From contig WION01000082.1 of the NCBI GenBank assembly GCA_015039365.1, positions 120,122-184,121 of the forward strand: DNA of 64,000 nucleotides, read 5' to 3'. The stretch is from Amanita rubescens (taxonomy: Eukaryota > Basidiomycota > Agaricomycetes > Agaricales > Amanitaceae). The notes beneath the pieces are model-generated. The model worked only from the letters and a program-made list of their open reading frames with translations, was not told the DNA's origin and searched no databases. The translations under genes and the position numbers were made by a program. Positions 1 through 64,000 of the stretch are shown piece by piece. How positions within the stretch are numbered: position 1 is the first letter of the stretch; every line of letters begins with the position of its first letter.

Positions 1-330
1 CTCACGGTAAATTTGGAAACGGTATAACGGGGCCATCCATACACGATAACCAGGGAGTTTCAATAAACATTGCGGAGGCGTCGGTGTCCCGCGGTCTGGA
101 TTTAGCGTGGGTCAAGCGGAGTCAGCGGGAGTCGTAGTTTGTATAATCGGTGGAATCCAACCTGCTCGTAGAATCTCCGCCAGGGCCCATTACGTCCCCA
201 GGAAAAATGTACCCGTCCATAACGCTGAAACTATTCGTACAGCTGCGGTTCGTGAACCGGCACTTTTGCTGTTTGGGTGATGGTAGTACGGCCTCAAAAG
301 TGCGACAAACAAACAATATGTGTCATCATC
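1..330. other. No gene recognised
   Basis: I see no motif or convincing exon here. It is CpG-containing sequence just upstream of a degraded GPN-loop GTPase copy. Confidence 0.4.
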
Positions 331-985
331 ATGCCATTCGGCGAAGTCGTTTGGATCGCCAGGCTCGAGGAAATCGTGGGAAGCACGAACTTTTTAATGC
401 ACTAACCGACCCATATCGATCGCCAACCTCGACCCTGCCAACGAAAACATACGCCATGGACACTTATGGCCTTGGGCCCAACGGTGGCATGCTGTATTGT
501 ATGGAGTATCTGGACGCAAATTTTCATTGGTTGGAGGAATTGGGCCTGACGCACATGTGCTGTTTGACCTCCCCGGCCAAGTCGAGCTAAGCACAAGCCA
601 TGACGGTATCAAATAAATTGACGAAGATTGGTTTTCGAGTGAGTACGTGGTCCAATGGAAGTTTCGAAGAATGCCTTACTCACGACGGATCGCCGCAGTG
701 CATCTCTACGACGCACATTATGTTATGTGCCTCAAAACACGTGTCGCTCAGGGCGATGCTTCATCTTGAGCTCCCCCACATCAACGTCCTTTCGAAGATG
801 GATCTTATCACGCAGTACGGGGATCTAGGTGCGTCGACTCTTGACCCTCCACTTGATTCTTGACTTAATTCCTTTGCAGATTTCAATCTAGAATACTATA
901 CAAGACCTTTCCTACCTCGAAAACGCGCTGTCTGCCTCCCTCCCTAAATTCGCCGCGCCCAACATGTCACTTATATCTTGATTGA
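331..985 (+). pseudogene. GPN-loop GTPase 2 (GPN2-like) pseudogene
   Basis: GPN2 proteins are essential eukaryotic GTPases that help assemble and import RNA polymerase II and III. Pieces of the family lie in order but in different frames: the start MPFGEVV at 331, GKHELFNAL near 380, the diagnostic GPN-loop inside GLGPNGGMLYCMEYL (474-505), the G3 motif FDLPGQVELS at 562-590, AAVHLYDAHY near 690, and TMLHLELPHINVLSKMDLI with the G4 motif near 755-805. A possible intron at about 830-879 precedes FNLEYYT and LSYLENALSASLPKF. The P-loop itself is lost, there is an in-frame stop shortly after the G3 motif, and several frameshifts are needed to connect the blocks. A functional single copy is expected elsewhere in the genome. 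What remains is a degenerate duplicate; assembly errors alone are unlikely to explain so many breaks. Confidence 0.75.
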
Positions 986-1144
986 TGCATTGTGAGAGGA
1001 AGCCGTAACCAGAGGAATGGTGTTGGAGAACCTGGTCTAGGAAAGCTGTGGGCGGGAGGGGGCAGACGGACACGACAGTTTGGAAAAACATGACATCACG
1101 TGTTGCGGGAACGAGCGTCTATTGCAGCTTTTGGGCGGGAGTAC

Positions 1145-4100
1145 ATGTCCAGTGTTACGAGCGTCCTGCCCCAGTCCGCGGAAACTGCCACCGCAGTTTT
1201 TGACCTTCAAGCTTCAAGGCTTCAGCGAACCCAAATCCCTGATAATCAGACGTCTGTCTCAACACACATGCAATTCGTACAATGCGAGTTTACTGCCGTC
1301 GCGGGAAACTACAATCGGTACACAAATCAGCTACCTGATGACGGTAAGTATAGACTTCTTGTCACGTTCCGGCTTCTTACCCACGTCTCGATGCCGAACA
1401 GTCCTGAAAGACCTTTGCGATAAAGACTCGGAGGATCGCGCAGAATTTGGAAGAGTGAAGGATGACACAATTGCGTATCCGGACGCCGGACAGTGGATTC
1501 TCCAACGCCAAGAGTATAAAATGTGGAAGCAGGGTCAATTGCGATTGCTTTGGTTAAAGGGTATACGTAGGTGTCAGGTCCTTGTACATTCCACAATTGC
1601 TTAACCGTCTGAACAGCCGGTGCAGGAAAAACGGTCCTCACGTAAGGCATAACCACTTGACTCATCATGGTCATACGATCCATTCTTCACACAGCTCTGT
1701 TGTTATCGAGGATGTTAAGGGAGCTCTGGGATGTCAATATATCTACGGTTTTTGTGACCAGTTAAACGGCAAAAAACGTAAACCAACAAATCTCCTTTGC
1801 AGTTTGCTCGGACAGCTCTTGAAACGGACTTCTACTGGAGATCCAAAGGCCTTAAGCATACTGCGCAATCAGTGCGAGATGAAGTCCCTGTTCCAGATTG
1901 GTGACCTTACGAACCTCATCATGGAGTTATCACCGGCGACTGAGAAGACTTTTGTGGTAATTGATGGGTTAGACAAATGCGATTCTCTCGACATATTGCT
2001 GCCCCATCTCTTGGAACTGGCAAAGAAGCTATATGTCTTCGTCAGCAGTCGGGATCATCCCGACATTCGACATCATTTCCAAGATCAGACCCATTACATG
2101 ATCAGCGCGGATGATATCAGGCACGACGTACAGCAATTTGTGAAGATGGAGGTCGAAAAGATCAGCAGAATCAATCCAGATGTTGTTGATTTTATTGATT
2201 TTATTGTCGATAGCTTGACATCGGGGGCTGAAGGAACGTAAGTAAGAGTGCGACTGTACTGCCTACTACCGCTTAAACCCTTCAGTTTTCTTTGGCCGCT
2301 TTATCATATCGAAGAACTCAAAAACAACTCGCTTACAGCCGCGGAGATTAAAAGGTCACCGGAAGGGTTGCCACAAAGCTTCGAAAATATGGTTAAAAGG
2401 GAATTTGAAGCGATTCATGATCGTTTTCATCTCGTTCTCAAACTAGTCCTATGCGCGAAGAGGCCTCTTACCCTCCTCGAGTTGGCTGAAGGCGTTGCGA
2501 CCGATAAGATGGAACGCGTATGGAACGCGTCAAACGTAGTCGAGAATCCCATGCTGCTCGTCGACCGCTGCGCAAATCTCCTTGTTTGTTTTCCTCACCC
2601 AGAGCGAGATATGTTGCAAATCGTTGCTCCCTTCCACGAGTCTGTTAAAAGATCCCTGCTGGCGGGCCGTAATGAACCTAAGAGAAGCAAAACGTTTTAT
2701 CGGCCAGATGTGCATATCCAGCTCGCCAGGCTATGCCTGACTTATTTAAAGCTCAAAGCCATGAGAGAATTTCCGTCTCTCTTATCCGACATTTCGGACC
2801 ACCCGTTCGCGGAGTACGCTATTACGGGATGGCTTGATCACATTCGCGCATCTGGCACGGCCGAGATGGCAAAGGAATTTCAGGAATTCCTAGCTCCGGG
2901 ATCGGCTACGTTCGAAATATGGAGACACCTATTCGCGGGGTGGTCAGGAACGTATGCATCCTCGAAAGTTTTAGACCACTTGGAATACCTTGATCCGGCT
3001 CATCTGGCCGTCTGGTTTAATCTCCCAAAGATCATACCGCAATTTAGCAGCGATCAACTCTGCACAGAAGACTATAGAGGGCTAAGCACTCTCCACGTCG
3101 CGATGGAGATATCGAGTTTCATTGACGTTCAAGTTATCACCAGCCTACTCCCAGAGGTCGACGTCGACCAAGTCACTAAAGATGGTAATACCGCCTTACA
3201 TATCGCCGCCTCGCACTTGCAGTCTAATGGACGGGTAGTCGACAAACTCTGTGAAGCAGGAGCAGAAGTTGACAAACCGGATAAAGAGGGACGAACACCC
3301 CTCCATCTAGCAATGTTGAATCCCGGAACCGCAATGCCTTGCATTATTCCCCTGTTGTCCCAGAAGGCTGATCCGAATGCTCTAGATTCTTCTTGGAAAA
3401 CGCCTCTTCATATCGCCGCCGCTGCACCCGGGTACGTAACGAACAGGCAATCTGGCAACCATCGGGCACAAACTGTGGCCGAATATCAAAGAGGGATGAA
3501 GGCCTTGTTAACGTATAACGCCGACGTACAATCTATGGATCGAGATCGTAATACTCCACTTCATCTCGCTGCAAGCGTTGTCAATCCGTTTGGGGTACAA
3601 CTTCTATTGAAGAATGGAGCATTTGTGGACACTTTTAACGGTGCTGGGTACACACCACTCCACCTCGCGATAAACTGTAACTTGCTAAACACACGCTGGA
3701 GCATATTGGAGACCCCAGAGTTAAGAGATCAAAGATTGACCATAGAACACCTCCTTCGTCACTCCGCTGATGTCAACAAACCTAGCAAATCCAGCGCCGA
3801 CTCAAAAGGATCCTCATTGCACTTAGCAGCGCGGTCGTGTTGCAACGAGGTCATCTTCACGCTTTTAATCAAGCATGGCGCTTTTGTTGATTCACAAGAT
3901 GCAGAAGGCGCCACTCCGTTTCATCGTGCCGCCGCAATGGCGCCAATCAAGAACCCGAACGAGCACCCCAAGCGGTGGAGCGTATCGTGGATGGCTCTCA
4001 GACAAATAATTTGCAAGCTACTCAGCACAGCCCAATGCGACCTGTCCCAATTGCAGCAGATTGCGGAGGCGGTCCTTGGTCTTATAATGCCCAAATATCC

Positions 4101-4374
4101 CAATACCGCCCCGATACTTCAGGAGATAGATAGTTTGGAGCCGGAACATCCATTCGCGACGTGGTTCGAGCACGTGAGGGAGCAACTTTGCTCTGCCGGT
4201 GCGCAGAAGGTGCCAGCGACCCGAATGAAAAGCCCAGACGTTTTGACCTTTACCATGAAATTTTGGTCCTCGTGGATCCACAGCAATATCGGATCAATAT
4301 CATCGAAACGAGCCATACTATATACCTTGTACAGCGAGTGGACAAGAATTTCAAAGTTACTTCAGAAGCCATAA
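1145..4374 (+). CDS. NACHT-ankyrin repeat NLR-like protein
   Basis: An NLR-like STAND receptor of 1004 residues. Proposed exons are 1145-1343, 1402-1560, 1617-1641, 1695-2237 and 2286-4374; phases are consistent and no stop is met. Residues about 35-65 hold a short motif (FVQCEFTAVAGNYNRY) resembling the N-terminus of the other NLRs here. A QWIL/WLK block precedes the P-loop GAGKT near residues 120-126, which is encoded by a 25-nt exon between two introns. Walker B FVVIDGLDKCD lies near residue 213. A winged-helix-like region (SFENMVKREFEAIHDRF..KRPLTLLELAEGVA) follows. From about residue 570 there are seven to eight ankyrin repeats (TALHIAASH, TPLHLAM, TPLHIAAAAP, TPLHLAASVV, TPLHLAINC, TPFHRAAAM). 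In this family the NACHT ATPase oligomerises on ligand sensing and the repeats bind ligand; the ligand is unknown. No separate effector domain is visible. It converges on an ankyrin paralogue 233 bp downstream. The start ATG is inferred. Confidence 0.8.
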
Positions 4375-4607
4375 CTATTTCATACTGATATGCTTTACTT
4401 TCCGTACAGGTTCCTTTCTATGTCACTTACTCGGTTATCGCGCTATCGTACATCTCCTGTCTTGTGAACGACCTTTGTATTGTACAAGTTGAAGGAATAT
4501 TGAGTCATACACGGGGATCACTGTCATGATTAGGTGCCTTAGTAATTTCGGAGAGAGTAGTAAATGTGGGAGAACTTGCTGGAATCAAATTGTGCCTTTC
4601 GTTACGA

Positions 4608-7600
4608 CTAGGAGAGCAACTTGGCAATCTCTGACCATGCTACATATGCTGCCGCCAACGATGTGTCGTCGTCTTTATCTTGACTTTCTGCAAGCATCCA
4701 ATGATAATTGGAAATCCAAGATGCCCAAGATTCCATTGCGAAGCGTAAGGTACCGTAAACCTTGCTTGTTTCCGCTAGATTGATGCTAGCGCCTTGGGGC
4801 CGTAACAGATTCGAAACCTCTTTTACCCATGTCGTGTGCAGATGATCAGGCCGCGTAGGCTCTACTAATTCATAATCCATCCCAGGGGAATATCGCGTGA
4901 CAATATTAGGATAATGACTCCGCAAGGTCTCGCAGACTTTGTCGGCAACTTCACGCAACATCTGCGAGTCTTCGCTGTTCTTGATTGAGAACTGGATTAT
5001 CTGTCTGAATGCGACCCATGAAATACGCCATTGACCTTCAACGTCATTTGCATTCAAAACGGGGCCCATTTTAACAGCTAGGTGTAAAGGAGTAGCATTT
5101 TCATTGTCGGTTGCGTCCACTATTGCACCATGTTGTACAAGAGCACTGAAGATGGTTAGGTCACAGCGAAAGCACGCCGCAATGTGTAATGGGGTCCGGT
5201 CACTTTGGTTTGTGGCGTTGACATTAGAATCGTGATTGGCAAGCAAGCATTTGATAGTGCATGCATGATCATCACTTTCTTGGAGAGGGAATCGGATCAA
5301 CGACGAATCTGGAGTCATATGTGCAATCGCCAGGTGTATTGGTGTGTCATAGTGATCGTTACGGGCGATAATTGATGCTCCTCGTTGCAGCAATAACTTC
5401 ACTGCGAATGCATTCGCATTTTTAGCGGCGATGTGCAAGGGAGTTTCGTTTGCATCGTCTCGGGATTCAATATCTGCTCCACGTTCCAATAAAATGCGTA
5501 ATATCTGCTTGTGCTCTTCTGCACTTGATCCTTGACATTCAGGACCTGTGAATCGCCTCTTAAAGATATACGCAGGGGCAGCGGAAGCCAGGTGTAGGGG
5601 TGTACGTGAAAATGCATCTCGAGCGTTGATATCAACTTCGCCGCTCTGCAGCAGCGCAGATATTGATGACAAAGCATGCTCGGGCTCGGTCAGCATCAGT
5701 ATTAGATGCAAAGGTGTCCGGCCTGCCCTGTCCCGGGCATTTACATTTGCACCCGCTTTTACAAGTCGTTGAATGATTGTCGGTGCCTTTGCAGATTTAG
5801 AGATGGCAATATGGAGAGCCGTATCGCCCTGTCTACTGAGACTGTTGACGTCAATTTTGCCCAGTAGGCAATCCATCACGGCAAGGCAACTCGGTATTCT
5901 GCCAACTGCAGCGTGTAGGGTGTTTAAGCCTCTATAATTTTCCGCCATCAGCTCAGACTTACTGAACTGGTGTAACATCATAGGAAGATTAAACCAGACA
6001 GCAAGATGGACGCAGTCAAGGTGTACCACGTGTTCTCCGATACCAGACGCTCCAAATTTTCCCAGTTGTTTCTTGTACAAATAACACCATCCCTCGAGCG
6101 TGGCTGAGCCTGAAGCAAAAAAGTGACAGAAATCTGCTGCCAATGTGTCAGTTTCAGAGGCCCGGATATGGTCTAGGCATCCGATGACAGCATATTTTGT
6201 GAAGGGATGATCAGAGGCGTGAGAAAGGACTTCTCGTGGGTAATGTGCAAGTTTACATTTGAGATACATTAAACAGAGCCTAGCGAGGGCGGCATTCACA
6301 ACTTGTCTAGTACTAGTACTGGATGGATGGTGTTCACATCTTGTGAGGTCCCCTAGTGCCATTAAGCCAAAGTGGTTGCCGAGTGGAATGTTGGTGAAAG
6401 TGCTGTGAACACTGGCAGGCATGAGGAAGTTGGGTTGATTCTGCTTATCTCTTTGGATGCAAACAACTTGAAAATGTGAACCAACATCAGTGAACTTGCC
6501 TATTCCTGCAATGTCAAAATCCAGTTGCCAATCTTGCATTTCAGCCATTGCTACAGCATCTTCCAGTTCTGGAATTGTCATGGGTCTCACAGCCCATTGG
6601 ACTATGGGAAGGATATATTTGAATTTTTCCCATGAATAGTCTGCATACATTGACTGCTCAGCTTGGAGTTGGAATAGTAGATGATCCATCTTTGATGATA
6701 TGCAGTTGACAAAGTTTCTAATCTGTTCCTCTGCCCGTAGCTTTTGCAACTGTAGCAATTGATGGCTCAGTAGCCAGGGGAAGCTATTATCATGAAATGA
6801 ACATGCTGCTAGCCTAATTTAGGATTGAAATGGCACTCACCTCCTCTGGGCACCTGAAGTTAATGTATCCAGAATCTCCAGTGCTAGCTTCGGGTTCCGG
6901 ACTTTAATTTCTTTAATGTTCATTCGAATGAATTGGCATACATCAGCCCCAATATCTGCAGAACTGATTGCAAGTTGATTGTAGTCTGAGCACCTCTCCT
7001 GCTTCCTGTATGTGGATGCTAGAGTGTCTGGGTGTTGTGGTCCAAGCTTTTCTTTCCTTGCTTCCATGACCAGTACCTCCAACTTCTCTGCCTCATACCA
7101 CCTCTCCTGTTCCCTGTATGTGCGTGATAGACTAGCCATGCTGGTAAGAGTGTCTGGGTGATGTGATCCAAGCTTTTCTTTCCTTGCCTCCATGACTTCT
7201 ACCTCTAGCTTCTCTGCCTCATCCCACTTCTCCTGCTTCCTGTATGTGGATGTTAGATTAGCTATGCTGGTAAGAGTGTCTGGGTGGTGTGATCCAAGCT
7301 TTTCTTTCCTTGCCTCCATGACTTCTACCTCCAGTTTCTCTGCCTCATCCCACCTCCCCTGGATCCTGTATGTGGATGCTAGATTAGCCATGCTGTTCAG
7401 AGTGTCTGGGTGATGTGATCCAAGCCTTTCTTTGCATGCCTCCATGACTTCTACTTCCAGCTTCTCTGCCTCATCCCACTTCCCCTGGTTCCTGTATGTG
7501 GATGCTAGATTAGCCATGCTGGTAAGAGTGTTTGGGTGATGTGATCCAAGCTTTTCTTTGCTTGCTTTCACGACTTCAATATCCAGCTTCTCTGCCACAT

Positions 7601-10600
7601 CCCACCTCCCCTGGATCCAGTATGTGGATGCTAGATTAGCCATGCTGGTAAGAGTATCTGGGTGCTGTGATCCAAGCTTTTCTTTCCTTGCCTCCATGAC
7701 TTCTACCTCCAGCCTATTTGCCTTGTCCCATCTCCCCTGGCACTTGTATGTGGATGCTAGATTAGCTACACTGGTAAGAGTGTCTGGGTGGTGTGATCCA
7801 AGCTTATCTTGCCTTGCTTTCATGACTTCTACCTGAAGCTTCTCTGCTTTATCCCACCTCCCCTGCTTCCTGTATGTGGAGGCTAGATTAGCCATGCTGG
7901 TAAGAGTGTCTGGGTGATGTGATCCAAGCTTTTCTTTCCTTGCCTCCATGACTTCTACCTCTAGCTTCTCTGCCTCATCCCACCTCCCCTGGTAACTGTA
8001 TGTGGATGCTAGATTAGCCATGCTGGTAAGGGTGTCTGGGTGGTGTGATCCAAGCTTTTCTTTGCTTGCTTCCATGACTTCTACCTCAAGCTTCTCTGCC
8101 TCATCCCACCTCCCCTGGTTCCTGTATGTGGATGCTAGATTACCCATGCTGGTAAGAGTGTCTGGGTGCTGTGATCCAAGCTTTTCCTTCCTAGCTTCCA
8201 TGACTTCTACCTCAAGCTTCTCTGCCTCATCCCACCTCCCCTGGTTCCTGTATGTGGATGCTAAATTACCCATGCTGGTAAGAGTGTCTGGGTGCTGTGA
8301 TCCAAGCTTTTCCTTCTTAGCTTCCATGACTTCTATGTCCAGCTTCTCTGCCTCATCCCATCTCCCCTGGCACCTGTATGTGGATGCTAGATTAGCTACA
8401 GTGATAAGAGTATCTGGGTGCTGTGATCTAAGCTTTTCTTTGCTTGCCTCCATGACTTCTACCTGAAGCTTCTCTGCCTCATCCCACCTCCCCTGCTTCC
8501 TGTACGTGGAGGCTAGATTAGCCATGCTGGTAAGAGTGTCTGGGTGATGTGATCCAAGCTTTTCTTTCCTTGCCTCCATGACTTCTACCTGAAGCTTCTC
8601 TGCCTCATCCCACCTCCCCTGGTAACTGTATGTGGATGCTAGATTAGCCATGCTGGTAAGGGTGTCTGGGTGGTGTGATCCAAGCTTTTCTTTGCTTGCC
8701 TCCATGACTTCTACCTGAAGCTTCTCTGCCTCATCCCACCTCCCCTGGTTCCTGTATGTGGATGCTAAATTACCCATGCTGGTAAGAGTGTCTGGGTGCT
8801 GTGATCCAAGCTTTTCCTTCCTAGCTTCCATGACTTCTATGTCCAGCTTCTCTGCCTCATCCCATCTCCCCTGGCACCTGTATGTGGATGCTAGATTAGC
8901 TACAGTGATAAGAGTATCTGGGTGCTGTGATCCAAGCTTTTCTTTCCTTGCTTTCATGACTTCTACCCCAAGCTTCTCTGCCTCATCCCACTTCCCCTGG
9001 TAACTGTATGTGGATGCTAAATTACCCATGCTGGTAAGAGTGTCTGGATGCTGTGATCCAAGCTTCTCTTTCCTTGCCTCCATGACTTCTACATCCAGCT
9101 TCTCTGCCACATCCCACCTCCCCTGGATCCTGTATGTGGATGATAGATTAGCCATGCTGTTAAGAGTGTCTGGGTGGTGTGATCCAAGCTTTTCTTTCCT
9201 TGCCTCCATGACTTCTACCTCCAGCTTCTCTGCCTCATCCCAACTCCCCTGCTTTCTGTATGTGGATGCTAGATTAGCCATGCTATCTAGAACAAATGGA
9301 TGTTTTGGTGCAAGATTTGCTTTCCTTCTTTCAAGCATCCACATTGTTAGCTTTTCCAATTCATTCCAACTCCCAATATGATCATATACAAGTGAAAATC
9401 GACCACATTCATCATCATAGTAAAAATTATTTAGATTCAGCTGTGCTGCCTGATTATTGATTGTTCTTATGTGTGGTGTGAGCAACCCACAATATTCATA
9501 ATTGTCAATCTTATAGTCCAACTCCACAGAACAAGCTACAAATGCCTTTGTCATAAGAACCTGCTGAGTAATTTCCATCTTTGGAATTCTATTCCTGCTC
9601 CAAGAATGCACTAACGGGTGAACTGAATAATGTGTTCCACTGCTCTTAATGAGGGAAAATGACAGCAGCACTTGAATTCCTAAATGAAATTTCATTTTAT
9701 TCCATTCTCCCATTTCATCCAAGAACAAGACCTTAGGATTTAAGATTGTTATTGAAAGTGGGAGACCATGTTCCTTTTCTTCATCAATGTTTCTCTTCTT
9801 ATAGTTCTCTGCAGCATTTTTGAACAACTCTGCTGGTATATTCTCATGATGCAAAAAGGCAAATATCTGATGTAGAGTAATAGCACTCTCAGCTGCCATA
9901 GCTTTAGGATCTTTTTTTTGTGCAGCTCTTCCTTCAATTTCTTTCATTGAGATTTCCCAAGTTCCATAGGTGCAGGATCCATAATCAGATGCTCCTTTAA
10001 ATAAAGGATTAGACATTAATTGATCATGATTCTTGGCATATAATTCCATGTAATCATCAAGGGGGCATTTACAAGTTAGCATATATGCCCCAGCTTGGTC
10101 AATTGCAAGTGGAATCCCTCCCAGCTTTGAAATAAGTTGCTTGGCCACAGCTTGGATATTCTCTGATGTGTAATTTAGCCTGGCTGATTTTGATAGTAGA
10201 GATAATGCTTCTTCTTCTCCCATTTCAAGAACCTCCATTGACTTTTCTGTGATTCTCTTCAGTTCCAAATTCCTGCTTGTTATCAAGATATTTCCCCCAT
10301 TTCCAGGAGGGAGGAACTTTTCTACTATTTGGTATCCTCCATCTGCATTATCATATATCATCAACCAATTGAACTTTTTAGAAATCCACATTAGAACAGA
10401 TGCAGCTGGAGAGGCAGCTTCAGCAATGCCACTATTTGCTTGAGCAATCTTCCTGAGTGTGAGATCAATAGTACTTGCTGAAGAAGCATCAATCCAAAAT
10501 ATGTCAGAAAATCTACATACTCAATCATCTTATGTAGTTATGTAAAGTGTTTAGTGGCACTCACAGTGTTTCACTTTCTTCAACAAATTTGAGGCAAATT

Positions 10601-10978
10601 TGAGTCTTGCCAATGCCTCCCATGCCAAGCAAAAGAAATGACTTTCTTTGTTTTGTGGCAATTGAGCCAAAATAATCCTTCAGCCTCTCTAAGTATATAC
10701 CACGACCAGTAAACATGGCACTAGAATGCCTCGGAGGAGGCAAGGGTGGTAGCATATCAGGAGAAACAACTGAGTGATGGAGCTAAGAGTAATCATGATC
10801 ATCAATATCACTCTACTAGTGGTAGCCCAACTTGAAAGTTACATACATCATAATTCCCATAGATTTTATTGAACTGGGCATCCGTCACAACAACATTCTG
10901 AGCTCCAGTGAAGATATTGTCCTCTGAGCTGGCCAAGGTGGGTTGGTTGTCCCCTATAGTGTAGGTTTGGTTGCTCAT
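4608..10978 (-). CDS. Chimeric NLR: NB-ARC, TPR array, NACHT remnant and ankyrin repeats
   Basis: A single open model of 2065 residues: exons 10978-10847, 10782-10565, 10512-6841 and 6783-4608, introns of 52-64 nt, phases all matching. Residues 23-43 carry FTGAQNVVVTDAQFNKIYGNY, a motif shared with the NLR at 14.2 kb. NB-ARC follows: P-loop GMGGIGKT near 97-104, Walker B LMIYDNAD near 167-174, GLPL-like GGIPLAIDQAG. Residues about 495-1290 are 18 full 42-residue kinesin-light-chain-type TPRs plus a shortened one. The protein then switches abruptly (ISSADIGADVCQFIRMN... LTSGAQ) to the part of a NACHT-ankyrin protein just after Walker B, followed by a winged-helix-like region and about eight ankyrin repeats closely matching the gene at 1.1-4.4 kb. 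The last intron falls at the same residue and phase (2) as intron 4 of that gene, so the tail was inherited with its intron. NB-ARC/TPR NLRs normally stop after the TPRs. Two separate transcripts remain possible until RNA is seen. Confidence 0.82.
6990..9395 (-). repeat. 126-bp coding tandem repeat (TPR array) with a 504-bp higher-order period
   Basis: Each 126-nt unit encodes one 42-residue TPR of the pattern HPDTLTSMANLASTY-xxQG-RWDEAEKL. Eighteen full units and one shortened unit are present. The variable positions recur every four units (types RNQ, SYQ, RKQ, RCQ). The stretch 8245-8428 matches 8749-8930 with one visible difference, an offset of 504 bp. This indicates recent segmental duplication or unequal exchange within the repeat domain. 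Confidence 0.85.
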
Positions 10979-11018
10979 GATTCTGTTGGGAGCGTGGCTG
11001 TCAAAGACAAAGAGCGAT

Positions 11019-11037
11019 CATAACGCACGTCACACTT
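11019..11037 (-). promoter_or_regulatory. Candidate upstream element of the chimeric NLR (TGACGTG-type)
   Basis: On the gene strand this reads AAGTGTGACGTGCGTTAT and sits about 40-60 bp upstream of the start codon at 10978. A similar GTGAC(A/G)(C/T)GT.TTAC sequence is found upstream of the NLR at 17692 and the HNH gene at 44251. TGACGTG resembles a bZIP/CRE half-site. Function is inference from recurrence and position only. Confidence 0.4.
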
Positions 11038-12035
11038 GGCCAGACTTGAAAGCATGAACCGGCAAAACCCGCTTGTCACTTAACGCTTTGCCAAACAACG
11101 CTCGGGCCATCAGCGCGCTTCCGATCGCTCCCGCTCCAGCAACGTCAGGTCTGCTCTGGCCACGACCACTCTCGCTCTGGGATGCACACTTTTGACGGTG
11201 AGCGTTATCTCCCGCCGCTTCATTTACTGCTGACATCCGCTGACGCCCCTCACCACTCCCAGCCAACACCACATTCTTCACTGCCGTTCTCCTTCGCCGC
11301 CGACGCCCGCAATCTATGCCCAGTCCCTCTACGCCTGCTGCCACGCCCTAATGCTCCAATCCGCAATGAACGACAACTCCCTGCTTACTGATGCCCTATC
11401 GTTCCACGCCCAATGATTCCAGCCGCCTGCTCACGCTTTTGTACGGGATCCTCGCCGGCGCCACATGCTCCCTTCGTTATCATCGCTATATGCGCACTTC
11501 CCGGCATCTATGAAGCAAATTCGAAGGAAAAGATACCGCTGGAGATGACGTTATCGCTAACACGGGCGCCGTAAAGGTATGCGATAACACCCATACGCGT
11601 GATAATATTAAAATAATGGATCCTCTTTGTCGCTCATGGGACGATCAGATGCATATGTCACCTCGAGTTGGAAACATATGGCCCTCTCCTCTTGAAGGGT
11701 GACGTGCATAGAATAAAGGAGCTCGTTCAGGCTGTTATGGTGGGTGACCTCGACGTGGCAAATGCACGGCCACAGAGAGGGCAGGACATTATGATCGTGA
11801 TGGACAGTCTTGTTCGGACGGGAAGAACCGGAGTAAAGAATGAACAAAGTACTAGTCGAAGGTTACGCTTATTAGGGAGTGGAAGTAGTTCCGGGTGTGG
11901 AGTACCCGAAGGAGGTCGAGTACTCATTGTAACAGTGATATTGCATTCTTACCTTTGCATTACAGATATTATATGCGCGCGTTTTCACGACTGTTCATCG
12001 ATGCCGGACTTTGTAGAATTTTGGTTTTCTCTCCG
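11038..12035. other. Intergenic, no gene recognised
   Basis: CpG-rich sequence with no supported gene. Short open stretches at 11030-11391 are Arg/Pro/Ser-rich on both strands and match nothing. The stretch 11668-12035 may contain the eroded N-terminal part of the kinase relic that follows, but no kinase N-lobe motif is visible. Confidence 0.4.
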
Positions 12036-12545
12036 TAGATGCAAGTCGCCCGAGGCCTTCAATACAGGGTATTTAATTCGAAAGAAAGCAATATATTCAA
12101 ACTGACCCCCCGTTTTCAGGCAAACATCCTCCTCGAGGCCGACTTGCATGTTCAAACCGCCGATGTTGGATTAACCCAAATTTCGGAAGCTACAGCTGCT
12201 CAAACGCAAGCATCATCTTACAACTCTGCGGACCTTGAGCTTTTCGGATACTCCGAGACTGGCGCTCCCGATTCAGACAAAGTGATTACCAGGACACGGT
12301 TACGCCTTTGGATGTCTTTATTATGAGGCGAGCAAATCGACAATATGCTGGGGTTCGTGCTAAATGATGATTACCAGATTCATGACGATATTATAGCTTT
12401 CAAGGGTAGAAATGTGCTTGATATCGTGAAGCTCGTCGGTGAAGGAGAGCGTCCGTCCCGAATGAATGAACCGGCTATGCATGACAGGGAGTGGGACTTG
12501 ATTTTGCGGTGTTGGCGATGACCGGCCTGAAATTGCTGACGTCAC
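12036..12545 (+). pseudogene. Protein kinase relic (C-lobe only)
   Basis: Blocks of a fungal protein-kinase domain occur in order in different frames: QVARGLQY followed by loss of the HxDL catalytic loop, NILLEADLHVQTADVGLTQ (DFG altered to DVG near 12162-12170), LELFGYSE, HGYAFGCLYYEA near 12297-12332, then FKGRNVLDIVKLVGEGERPS and WDLILRCW near 12395-12520. These correspond to subdomains VIb to XI of the tyrosine-kinase-like kinases abundant in agaricomycetes. Frameshifts separate the blocks, and the missing catalytic loop argues it is inactive. No N-lobe was found upstream. Confidence 0.65.
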
Positions 12546-12839
12546 GGAGTATATGTTGGACTCCGGAGATAACCGTGCCCGCTGAAGAACGAAGACGATA
12601 GACGTGACAAAAACACTAACAGATTATATGGTTTTTTCTTTATTCTTGTCACCGTGGTGACGTTTCTCTTTGATGTAAGAAAGTTCCTCCCAGGAAGGCC
12701 CTGCTGCTCACTATCTTGATAACAGTCATTCATGTTGCGTTAGCCAAATTTTCTTGCTTGTGTATGAATGGTAATGGACATTTTAATGCACGACATAATG
12801 TGCGATCGAGCCATGTTCACTTTGTTCTCTTTGTGCATC

Positions 12840-13250
12840 ATTACGAAAAGAAAGAAAACCGTCGGAGAATGGTCATGTCGACAGTGCAGCAACCCGGCGG
12901 CAGGAACAGAAGAGATCTTCGAAGGGCTTGAGCCTTGGTTGATTTTTATATAGAGAATGCTCATGGGCGTATTATGTATACCACGGTGGACCAGCCCAAC
13001 CAAAAGGTATTGTAGCTGGTTGCGACAGACCGGCCATGACCAGGTGAAACTCGTTCGTATTCAAGACTCAAGAGCGCCTCAAACGCCGGACGGTGTTCAT
13101 GCTTGTCTTTCCCCCTTCATATCTCGGCAGAACGATGTAAGGCCCGCCGCAAACGCCGGAGATAAACGACGACTTGTTTCATCCCAGTCCGCGTTGGGGA
13201 CCTACGGATTTGGTACCATAAACATCAATTCTATCCTTGTAGAGGTCGAC
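12840..13250 (+). repeat. Dispersed repeat, copy 1
   Basis: About 400 bp similar to 20315-20680 and 22770-23140. Shared anchors include GACAGTGCAGCAACCC near 12880, GAGCCTTGGTTGATTTTTAT near 12930, CGCCTCAAACGCCGGACGGT near 13075 and TACGGATTTGGTACCATAAA near 13203. It has no coding content that I can support. Copies 2 and 3 abut the 3' end of a TOK channel gene; copy 1 does not. Confidence 0.8.
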
Positions 13251-13614
13251 CAACGTATTGCTGAGAATGTGGAGTACGTCCTCCACCCTGTTTACCTCGT
13301 CGAAATGCCGAGTCATGAGCCGTGCCCACAATTATTGAGCAGTTGTGTACATTCCGAGGCTGTAACGAAGTGAGGCGAAGTTCGGTCTTATAACCGAATT
13401 TTCACAGTTATATCCCGGGTATTTAAGTAGCCGATAGCCGAGTCGCGGATTGCCATGCTGGACCAAACATCAACACAGCCATAACGACAGTTGATGGCCT
13501 GCTTACTGCCAGTGATGTCAGTGAAGTGACTTATCAGTGAGCAAAGTTCTGAGAACCACATAATTGGAATGCATTGTACACTTGCTATTGGACAAGGCAC
13601 CAAATATATACATA

Positions 13615-14196
13615 CATCAGCAACCCTGCAAAAAAACTTATGGCAACTTATGGCAACTTGTGGCAACTTATGAACTTATTGACTTGCCATTTATGGTAAC
13701 TGATGGGGACTTATGACATCTTATGGACTTATAAACTTATAGACTTGGCATCTTATGAACTTATGAACTTATTGACAAACTTACAAAAGAACTGATAGAG
13801 ACTTATGATCCCATTGACCAACCTACAAAGGAACTGATGTAGACCTATGATCCTATTGACCAACTTACTAAGGAACTGATGTAGACTAATAGAGACTTAT
13901 GATCCTATTGACAGGCCTACAAACAAACTGATGGAGACTGATGGAGACTGATGATCTTACTGACAGGGCAAAAACCTGGAAGAGTATCTTATGAACTCAT
14001 GGACAAACTTTCCAAAGAGACTTTGGGTAACTGACAGTTACTTATGAACTCTTGGACAAACTTTCCAAAGAGACTTTGGGTAACTGACAGTTACTGACCC
14101 CAACTTGTTGACTATTAACTGGGGTGTCAGATAACTAGGGGTAGCTAATGATCTTAATCCAATAAGTTTGTAAGTTTTTTTGCAGGGTTGCTGATG
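13615..14196. repeat. Repeat block bounded by a perfect 26-bp inverted repeat
   Basis: The 26 bp at 13615-13640 are the exact reverse complement of 14171-14196 (core CAGCAACCCTGCAAAAAAAC). Between them lies about 530 bp of imperfect short repeats built from CTTATGGCAA, ACTTATGAACTT and AACTGATGGAGACT, including a direct repeat of about 50 bp at 13990-14080. It looks like a small non-autonomous inverted-repeat element or hairpin-forming satellite. No clear target-site duplication is visible; a 2-bp AT is possible. The right arm lies inside the coding end of the NLR at 14154-17692. Confidence 0.7.
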
Positions 14197-17100
14197 CTTG
14201 CATTCATCACATCTATCTGGAGTTTCTCTGCCTCATCCCACCTTCCTTGATTCCTGTATGTTGATGCCAGGTTATCCATGCTGGTGAGAGTGGATGGGTG
14301 GTCTGATCCAAGCTTTGTGCCCCTTGCCTTCATTACCTCCAACCCAAGCTTCTCTGCCTCATCCCACCTTTCCTGTCTCCCATATGTTGATGCCAAATTG
14401 GCCATGCTGGTCAGGGTGTGTGGGTGGTCCGATCCAAGCTTTGTGTTGAATGCATTCATCACATCTATGTCAAGCTTTTCTGCCTCATCCCACCTTCCCT
14501 GATTCCTATATGTTGTTGCCAAATTGGCCATGCTGGTGAGAGTGTCTGGGTGGTCTGATCCAAGCTTTGTTTTGAATATGTTCATGACATCCATCTGAAG
14601 CTTCTCTGCCTCACTCCACCTTTTCTGATTTGAGTATGTTGATGCCAAATTGGCCATGGTACTGAGAGTAGATGGATGGTCTGATCCAAGCTTTGTTTTG
14701 AATGCAGTCATTACATCCATCTCAAGCTTCTCTGCCTCATCCCACCTTCCCTGATTCCTGTATGTTGATGCCAAATTGGCCATGCTGGTGAGAGTGTCTG
14801 GGTGGTCTGAGCCAAGCTTTGTTTTTCTTGCATTCATGACATCCATCTGAAGCTTCTCTGCCTCATCCCACCTTCCCTGATTCCAGTATGTTGATGCCAA
14901 ACTATCCATGCTGGCAAGAGTGTCTGGGTGGTCTGATCCAAGCTTTGCTTTGAATCCATTCATTACATCCATCTCAAGCTTCTCTGCCTCACCCCACCTT
15001 CCCTGATTCCTGTATGTTGATGCCAGATTAGCCATGCTGGTGAGAGTGTCTGGGTGGCCTGATCCAAGCTTTGTTTTTCTTGCACTCATCACATGCATCT
15101 GAAGCTTCTCTGCCTCATCCCACCTTCCCTGATTCCAGTATGTAGATGCCAAACTGGCTATGCTGGTGAGAGTGTCTGGGTGATCTGATCCAAGCTTTAT
15201 TTTGAATGCATTCATCACATTCATCTCAAGCTTCTCTGCCTCATCCCACCTTCCCTGATTCTCATATGTTAATGCCAAATTAGCCATACTAGTGAGAGTG
15301 TCTGGGTGGTCTGATCCAAGCTTTGTGTTGAATGTATTCATCACATCCATCTCAAGCTTTTCTGCCTCATCCCACTTTCCCTGATTCCTGTATGTTGAAG
15401 CCAAATTGCCCATACTGGTGAGAGTGGATGGGTGGTCTGATCCAAGCTTTGTTTTGAAAGCATTCATCACATCCATCTGCAGTGTCTCTGCCTCATCCCA
15501 CCTTCCCTGATTCCAATATGTTGCTGCCAAGTTGGCCATGCTGGTGAGAGTGTCTGGGTGGTCTGATCCAAGCTTTATTTTGGATACATTCATCACATCT
15601 ATCTCAAGCTTCTCTGCCTCATCCCACCTTCCCTGATTCCAGTATGTTGAAGCCAAATTGGCCATGCTGGTGAGAGTGTCTGGGTGGTCTAGTCCAAGCT
15701 TTATTTTGAGTGCATTCATCACATCCATGTCAAGCTTCTCTGCCTCATCCCACCTTCCCTGATTCCTGTATGATGATGCCAAATTGCCCATACTGGTGAT
15801 ACTGGATAGGTCATCTGATCCTAGCCCCATTTGGAGTCCATTCACCACATCCATGTCAAGCTTTTCTGCCTTATCCCACTTTCCCTGATTCCTATATGTT
15901 GATGCCAGATGGGACATAGTGGTGAGAGTGTCTTTGTGGTCTGATCCAAACTTTGATTTTCTTGCATTCATAACATCCATCTGAAGCTTCTCTGCCTCAT
16001 CCCACCTTCCCTGATTCCAGTATGCCATTGCCAAATTGGCCATGCTGGTGAGAGTGTCTGGGTGGTCTGATCCAAGCTTTGTTTTTCTTTGATGAACTAC
16101 AACATGTAACAATTGTTCCCCCTCATCCCAGCTTGCAGCACGATCAAATACAAATGTAAATCTTGCATGTTCATCATCATAATACCTGCTGTTCAATTCT
16201 AATCCCAATCCATGCAAAATATTTGACCTAATGTGTGGTGCAAGTGATTGACAGAATTCATAATTATCAGAATACCAGTCAGGAGCTATTGAACAGGATA
16301 ACAGTGCTCTTGCTCTGTAAAAGTGATCAGTTACTTCTGCTTTTGGTATGCAGTTCCTACTCCAAGCATTTACTAGTAGGTGCATGGAATACAGGTGATT
16401 ATGACTTCTGACAAGAGAGAATGAGAGTAAAACCTGGATGCCCTGCAGAAACTTTAATTTATCCCACTCCCCATTCCCTATGAACACAGTTTCATCATCC
16501 AGCAAACTCAATGATGATGAAAGATAGACATATTCCTCAATATGTCTTTTCACATAGTTCTCAGCAGCATTTTTGAATAATTCTTGTGGTATATTAGTAT
16601 GATCTAAGAAAGCAAAGATCCTCAAGAGCTTGATGGCACTTTGTGCTCCAACAGATTCCTGCAAATTATCCTTTGCAGCTATATCCTCCATCTTTTTCAT
16701 GGAAATGTCCCATGTCCCATATGTAGATGTCCCATAATCTGAAGCACCTTCAAATCCTGGAGCACTCTGCATTAACTTGTCCTTGTATCTTGTGTACAAT
16801 TCCAAATAACCATTAATGCTGCCACCACAGAAATGCATGTATGCTCCTGCTTGGTCAATGGCAAGAGGGATTCCATCCAATTGTGACACAAGCTGCTGGG
16901 CCAGATTATATATATCATCATCTGTGCCATCAAGCATGGCTGACTTCAAAAGCAAGGAAATAGCATCTTCATCTTCCATGCCATGAACCTCCATTGAGTT
17001 CTTGCTCAATACAAACTTCTTCAATGCAATATTCCTAGATGTTATCATAACATTTCCTCCATTTCCTGGTGGGAGGAACTTCTCAACTACTGAGTAATGT

Positions 17101-17692
17101 CCATCTAATCCATCATACACCATAAAGAAGTTGGGCCTCTGAGAAATCCAATCAAGAGCAGATCTGGCTGAGGGTCTACCATCTGGTGAAGTGCTGTAGG
17201 TTGAGGATATTTGTGTGAGTACAAATTCAACACTTTTCTCTGAGGAAGCATCAATCCAGAAGACATCAGAGAACCTTAAATAAGTCAGTTATTTTGAATT
17301 ACTATACCAATTTGTAAACTTACAAATCAGGATTTTCTTCAATGAATTTAAGGCAAATCTGAGTCTTGCCAATACCACCTAAACCATGCAAAAGGAAAAA
17401 AGATCTTTGGCCTTCAATATTGGAGGTAAAGTGATCCCTCAGCTTCTGCAAGTACTCAGCTTGGCCTGTAAAGAAAGTACTGGAATGTTTAATAGGAGGT
17501 AAAGGAGGTAGATCAATGTTGGAAGGATCTGCACAATAATAGTTGATCTATGAGTGTTCATTATTGACAAGATCCAGGTGAAAGAATGCTGAAATGCAAT
17601 ACCTCTATGAATTGGCTATTTACAGCAATAATATTCTGGTATCCAGCAAAGATGCCAGTAGTATTCAATACCTGGGGTGGATCTGCTGACAT
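14154..17692 (-). CDS. NB-ARC/TPR NLR-like protein
   Basis: An NLR-like STAND protein of 1144 residues from exons 17692-17603, 17547-17324 and 17274-14154. Intron positions match the NB-ARC part of the chimeric gene at 10978. The N-terminus has IFAGYQNIIAVNSQFIEV, related to the FTGAQNVVVTDAQF motif of that gene. NB-ARC: P-loop GLGGIGKT near residues 85-92, Walker B FFMVYDGLD near 155, GGNVMITSRN, DGIPLAIDQAG. Residues about 500-1130 are fifteen 42-residue TPRs (HPDTLTSMANLASTYWNQGRWDEAEKL type). In fungal NLRs of this layout NB-ARC switches and oligomerises while the TPRs sense ligand; no catalytic effector is visible. The last 13 codons do not fit the TPR pattern and derive from an inverted-repeat arm, so the native C-terminus may be lost. 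ATG 17692 is preferred because the codon farther upstream in this frame is TTG. Confidence 0.85.
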
Positions 17693-17787
17693 GGTGATCA
17701 CAGTCTGTATATGGAATTGAGACTTATGCTCGGAATAGACCAAAATGAGATTACCTGTGTCGTTCAATGATGGTGGTCAAGAAGAAG

Positions 17788-17812
17788 ATGTAACGTGTCA
17801 CATGTCACATGG
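17788..17812 (-). promoter_or_regulatory. Candidate upstream element of the NB-ARC/TPR gene
   Basis: On the gene strand it contains GTGACATGTGACACGTTACA, about 100 bp upstream of the start codon at 17692. It resembles elements upstream of the genes starting at 10978 and 44251. The regulatory role is inferred. Confidence 0.35.
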
Positions 17813-18379
17813 CGGATGATCGCATACGAATTCTGAAGTGCTTCTGTGAGCGAGTTAGGGTGGCAACGTTTTCCGAGGTCAGGAACGAAGGCCTCGGTCT
17901 TATATATAGCATCTTATGCAAAATCAGGGGGGCTCGGAATCACGGGTCTTGTAAGGCGTCAAATATGTCATAATATTAACGATCACCCGAGCTTTCCTGC
18001 TCTCTCATAGGGTCAGTTGACTCATTTCTTACACCCGCTCAGTAACGATGCTCACCATATTGCACCTCGTCATGATTTGCAGCGCGCTGAAGAAGGACCG
18101 TATATGATTTGACCGTGGGAACTCCTGCTACTCAACCGAATTGAAAATGAATAGCGTTTGGATTACGTTGAAGCCCTCCGAATGACCGACTCGGTACGTA
18201 ACCTGGTCGTGTGCCTCTCCATGGCTGTTGACCATCCCATAGACAGGAACGGCGCTGCCACGCGTGTCAGCGCAATAGCCTCAGCCTTACGTCGGGATTA
18301 GGATACAGAAGAGAGACGATACTCGTGCTCGTTTGCCATTCTCCATCTCCGATACGCAACTCGCCTTCTACGTGGACAG
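17813..18379. other. Intergenic, no gene recognised
   Basis: CpG-rich promoter-side sequence between the NB-ARC/TPR gene and the ubiquitin-protease pseudogene. No motif beyond a possible TATA-like TATATATAGC at about 17900 was seen. Confidence 0.4.
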
Positions 18380-20215
18380 CCTCAATGTTTATTGACGATG
18401 CCAGCTCTTCATGTGCATCCACCGCAACAACTTCCACTGAATCAGTTCCATGAGCCATCATTCTATCTCAAGCGCATCTACCACCAGATGTGGTTCAGCA
18501 AGCGTTGGATATCCCGCCTCCACCCCCATTGCCGTCTGCCACCTTGCCTGTCGTCGCTGACGAAGACATGGCAGGTATTGAAGCAAAGGACAAAGTAGCA
18601 GCAGTGGTTGAAGAGGAAAAGCAAGAAGAAAACGAAAACGAGACTGAATGCGAAAACGGCCTTCGCAGGTTGCGGCTGCTGCGGCAGACTCATCAACTGT
18701 TCCTTCTTCAGCTACCACTGTTGTACACAATTCGACGTCTTCCACAATACCTGGGTCCCCGGCAACCTCTACCTTCTGTCTCTCTACCCGCCGTGGTTGG
18801 TAATGGTACGATACCACCCAAAAGGGGCGAAGAGGTTCTGGACGAAAAATGAGCAACCACGGCCGAGGCTGGCACTGCGTTGACTACCTCCGCCTCTACT
18901 ACCTCCACCTCCACTGCCACCGCCTCTACACCTACTTCAACGACCGCCACTTCGCCTTCCTCCGCCCCACCCAAAAAATCATGGGTGTCCCTCCTTAAAT
19001 CTTCCGACTCTTCGTCGTCCGCCTCTGGATCAGGAAGGAGCGTCCTCCCGACATCAAATGTCGTAAGGATATCTATCCCTGCATCTACTCCTAATCACGA
19101 GTGCGCCTTCGGCGAGCCGTCTTTGTCGGGTACCGCGCACGAGAAAGACAAGGTCAATTTGATCGCTCTTTTGAGCAGTGGCAGGAGTTTGACCGCTGCG
19201 GCTGCAACAACAACAACCGCTACTACAACCGCTACTACACAACAATACGACGGGATTGGTCAAGAGCGGCAACATGTGGTTTGCCAATGTCGTTGGTTTA
19301 CACTCCGCCGTTATTCGTCAAGCTTGGGAAGTCGAAGGGGACCAAGGACGACAAGGAGAAGAAGAGTAGTGATAGGACGCCCCTGCGTATGTGTACGATG
19401 CGTTGAAGGAGAAGAAGAGGTTTAACAATATGCGGGTAAGTGTGCCTGGGCGGTGGATTATTGGAATGGTTTGCTCATTTCGGTTCTGTAGGGTGGTCAA
19501 CAAGAAGATGCGGAAGAGTTTTTAGGCTTCCTGTTGGAGACGCTAGAAGAGGTGGTGGTGCTGTTGCGAGAAGAGGTCACCGGTCACCGGCATATGCCTC
19601 AAGCTCCCTCTGGGTTGGCCAGAAGTTGGGAAGCGGAATCGGACGGTCGTCACGCGGACAGTGAGTCGTCGTTCCTTCATGGTATGTTTGGGGCTCGTGT
19701 ACTTAACGGATGCATAGATACAAAGCACCGAGACGCCGATATCGAAAATGTTTGGTGGCAAGTTTAGGACAACGTTGATGGTTCCCTACGCGATAAAGGA
19801 TTTGGTCATTGTTGAAGATTGGTGGTCTGTTCGATTAGTCATCCAGGTCTGTTGGTTTCCTCCTTGCTTCTGTTAATACTCATGGATTCTTTTGGCAGCG
19901 TGACCAAATACAAACACAATCCAGGACACTCTATCTTACATATCTCATCCTCAACCTGTTCAAGTCACTCATCCTGGTCGCCAGGGTACGACATTGGAAG
20001 CACAGCAACAGGTCCACATCGATGCTCTACCACCTTTATTGGTTCTCCTTTTTGTACGACGCGAACGCGGGCGGTGTTGGCAAAGTTGGGAAACAAGTTC
20101 GTTTTGGGCCCGAGTCGGATATCGCGAACGGCGCGTTTCCCACTCTCGCTCTGAGAAGGAAGGAACTGACTGGCGTACACGTTGTGTCATCCATGTCATC
20201 ATATGATGTCGGATT
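18380..20215 (+). pseudogene. Ubiquitin-specific protease (UBP3/USP10-type) pseudogene
   Basis: UBP3/USP10 enzymes remove ubiquitin through a Cys box, a QEDAEEF helix and a His box. Here a Thr/Ser-rich stretch and PPKKSWVSLL (18966-19000) precede KSGNMWFANVV at about 19262-19294, where the family has GNxCFAN: the catalytic cysteine codon is TGG (19277-19279). QQEDAEEFLGFLLETLEE lies at 19498-19551, GKRNRTVVTRT near 19627, STETPISKMFGGKFRTTL near 19725-19775, IKDLVIVEDWWSVRL near 19793-19835, and QVHIDALPPLLVL with YDANAGGVGKVGKQVRFGPE near 20010-20115. The blocks are in different frames and the His box is not found. Loss of the nucleophile plus several frameshifts indicate a dead duplicate. 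It ends just before dispersed repeat copy 2. Confidence 0.8.
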
Positions 20216-20314
20216 GCTTTCCTGCGTATTTCGGAATATACGAATTGGACGAGAAGGGGTGGTATAGATGTACGGCTCATTCTAACTTTGGTTATTGGTT
20301 TCACTCAAGAAAGA

Positions 20315-20760
20315 AAAGCGTCGGAGAATCATAGTCGTGTTGACAGTGCAGCAACCCAGCGGCGGGAACAGAGGCTTGAGCCTTGGTTGATTTTTATATT
20401 GAGAATGCTCACAGGCGTAAACTACGGTGGGCTAGCCCAACCAAAAGACATTGTAGCCGGCTGTGATAGATCGGCCATGACCAGGTGAAACTCGTTCGTA
20501 TCCCAAGAGCGCCTCAAACGCCGGACGGTGTTCGTGCTTGCCTTTCCCTCTTCATATAGAACGATGTACATAAGACCCGCCGCAAACGCCGGAGATAAAC
20601 GTATCATCCCAGTCCGCGTTGGGGACCTACGGATTTGGTACCATAAACGTCAATCCTATCCTCGTCGAGGACCCTAGTACTCTAGTATGTATTTCCTATG
20701 TACGACCTGCTGCGTCGCGTAAACGCGACAAACTGGCAAGCGGCTCGAGTCGTACCCACC
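20315..20760. repeat. Dispersed repeat, copy 2
   Basis: Similar to 22770-23242 across about 400 bp, including TACGGATTTGGTACCATAAA (20630) and TACTCTAGTATGTATTTCCT (near 20677), and continuous with a duplicated TOK C-terminus on its right. In copy 3 the equivalent sequence is the 3' flank of the intact channel gene. Confidence 0.8.
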
Positions 20761-20918
20761 TTACTTCAACACTGCTTCCAATTTTGAATCCAACTGTTCC
20801 CGAATCCTCTCTAAAATCCAAATCTTCTCCGACTCCCCACTAGCAAACAATGGTCCCTCATCTCCCAACCACGCCCATTTCGAAATATCACCATCCTGAC
20901 ACCCTCTATCCTGATTCA
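20761..20918 (-). pseudogene. TOK channel C-terminal fragment (duplicated 3' end)
   Basis: About 158 bp encoding the last roughly 50 residues of the channel at 23245-25218 (SKW..LGDEGPLFASGESEKIW then ILERIREQLDSKLEA) with only scattered differences. Similarity stops abruptly near 20918, inside the codons matching NRDRGC. No upstream channel sequence accompanies it, so it is a truncated duplicate carried with repeat copy 2. Confidence 0.85.
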
Positions 20919-20953
20919 CTGTTTTGTAACATTTGTAACATTCCGCATCCAGT

Positions 20954-22225
20954 ATGATGTATCGCGCACGAGCCATGTACAAACCCGTTCACGTCTTGTC
21001 TAGAAAATCCACTCGACAACACCGCAACGTCTTCATATGGTGCACTGAATCGCACAGCCTGGCCTTAGGTTAGTTGTTTGAACGTTAAATCTCCAAAGTC
21101 ATCCTCAAACCCATATCCAGGCTGGCATGTCGATAATGACTCACCAATCACTGTTTCGACAGCATATCGTTGGATAACTGATGCAGTTCTGAGTCAAGCC
21201 CGGTCTCATACTTGGGAGGAAGTCGAGACGTATACTCTCTTCCCTGTAGAGGTTCGACCTAGTATGGTGTTGACGTATTCTGTCCACAAAAATGGCGCTG
21301 GTTTGTCCCGAGAATCCCAAGACACTATTGCTCCTGGAGACTATGGGTTATATACTATAGGTACAGGAGACCCCGCACTTTACTTTTTCTTCCATCCAGT
21401 TCAGCCATTTTCGATTATGGAGGAAGTAGTGAAAGAGAATAGCCCGCTACTCTCCGTCAAGGTACTTCATGTTGTAGGATGTGCTTTACTCTATCTGATG
21501 CTTAGCAGGCGTCCTTGACTCCTCGTATCATTCAACAAGCTCTTGATAGAGATCGTCAATGCATTTTTTCTGGTGTCGTGCCAAACTGCTGTGACTTTGA
21601 TGCTCTGGTAGCGACATGGGTATTTCCCCCATTCATGGGCTATAAGGCAAGTGTGCAATATTTCGAACCACATCTATGTTGATATCCTTATTATCCCTAC
21701 TAATAAGCTGTCTCATGACCCATGGCTAGAGTCCAAGTACTATCAAAATCCCGACGCATGCGACCTAAGTGAATTGATGGTGGTCGAAAATATTGTATCA
21801 GGTCGTAAGGACGTTGTCACCCTCTTTTGGGAGAACAAACTCGGCATCGATGTTGAGGTGCGTATTCTCCCTTTCAAATAGTTGGCTGTAGTATTCATGA
21901 CATACAGGATCATTATCGCATCATCTTGTTCGAGGGATCAGAAAGCTTAAATAATGGGACACCATTGAAAAGCCATCTCACCCTTCTCGATGGGCCCTAT
22001 CGACCTAGCGACCGGTTTCTCCGTCTGCATTTTAGCCGATGCCTTGCTGTCAGTGTCTGCCGCGGCGACGTCATGGAAGATTACAAAGAACAGGAGATTG
22101 AGAATTTAATGGAAGAACTTGGTGTTTACGATGGCGAGATAGTAAATACTGGTGATCCAAGATGGTCGACCCCGCTAGGTTCACATGTCCATGCTTACCT
22201 CATAAGGCAGAAAATGGCAGAATAG
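20954..22225 (+). CDS. HNH-endonuclease-like protein, degenerate active site
   Basis: A 353-residue protein from exons 20954-21068, 21121-21461, 21509-21646, 21708-21857 and 21908-22225, all phases consistent. The intron at 21647-21707 appears to be GC-AG (GCAAGT donor). Residues about 153-198 read LTPRIIQQALDRDRQCIFSG...LVATWVFPPF. In fungal HNH proteins the block after CxxSG is normally AHI.P-like, but here the histidine position is Trp. Downstream, NIVSGRKDVVTLFWENKLGIDVEDHYRIILF matches the N...D-H/Y...F part of the fold, and a C-terminal block (DRFLRLHF, EELGVYDGE, DPRWSTPLG) is typical of a lineage-specific fungal family. It may be a binding or structural derivative rather than an active nuclease. 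The first exon starts only about 35 bp beyond the truncated TOK remnant. The function is unproven. Confidence 0.65.
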
Positions 22226-22769
22226 TCAGTCATCCTTTGTATTTTCGTCCGAGAAACATGCCACTCAGCTGAAGGAGCACCATCGGTAGCGAAATGACCA
22301 ATATCTGAGCAAAGCAATTACCGTACGTAGTACGCACTGTCCTGCCAAACCACATGTATGCAAGACCAGTACTGATTTAGTTATACAACCGTCTACCACG
22401 CATCAGCCCGCAGAGATGTGGGACTTGTTCCATCCGATCGAGGACGAAGTGAGGAAAAGTGAGGAAATGCACGTGTAGATCCGGGATAAGCAGCTCAGCA
22501 CCAATTTTGGGGTTGAGGGATTGCGATGTGCCTGAGAAGCTGCCTCCGCCTGGTACTGAGTGCAGATGAACACGGCGTATGATCGTGCTCGAGCTGGTGT
22601 TGGATGCCTTGTTGAACATCACAACCCGACGACATCGTTTTCTTTCATAGCCTGCGTTATCAGCACCGAGCATTGTTTGCATCGACGCACTTTACAACAC
22701 AAAGCACATCTCCATCCCATAATGTCATTCATCCACCTCATGTTATGAGCATAACCAGACGCTCTACTA
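22226..22769. other. Intergenic, no gene recognised
   Basis: No supported gene. Open stretches at 22377-22682 and 22560-22748 overlap on opposite strands and match nothing. Confidence 0.4.
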
Positions 22770-23242
22770 AAGGCATGTCGGCAGTGCAGCAATCTGGCGC
22801 CAGGAACAGAAGAGATCTTCGAAGGGCTTGAGCCTTGGTTATGTTTTTTGGAGAGGATGCTCGTGGGCGTAGGACTAGCCCAACCAAAAGGTTACTATAT
22901 TGTAGCTGGTTGTCATAGACCGGGTATCACCAGGTAAAACTCGTTCGTATCCGAGAGCGCCTCAAACGCCGGACGGTGTTCATGATTGTCTTTCCCTCTT
23001 CATATAGAACGATGTACATAACGCCCGCCGCAAACGCCGGAGATAAACGACTTGTTTCATCCCAGTCCGCGTTGGGGACCTACGGATTTGGTACCATAAA
23101 CGTCAATTCTATCCTCGTCGAGGACCCTAGTACTCTAGTATGTATTTCCTATGTACGACATACTGCGTCGCGTAAACGCGACGCTCCCTTTATGAAAAAT
23201 AAGAGAGAAAAAAAAAGATAGCTGGCAAGCGGCTCGTACCCA
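22770..23242. repeat. Dispersed repeat, copy 3 (3' flank of the TOK gene)
   Basis: Homologous to 20315-20760 and 12840-13250. Compared with copy 2 it has an additional A-rich stretch of about 40 bp at 23182-23222. It directly abuts the stop codon of the channel gene and probably contains that gene's 3' UTR. Confidence 0.8.
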
Positions 23243-23244
23243 CC

Positions 23245-25218
23245 TTACTTCAACATCGCTTCCAACTTTGAATCCAACTGTTCCCGAATCCTCTCTAAAA
23301 TCCAAATCTTCTCCGACTCCCCACTAGCAAACAACGGCCCCTCATCTCCCAACCACGTCCATTTCGAAATATCACCATCCTCACACCCTCTATCCCGATT
23401 CAACTCCAACAACTTGATAATCTCCTGCCACTCTTCCCAGGTATACCTTTTACTTTCATCGTCTTGAATGATTTGTCGAACGCCCCTAACGAGCCTCATA
23501 GCCCTCATCACTTCATCTCTATAACCTCTTTCCTTTTCGGACATATTCGGATCCGGCTTTTGGGGGACGACGGGCGCGGACACGGCAGACGCTATAATCG
23601 CCGTCCGGTGTTTTTTTTCTAACTGGCCACCGCTTGCGACTGACTCGCCGTCTTCGCTTTGTTGTTCGTCGTCTCGGTATATGTCGACCGTCCCGATCAG
23701 CCATTTGCCGAGGACGCCTTCAACGGGACCTTCTGTAACCCATTTGGCTAGGGTATCGCCAATGTCGGAGATGAGGAGCGTCATGGCAGGGATCGCGGCG
23801 ATGGACCAAGCTACGAAGAGAGGTCGAGCGGCGCGAGAACGAGGTATGACGTCTCCGTACCCGATGGTTAAGAGGGAGACGTAGGTAAAGTAGAGGGAGA
23901 GGGGGTATGTGTATGTTCCCGCTTCCTGTTCTTCGTGCTGTGCGGACCCCACAAGTCGGTGTCAATAGTTATCCCAAAGAGTTTTTTGGACAACTCACCC
24001 GTTCTGCTATCCAAAATAAGAGCGCGCCTCCGAACCAGATGACCACGAACAACGTAAAGGTTGACAAGAGAGACAAATACTTCCTCTTATCATCCGCACT
24101 CTTCTTCACGTACCTCATCACCTCCCATTCATCCCTACTCCATTTTATTGGCGTTTGCAATGTAGGAATCCTCGATCTAATCTTTCTCGGATTCCGATTC
24201 AAAGACAAGAGACGGAGGAATATAGATTTCTTTTCATAGCCCCGAGCTTGGACGCGGAACCACATTCTACGTTGGGTTTTCATGACTTCCTTTCCCCATA
24301 CCACTCGCTCTCTAATCCGCGCTACGAATAGCGCGCGGATACTGGTCACGACGAGACCCAACACGAATATGCCTATCGCGGTATAGGGTATCACTATAAT
24401 CTTGGACACCGAACTCGAAGGTACGAAATCGGAACCAAAACCGATCGTAAGCAACGAATAGTTTGTCCAGTATATCCCATCGAGGAACGTCCAGTTTTCG
24501 ATGGAGGAGAATATTCCCGCGCCTAGAGCGAGGTAGAGTGTGAATATGATGGTTTGGAACATGAGTGTGCGTTGGGGGGCTGTGAGGAGAACTTGGGGAC
24601 GGTATATAGGGAATTTGTCCCGGAAGATGGGCCAGCGGAGGGTGGGTAGGACGGAGGTGAGGAGCATGGTTGCGTTGAAGAGGTGCATGGAGCAGGAAAT
24701 GAGGGCGTAGTAGTAGGCTTGGGTGAAAATCTTGTCAACGCCCACCTTGGTGGAGCTGAGTGCGACGACGTGGGCTGTGCCAGAGACGTACCTGTTGGGC
24801 TGAGATTATTGGATGGTAAGATGAGGAGGAAGGAGACTTGCCAGAGGAAGATTGTGACTGGTTGGGATATGAAGTACCGGATCCTACGAGCAAAGTTCAT
24901 GATAAGGAGAATATTGGCGGATACGGCTGTTCCAAGGGCTACCGAGTTGAGAGCATAGACTCTGTAAAGCCGTGTTGTGACAGGGGGTTTATCGAACAGT
25001 GGAAGAACTCACAACGTCGTATCGTGGGCTGCCTGTCCTGGGATGGGTTGGGTGAAAACGACCCATGGTTCGAAAAATGCGAGAACAGCAAATAGATTGG
25101 CTATGGGGGCTGTTGCAGCGCAGATAAGAGGGAGAACGGCGGAAATGAACCACCAACGTCTGTTGAGAGCCTTATGATGTGTCGCTTGGACCTGTACTTG
25201 GTGCTTGTAAGTCTCCAT
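23245..25218 (-). CDS. TOK-type two-pore outward-rectifying potassium channel
   Basis: TOK channels are fungal plasma-membrane K+ channels with eight membrane spans and two pore loops. This 603-residue model uses exons 25218-25013, 24961-24842, 24791-23999 and 23937-23245; phases agree. Membrane segments are seen at WWFISAVLPLICAATAPIANL, the VALGTAVSANILLIM region, FISQPVTIFLW, YYYALISCSMHLFNATMLL, IIFTLYLALGAGIFS, IPYTAIGIFVLGLVVTSI, FTLFVVIWFGGALLFWI and FVAWSIAAIPAMTLLIS. The first selectivity filter is TIGFGSD near residue 225 and the second TIGYGD near 397, the expected asymmetric pair. A charged C-terminal tail of about 180 residues follows. The intron at 24792-24841 is best read as GC-AG (GCAAGT donor), because only that joins LW to YVSGTA in frame. 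A truncated copy of the tail lies at 20761-20918. Confidence 0.9.
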
Positions 25219-25697
25219 GTCATGTGGGGCTCGCAATGGAGTGAGTTTTGTAGGATCGGATCATGAGCCCGGTATTTTGAATTTTTAGTTGTGCATGACA
25301 TGAGACATCAATTGACCAAATAATACCATTAGCGTAATATAAATACACAACAAAGGAAGACGGAAAGTCGCTTTGACGATATAGATAACTGATACAAGTG
25401 AACGGTCGTGTCGGTGCGACAGATATATATGGAAGATGGTAAGCAAGGAAGGTGGCAGTGTATGTTGTAATGATGTGTGATGCAGTCCCATCGAAGTCTA
25501 CAAAGTCCATTACAGAAATGAAAAATAAATAAAAAAGAAAAGAAAATGGGATTTGATGACATCATCACGATGACATTGGCCAGCAAAGAGGCACAGGGGC
25601 AATTGAATAGTCTATGTAGTCGGCTAGCCGGATCTCGACGATGAACGCGGTGTACGTTATATTGTACGTATACGAGATGGCTGGTGGTAGGTTTCGC
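25219..25697. other. Intergenic between two divergent or adjacent genes
   Basis: AT-richer sequence between the TOK start (25218) and the phosphatase stop (25698). It probably holds the TOK promoter and phosphatase 3' UTR. No other feature seen. Confidence 0.4.
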
Positions 25698-26304
25698 TCA
25701 GGAAGTGAAACGCCGGGTAACAGTGGGTCTGCGCCATGCGGCTTCCCAGTCTTGTAGAGCTTTGACGAAGCCTGGGTTGGGTTTGATGCACGCCCGCTTA
25801 CGTTTGACTAAATCGTAAGCGTTATCGTACGACATGCCTTTGTTCCTGATCAGGTATGCAATGACGACGGCCGCGCTGCGCGATACGCCCTATCGCGTCC
25901 AGAATTAGAAAACTTGGGACGAAGGTGAAAATCTGAGACTGTACCTGTTGGCAGTGGACGAGGACGCTTTGACCGCTTTTGAGGGCTTTGTCGATGTGGT
26001 TGCAGACTGCTTCTAGATGAGGACGGAGGTCTGCGGAGGAGTGGTCGAGGATGTCGATACGGTAGCATGTGAAGCCATTTTTTTCACTTTGTGGGAGCCA
26101 GGGAACGTCGAGGACTTGGACGAGGTGAGTGATGCGATGTTCGCGGAGGAGGTCAATATCATTGACGGCTGAGAGAGAGCCGAGGTAGAGTGCGCCAGAA
26201 GTGACGGCGGTGGTTCCAGGGAGGATAGAAGATTCGAGGACGAGATGCATTGGAGTACACATGGCTTGGACGACTTCAGGTGGGAGACTGTCGAAGCGAA
26301 TCAT
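25698..26304 (-). CDS. Dual-specificity protein phosphatase
   Basis: Cysteine-based phosphatase of 183 residues from exons 26304-25945 and 25889-25698; the 55-nt intron splits the active site in phase 0. The fold is evident from LYLGSLSAVNDIDLLREHRITHLVQVLD, the general-acid region DILDHSSADL and the signature HCQQGVSRSA (Cys nucleophile and Arg of HCx5R), followed by VVIAYLIRNKGMSYDNAY. This matches atypical DSP-family phosphatases of about 180-200 residues. ATG 26304 precedes IRFDSLPP and lies just after a possible acceptor (CTGCCAG), so an upstream exon cannot be excluded; 26588-26315 is open on the same strand. It shares an intergenic region with the divergent complex I gene at 26871. Substrate unknown. 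Confidence 0.88.
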
Positions 26305-26314
26305 GGCGCGCACT

Positions 26315-26588
26315 GGCAGTTAGGAACATTCAAAGGCGGATTATATAGCACGAAAATTATCAATAGGAGGCCGCGTTCTTTTCTTTTCTTTGTGTTACGG
26401 TGGCCAAAGTCTCGGCTTTGAAGCCGCGAAACTAGAATCACAGCCTGCGAAAGTACAATCAGAAAGTCCGCCCTGCTAGCTCCACCGCTAGAGATTCTTT
26501 CAAAAGTCGCGACCCAACGCTCGTCATCCAACCTGAGTTCCTGGGGTAGCGACGATCCTCTTGGCGTTCCAGGCGTGCCATTGTACAT
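26315..26588 (-). other. Unassigned open stretch upstream of the phosphatase
   Basis: An ATG at 26588 opens about 90 codons (MYNGTPGTPRGSSLPQELR...). It is not recognisable and runs into the phosphatase start region. It could be a 5' exon of the phosphatase, an upstream ORF or chance. The strand-divergent complex I promoter must lie in the remaining 26589-26870. Confidence 0.25.
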
Positions 26589-26870
26589 AATATAATAACA
26601 TATTCATTTCTGACTTCTCAATGTTCTCTATCTATAGCCTCCGCCGACTTACGACCATGGGGTGCCGCTGTATCCACCCCCGTTTTCTGACATTGGGTAC
26701 GGCTCACGCACCCATTTATTTAAAACCACATACGACGTATCCAGTGCTATGCGGACGGTCCGCAACTTGCGGGTTATGCTTGGCAAGAGCTTGACCGGAG
26801 CAACTCGGAACACCGGCATCTGCCGTTTTTTCCAAGCTCCGCTCAGCGCCGGCCACGACGAGCAACCATC

Positions 26871-28617
26871 ATGTTGTCCTCGTCGTCGAGTACGATGCTC
26901 AAAGCTTCTGTGCAATCCAGTCGCGTAGGGAGATCACGGCTACAGCACCAGCTCACTCGTACTCTCGCTACAGTTGCTGACCCACCCGTTCGACGGTACG
27001 GCGGACTGAAAGACCAAGACAGAATATTCACAAATGCCTTCTTGAAGCACGATTTCGGCCTCAAAGGCGCCCTAGTACGTTTTTTTCCTCTCTCCGAGAC
27101 AAAGAAGAGTTGAAACTCTGACCAAAAGTCCCGCGGAGACTGGCACAAAACAAAAGAAATCATCTTAAAGGGAGACTCATGGATCATTCAAACTATGAAA
27201 GATTCCGGTCTACGTGGACGAGGCGGAGCAGGTTTCCCCAGCGGTCTCAAATGGAGCTTCATGAACAAGCCCGGCTGGGAAAAAGACCCTCGACCACGCT
27301 ACCTCGTCGTCAACGCTGACGAAGGTGAACCCGGTACCTGCAAAGACCGCGAAATCCTACGCGGAGACCCACACAAACTCGTCGAAGGTTGCCTCGTCGC
27401 CGGACGAGCTATGAACGCCAGCGCAGCTTACATCTACATTCGCGGCGAATTCTACCAGGAAGCGATGCACCTCCAACAAGCCATCGACGAGGCTTACAAA
27501 GCCGGTCTGATCGGTAAGAACGCGTGCGGGTCCGGGTACGACTTTGACGTGTACGTCCACCGCGGGGCGGGCGCTTACATTTGCGGGGAGGAAACGGCCC
27601 TTATTGAGAGTCTGGAAGGGAAACAGGGTAAACCGAGATTGAAACCTCCGTTCCCGGCGGATGTGGGGTTGTTTGGGTGTCCGACGACCGTGGCTAATGT
27701 GGAGACTGTCGCGGTTGCGCCGACGATTTGTAGGCGCGGTGGGTCGTGGTTTGCCGGGTTTGGAAGGGAGAGGAATCAAGGAACCAAGTTGTTTTGTATC
27801 AGTGGACATGTGAACAATCCGTGTGTGGTTGAGGAAGAGATGAGTATACCCCTCAAGGATTTGATCGAGAAGCATTGTGGAGGTGTTATAGGTGGTTGGG
27901 ATAATTTGTTGGGCATTATTCCAGGTGGGAGCTCGGTTCCTGTGCTTCCCAAACATATATGCGAGGAAGTCTTGTGAGTTTTTGGCTTGATCCAAAGTAT
28001 ACCTACTTACTCATGGTTGTATTCGACAGGATGGACTTTGATTCTTTGAAAGACGCTCAATCTGGACTTGGTACCGGAGCTGTTATCGTCATGGACAAGA
28101 GCACCGACATTGTCTCGGCCATCGCTCGTTTCTCTCACGTACGTTCTTTGTTCGAATCTTGCGCATACATGTCCTTATTTATGCTAGTTTTACAAACATG
28201 AATCTTGCGGGCAATGTACGCCGTGCAGAGAAGGTACAACGTGGATGATGAAAATGATGGATCGGATGGTAGAAGGCCGGGCGCACCGTCGGGAGATTGA
28301 CATGCTCCTAGAGCTTACGTACGTTCCGCTCCTGTGATTCACGAGGAGAGAAGATATTTAACTCCGCTTGCAGGAAACAAGTCGAAGGTCGCACCATCTG
28401 TGCTTTGGGCGATGCCGCTGCGTGGCCTATTCAGGGCTTGATGCGACACTTCCGTCCAGAGGTCGAGCGCCGGATCGACGCTTTCCACGCTGCCCATGAA
28501 GCAGTTGGATTTGGTGGACATCTTGCGAGCGAGATTGATGATACCCTTGCCGTACCGGACAATCTCGGGCTTCGTCTACCTGCTTTAGAGCCATCGCAGC
28601 AACAACCGAGTGCATGA
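26871..28617 (+). CDS. nuo-51: NADH:ubiquinone oxidoreductase 51 kDa subunit (NDUFV1/NUO-51), mitochondrial
   Basis: The NADH-binding, FMN- and 4Fe-4S-bearing subunit of complex I, which oxidises matrix NADH. Exons 26871-27074, 27129-27973, 28030-28138, 28188-28318 and 28374-28617 give 510 residues, close to fungal homologues. Residues 1-35 are Ser/Arg-rich with no acidic residues, a mitochondrial presequence (TLATVADPP marks its end). The NADH/FMN signatures are [14 protein letters not shown] and [18 protein letters not shown], then [20 protein letters not shown]. The N3 iron-sulphur ligands are [11 protein letters not shown], whose three cysteines are encoded at 28203-28235, and the cysteine of [12 protein letters not shown]. 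The model is intact and conserved, CpG-containing, and marks ordinary chromosome between the accessory genes. It is divergent from the phosphatase at 26304. Confidence 0.96.
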
Positions 28618-28776
28618 TAGATGAACCATCTATTTGTAAGTAGCGCGTACGGTGGTATTATACATATATATATTATTCAAAACACAAGAAGTTTTTTTAC
28701 AAAATACAAAAGATCATCGCAACGATGGAGATGCTGGTGCTACAATTAGTTATAAACACATACGGTCAGATTCGGA

Positions 28777-30354
28777 TCACTTGGATGAAACGTCAAGAAA
28801 AGGAAGTCTCGACTCGTCCGAGTCACTCGACGAAGATTCGTCGCTCGCCGGGCTGATTCCTCGAGTGCTGAGCGTCTTGGATAGACTACCCAACGCTTGT
28901 TTCAATTCCTCTCGAATCAAATCGACAACAGAGAGGCCAAAAGAATCAGCAGGAACAAGCCATTCATAATTCGCCTTATTCGATGTTCCAAGAATGGACC
29001 ACGGCTCTGCTGCCTCCGCTCGTTTCTTATTCACCTGCTCGATATAAGCGCGACAAGCCCAACACGACAACTTGCTGGTGCCGATATAATTCCTATGTAC
29101 CGGCGTCTCGTGCTGTTCGAAAAATTTGATGAGCTGGATTTCGCAGTGTAGGTGTGGAACGGCTCCTCCGGGTGGCCAGAGGTTGCGCACGCTGTCGGCA
29201 AATTCTTGGTGAAAGGGATTGGTCTCGTCCAGGTCCAGACTTGGATATCCGTATTTTTCGAGGGTGCTTTGGAGGAGTGGTAAGGGAGGTTCGGGGAGAG
29301 GGTAGGGGCAGCCGTGGTTTCGGGGTAGGATGGAGGATTGGCCAGAGGCGACCCAGGTAATGTGAATGTTCCCTCCGTCGTGCAGGAATTCGGCATAACT
29401 TTGTTCGCCCAGGGCTTCTTGGATGAATTGGAATCCGTACGTGGCGAAACTCCACGCGTCGACCCGATATCGTGCAACGCGCCATAGTCTTCGCCAGAGT
29501 TTGAGAATCCAATCCAAGTCGGCGGAGGTGCCGTACCACTTTGAGCCCTTGGCCGAGGGTTTCTCGGTTTCAAATTGCGCGAAAAAGTTGGAGTAGACGA
29601 GTATCAAGGCGCAGCGACAATAACTGTGTGCCCACGCTTGTTTGTCCCTTCCGCTGGAGAGGTAATCGAGGCCTTTTTCGATCAAATCGACGAGTCTCCT
29701 GAATACCAGTTTGAGCACGGTAGCGCCGGAAGATTCGGTGGCAATTATTCGAAGCTCGCGAGCAAAGTTGAGGAGGCACGTATCATTCTCCACTCCGCCG
29801 GAAGCAACCCACCGATCGACGATAGTGTTGAACCTCTCCACCACTTTCGATGATCCACCTCTGGCTAAAGGCTCCATCCTCGCAATAGCCCCGACTTTAC
29901 TCGCGAATCGGCGGTGAGAAATTGATATGGTGGTCTTGAACAAGGTGTCGGTGGCCGACCCTGGATCTTTTTGTGCCATAGCTCGACGGAGGGCAAACAA
30001 AAACTCCCGTCCGTTTTCGATGTCCCTCTCGTCAGGTAAACCTCGCGTTCGGGCAAGGTAGAGCATGATGGTGCCTGAGCGAACGGACAAGGCAGCGGCA
30101 ACGGCGTCACCCTGAGGATCCCGTACGAGACAGATGGCGATCCAGCTTAAGATGGACACCATTCTGCTGGGGAGATCATCCTCGGCTTCGACTGGGTCCT
30201 GGTTCTCTTGAGGCAGGGAGTAGAATAGAGTCGGTGGGACACGCGAGACATATCTTTGGTTTAGGTTAATGAAGGCTAGGGAGGTCATAGCTTCAAGTTG
30301 TTCATCGATGGAATGCTTTGCGACCCAGTGGTTTGTCAGTGGCGGGAGGTGCAT
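28777..30354 (-). CDS. OTT_1508-like deaminase-fold protein
   Basis: A 525-residue protein in one exon from ATG 30354. Residues about 402-450 contain HLHCEIQLIKFFEQHE and, after a gap, GTSKLSCWACRAYIEQVN. This is the H-x-E ... C-x2-C zinc signature of the OTT_1508 branch of the nucleic-acid deaminase superfamily, which is expanded in fungi and whose substrates are largely unknown. The rest is helical and has no other recognisable domain; the C-terminus is Ser/Asp-rich. An alternative start lies upstream: ATG at about 30394 encoding MDQWQ, then a good GTATGT donor and an acceptor at GGTCGCAAAG, joining in frame to HSIDEQL. A nucleic-acid or nucleotide deaminase function is inferred from the motif. 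It is tail-to-tail with the complex I gene, 159 bp apart. Confidence 0.75.
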   Translation of the reverse strand: MHLPPLTNHWVAKHSIDEQLEAMTSLAFINLNQRYVSRVPPTLFYSLPQENQDPVEAEDDLPSRMVSILSWIAICLVRDPQGDAVAAALSVRSGTIMLYLARTRGLPDERDIENGREFLFALRRAMAQKDPGSATDTLFKTTISISHRRFASKVGAIARMEPLARGGSSKVVERFNTIVDRWVASGGVENDTCLLNFARELRIIATESSGATVLKLVFRRLVDLIEKGLDYLSSGRDKQAWAHSYCRCALILVYSNFFAQFETEKPSAKGSKWYGTSADLDWILKLWRRLWRVARYRVDAWSFATYGFQFIQEALGEQSYAEFLHDGGNIHITWVASGQSSILPRNHGCPYPLPEPPLPLLQSTLEKYGYPSLDLDETNPFHQEFADSVRNLWPPGGAVPHLHCEIQLIKFFEQHETPVHRNYIGTSKLSCWACRAYIEQVNKKRAEAAEPWSILGTSNKANYEWLVPADSFGLSVVDLIREELKQALGSLSKTLSTRGISPASDESSSSDSDESRLPFLDVSSK

Positions 30355-30399
30355 TGATATGGAAGACAGGTTTACATACCTGCCATTGGTCCATTTTGC

Positions 30400-31399
30400 T
30401 GAGCGGCGGTCGTCCCTAGGAAGATGTCTGCTTTAGCACGTCTCATATCTCAATCAACGGTAGTACGTACTTAGTTCATGTATAAGAAAGAAGTGGCAAA
30501 CGTGATAGTTCGACGCTGAGCGCGTCAATTGAACAGTTGGAGCGGAGGATTAGTAAGACCTGGCACTATTCGGAAGGCAGTGACATAATGCACGCGTGAC
30601 CTCTAGACGTCCCAGGGATAATCGATAATCGATAGCAACTGTAGTTACAGAGTTTGGGCGCGATGGTGGGGATGATTATAACTTGTGAGTCTGCCAATCG
30701 CAGGAAAGATGGCAGCCTCACCTTCGTAAGTGTAACGACTGTCTGGACATCCTGTGTCTTGCCATTGTGGCATATATTCCAGCTTGGGATCACGGTGATG
30801 ACCGGAGTGGAGCGTTGGCGATGAATTGCCCCTACTTAGGTAGACGCAAGTGGCAAGCCCAGGGTTGCCTAATGGAGAAGTATCCAAACATGTACGACTG
30901 GGCAATGATCAGTTTCGGGGGTCACTATTGTGCCACGCCGCCCTCTCGCTTCTTTGACCAAACCCCACCATTTCCTCCCACTCACTGTCCGAGTCCTGCA
31001 CGCTCTCAACTCCGATTGACCAAACACAAGTATTTGTTATCTGCTAGTCACAACGGTCACACGTGATTGCCTGGACTACTGCTCGAGCCCGCTTATTGCC
31101 TTGCTGGTATGTTGAGCTATACAAACTGACATTGCATTTATGCCAGTATTCTTATTGATCCTGGACAACCATTCATTACCTTAGAGATAATTGCTTTAGC
31201 ACACTGCCTGATTCAGGATTCTCAAGTCACACTCTAGTACTCTAGTAGTACAGCCTGTACAGGTACTCCGACTTTCTCAGTCTCACATCCTTTTCTGCTG
31301 AGCTCAGCATGATCATCAGTCTTGCCTTGCTCCATAATCAACCACTTCATTACTAGTAATGGCAGACACCACCAGTGGACTTTCATTGAGTGATCCAAT
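30400..31399. other. Intergenic, no gene recognised
   Basis: Promoter-side sequence of the deaminase gene on the left and the GTPase on the right. At about 31050, GGTCACACGTGATTG is loosely similar to the TGACGTG-type elements of the NLR genes. Base composition changes near 31080 from CpG-containing to CpG-poor. Confidence 0.4.
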
Positions 31400-34300
31400 A
31401 TGACTGTGTTGGCATCCTCATTATCTGACTGGTACATATTAGGTACAGATGAGACACATGTTAAAATGCTCAGGGAACAATACCTATGCCAACATTTTTG
31501 CATCATTGTCATAGGGAGGGCTAATGCAGGCAAGAGAACCATCCTTGAGAAGGTTTGTGGTGTAGCAAAGGGGACAAAGCCCATGATATATGACAAGGAT
31601 GGTAAGTCAGGCTGAACATTGTGCTTCTATGTATTCAATTCCATGTAGGTGAAGAACTGGAGGCATCTGCAACTCATTTGATGCCATCAATTCAGGTGGA
31701 TTTAATGATAATGTATGAATGTGCCTACTCATTAATAACAGAGAGGCCTACATGATATTGAACATCAGATTACATATCCTGGGTGTAACTTTATCTTCCA
31801 TGACTCTCAGGGATTTGAATCTGGTTCTACTGATGAATTGGAGCTTGCTTGGAATTTTATTGAGAAGAGTTCTGCAGAAACTGAGCTACAAAATCAGTTG
31901 CATGCAATTTGGTATCTTGATTTCTCCATTTACATGACTATCTGACTAGGCTCCTGATAGGTACTGCATACCCATGGACAGCCCTCGTCCCATTCTACCT
32001 GCAGAACTTGAATTTTTCAATAAAGGGACAGGCAGTGGTAAGTCCTAATAAATTCATTTCTCATCTTGTTTGTTTTACAGAGATTATTTACCCTTGACTA
32101 TTGTTCTTCCCCCCTTTCCATTGGCTGAATTACTAAGCACTAATCCATAGTGTACTGACTAGTAAATTACAGTTCCTTTGGTGGTTATATTTACCAAGTT
32201 TGATGGTCAAATAGCCTGTCAATTTGTCAATTTGACTGATGCAAACTTGAAGGATGAAGATAAGTGGGAGACAGCCAGGGAGATTGCTGAAATCACTTTT
32301 CAGAAAGTTTATCTTCCTAAAGTATTGGATGCTAAATATCCTCCCAAGGCATATGTGCGATTGGAAGGTGAGAATGACAAATTTTAAATGAAAACAGTGT
32401 AGCATTGTTTCATAGACATGGATCTACCAGAGAACAATTGTGTTGAATTAACTCAGCAAACTGCTGATGCAATAAATGATGACACTATGCATCAGCTGTT
32501 TGTTTCAACACAGATGAATAACCTTGACCTTTGTGTAACATCTGCACTTGAGTGAGGGCCACATTCAAAATGTCACTCACTACCATTGACATTGTTTTTC
32601 TGATCAGCAGTCTTGACCCATAATCTACAGGAAGTGAGTGACATTAATTTTGATTTTTATTATCTCATGATGCATAACATGATCAACAGCAAGTGAGTAA
32701 ATCTATCATTGTGAGCAGACTTGTGAATCCAGTCTCTTGTGGACAGGGAGTGAGTGATGCAATGCTGCCTCACACCACATCTGACCTGCTTAAAGAAAGT
32801 AAGCAGCATTGATAGTTTTGCAGTTTATCAGACATATGTAACTCAATGAACAACAGAATGTTGGTGACATACTTTTATATAAAAGAGTCTCAACAAATTT
32901 CATTGGATTAATAATAGCAAGTAAGTGACATTTCCTTTCTGTCTTCTTACAAACAACACTACATCTTGTCTCAAAACAGCATTGAACAGGCAGTAAATAT
33001 TTCTCCTTTTCAAAACCTCTTCACAAGCTACTGCAAAACAAACAGGGTGTATGTGATACTTTTGTGATATGTGAATTTATCATATGAAATACTAAGGAGA
33101 AAAGAGAGTTAGTGGCATTGTTCTCTTTCTTCCCAATTCATTATGCTAATTTCATTCTAAAAGGAAGTGAGTGATGCTGACCACTCTGCTGCAAGATGAT
33201 TTGGACAATGCTTTTTTTGTTCTACAGCTTGTGAGTGATGTTCTAATTTTTGTGAAAAGCAGTAAAATCACATCTTTTCCTCTACACATAGGAGGTTAGC
33301 AGCATATCATGCTGGTTTAGTGGTTCAAAAGATGTCCTTATCAAAATTTTGCATATGGCCAACAGTTTGTGAGTAACATTACAAACATTTCTGGAAATCT
33401 GCTCCATGTATTTTTCTCCTATAACAACAGTATGTGAGTGACATTGAAGATTTTTGTGATATCTTTTCCTATGTCCAACAGGGAGTGAGTGACATTGCGC
33501 ATTTTGTGAATGGTAATCTCATCACATCCTTTCCTATGACCAATAGGTTGTGAGCAACATCATGCACTTAGTGAAAGGCAGTCTGATCACATCTTTTCCT
33601 ATGACAAACAGAATGTGAGTGATATTCACATTTTGTGAAAGGCACTCTCTTCACATCTTTTCTTATGACCAACAGGGAGTGGGTGACATTCCACATATTG
33701 TGAAAAACAGCCACATGACAACTTTTCCATTTACCAACAGGGAGTGGGTGACATTGCACATTTTTTGAAAGACTGTCTCATCACATCTTTTCCTATGACC
33801 AACTGTCAGGGTGTGAGTAACATTCCACATTGTGTGGAAGGCAGTCTCATCACATATTTTTCTATGACCAACAGGGAGTAAGTGACATTACACATTGTGT
33901 GACAGACAGTCTCATCACACCTTTTCCTATGACCAACAGTGTGTAAGTGATATTGCACATTTTGTGTAAGGCAGTTAGTTTCATCATATCCTCAGTCTGT
34001 GAGTGACATTGCACATATTTGTGAAAGGCAGTCTCAGTATGATGAACAGCTTGTGAGTGACATTGACATTGTGTGAAATGCAGTCTCATCCATCTTTTCC
34101 TATGACCAACAGGGAGTGAGTGACATTGAACCTTGGTGAAAGGCAGAGTCTTTTCCTACTATGGCCTACAGAAAGTAAGTACATTGCACATTTTGTGACA
34201 GGTAGTCTTATCACATCTATGACCAACAGTGAGTTGGTGACATTGCACATCCTGTGAAAGGCAGTCTCATCACATCTTTTCCTGACAAACAGCTTGTGAG

Positions 34301-35572
34301 TGACATTCCACATTTTGTGAAGGCAGTCTCATCACATCTTTTCCTATGACCAACAGAAAGTGAGTGACTTGAACATTTGTGAAAGGCAGCCTCATTAGTC
34401 TTTTCCCATGACCAACAGTCTGTGAGAGTGACATTGCACATGTTATGAAAGGGAGTTTCATCACAACTTTTCCTATGCCCAACAGCTTATGAGTAGTAAC
34501 TTTGCACATTTTGTGAAAGGCATCTCACAACCTTTCCATGACCAACACTGGGGAGTGAGTGACATTGCTCATTTTGTGCAAGCAGTCTCATCACATCTTT
34601 TCCTATGACCATCAGCATGTGAGTGACATTGCTCATTTTGTGAAGGGTAGTCACAACTCACATCTTTCATATGACCAACAGATTGTGGGTGACATTCCAC
34701 ATTTTGTGAAAGGCCATCTTATTACATCTTTTTTTATGTATAACTAGCAGCAAGTGAGTGACATTGTGAAATGCTGTGTCATCACATCTTTTTGATGACC
34801 AACAGGGGGTGAGTGGCATTGCATATTTGTGACAGGCACTCTCATCACATCTTTTCCTATGACCAACAGCTTGTGCATGACATTGCAAACTTCCTGACCT
34901 GCATTCTCAGCATACCTCAATTTACATTACATTCTATGTATATTTCAGAAAGTAAGCATGTTTTCCATGTCTTTCTTTTACATTACTTAACATTATAGAT
35001 TGTAAAATTTCATTTCAGCTCCCACATATGATTGTTTCTCTTACTTATGACTTTCTTTATTTTCCAGGTGAGTGATCCTGGTTCATGAGTCATTTATTTT
35101 CACCTCAATTTGCATGCTAGTGTGTAGGTCTGGTGACATATTAGATATTTTACTCCTTCTCATAAGCAGCATGAACTTTTCTCCATGTTTGGGGGGATGC
35201 AGGCAAAGTTTGCAGGCAAGGTATTTTTGTCCCTTTTGGGGGGGGGATAGTGCATAACTCATGTCATTGCAACAAGCTTACTGATTGCCAAGTCTTAGTT
35301 TGTAAATTATTCCTTTTCATTGCATGCATTTATGCTTAAACTTTGAAGCAATTGTTATCATTGCCAAGCTATCCTTTCGGATCAATAAACCATTTCTACC
35401 ATCAGTCACAGAAGCCTTGGATCAATACAAGCAAAAGGGCTATGTTCAGAAACTCAAGACCAATATTCAAGTTATTCCTGACTTGATGGACGAGTCTGAT
35501 GTTGATGAAGATGATGTTGTCACATTACTCTATAGGCAGGTGACTTGCATTGATGGTTTGTACTTTGTTTAG
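31400..35572 (+). CDS. Small GTPase with C-terminal membrane anchor, interrupted by a one-codon-exon array
   Basis: Exons 31400-31601, 31649-31695, 31742-31911, 31961-32037, 32173-32367 and 32416-32551 encode a G domain: P-loop VIGRANAGKRT, switch region RGLHDIE, Walker B/G3-like FIFHDSQGFESG, QNQLHAIWYCIPMD and the G4-like FTKFD. This is the fungal family of AIG1/Ras-like single-domain GTPases. Exon 6 can end at the GTGAGG donor at 32552 in phase 2; otherwise it meets TGA at 32553-32555. From 32631 to 35001 about 39 triplets are each flanked by AG and GT. Concatenated in phase 2 they stay open, then a 5-nt exon (35216-35220) restores phase 1 for exon 35349-35572. That last exon encodes AIVIIAKLSFRINKPFLPS and EALDQYKQKGYVQKLK, the hydrophobic anchor and tail seen in this family. 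The full model is 390 residues. The G-domain exons are solid; the array exons are inference needing RNA. A shorter product ending at 32555 is the null model. Confidence 0.68.
32552..35215 (+). repeat. Tandem array of intron-like units separated by 3-nt micro-exons
   Basis: In the homogeneous core (33482-34872) a 62-nt unit starts GTGAGTGACATTGCAC, has a TCATCACATCTTTTCCTATG pyrimidine tract and ends ACCAACAG; then exactly 3 nt precede the next GTGAGT. About 22 core units are present. More divergent units with the same AG-NNN-GT spacing extend from 32631 to 35001. The triplets differ (for example GGA, CTT, AAA, AAT, TGT, TCT, GTT, CAA) while the flanks are conserved. One unit has lost both ends (AT donor at 34499, CACTGG acceptor at 34547-34552). 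At 35067/35068 CCAG directly abuts GTGAGT, a zero-length exon. The unit lacks palindromes and diverse 30-bp spacers, so it is not CRISPR. Confidence 0.85.
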
Positions 35573-36566
35573 TCATGCACTACTAGCTTATGAACAATTT
35601 AAGGCAGGGTGAAACACATATCCAGGTGATTTATTGGCTGCATTGCCTTTGCATTCAGATCATATTTATTTTTACAGATCACTCTTCATACATATGCATT
35701 CCCTTGGTTGTTTAAGCACCTGTCTCAAAATTTCTTTCCAATGTGGACATATACATGTACAGGGATGGGTCAGAAGTAAAAGTCATCCATAGAATTGTAG
35801 CTACTTCATGAAATAGCTTCCCCCTGCAAGTGTAGTGATGTAGCCACTTGTTGACTTGAAAGAAGTCTATATACTCCCTTGCCCCCTTCAAGCACCTTAA
35901 TGTACACTTCACAGCCATCTGATTGTAAGGTTTTGAAATATTAATCTTATAAAGATTTTATCTTTCCTGGGATGTTATGGGGTCAATCAAAAGGTATTAG
36001 TATCACATATGTACATACCACTTACCAACCCTGCAATAGCTAGGTCCAATTTTTTGAGATATTGAATCTTTAATATTGGCCAGTTGTGACACATGTTGTG
36101 ACTTTGGTATGGGTTACAGCATGGGACCACCTGTTAAGCCCTATTTGACCTTTAATTCTGAAAAAACCTCAGGTCTGCTGCTAATTCCATCACTTTACCC
36201 TCCCCCACACTTCCTTGGGGAATCCAGGCAGACTCCATGGAGTCCTGAGGATTCCACATGGATTCCAGGCAAAATGTCCCAAAAAGGAAATTTTCACCTC
36301 ACAAACTGTTACATTCATTCACACAGCCTCCAGGTAATCATTGTCTTAGTGTTATGTACATAGTCTATGTCACCTTATACATATATGTCATTGAGAGTAA
36401 AAGCACTGTCTTTTTCCTTGAATCAGTCAACTTGGGTATAACAGAAAGTAAGTATTTCAGTGTACCCTTGCTTAACATTTGATATTGTGCTCATGCAGTT
36501 TCAGAGGGTCAGGCTCACCCTATCAGGCAAACAGAATTTACAGGAATGACAACATATCATTTGAAA
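35573..36566. other. CpG-poor intergenic region with possible relics
   Basis: Contains short repeats around GATTCCAGG/GGATTCCA (36215-36270) and one more isolated AG-AAA-GT site, ACAG-AAA-GTAAG at 36441-36452, like the units of the GTPase array. No gene recognised apart from a weak retroelement-like stretch at 35712-35918. Confidence 0.4.
35712..35918 (-). pseudogene. Possible Copia-type reverse transcriptase relic
   Basis: A 68-codon open stretch contains MAVKCTL..LKGAREYIDFFQ and FTSDPSLYMYMST, which loosely follow the order VK.AFL.G.L.E.IYM.QP ... GF..SDPSLY of Copia reverse transcriptases. The spacing is too short and no catalytic YVDD is visible. Treat as a weak suggestion. Confidence 0.3.
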
Positions 36567-36900
36567 CTAATGTACAATAGCCTGGGTCATGTGAAAATTC
36601 AAATCAAGAACAGAAAATATCAATGCAAGATGATCCAGGTCTTGGAACTCATTGTCCCCCAGTGCCCTCAAATCAGGGAAAGAGTATTTCCACCTAAATA
36701 TGTAATAGATAAACCATAGTGCACCACTTTTTTGCATTATATTAGCAATGGAAGCATGAATTTCCAAAAGCTCTGGATCAGGTAATGCCACAACTGGCAA
36801 TGTGGTTGGCTGTTTGAGTTGTTGCCTGGCAGAAGATGGATGTTGAATTTTTGGATGCTTGTAAGAATGGTCCTCAAATTTGATGATATCAGACCCAGAG

Positions 36901-37160
36901 TGTTAGGAGGTGATCCCTGACACAATCACTAAGACACTCGAGACTCGAACGCGAATGAGAGAATGAGACTAGATTGAGTCTATGGACGACAGAAACAATT
37001 CGTAAGGCTAAGGAATACATAGGATAGACTTCAGTATATATACTCTGACTCGTTACTCCCACGCTGTCGTTCCGCGGAATCCTTATGTAAGCGTGGGAAC
37101 TTCTTGTAATAAAAAGAAAAGAAAAGGAAAAGAAAAGATAATGAAATATCGACCGTTACA
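36901..37160 (-). repeat. 3' LTR of the Gypsy element
   Basis: 260 bp, TG...CA ends, nearly identical to 42938-43196. Contains TATATATA (about 37037-37044). Next to it at 37161-37175 is the polypurine tract on the element strand. Confidence 0.95.
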
Positions 37161-37433
37161 TCACCCCCTCCTTAAGATTCTCGTCCCGAGAATCATCATC
37201 GTCTTCCTCCACGATTTTTCTCATATGTTTCCATTCTGCCCACTTCTTGTTCATATTCTTCAAGTATCCTTCGTCGAATTTCCCGTCTTCCCATCCAAAT
37301 AACTTCTTGTGTACCGGCGGATCCGTATAGTTGTGGTACCTCTGAAAGAACTTGGCGGGCATCGCCAACGGTCTGGGTGCATTCGGTTTCTTCTTATGAA
37401 ACTCTTGGACCTTGCGATGAGCGTTCTCCTAGA

Positions 37434-42706
<5,273 letters not shown>

Positions 42707-42924
42707 TTACAAAGTCTGCAACTCTAAGTTTAGAGCAGTCCTTGTTCTATCTCGTTAACCCTCGAGTCCGGGTTTATCAAGCGGTAGTGGATACGCGCGA
42801 TGTGCAGCGTGAGGAGGTAAGTGTATCTGAAGTGGGCTACTAGTGCTATCAAGCACAGTGACCGTCGAATAATTTGTACGTCCGTTGTGGGCAACGACGG
42901 ACGGACGAGTGTGGTAGTGTTAAG

Positions 42925-42937
42925 AGCCTTACGATTA
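42925..42937 (-). promoter_or_regulatory. Candidate self-priming primer-binding site
   Basis: Immediately inside the 5' LTR the element strand reads TAATCGTAAGGCT. Twelve of these bases (42936-42925) are exactly complementary to AGCCTTACGATT within the LTR (43045-43034). Tf1/sushi-type elements prime reverse transcription by folding the RNA 5' end onto such a site instead of using a tRNA. The role is inferred from complementarity and position. Confidence 0.6.
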
Positions 42938-43196
42938 TGTTAGGAGGTGATCCCTGACACAATCACTAAGACACTCGAGACTCGAACGCGAATGAGAGAA
43001 TGAGACTAGATTGAGTCTATGGACGACAGAAACAATCGTAAGGCTAAGGAATACATAGGTAGACTTCAGTATATATACTCTGACTCGTTACTCCCACGCT
43101 GTCGTTCCGCGGAATCCTTATGTAAGCGTGGGAACTTCTTGTAAATAAAAAGAAAAGAAAAGGAAAAGAAAAGATAATGAAATATCGACCGTTACA
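42938..43196 (-). repeat. 5' LTR of the Gypsy element
   Basis: 259 bp. On the element strand a TATATATA (about 43070-43077) lies some 25 nt before AGCCTTACGATT (43045-43034), a good place for the transcript start in a self-priming element. Confidence 0.93.
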
Positions 43197-44308
43197 CAGA
43201 GTTGAAATAAGAAAATGTGTCTGGAAATTTTACAACCTTATATGTGTTTGGCTGGGGGCTATCCTTATGCTACAAGGAAATCAATCAGCTTTCCTAGCAT
43301 ATGTGATAAGAACTTACATAAGGCACAAGGGACAAAAAAAAGCCATGAAATGCATTCTCAACTCCTTTAGATAGTGTTATCCAATTTGCAGGTGTGTCCC
43401 ATAGATTGTTCAACTTCATAGCTGCATTTGGGAAAAGATGCAAGAGGATGTCAAATAATGACACAGAGTTATTGTCCTTTGAATCAGTCATTAGAGTAAT
43501 AGTAATTAAAGAGTAGATCATTATGCTGACAGTTTGACCTTCATGAGTTCCAGCTCCTCTCTTGAGAATGTGGGCACATGTCAGATCCCCAGCTACAGGG
43601 CAAGTTCTCCAGTACCCAATATCAAATATTCCAGAGATGGCACATTTATGATCATCTCGAGCAGCTACCTGAATCATTGATTAAAATATGAAATCTTGAC
43701 CAGAGAGACTGCATACATTATATTTCATATCATAAACCTTCTGATCCTGATCAATTGCAGGTGTCATCTCTGTAGTGATATCCAGAGAAGCATCACGTTC
43801 AGTTGGTCGAACTAATAAGTTCACTAAGCATAAAAGTAGTATAATATGGGAATAAACTTGGCACACATTGCCAAAGGAAGAGACCAAACCAAGTATTAGC
43901 CAGGCGAATGTATCGGCTTAACTCTTCTTGACAAGAGACAATAGCAGCTGCAACATAGTGCTGTGGACCACCCAAACTTGCACATTCAAGCATTGTTTCT
44001 AATAACTGGAAAGAATCAATGTGGGATACTTCTTCTGCAGTTCCAAATGGTGCTGGCAGTAAGCGGTCTGAGCGATCCCAGTGAGACAAAGTTGATAAGC
44101 TTTGCTTTGCCAGCTCGAGAAGAGAATCTGATCCATTCTTGTCAGCTAGGAGCTTTTGGATGGTTTTTTGCTGCTCTGGCTGGATGATATCCCTAATTGA
44201 CACAACAGGCTCAGTAGTAGAGGGTGCAGCATTACTGGAATTACGTCGCATGGTGCCAAGCGCGTTGCTGAGACTTTGCCAAGTAATGATGTAAGCGAGT
44301 AGGTTTGC

Positions 44309-44334
44309 ATGTAACACGTCACGTGTCACACTTC
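44309..44334 (-). promoter_or_regulatory. Candidate upstream element of the HNH gene
   Basis: On the gene strand GTGTGACACGTGACGTGTTA, about 60-85 bp upstream of ATG 44251. It contains CACGTGAC and TGACGTG and is the longest version of the element noted before the NLR genes at 10978 and 17692. Regulatory meaning is inference. Confidence 0.4.
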
Positions 44335-45473
44335 ATTTGTCGCTTAAAGGGACCGATGCCACTGCTTCTGAGTTTGCCTGGGTGAGAGCCTTAGGGGTTA
44401 TGTGGCGAAAGAGGGCGAGGAAGCAATACAAGGGTATGTTGCGCGAAGATGGACAAAAGCTGAATTTCATCTAAAATTCTCATCGGCCACATGTGAAAAT
44501 TCTTGGAAAATGCGTGGCCATGCGTTAATTATTTTCTCTCTTTTTTTTCATCCGTCGTTACCATGCATGATAATTAACCCATCCAAATGACTTACGCATG
44601 ATCATTCATCTACTTTTCATGCATGCATCAGAAAACTCGTGGGCGCGCCTTCCACGTTTGGAAGTTTGTGACGGGCTGTGACACGGTGGAGATTCAAGCT
44701 CGACGGTGAAAGGCGCACTTGAATAGGGCGGGGGCTCAGAGTCATTGTGGGAGTGCTTACACTTATGTACATGGTCTGAGCAAATTTGAATTCGAGCAGT
44801 TAAGTAAGAGGATCTCCATGAATGTTCGAATTCGTGTCGGTATTCGCGTGACTTTCCAAATTCGGAAGTTGTGATGCGCTTGCAGACCCACACTGGTCCC
44901 TACCTCACGCCCACGGCCCCACGCACTCGCACTCACACCCGCAGCATCCGTTCAAGGGCTAGGGAGTGAGCCGGGGAGGAAAATGGGGTCAAGGTGGGCC
45001 TCTTAACATGCCCCGGCCCAAATCCGTTATCGACTCAGGTATGTGGCCTTCCCAGCGTCTGCGAAGCGCCTCTCGTAGTGCATGGCCACTCGCCCATTCG
45101 CGTCCTCATCATGGCACCAGTACAATCTTTTGCTCGCCCAGGAGAAACATTGGCCATGACTAACACCTTCACAAATACCTGTTCACCCGACTATATGCCT
45201 GCCTGAGCTAGCTTTGGGCCGCATTTTGTCCGATACGGACCGTCACAAGGTTGTCGTTGGTGACAGTATTTTCGCGGCTTGCGGCTTGCGGCGGCTTGGA
45301 GAGTTTTCATGTTGGGGATTCGGAGTGGCTCCGAGTCGGGGCACAGGGTCGATATTGTGGTCAAGCTAGCAACATTTTTACCCCTGTTGGCCTGGCGGCG
45401 GCGACGTCGTTGGACCTTGATCCAATGATTACTTCCATCGGATCGTCTGCGGAGTCATCTTATCAACCCGCGC
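44335..45473. other. Intergenic, no gene recognised
   Basis: Contains alternating CATGCATG/ATGATCATT-like palindromic stretches at 44560-44630 and low-information open stretches on both strands. No supported gene. Confidence 0.4.
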
Positions 45474-45480
45474 TATAAAA
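45474..45480 (+). promoter_or_regulatory. TATA box of the small secreted protein gene
   Basis: TATAAAA following CGCGC, about 157 bp upstream of the start codon at 45637 and followed by CA-rich candidate start sites (CACCATCCCACTG). A leader intron (GTAAGAAGCC at 45538 to ACAATAG near 45594) may lie between. Confidence 0.5.
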
Positions 45481-45636
45481 GTGGACGGGGTTCCTCACCA
45501 TCCCACTGTGCTGTGCATCCTAACATCTATCCTCATGTAAGAAGCCCCGACTACTCCTATGCGTCCTCCACTCTGACATTGTACCCACAATAGACAGGGC
45601 TGGTCCCGTATCCCCACACAAACTAACTCCAACGCA

Positions 45637-45825
45637 ATGCGTCTTTCAGTCCCCATCTCCATTATCCTCGTCCTGGCTGCTAGCATGTTAACTTATGCCG
45701 CGCCTTTTGGAGCCTCCCGAACATTCCCTGATATTGAACAACGCAGTCCAGCACCATTATTTGAACCTCGAGCCGAACGGGCGCAACTTCTTCAATCACG
45801 TAGCGATGCAAGTAGCGCTCTCTGA
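45637..45825 (+). CDS. Small secreted protein
   Basis: A 62-residue protein with a clear signal peptide: MRLSVPISIILVLAASML, then TYA as a likely cleavage site before APFGAS. The mature part is about 40 residues, proline- and arginine-rich, with no cysteines (EPRAERAQLLQSRSD). It matches no family I know. A strong TATA box upstream supports expression. Possible roles include a processed peptide, since ER/PR sites resemble weak Kex2-type sites, but this is speculation. A downstream exon is possible: a GTAGCG donor occurs at about 45800 and PHPPP-rich sequence follows. Confidence 0.5.
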   Translation: MRLSVPISIILVLAASMLTYAAPFGASRTFPDIEQRSPAPLFEPRAERAQLLQSRSDASSAL

Positions 45826-46982
45826 AACTACGATACACAACTCATGCTTAACGTCTATTTTTAAAAGCCTCATCCTCCTCCAGTCCCACATCCACAACAT
45901 GTCACTGGCACTTCCGGGACTAGGAATGATTGGTAGGTTCCCCGGTATTATACAGTTTAATGAGTTTATCGACGATCGGTTAACCCAGCAATCCACTAAG
46001 TACTAGGTCGTTAAGAGAAGAACGCCAAGTCCATATTATTACTCGTCCACTTGAAGATAGTGGTGGAAGTTTCCTTCCATGGCTCACCCACTGGGCAGTC
46101 CTGGTTGGGAGCCATTATTACGAGATAATCCCAATAGACAACAATATTCCTAACGCCTGCAGTGGTAGTCTCCATGGGTCACATATTAGGTTGAATGTTG
46201 GCTCCGTGCCCCTGGATAGAACTTGGACATTCATGGAACCAAGGGGTTTGACGGCTTTCTCTGATGCGGAGATTCATAGCGCAGGTGTGTTTGCACTCAT
46301 AATAATGACAGGCTCTAGTAACCCCTCCATAAAGCTCAAGCGGTGGTCGATGAAATGGGCGCTCGCGATTATAATATTTTCACGAACAACTGCCAAGGTT
46401 TCGCCACAAGGCTTGTAGACCGCCTCAATAGGCGTACGCGACCCTGTATGATATACTAGTGCTATCCAAGTAGTATCATACATAACTGCTCAGGGAATAT
46501 GATCTTTGTTTGAAGCTGTTCGGTTTCATGTTCAATTGGGTATGACAGTCAAACGTCGCGGTGGGCACGTCTCTTTTCAACGAAAACATACTCTATGTCG
46601 CTTTGCGTTTTTTTACCAATCATCTTGCATATCGCACCGTCCGTGCCTCCTACCTCACTCTCCACGGCCGTCACTAAGTACGCGCGCTCTTTGCTAGGTA
46701 GGCGTCGCCTAGCGCCAGGAGTAAAGAAAAGGCGCTGGATGCATGTGACAGCTGTGTGACCACATGATTCCGGCAAACTCTTTGCCGGCCAGCAGCGGAC
46801 CTCAGTCCAATCCTCATCTATATAGACGCACCCGGAGGAGCCTTCTGGTCCTTCCCGCAGCCGCATTTTCTAATGCTTAGACATATCGTCGGCTCAAGTC
46901 GGATTGTACGTTCCCTTCGGTATCCAACAAAGAACTGATATTCAACTCCGTACAGAAACATACATTACATTCCACTGCAATA
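45826..46982. other. Intergenic, no gene recognised
   Basis: Open stretches at 45695-46006 and 46191-46483 match nothing. The last 200 bp are probably the promoter and leader of the carnitine acetyltransferase gene (CT-rich near 46900-46980). Confidence 0.4.
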
Positions 46983-49232
46983 ATGCCTCGCCGCGCAAGT
47001 TCATCGACGACAACAACTGTTCCGCCAGGATATGCTGTCGACTCTTCAGCGCCTCCCATGCTCCGCTACCAAGCATCTCTGCCCAAGTTACCTATTCCCT
47101 CTCTTCAATCCACCGCTGCAAAGTATCTCGAAACGGTCCGACCACTAGTAACGGCTTCCGCTTATGCCCGTACAGAATCGGCTGTGAAGGACTTCATAGC
47201 ATCTCCTCAGGCTGCTGAGCTCCAGCGGCGCCTAGAGGAGCGAAGGTCAATAGACGGCATGAAGAACTGGCTCAGCGAGTGGTGGAATGACGCGGCGTAT
47301 ATGGGATATAGAGATCCCGTCGTCGTGTTCGTCAGCTATTTCTACGTTCATGTGGACGACAAACTCCGCAAGGAGCCTGCACAGCGAGCGGCGAGTCTTG
47401 TGAAAGCAATGTTACCGTTTAGAGAAATGGTAGAGAGGTGCGTGCTTGTGTCGTGACGTGCGGTGCGTCGACTGATGATTGGAAACGTGTAGCGGGCAGC
47501 TAGAGCCCGAAAAGGCACGCGGAACACCGATGTGCATGGAGTCGTACAAGTGGTTGTTCCATGCTTCGCGTTACCCACAAAAACCCTCCGACACGGCCTT
47601 CAAGTTCGACCCTAAAGCTAACAACCACGTCATTGCCATACGGAGAAACAAATTCTATGTCGTCCCCTTGGCGGATGCGTCCGGTCGCGAACTCTCCGCC
47701 GCCGAACTAGAAGTGTACACCTCCGTCTCCTACCCTAGTCTGACTCGTTGATTGACTTGCGTCCTTTCTTTTCTTCCTCTTTCCTTTTGGAAATTCATAC
47801 AGGCAATTCGAACGGATAATTGTACGCGCGGCTGATTCGCCTGCGGGCTTGCCGATCGGAGCGCTCACATCGGACAACCGTGACTTGTGGACGGATGCCC
47901 GCGCCGCCCTGATCGCAGCCTCTCCCTCGCACAACGCGACACTGCTCAGGCAGATCGAATCAGCCATGATTATCGTCGTGCTTGATGAGACCAAGCCTGT
48001 CACGCGTGAGGATATCAGTTGGAACACGTGGGCTGGGAATGCAGGGAACCGGTGGTTTGACAAACACCAGCGTGCGTTCCGTTTTTCCGGTGCCTCCCGT
48101 CTTGTGCTAATTATAGGTTATCTAGTTGTGGTGTATGATAACGGTCGCTCTGGGTTCCTCGGTGAACATTCGTGTATGGATGGGACACCTACGCTGCGAA
48201 TGAACGAGTATATCCTGGCCACTATTGCCCTTGGTAGGGCTGATCGTGGCCCTGAACGGAACGCGGAGACGGGAAAAGACTTGGCGCGGCCCGAAGAGTT
48301 AGTATTTGAGGTGAACGGGAAAGTCGAAGAACTCGTCAAAGGTGCGGAGCAACGGTATGATGAGTTGCTTGCTCAACACGATATGCAAGTACGTTGCTCC
48401 CAGACTCCTGTTTATCAGTGAGAATGACTTGACACCACTTATCGCTGAAAGGTCGTGCATTACGAGGGCTATGGCAAAGAGTTTATCAAACAATTCAAGC
48501 TCTCCCCTGACGCGTGGACACAGCTAGTGAAACAGCTAGCGTTCCAGAAGATGTTCGGCAGGCCAGGCATAACGTACGAAAGTGCCCAAACGAGGAAATA
48601 CCAACTCGGGAGGACCGAAGTGATCAGAAGTGCGAGTAATGAAAGCAAAGAGTGGGCAGAGGCGATGTCAAGTAGCGTGCCCAAGGTGATACTGTCTAGT
48701 TATCACGAAATCACGATCAACTAACGTTCGAGTTCATCTGGTATAGGACCCTCTTTATCTCAGGGACCTCTTCCGCAAGGCTGTCACGCGCCATATGCAA
48801 TATTCATCATGGGCCGCCGATGCGCAGGGTGTCGATCGACACTTGTTTGGACTAAAGAGGTGTCTAAAGGAAGGCGAGCCGGTACCAGAGATCTACAACG
48901 ACGAGTCTTTTGCAAAGAGTAATCATTGGGAGTTATCGACTAGTCAGTTAAGCAGTCCCTACCTCGACGGATGGGGATACGGCGAAGGTGGGTTAAATTG
49001 CGATTCCATTAGTCATATCTCACGGCTTACTCTTCTTCTTACTGTAGTCGTCCCGGATGGTTATGGGTTGTCGTATTCGATCGGAGATAATTATATTCGC
49101 TGGACGATCACGAGTTTGAAGAGGCATACGGCGGAGTTGGGGCATTATTTAGCGGAGGCTGCGACGGAGGTGAAACGTATGATGGAGAGCGCGGACAAGG
49201 TGGAGAAGAAAAAGTTGGAAGCGAAGTTGTAG
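46983..49232 (+). CDS. Carnitine O-acetyltransferase with a PTS1-like C-terminus
   Basis: Transfers acetyl groups between CoA and carnitine so that acetyl units can leave peroxisomes and enter mitochondria. Exons 46983-47437, 47493-47714, 47803-48071, 48117-48388, 48452-48685, 48747-48987 and 49048-49232 give 625 residues, the usual size, with consistent phases. Landmarks are PMLRYQASLPKLPIPSL near the start, WWNDAAYMGYRDPVVV, QLESGQLEPEK-type linker sequence, the catalytic-His motif GEHSCMDGTPT (about residue 337), HYEGYGKEF, and SWAADAQGVDRHLFGL with LSTSQLSSPYLDGWGYGE near the C-terminus. The protein ends in AKL, a peroxisomal targeting signal. The N-terminus is Ser/Thr/Arg-rich, so a second, mitochondrial localisation is possible, as known for yeast CAT2. 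The exon junction 48071/48117 removes a 45-nt frame-neutral intron, chosen because it restores the family spacing. Confidence 0.94.
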
Positions 49233-52200
49233 ATAGGGATGAGAGAGAACCTGGACGGGGGGTGGTTGTGATTAACCGTTCGTGTGTGATTTTCAGAGTT
49301 GAACTTTGACGGAATCCAGATGTGAGTATGTGAGGGCGTGAAGTCCAAGTAATAGCCGGGGATACATCTGAAGTATCATATATATAAACCTGAGCTCGTA
49401 GGGTTGTATACTATCACCGTGGTGCGGCTCTCTGTCTCAGATGACTTCAAGCTACACTTCGCTGCCCATTCCTCCTGCGCATATGCACGGCGATCAGCGA
49501 TGTGGTAAGTCCCTGGCGTAGGAGGCTGTGAATATACGGTATCGACCCCCTCATCGACCAGCGTAAACAGGTGGCTTCGGGAGAAATTAAAAACTGCATG
49601 CTCCTGCAATGGCAAAACTATCTTCTTTTTATAACGCATAGGAAGGCCTTTTTGGATCAGGCACGAACCCATTATAAACCATTCACCGAGGATGAGCATG
49701 CTCTTAAAATCAAGGAGCAGTTGGCCATAAACAGTGATGCCGAATTCATTACGGTTTGGGGGAGCATATAGTATGTGAGTAAGGTAAAAGCACTTGATTG
49801 ATTCACGGCTGTCAGTCCTAAGCTAACTATAGACACAAAGAAGGCCTCTAGAGTTTTATAATGCTATGCCGAATTCCAATCATGATAGCGTGGGGATAAT
49901 GTTGAGAAAGTGCTCGTCATGGCCTATATAACAGCTGGTGATGATTGTATGCGTTGGCGTCTGCAGTTGCTTACTTATATTATTTAAGTGCGATGTTGAA
50001 AACAGGCGAAGGGCGCAAGCGCTAGAGATAGGGGCAATGCCTGTTGTAGATATGTTCTTTCTTGCACGTTGGCACTCGGAACGGTGATGTCGAGATCTGT
50101 GGTCGGAACTGCCACCGTTAAGAATACGTTGGTGATGGTGGTAGGAGAGGATGTGGAGGAATGCGGGTGCGGGTGGACTGCGGCGATACTTGTCGCTGAC
50201 GTAGGCCGTGATCGAGGTGGGTTGTTCTGTGTAGCTGGCGTAAATTCTCCAACTCGAATGAAGGGAGAAGCACTCCCATTCTGCTTTCCAACTCCTTGCT
50301 AGCCCTATTCCTCGAACGGTGCAAAGAAGGTGGAGAAGAAATAGGAAGGGAACCGATTGTACCTCAGGCGGAATCGAGTAAACTTGTGCGCTTTGGCCTT
50401 CTGGAATCGTCAATTTAATTTGATGGTGCACTGGGGAGATGTTATGAAGGGCTTCGATACTCACGATCCTGTCGTCATAATACCATGGTTCCATTATTTA
50501 TAATCGCTTAAAGTGATATCGAGAATTGCACGTCCACGTCATCGAGAGTTGTGAGTAAGTGAGGACGTGAAGTCTAAATTACTGGACTGCGGAGCTGCGA
50601 GCCTGTCAAGCGCAAGTGAGCGTTTTAGTGCATCTCGGGTCTGGGATGAAGCATTTGTGTCTGACGTGTGCCACATGTTGGCTCCGCAGGTCCCAGGAGG
50701 AACTGGTTAAGTAGTGACCGTTGTGCCGCTCCACACTTTCAAACTCAGGCTCGCTTTATGGGTCGTAGTCTGGCGGGATCGCAGACGGATAGTGACAGGG
50801 CAAGACCTGGCAAGACGAAATGGAATTGGGATAATTGTATTTCCTGCGATGGTTCCTGGGAGCACAAGTGAGCTGGGAACACACGCAAACTGATAGCGGT
50901 CAATTGGCGTTCGTACATATGTGGGTGTAAGTATATCAATTTTGACGTGCCTATATGCAGTTTGGCAGATCGGGAATCAAGCTTAGAATGGAGATCATGT
51001 GGTGGTAGCTGTGAGGATTTGCGGAGAGTACTTAACTAGGTCGCTGGCCGGGGCCTGGGCTAGCGTGTGTGTGTATGCAAGACGCCGCTGCTGTGCAGCA
51101 ATGTACATATGTAGTTTAGTGTCGGGACGAGAGCCGTGGCGGATCATGACGTCGTGAGGGGCCCAAGCCGTGCGTTGAGATTCCGGGGATATATACGCCA
51201 TATGGATGGATTTAGAGTTAAGTGTTCGCCTCATGGCCTTGTACATGAGATCACGCGACCGCGACCTATTGCAAAAAATCATCGCGATATCCACTGCGGT
51301 GTACTTGGCGGCTGAAAAGGGGCGGGACAATAAGATGGACCCTTCCTCCATAATGAGAAACAAACCCGCCCAGGATCGTTAATATTGACACTTCCATTTT
51401 ATGTCGTAACGACATCAATCAGTGGCATGGATCGGTAATGAAGCAGGTATCCGATTCCAAACGCAATCAGTAGATCCACAATGTCATTCGTGGCGCTTGA
51501 AGGCTTCATGAGACATTGAGTACATGCCACTGCTCAGTTTGGAGACCTTGGTGCTTTCGGAGGCAAGACATGGTCAAAGTAGGAGTTTTGGTGAGTGGAC
51601 GTCAGCGGTTGCCAACAACGTCACTGTGAAGGGTAAAAGTGTATATGTCCGTGAGAACCGGAGGCTTCCATTTATGATCGTAACGCTGACGTTGTTGAGT
51701 ACAAAAGTAGTTAGTCCAGAATCCAGATTGTGTGAGAGCCTTTGGTGTGCTATGTCTCCAGGGCCATATGCGACAGTGTACGACCCTTGCAGTGTCCAGA
51801 GGGACCGAAAACCATTGAGCGCGGGCCCTCCTAGGCGGGGGCGCAATCTCCGGGCGTTTCGGGAATTGGGCCGCTCTTTTGCCTAGGATTTCGGAGAACG
51901 CATTCATTGATTGCTTCTGTTGCTGCCCGAACAGGAGCATTACGTTCATGTCGTCGGCTGGGGCGCCGAGAGCGCAAAAAAATGGGATTTAATGCGGGGG
52001 GGTTAGTGGTACCGAAGAGGGGTCAATGATACGGGTGTCACCTGTTGTCTGTCCCCGGTCAGGTCGCTTGCGACAATCGTTTAGTGCATCGGGGATGTTT
52101 CCTTTAGATGGGAAGGTGTGTGGAGTATACACAGGCATTACAATCCCGCGGCCATATTTTTATCTGTCAGTGTCAGTAGACTGTCAGTTTGTACCTCCGG

Positions 52201-52773
52201 CTGCTATGGCGAAGTTATGCTCTCACAATGTCGTCGCGTGGGACGGATTCTCAGAGCTCAATGAGTCATAGCTTTATCCCGACAGCTGCAGCATCCAGGA
52301 AGGCCAAAGATGGAAGGGTAATATCCCAAAGAGGAAGGAGATGGATGACCACGTGGCGGATCGGACCGAGTTGGTTTGCTTCTCATCAAGTCATTCAAAA
52401 CTCCGGTGAACATGGAAACACGTTGGTGCTGTGCGTACAGATGCGAATGGAGTGATGACCGGTGATAGGCAGGACAGAGTGCAAGAAGACTGGCAGAGCG
52501 GTACCATCAGTGTCAAGTTGAGGTGATGGGAACAAAATGTGAAACTTATAAGGACAAGCTGTTATGTCAGAGTCTGACTGGGACGGGTGAGCCAGAGCCA
52601 CGGAACTTCTCGGTCACACTCTGAATGATGCTAATTAAGTAGCCTTTCCCATTCGCTAACGGGTCAGTCGCGAGGTATGTATATGTGCCTTGTATTCTTA
52701 ATCGTGTTTGCTCCCACTGGCTATTCACCTACCACCTTCAGCCTCCCTCCGAATTGAACGCACCAGCGCTTCA
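49233..52773. other. 3.5-kb region without a recognised gene
   Basis: A minus-strand stretch at 49376-49699 (107 codons) is open but unrecognised; another at 50494-49880 likewise. GTGAGTATGTGAGGGCGTGA at 49322 recurs in similar form near 50552 (GTAAGTGAGGACGTGAAGTC), a short local repeat. Nothing else can be supported. Confidence 0.4.
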
Positions 52774-55700
52774 ATGACACCTCCTGTGGCGGAGTCCTCT
52801 TACGATGACGCCCAACATGACCCTCGCCCCACAAAACGTGCTCGCAAATCATCCACTAAATCCAGGGATAGCAATGATAACCATAACCATAACACCTTCA
52901 ACACCCCTCCCGCCCCAGTCGACCACATCTTCATCACAGACGGTATCATAACGAAGAAGCCTGGAGGAAAGAAGGTAAATTTCACTTTATTCTCCTTATC
53001 TCCACCGCTAAGCGCCATCCCAGGCTCCATTGTCTTGTTGCGAATGTAGAAGGTGTGCCTTTTCCCCGAATGTCCTAGCCTACTCAATTGACGACCGTTT
53101 TAGACTCAAGTTGAAGGTTCGCCTTTCTTGTCATGCGCTTTCCCGAGTCTGGCTTCACTATGTGCGGGTTTAGTGCGATAGAAGCTTTCCTTGCGCCTCA
53201 TGCAAGGTACGTTCCTTCCTATCGACTAACCTCGCGGTATCTTGGTGGCGCGCGCGAAGGTTGGGGCTGTTCAGTCTTACTAACGTACGCTGCAGAAGCG
53301 GGGGTGCTCAGAAATATGTCCAGATGGTATGTGTCCTCGGGTTTTTTGCATGCATATTGCTAACCTGTGCAAAGGCGTTCTGGTATCGGGAAAGGGAACA
53401 CGTTTTATACTCGCCAATACGGAGCAACTGCATGCAAAAATACGTGATATGAGCGAGCGGATACGTTGTCTAGAAGAAGCGCTGGAGTCTGTGCAATCGC
53501 AAGTTTCAGAAGAATCACATCCTCTCATGGCTCCGCAGTTGTTGGGTGTCAAGAGCACTATGGGCTTGTATAACACTTCGCAGCCAAGCTACGACAATAG
53601 TCAACAAGCGAGCGGGTCCTCGTCAACTCAGAAAAGTTCTCCACAGTCCGTCCGTGGCTCAAGCGAGGAAACTTTCGCGGCAGCTGTGCAGGATGTTAAC
53701 CCCAAGCTTGAGAACTCGGATCACCTTGCTAGTGAGGTTCTGAGGCTAAGTCACAGTTTCCCGATGTCAGACAAGGTGTCGCCCGAACAAAATTTGCCTC
53801 TGCGGCAATACTTACGAGGCATGCTTCCATCTCGGGCAGAAGCTCAATACCTCTGGGATCAGGCGAGCCAAAATGCTCTCTGGCAGTGCGTTTTCTCCGT
53901 GGACGCGACTACTAGAGCCGCCCCACTAACCCTTTTATAGATATAACCCTCACCCTAGCATAACCTTCTTCCCTACTCTCCTACATCACTGCTATGAGAG
54001 CCCAATACAAGACTTGTGTCCTCGCCGGCTGGCTGTGATGTTTATGATAATAGCCGTCGGCTGTCAGGTGGACACGAATCGTCCCGCCGACACACCTGAT
54101 GCAGAGAGGTATCACCAGTTTGCTCGTGCCTCTCTATGTGAAATTCCAGTGATGGAAGAGACCACGGTGGAGACCATATTAGCACTCTTCTATGAGATAT
54201 GGTATCTTCTCGTGTTTTCTGATAAGAAAAAGGCGGCTGGGTACGCTTGGGGACTGATGGGACTTACAGCGAAGCTGGCGCAGAGTGTGAGTTATTCTTA
54301 TCTATGCGACATATGATTTCTTCTCCCCTTCCTTTGTTCTGGTTCCCCTTGATGGCTTTGCTAACAACCGTTCCTTTGTTTCTTAACATAGATCGGACTA
54401 CGTGAGTAACTCCACAAAGCCGTTCGTCTCGCTCTTTACCACGCTGCGGTGCTGACTGTACGAACAGATCGCAACGGGAATAAGGCAAAGGTGATCCCAG
54501 AAGAGGTTGAGAAAAGGAGGTCGTTATTTTGGGAATTGCTTTACCTGGATGGGCGACTAGTGAGTGGTGTTGACGTTTGGATCCGTGGGGGGCCCTTGCT
54601 GATGATCCTAGTCGCTATCTTTGGGAAGGCCGCCTTCGTTAAGCATCAACTATACTGATTGCCCTCGGCCTTCTTACACCCCGAGCGAAGGATGTGATCC
54701 AACCGAGAGCCTTCATTATTGTACGTCTCACGCCGTGCCGTGACGTTGACGTTGGCTGACTCGCCACACTAGACCAAGAGTGGAAGCACTCCTGTTACGT
54801 CCAGTGCCTGGCGCCTGTGCTTGAAGCAATATCGAACCCCTCGCTGGATTATGCCGTGGTTTTAGAATTGGATAAACGGATACGGGACTTTTCCATGCCT
54901 ATGCCATTACGGAAAGGTCAGTCGAGGGCGTTGTTCCTGCAAAAGGGATCGTTATCTGCTGCATTAGAGGCGGGTGAGTGCACGTGTACAATTCCAAGCG
55001 AGCGGTATTGAAATGCTCGATAGTCTTGCTGCAACTTCACAGAACATTCTTCATTCGCGCACTGAGCGGTCCTGAAGAAGCGTTTAATCGACGGCACAAG
55101 TATGCACCGTCGGTTGTTGCCGTTTTCCTTAGTGCTTCACGTATGGTCGCGACGATTCAAGACTTGTTCCAGCGTGAACCGCAGCTCACGGCGAGGCTAT
55201 TAGGGTATTGGTCCAACGCATTCTCGTCGGCTGTGAGTACTCGTGCATTATGCACCAACGGAGTTTAATTGCCTAAATAGGTTGCGCTGTGTCTACTAGT
55301 ATCTCGGGCACCTTTTACGTGTTTGTCACCGGCGGCACTGCAAGAATTACAGCGTGCGAGGATTCTTTTTACCAAAGCGGCAGATAGTTGCCTTCGTGCG
55401 TCTGAGGTTAAGGTGCGGACGGCGATTCTGTCTGCACATCGTTCTCTAAGCTGATGACCGGATCTTAGCCCATATTGGATGTTATGATTGACAAGACCAA
55501 CCATATCTATAACCGATGGTCTCAAGGACAGGACATACCCACCGTCGTGCTGAAGCATACAATGGACGAATCAGAGTTCGAGGACAGTTATTATCACCAG
55601 AGTTACCAACAGCAGCAGCATCGAACTGATTCGTTCGCGTACGCTCATCCGAGTCTGGTACAGTGCATCGTAGAGGTGCACGAAAGGGCGAGAGTGATGT

Positions 55701-56008
55701 TCCCCATGCGTAAGCCCTGTCAATGCTCGGCGGCAACGGCAAAGTCATGTCCGCCTTCTCATTCGTGGAGTCCGCCGCCGAAGGTGCCATCTGCTTCTCC
55801 GGTGCTTCCTGGCTTGACATCACCCGTTTTGGCACATGCGAGTTTGTACCCAACCCCGGGTTCGACCACGGGAACAGTGCTCCCTGGTGACGTGCCAATT
55901 GTTCCCTCACCATTGTCACCTACTTCAAGGTCGCTGGTCAATCCACTTAACATCGAGATTGGTGCTATCAGTATCAGCAACGACCAAGGACTGATGTCGT
56001 TTTTTTAG
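52774..56008 (+). CDS. Zn(II)2Cys6 transcription factor, copy 1
   Basis: Fungal-specific regulator. Exon starts: 52774-52974, 53024-53052, 53104-53116, 53174-53206, 53296-53326, 53375-53885, 53941-54286, 54392-54401, 54468-54559, 54612-54720 and from 54773 on; later joins to 56008 are less certain. The binuclear zinc cluster is spread over four exons: CCECRR, LKLK (a 13-nt exon), CDRSFPCASCK and KRGCSEICPDG, giving the six cysteines. A basic region (RPTKRARKSS) precedes it, and a coiled-coil-like segment (HAKIRDMSERIRCLEEALES) follows. The middle homology domain is seen at DLCPRRLAVMFMI, CEIPVMEETT, GYAWGLMGLTAKLAQS, IPEEVEKRRSLFWELLYLDGR and LSLGRPPSL. It binds CGG-containing promoters by family rule; targets unknown. 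It is paralogous to the next gene. Confidence 0.85.
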
Positions 56009-56423
56009 ATTTGGCTTGTTTGATCGGAGTGATGCTACTTTTAATTACCCGGTATGTTCGGGATATAGGGTCGATATGTATCAGATAACACGGTACCATT
56101 TTGCATTGAATTTGTTTCAAGTATGTTAGAGAGTCTAGGAATATTGACACTATTAATACTGAACTGATGTGGCGGGTGTGTTGATTAGAGATCCGGGGTA
56201 AGGAAGACGTCGCGATGAGTCAAAGCCGCCGAATGAAAGTGATCCACTGAAGTAGCGGTGGATCAAATCAGTTAGAATTTCAGGAAGCGCCTTCCCTGAG
56301 CCTGGCATTGCCGTTTCCGTTTTATATCTCCGGATTCACCGGGTCCGCCGGCTTACCTTACCTTAAGCTACTTCTTCGCTCTCCTCATCCAGCCCCGAGT
56401 TTTTGACATTTTCAGGTGAAAAA

Positions 56424-59400
56424 ATGCTTAGCAGTAGCGCACACGAGCCCATGGATAGCGACACTGCTCGACCGCTTAAGAGGCCGCGTCATACGGGGCA
56501 GTCATTTTCAAATTCCGTGTACATCGGATCCGCCGAGGAACAACAGCAACGTAGCGGAGGCCCGTCGGTTAGTCCCCAAGACAGCGAGAAAAATGTTCGC
56601 CAGGAGCAGCCTCCACAGCTTGCCCCTCAGAGAGGTCGACCAGAAGAAAAGCACCGCAAGCTTTCGTGCAAGGAGTGTCGAAGGTGAGTATTACTCAGGC
56701 TTATATCGTACCGAAGTAACCATGTTCCGCCCTGCCCTCGGTCGTCTCCCCGCTGCATCTTGCGATTTATCCCGTATTTTATCGAAATTATCGCGATGTC
56801 CTTTCTTGCAGGTTGAAGCTCAAGGTGAGGATCCTTTATCTGGAGTCGGATGTTCTGCTCTCGCTGATTCCTCGTCTTGATCCACAGTGTGATCGTGTCT
56901 TTCCATGCCAGGTTAGGGGCCTTTTTCGAATGCAATTCTTTGCGGGCGCCTATATATGCTCAACGGCCTTCTTTTCTAGTCGTGCGTCAAGAGAGGATGT
57001 AGTAGCCTCTGTCCAGAAGGTACGAATATTCCCATCGTTATCATGATATGATTTCCACGCATCCCAATTCTCTCATTCTAGGTGCTCTAACATCTGGGCG
57101 TGGTAGTCGGTGAGTTAACGTCCTACCGTTCTCCCGAATCTAATTGTATCGCATTACTCTTGCTGATCTACCGATGTAGTTTCATTCTCGCCAACACAGA
57201 GCAATTGCACGACAAGATTTTTCAACTGAGTGACCGGGTGCGGCAGTTGGAAGATGCATTGGAAGCGTCATGTTCTAATCAGCAACATCCTTTGTTGGCG
57301 CCTGAGCTGCGGACCATCAAAACGTCACAGGATTTGTATACCTCTCAGAGCGCCCAGCAAATGGTCCCGGCCAATAATAACATCCCGAGAGAAGAACCTA
57401 TCAGAAAGTTAGTATCCATGACGTCCCTGAACTTAGGACTTTCTGACGTCGTTCGTATTCTTTTTCCCCTGGCACAGCGTTCCTAGCGTTCTTCCCCGGA
57501 ACGCTGATTCGAAACAATCGTCACGATCGCTATCTGTACCACCAGACGTCCCTCCTGATATTCTTCAATTGAGCACTTCATTCCCATTCCCCTGGTCGAT
57601 GGATCTCAGCATTCGGAAGCGTATACGAGATGCATTGCCTCCTCGGGCTGAGGCACAAGCGACCTGCGAAGAAGCCAGGCGTAATGCTCTTTGGCAGTGA
57701 GTTTATTAATCGTCCGACGGAGTTTACCTTGTTGCCAACTCTCTTTCTTTCACTCAATTTGCTGTGTACAAGGTACAATGTGGATGCTTCGGAAACCTTT
57801 TTGCCCAATCTTCTTCATTACTGCTATATGACCCCCGTGGAAGATCTAAGTCCTCGACGCCTCGCACTCTTGTTGATGGTTCTCTCGATTGGCTCTCTCG
57901 TAGATCTCAATAAACCACTGGGGAACCTGTACGGAGAAGCTTATCATCATCTTGCCCGTGCGGCGGTTTGCGAAATACCGTTGATGGAGGAACCTGATTT
58001 TGACGTGTTACATACATTGGTAGGCATGCCTATTTGTGTCAAGTATGATCTAATGCGAAAGATTCAGTTCTTCATGATCTGGTACCACTTGATATTTTCA
58101 GACAATAAGAAAGCCGTGGGTTATGCTTGGAATCTTATGGGCTTCGTCGCTAAGTTGGCACAAGGGGTTCGTATATTGACTCTTCCGCTCTTTTCTTGTT
58201 ATCTCAGCGTATATTTGACAGCTTGGACTTCGTGCGTAACGAATATTTCAGGCCATGTGCCATGTATTCAAAAAAAGACACAAATCAGATCGTGATGGGT
58301 CTCGGGTGAAACGTATTCCTGAAGAGTTTGAGAAGCGAAGCACGATCTTCTGGGAATTACTGAATTTGGATTGTCGAATGGTAAAGGGTTCCTTATATAC
58401 AATCACCGTGCTAATTGCCATCCAGAGTCTCTCGCTTGGCAGACCGCCGTCAATATGCCTCGCTCACGTTGATACAAAGCCGCCGACGTATGATGGTCCA
58501 GGGTTGTATGTACCGAGGGAAGAAATTATCTGTGCGTTCCCTTCACCTTGGACATTGTACCCGCGTTAACATTTAATGGAGATCATCAATGGAAGAATTC
58601 GTTTTTCATCAACTGCCTAACGCCCATCTTACAAACTATGGTTGCTGTGACTCCTCCCGACTATCCTCATGTCCTGTCCCTGGACAGCAAAGTTCGGGAC
58701 TTTGATACGCCCAAGTTACTCGAAGCTAGCGAGGGTTCGACTGTTACTCCACGATTTTTGAACATGCAAAGGGCACTGTTCAGCATGGGTCGCGATCTAG
58801 GTAAGGAAATGTTCCTCGTGTTGATTGATAAGGACGCTGAACGTTTTGGAGCGTTATTGCAACTGCATCGTCGTTATTTCACTCAGGCCATGAACGGTCC
58901 AGAGTCATTTGATCTGCATCACCAACATTCTCCTTCTGTTCTCGCGACGTATCTTGGCGCATCCTCGCTGATCAAAGCTGTGCAAGCCCTCTTCGACCAG
59001 GAACCCGATCTGAGCACTCGGTTTCTGCACTTCTGGTTCAATGCGTTTTCTGCGGCTGTGAGTCATTATGAACGGCTCCTGCGTGGAGTAAGATAATTGA
59101 GTCGTTCTTAGGTAACTCTTGGGCTTTTCATATCACGGGCGCCATCGACCCCGCTGGCCTCCTACGCGTTGCAGGACTTGGAAGCCATACTCCGCCTTTT
59201 CATGAAAGCGGGAAAGATGCTTCCATTTAGTGCCAAGGCCTTGGTGAGCTACGGTTCGCGGGATCAGGGACTTACGTTGATCTAACCCCGAATTAGCCCA
59301 TTATTGAGAAGCTTGTGGACAAATGCCGACGTAGTTACCGACATCATCAAAGTAGCAGTACCAATACTGGTCAGTTTCTGCCCTTGCGAATGAATATCAT

Positions 59401-59750
59401 GTTGACCATGTCTTGCAGAGCGACAATTCGAGCTGCTTCCATCCTTCCAAAATGTGCATCCTGCGCTTGTACAGTTTGCTGAACAGATCAAGTACACATC
59501 GCCACCGATACCATCGTTGAGAGGCGGACAGGACTCGAATACACATCCCGCATCGGATGCATGGTTGCCTGATATTTATCAGTTTTCAAGCGTTGGATTG
59601 GGGACAGAGGAACGGTACACATTTGCCTCTGCGCAGCCTACGCCGTTTATCCCCTCCTTACCGAGGGTTGGGCAGAATGAGAGCTTTAACTTCGATCATG
59701 GGGCGCTAACTGCAGACTTGGAGGAAACAAGCTATATGGCGTGGTTCTAA
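56424..59750 (+). CDS. Zn(II)2Cys6 transcription factor, copy 2
   Basis: Tandem paralogue of the previous gene. Early exons 56424-56683, 56812-56824, 56888-56911, 56980-57019, 57082-57109 and from 57180. The zinc cluster is again split: LSCKECRR, LKLK on a 13-nt exon, CDRVFPCQ, then SCVKRGCSSLCPEG, with the same break positions in the first half. FILANTEQLHDKI and the coiled-coil-like QLSDRVRQLEDALEA follow, then the fungal-specific domain: LSPRRLALLLMVLSIGS, CEIPLMEEPDFD, GYAWNLMGFVAKLAQG, IPEEFEKRSTIFWELLNLD, SLSLGRPPSICLA, SPSVLATYLGAS. The C-terminus ends ADLEETSYMAWF. A nuclear repressor or activator of unknown targets. It lies only about 415 bp after copy 1 in the same orientation. Several late introns (57411-57478, 58399-58425 and others) were placed by phase and family fit. 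Confidence 0.85.
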
Positions 59751-59919
59751 ATTTGAAGGGCAACGATTTGTATATTGTATTTATTGGGAATTGCGAGGAG
59801 GGACACGTCATGCGAAAACGGCTGCTTATGTAATCAGATGCGATCCAACCTTGTGCTCTTTGCATCTTGTCACCTATCTCTTCGCGTAACTCGACGCAAC
59901 GCCAGCGAGCCGCACAGGA

Positions 59920-61218
59920 ATGTCGCGGATACGAGAAGTATGGGCGCAAAACCTGGAAAGGGAGATGCGCATAATTCGGGAAGTTGTTGAGGACTTTCCA
60001 TACATCGCAATGGTCGTATTGTTCCTGCCACCAAAATGATTCTTCAAACTTACGCCAGCCCAGGATACAGAATTCCCCGGAGTCGTCGCTCGCCCAATTG
60101 GAACGTTCAAGACGTCCGCGGATTACCATTATCAAACAATGCGGTGTAACGTTGACTTGTTGAAAATCATTCAAGTCGGGATCACGCTTGCGGATGAGAA
60201 TGGGGAGTTACCGGAGCCATGTTGTACGTGGCAGTTTAATTTCAGATTTAGCCCCAGGTGAGTCTATCCGTTTGTCTCTCATGGATAAGCGTATACTATG
60301 GTTGGAGCACTTTGATGGACGCTGACGAGAGTTCGCTCAGCGACGACATGTATGCGCCTGAATCCATTGAACTACTGCAAAAATCCGGCATTGATTTTGA
60401 ACGGCATGAGAAGTACGGCATTCAGCCTAACGATTTTGCAGAGTTGATGATTACGTCGGGGCTGGTCCTAACGCCGGATACGAAATGGATATCTTTTCAC
60501 AGGTGAGTTATCTTGAAATCAGGTATCAGGTCCCGCCAATCGGTACCCTGATGGTGCTGGATTTGACCAGACAGAATGACTGATGGCTTCATAGTGGTTA
60601 CGACTTTGGATACTTTGTCAAGCTTTTGACAGCAGAATCGTTATCAACAAGCGAAGACAATTTTTCACGTTGCTGCGGGCGTGGTTCCCAACTGTCTATG
60701 ACATAAAATTCATGTTACGAGCTACCAAAGTTCTAAAGGGCGGACTACAGGACGTGGCAGATGATCTTGGGGTGCGTTCTATTCGCCTTCCTTCTATTAT
60801 GGTCCCACCGAATTGCCAGGTCGCTCGCACGGGCCCACCACACCAAGCTGGTTCAGATTCGCTCCTCACTGCCTCAGTGTTCTTCAAAATGCGCGAACTT
60901 TACTTCAGCAACCAAATAGACGACTCGGAGTATTCTGGGAAACTTTACGGGCTTGGGCAGACGTTCAATCTCGCCAATGGATACGCAGATCCGTCACGGG
61001 GAGGCGCAACCATTGCAGAAAAGGATGACCGAGCTTCGTTAAGGGAACGAAGTCAAACACCAGGACTTAACGGCGTGCAGTCCAGCCAAGCTGTGAGCTT
61101 GGGAATGGGCGTGCTGCAGACGGGAACGCTGCCAACGCCATTGTCCTCTACCACGTTTGGGCCTATGACGGCTAACGGGCCGTATCTGCGGACGTCGCTG
61201 GTTGGGGGTGGGCGATGA
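59920..61218 (+). CDS. CAF1/POP2 deadenylase subunit of CCR4-NOT, with a single-base frameshift
   Basis: DEDD-type 3' exonuclease that shortens mRNA poly(A) tails. Exons 59920-60012, 60064-60257, 60332-60502, 60595-60771 and 60820-61218. The catalytic residues are visible: D and E of [14 protein letters not shown] in [13 protein letters not shown], and H/D of the [11 protein letters not shown] block. Conserved blocks include [50 protein letters not shown] and [10 protein letters not shown]. In exon 4, at the T-run at 60662-60666 after SEDN, the frame shifts by one base; one further T would keep the family sequence. CAF1 is a core gene, so an assembly or read error in the homopolymer is as likely as a true mutation. 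The C-terminal 70 residues are Ser/Thr/Gly-rich as in other basidiomycete CAF1 proteins. The first intron has a weak GTCGTA donor. Confidence 0.88.
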
Positions 61219-62690
61219 TCGATGACTAGCGCTGTTCGTATTTTATTGCATTCTGGCACTACTGCATGGGCTCGTGTGTGTGTACTTGATATATTATTTT
61301 TCTTGTTTGTTTTACGTATTTTGTATGGTGGATGATAGGCATTGTTGTACTGATAACAAACGGTGTTCCGTCCCGCTTTTGTTCTGCCAGATGTTGAGGC
61401 TCGTTGACAAGTGGCGTCCCTGGATTCGTTACCCCATCAGCGGGGATATCAATTAACGTATTCCTTCAAGTCCTCGGCTTTGGTGATCTCGGCGGCTGCC
61501 GTCTGAGTTGAGAGTCATTACTAATTGTTGAGTAACACCAGTAACCCGTTTTATAGCGATTTATAGCTCCCTCTAAGTGTTGCTCGCCTTTCCCAATTTT
61601 GATGGCACCCTGAGTGTGTGGACAAGTTACACACCGATTATGGGTATCTTGTCCTGGATCCGCGAAGAACCCGGAAGGGGAAGAAATCAGGAGTTACCAC
61701 TGGATTTGTGGGAAGTGCGCACACGAGGAAGAGGTCCACATCCAATAGAATCCTGACTCTTTGCCTTGGCGAAATGATTGAATCATTCGTTCACTCTAGA
61801 GCAAATACCAAAAGAAGAAGGTGGTGCTAGCCAATATCATAATAGCAGGCACTCATTCAGTAGCAGACATCCCCGATCCACAGAGAACACGCAGGAAAGG
61901 AGGGTGTCGATCGAATCGGACGTCTGGTTGATTGGCACGATGTTCAATTCTGCGATGGTGAGTATAGAGAGTGACAAACTGTGGACTGGTGCCCCACGGG
62001 CCACGGCTGCCGGTGTCAGAGTTCCCCACGATTCTTGCTCCACTGCGTTTGACGGCGTGGAGCGGCTGTCCTGAAGATTAGCAAGAATAATTCAAGGTTG
62101 GTTATCATAGAAAAGCGTGCTGCGCTTGAAGGTGACCCGAGTAATGGCGATATGGGCTCGACGACACTCGCTTGATCCTGAAGCTGAACAGCATCTCCTG
62201 GAGTGATGAAGACGGCGGTCAGGTCACAACACCGCAGGTGCCATGTCCCTGGATCGTAGCTGTGAGTCCAAATTCTCTTAATAACGCTTCGGATGATAAA
62301 GTTTATGGATATGCATTGAAACACATAACACGTGCTGTGTCATACGCAGACTAGAAGCGCGATGCCATCATACTAGAGCGTTGTCAGTAAGTTGACTATT
62401 TCCGATAACGCAAGCTGAGCGCTGAGCGCTGAGCAGTCGATATCGTACCAGGTGAGCTGCAGCTACTTTACGGCCGAGAAAGGAATCGCCGTTAACGGAG
62501 TGATGGGACAGGGTTTATCAAAGGGTATCCCAAGAAAGAATAGGCTGTCCTTTTCTTTTTGCGAATGAATTGAATCGAAAGTGGTAGGGGCACGGAGTGC
62601 TTCTAGGGCCGTGTTCCTGTGCATCCGCCAAATGACAGCTGTCATTTAGATGCGCCCACATGCTTATGAGCTAAATTATAAGCGTTCGAC
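61219..62690. other. Intergenic, no gene recognised
   Basis: A stretch near 61618-61730 (DYGYLVLDPRRTRKGKKSG) is open but unidentified. Tandem GAGCGCT-like bases near 62416-62435 are too short to interpret. No other feature. Confidence 0.4.
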
Positions 62691-62697
62691 TATATAA
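62691..62697 (+). promoter_or_regulatory. TATA box of the chitinase gene
   Basis: TATATAA 40 nt upstream of the start codon at 62737, after GTTCGAC. Confidence 0.5.
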
Positions 62698-62736
62698 TGG
62701 CGTACCTCGAGATAGAGATAACCGGCACGCTACGCA

Positions 62737-64000
62737 ATGACACTTAGCGATCCCTCCAAGAGCACAGCTCCCAAGCCTCCGCATTTCGTGGTGTATTCTG
62801 ATCTATGGGTTGGGACTCAACCTCCAAACCCTTCGTCCCTGAAGGTAAATCCTTTGCCCATTTCGTGACTTGATGGTAACATCAGCTATTTCAAGGGATT
62901 CAACGTCTTGTACGGTCTTTATTATCAATGACGTTCATCCTCTTAACTATTCACTTTGCAGCAACCTGAGCTTCCTGCTGCTAAAGGGCGCCTGGGACAA
63001 TGTAGGCAACACGTTTGATTTAGTCCGCATTGGAATCTGATGGCCGTCGAGGCGAAAGCGTGGGAAAGCCTCACTGATGTTGATCGTTCAACGATCAAGG
63101 CCAAGTATAAAGCCGCAGGAATCAAATTGATGGTTTCCGCGTTTGGATCTACGGATTTACCAACAACATCCAGAGCTGATCCAGTTTCAACCGCAAACAC
63201 CATGGCAGAATGGGTAAAGAAATACCAACTTGATGGGATCGATGTTGACTATGAAGATCTTGATGCTTTTAATGCGGGAGACGGAAGCGCCGAGGTAGGT
63301 TTCCACTTCTTGACACCAATTGGACAAGTCGTGATTTACTCTGTAGAATTGGTTGATCACTTTCACTAAGCAGTTACGGAAGGAACTTCCTGTGGGACAA
63401 TATATTGTTACGCATGCACGTAAGCATTTCTGGTGTCCTGCGTGTAACAATACTCACGGGAGAAGCGGTTGCACCATGGTAATATTGGTTACTCGCCTGC
63501 CAAAGTTAGGTGACTGATCCTGTCAAAGGTTTTCACCGAAGAGATGGGGTGGCGGAGGGTACCTCAAAGTAAACTCCGAAGTTGGAAATCTGATCGACTG
63601 GTACAATATCCAATTCTACAACCGTAAGTCAGAAAAATATTGTTCGAGTCCAATTTGATGTATTCCTATGCGCTTCAGAGGGAGCGAACGAGTATACCAC
63701 TCCACAAGGCCTTTTGACGACTTCATCAAGCACATGGCCTGATACAGCTGTTTTCCAGATCCATGCCAGCGGTGTGCCCTTGAGCAAAATTGTAATAGGA
63801 AAGCCTGGTACGCCAGGTGACGCTGCAACTGGCTACATGGGCCCTAGTATACTCGCTTCGTGCTTGGCGCAGGCAAAGAAGTCTAAATGGAGTAAGTACA
63901 GGAGCTAATTTACTGCAAGATGTTAACTTGATGATCGCTCTAAAGGTGCAGGCGTTATGGTATGGCAGGTAAGGTTTTTGTGAATGCTCTGCCCTGAGTA
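62737..64000 (+). CDS. GH18 chitinase, truncated by the window end
   Basis: Family 18 glycoside hydrolase that cleaves beta-1,4-N-acetylglucosamine chains. Exons 62737-62844, 62896-62909, 62962-63001, 63052-63294, 63347-63419, 63466-63478, 63529-63623, 63679-63891 and 63946-63968, then a GTAAGG donor; the gene continues beyond 64000. Several exons are tiny (14 and 13 nt). Landmarks: PHFVVYSDLWVG, FNLSFLLLKGAWDN, GIKLMVSAFGS, the catalytic DGIDVDYED (final Glu is the proton donor), VTHAPVAPWFSP, IDWYNIQFYNQG and AGVMVWQ. All barrel strands expected up to the last are present. There is no signal peptide: the protein starts MTLSDPSKSTAPKPPHF, so it may be cytosolic, exported unconventionally, or have an undetected 5' exon. 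Confidence 0.93.

Follow-up and report, generated by a model that had tools for sequence, protein, structure and literature searches.

Arrays of one-codon exons with predicted codon-by-codon splicing in a GTPase gene family of Amanita rubescens

Results

Gene Structure at the Window Locus

The window, that is, the whole 64,000-nucleotide stretch analyzed, contains a GTPase locus of Amanita rubescens (C768), all features of which lie on the forward strand. Its G-domain exons are at 31443–31601 (with the P-loop, GRANAGKR in this copy; 5′ boundary approximate), 31649–31695 (GEELEASATHLMPSIQ), 31742–31911 (RGLHDIEHQITYPG...LHAIW), 31961–32037 (YCIPMDSPRPILPAELEFFNKGTGS), 32173–32367 (VPLVVIFTKFDGQI...AYVRLE), and 32416–32551 (DMDLPENNCVEL...CVTSAL, followed by GA), and the donor GTGAGG follows at 32552. 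The deposited protein P0001, in which the 31649–31695 exon is absent, reads past this donor into the TGA at 32553–32555 and ends there. Downstream, an older array part at 32631–33433 comprises 14 one-codon exons separated by introns of 46–71 nt, with the triplets GAA, CAA, GGA, AAA, AAT, CAA, GCA, GGT, AGA, GAA, CTT, GAG, TTT, and TAT in this order. The array core at 33482–34872 consists of 21 intact one-codon units and two broken ones: near 34487, CTT is followed by ATGAGT and has no donor left, and the unit near 34550 has no acceptor. Its triplets begin with GGA, GTT, AAT, GGA, GGA, GGT, GGA, TGT, TCT, CTT, GGA, AAA, TGA (34230–34232), CTT, AAA, and TCT, and end with CAT, ATT, CAA, GGG, and CTT, and the array is then closed by AAA (34949–34951) and ATT (34999–35001). 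The 3′ part is made up of a 51-nt exon at 35170–35220 (HELFSMFGGMQAKFAGK) and a 25-nt exon at 35277–35301 that is homologous to PTDCQVLVS, both with junctions as in the C769 and C79 models described below, and of the last exon at 35349–35572 (IVIIAKLSFRINKPFLPSVTEALDQYKQKGY...FV, stop TAG), which is matched by P0046 and P0121.

The initial annotation had counted about 39 AG-NNN-GT repeats between 32631 and 35001, and this count holds, as 37 units are intact in register and two are broken. However, the near-uniform 62-nt core units that it described are a property of younger paralogues; of the window introns, only three come as close as 6 mismatches to the family's 62-nt consensus. TRF gave 68–71% matches and 10–11% indels on the window array. 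No tRNA was found by a tRNA scan of the window, and an Rfam search of 31000–36600 yielded no match.

The closest paralogue, C773, has CGA at the position of the window's TGA triplet. Compared with it, the window copy has a 404-nt deletion at approximately 32595–32596, read from the C773 insertion at position 615 of L001, which by the exon content of C773 takes out exons of 76, 12, 3, and 30 nt and the one-codon exons for W and F. The two copies differ similarly in codons (6/120) and introns (71/2778). Because about 404 nt are missing, one triplet is TGA, and one donor and one acceptor are lost, the window copy looks broken and is probably a decayed, non-functional family member. For this copy only, it is likely that the gene stops at the TGA at 32553–32555 and that the array behind it is a decaying relic, as suggested by these lesions, by the termination of P0001 and by the equal divergence of codons and introns from C773, although both splice dinucleotides are still present in 37 of the 39 units.

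One-Codon Exons Throughout the Gene Family

The family is large, with 35 loci read, the window included; C114, C363, and C61 stand outside this set, as their coordinates and scores resemble those of C311 and C146, of which they were considered near copies. All loci examined, including two from the genome-wide scan, belong to one GTPase family. The pattern GTRAGT-N44-72-AG-NNN-GTRAGT-N44-72-AG-NNN-GTRAGT, with two successive 3-nt exons, matched 4,271 sites genome-wide (2292 + 1979), while the same pattern read backwards matched 2 (0 + 2).

The exon length was then assayed by a scoring without length preference that allowed lengths of 1–12 nt. It was run on the 35 loci, and 17 diverged-intron loci of our choice were summed; in their best chains, 705/732 exons were exactly 3 nt and 20/732 were 6 nt, while on the same 17 loci 3-nt exons accounted for 4/34 on the antisense strand and 41/76 in the reversed string. 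Between the core introns of 16 loci, 452/469 exons measured exactly 3 nt. Earlier gene models, which were built with a 3-nt bonus, were not counted as proof of length. Off-length exons of 1, 2, or 4 nt occur in C13, C749, and C254, and stops make up 8/1961 model triplets. Most of the coding stretch lies in tiny exons with lengths that are multiples of three, as in micro-exon genes. Further, AG-ending codons are synonymously avoided in one-codon exons: in two genes, E, Q, and K codons ended in AG or AA at 2:34 in one-codon exons vs. 84:81 in long exons (p = 1.3e-7). The counts of length, intron consensus, codon kinds, and AG endings include, where applicable, the near-duplicate loci C79/C667/C239, C769/C228/C254, and C437/C33/C456.

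Complete gene models were open from ATG to stop for C769 (458 aa from 67 exons, 54 of them 3 nt) and C79 (493 aa from 100 exons, 87 of them 3 nt, with 99 introns), the latter with the longest unbroken run of about 86 one-codon exons, while the frame of C254 was broken. As the run was limited to 3-nt exons and the long-exon junctions were guided by related proteins, these models test the frame and not the exon length. A manual phase-2 reading of the array, which started from the window's last G-domain exon, was rejected since the extra exons of intact paralogues give phase 0, and an aimed mutation of AAC-like codons, which rested on that reading, was dropped with it. These results show that each triplet is an exon of one codon and lies in phase 0.

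Alike Introns Next to Different Codons

The 62-nt introns of young arrays are near-identical across loci whose older parts are 7–9% diverged, yet the codon nucleotides differ by approximately 44–74%. Nine loci of our choice were compared between subfamilies, using introns with no more than 6 mismatches to the consensus: the older 5′ part was 6.6–8.7% different and the core introns 0.2–1.4%, while codons differed by 44–74% per nucleotide. The mismatch to the consensus was 1.1% over 522 introns from 16 loci, pre-selected for at most 6 mismatches. In the 35-locus set (introns within 8 mismatches), 304 exact intron copies were found, so that the introns share with introner-like elements their occurrence at many loci. 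One single intron sequence precedes 23 kinds of codon, which bears out the earlier argument that the triplets are too varied for a plain minisatellite, where the triplet would be repeated too. The introns are homogenized and the codons are not, the opposite of the usual expectation.

Close copies were also compared in sets of six and eight pairs that we selected. C769 and C228 differed at 4/105 codon vs. 2/2232 intron nucleotides, and C769 and C254 at 9/105 vs. 3/2232, many of these codon changes stemming from C254. The trio C79/C667/C239 had no codon substitution. Two older pairs showed no codon excess, with 10/297 codon vs. 197/5948 intron changes in C190/C229 and 0/216 vs. 55/4767 in C456/C437. 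The pair C82/C604 (36/123 vs. 18/2607) was kept out of the rates owing to its uncertain unit register.

Transcript-Like Proteins and the Predicted Fold

Proteins from 1.1–1.9 kb JGI contigs, which come from related mushrooms and not from the modeled loci, extend into the array or right through it. As their frames are unbroken over nearly the whole contig, these contigs are likely spliced transcripts of relatives. P0042 aligns in order with 47 one-codon exons of the A. rubescens locus C1, with 39/47 residues identical and a score of 203, compared with a maximum of 67 among 1000 shuffles; one of the two gaps in the alignment is closed by an exon GGG whose donor is GC. Similarly, P0007 and P0039 carry the conserved codons W-F-E-x-G-K-K-x-x-D-x-x-I-x-Y-D-G in genomic order. 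With residues 262–461 of P0046 as query, four proteins were found among the matches listed, all from short JGI contigs and none from a genome annotation. The deposited A. rubescens model P0085 joins the G domain straight to the C-terminal exons and leaves the segment out, so array skipping is possible in some genes. Another JGI family protein, P0090, has a far shorter stretch where the segment sits.

Against the Pfam MMR_HSR1 profile (PF01926; gathering cut-off 21.9 bits), P0001 scored 23.8, P0046 fell below with 19.3, and P0007 and P0121 had no match. In the AlphaFold model of P0046, the array segment lies within residues 297–357 with pLDDT under 50, flanked by a G domain and helices that are both predicted with confidence, suggesting that the array probably encodes a disordered, gene-specific linker. 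A fold search, by which immunity-related (IRG) and dynamin-like GTPases are the nearest known relatives in structure, ranked IRG chains at the top (rmsd 5.6–8.3 Å), with single-domain EngB and septin rows close. It hints only weakly at function, and the proteins are not assigned to the IRGs.

Discussion

Since transcript-like proteins of relatives match codons joined in genomic order, splicing of the GTPase pre-mRNAs very probably joins single codons, from runs of up to about 86 one-codon exons, into a segment that differs between loci and is likely disordered. The proposal of a GTPase gene cut into one-codon exons is thus upheld for the family but not for the window copy in which it was made, as that copy looks broken. 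A 3-nt exon leaves exon definition no room, so the introns would be removed one after another, most simply starting from the 5′ end, where the next donor would each time lie behind a normal exon; we infer sequential or recursive splicing of the array. As nearly all exons are single codons, the frame would be kept whichever later acceptor a given donor is joined to. If confirmed by RNA, a minimal exon size would be sustained over long runs, with 86 one-codon exons in a protein model of 493 residues, and the family would provide a natural test case for how the spliceosome deals with 3-nt exons, for ordered splicing, and for the purpose of introns.

As for the origin of the arrays, the between-locus comparison fits intron homogenization in arrays that may have grown by units. 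It is conceivable, albeit tentative, that codons are in addition moved as cassettes from array to array by way of the identical introns, or altered by a codon-directed process. Neighboring units of C769 and C228 read ATC/CGA and GGA/CGA, and C254 adds GAA/CGA, CTT/CTA, and GCA/CTA, while the introns hardly changed; young arrays use a small common codon set, and no 6-codon word of at least three kinds is shared between loci other than close copies. However, such changes are seen in one close-copy trio only, in which C254 looks broken, and the other trio has none; the codons would also have to escape homogenization.

It is unlikely that the arrays arose by intron invasion, with a near-identical introner-like element splitting a formerly continuous exon at all its codon boundaries. 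Many loci do have identical introns next to unrelated codons, and introner-like elements are described from fungi (PMC4457414), but each codon boundary would have to be hit, and the 3-nt spacing is the same in old arrays with diverged introns. Moreover, the C79 and C667 copies differ by entire units, and all loci looked at belong to one gene family. A genome search for the array stretch in continuous form found no such copy and matched only longer-exon pieces (80/80 candidates scored). The initial annotation had read the array as an existing coding sequence invaded or expanded by introns; an origin by invasion is not borne out, and unit-wise array growth fits the comparison of loci. That the arrays are a non-coding minisatellite with incidental AG-NNN-GT, inside one long intron or past the gene end, is very improbable: although the unit occurs as a tandem repeat and deposited models end before the array (P0001) or bridge it (P0085), a plain repeat would carry its triplet along, yet 23 codon kinds follow one intron sequence, 3-nt exons persist in old arrays despite varying intron length, and the triplets encode protein present in transcript-like sequences and avoid AG endings.

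Exchange between arrays would homogenize the introns, while selection may maintain or renew the codon variety; under such selection, the segment would be a candidate recognition or interaction surface. A bolder reading, to which we give little credence, is a codon-cassette diversity system, in which single codons would move among many GTPase loci with identical introns as the exchange arms, and ordered, possibly skipping splicing would turn them into an open-ended recognition repertoire in an immunity-like family. If true, it would be a counterpart in a mushroom, at one-codon resolution, of animal receptor diversity. The results also point to a variable GTPase family overlooked by annotation.

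Long runs of one-codon exons were not found in our literature search, which covered mainly open-access journal papers. In TAL effectors and fungal NLR repeats, near-identical DNA units likewise concentrate their variety in a few codons per unit, but there the constant part is coding, while in the Amanita arrays it is an intron. In the micro-exon genes (MEGs) of schistosomes, coding is mostly in very small symmetrical exons, which are thought to permit in-frame variation of fast-evolving proteins (PMC4350168). The Amanita arrays likewise have a coding region mainly of tiny symmetrical exons, but nearly all of these are single codons, up to about 86 in a row, and the introns between them, about 50–75 nt long, are near-identical in young arrays. 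Isolated tiny exons, such as the 1-nt exons of plants (PMC8831610), two 3-nt exons in a fungal lipS gene (PMC5639578), and a tiny exon in human RPS24 (PMC12686416), indicate that spliceosomes are able to use exons of 1–3 nt, but these are single cases or small groups, while those of Amanita form long runs. Introner-like elements are also near-identical introns at many genome sites, as in Amanita; however, they are described as scattered over unrelated genes and, within the fungi, from Pezizomycotina (PMC4457414, PMC9860276), whereas the Amanita introns stand in tandem, one codon apart, within one gene family of a basidiomycete.

One-codon exons in the window copy and across the gene family

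The initial annotation had described about 39 repeats of the pattern AG-NNN-GT from 32631 to 35001, and our count over this interval, 37 intact units in register plus two broken ones, bore this out. The window spans C768:120122–184121 in genome G000 (75.7 Mb). The deposited protein of this GTPase gene, P0001 (Amanita rubescens F5887DRAFT_892641), stops at the TGA at 32553–32555. In alignment with its closest paralogue, C773, the window copy (C768) is 404 nt shorter and carries a TGA triplet vs. CGA in C773, and both copies alike have lost one donor (near CTT) and one acceptor (near CACTGG); the window copy is probably non-functional. Splicing of this copy across its own deletion would put the array into phase 2; read by hand in this phase from 32631, the first ~30 codons contain no stop.

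A genome search with DNA of the core array gave at least 137 matches, and 35 loci were read, the window locus included. Most of these have a 5′ series of one-codon exons in common, whose codons are largely conserved (W-F-E-Q-G-K-K-E-T-D-R-E-I-K-Y) and which are spaced by introns of characteristic lengths; the core codon string downstream is particular to one locus or to close copies. Six near-duplicate loci (L052–L057) of two more GTPase paralogue types carry runs of 10 and 14. Genome-wide, a scan for three donors with two 3-nt exons between them yielded 2292 + 1979 matches, compared with 0 + 2 for the backwards pattern; among the few matching places looked at, C1 has a run of 47 and C2 a run of 44 (41 of them 3 nt), both adjoining GTPase exons. 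A further GTPase of the array family lies on the same contig outside the window (G000:C768:94082–94555, minus strand), with P0002 as candidate deposited protein.

Exon length and gene models

When chains were scored at 17 loci with diverged introns, allowing exon lengths of 1–12 and preferring none, 705 of the 732 best-chain exons were 3 nt, the others being 20 of 6 nt, two of 12, three of 2, one of 10 and one of 11; in controls on the identical loci, 3-nt exons made up 4/34 on the antisense strand and 41/76 in the reversed string. Of the 469 exons flanked by core introns, 452 were 3 nt. In some units of C190 (L036) and C229 (L037), 6-nt exons, CAATAT or CAATCT, provide two codons, not one. 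Exons of 1, 2 or 4 nt occur among the 3-nt ones in C13, C749 and C254, and these arrays may be broken; in C13, a 4-nt exon immediately precedes a 2-nt exon.

Full models, with the run limited to 3-nt exons and long-exon junctions picked using related proteins, were obtained for C769 (458 residues; 67 exons, 54 of 3 nt; 5.4 kb) and C79 (493 residues; 100 exons, 87 of 3 nt; 7.5 kb; one GC donor, GCAGGT), both with a frame open from ATG to stop and the array in phase 0. GC donors also follow some small exons of locus L058, near 1011 and 2000 (TGG-GCAAGT, GGG-GCAAGT). Stop codons were 8 of 1961 three-nt exons in a wider model set, some models of which include chance sites past the array, and 0 of 452 core codons, with ~25 expected if positions were independent, an assumption that does not hold. 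An AG-ending codon with GT immediately after it would act as an acceptor itself; the E, Q and K codons of C769 and C79 show AG:AA endings of 2:34 in one-codon exons vs. 84:81 in long exons (p = 1.3e-7).

Database proteins that extend into or through the array

Proteins from JGI contigs of 1.1–1.9 kb from related mushrooms extend into or through the array, and because unbroken frames span nearly the whole contig, we take these contigs to be probably cDNA. The segments of P0039 (EMANKQLSEAQ-WFEHGKKDTDKQIVYDG) and P0007 (TNEQLSETK-WFEKGKKESDREIEYDG) track the A. rubescens exons, MANEQLSEAQ followed by W, F, E, Q, G, K, K, E, T, D, R, E, I, K and Y singly. The strongest case for splicing is the match of P0042 to C1, whose 47 one-codon exons encode FESADNAAAKERQYYDDVHAGYGYYGGEKISEKERDKRKDFVEREIL; the two align with 39 identities and two gaps, scoring 203 vs. 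at most 67 in 1000 shuffles. One gap is closed by a GGG exon with a GC donor after it, and for the other a 4-nt exon is available in the A. rubescens sequence. P0044 and P0046 match almost exactly on either side of the segment and differ considerably within it, and a search with residues 262–461 of P0046 found four proteins among the matches listed, all from such JGI contigs. Speaking against splicing through the array, P0085, a deposited A. rubescens model, lacks the segment and runs straight from the G domain into the C-terminal exons; therefore, the array is possibly skipped in some genes, or the P0085 model is wrong.

Divergence of introns and codons

Core introns, defined by at most 6 mismatches from the 62-nt consensus (n = 522, 16 loci), are off this consensus at 1.1% of sites, and codon positions 1, 2 and 3 of the same set are off the commonest base in 52, 64 and 38%, respectively; the exact consensus intron (304 copies) stands before 23 codon kinds. 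Among nine young loci, subfamilies differ by 6.6–8.7% in the older 5′ part, by 0.2–1.4% in core introns and by 0.44–0.74 differences per nt in codons, while between members of one subfamily the older part is about as little diverged as the core introns. In close pairs, codon vs. intron differences were 9/105 vs. 3/2232 nt for C769/C254, 4/105 vs. 2/2232 for C769/C228, 5/105 vs. 3/2232 for C228/C254 and 12/88 vs. 4/1929 for C82/C599. Other pairs weigh against this pattern: no codon substitutions were found in C79/C667, C79/C239 and C667/C239, and no codon excess in C190/C229 (10/297 vs. 197/5948), C456/C437 (0/216 vs. 55/4767), C437/C33 (0/219 vs. 8/4456) or C768/C773 (6/120 vs. 71/2778), and the excess was two- to three-fold for C311/C134 (11/130 vs. 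120/2885) and C209/C56 (31/129 vs. 257/2888). Divergence across loci thus argues that introns have spread or been homogenised between subfamilies without carrying the codons, which were left behind; exchange between arrays plus selection on codons is the process we favour.

Other repeats in the window

Tandem arrays of 126-bp period at 7021–9284 (18 copies) and 14199–16085 (15 copies) both read like tetratricopeptide repeats on the minus strand. A short A/G repeat at 37112–37146 and 43148–43182, 6 kb apart with identical TRF statistics, possibly marks a duplicated segment.

Proposed splicing and comparison with known systems

Introns between one-codon exons are mostly 46–72 nt, and the majority bases of 1785 introns are GTGAGTGA at donors and TATGACCAACAG at the intron end; short introns with such donors and ends suit intron definition. 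Were they taken out in order from the 5′ side, every completed junction would leave the following donor with a normal exon upstream of it. As nearly all exons are one codon, donor–acceptor pairings spanning several units would stay in frame.

Full-text literature searches, with preprints and most subscription papers outside their scope, returned only isolated tiny exons (PMC8831610, PMC5639578) or genes with small symmetrical exons (PMC4350168). Introner-like elements of fungi are the subject of PMC4457414 and PMC9860276.
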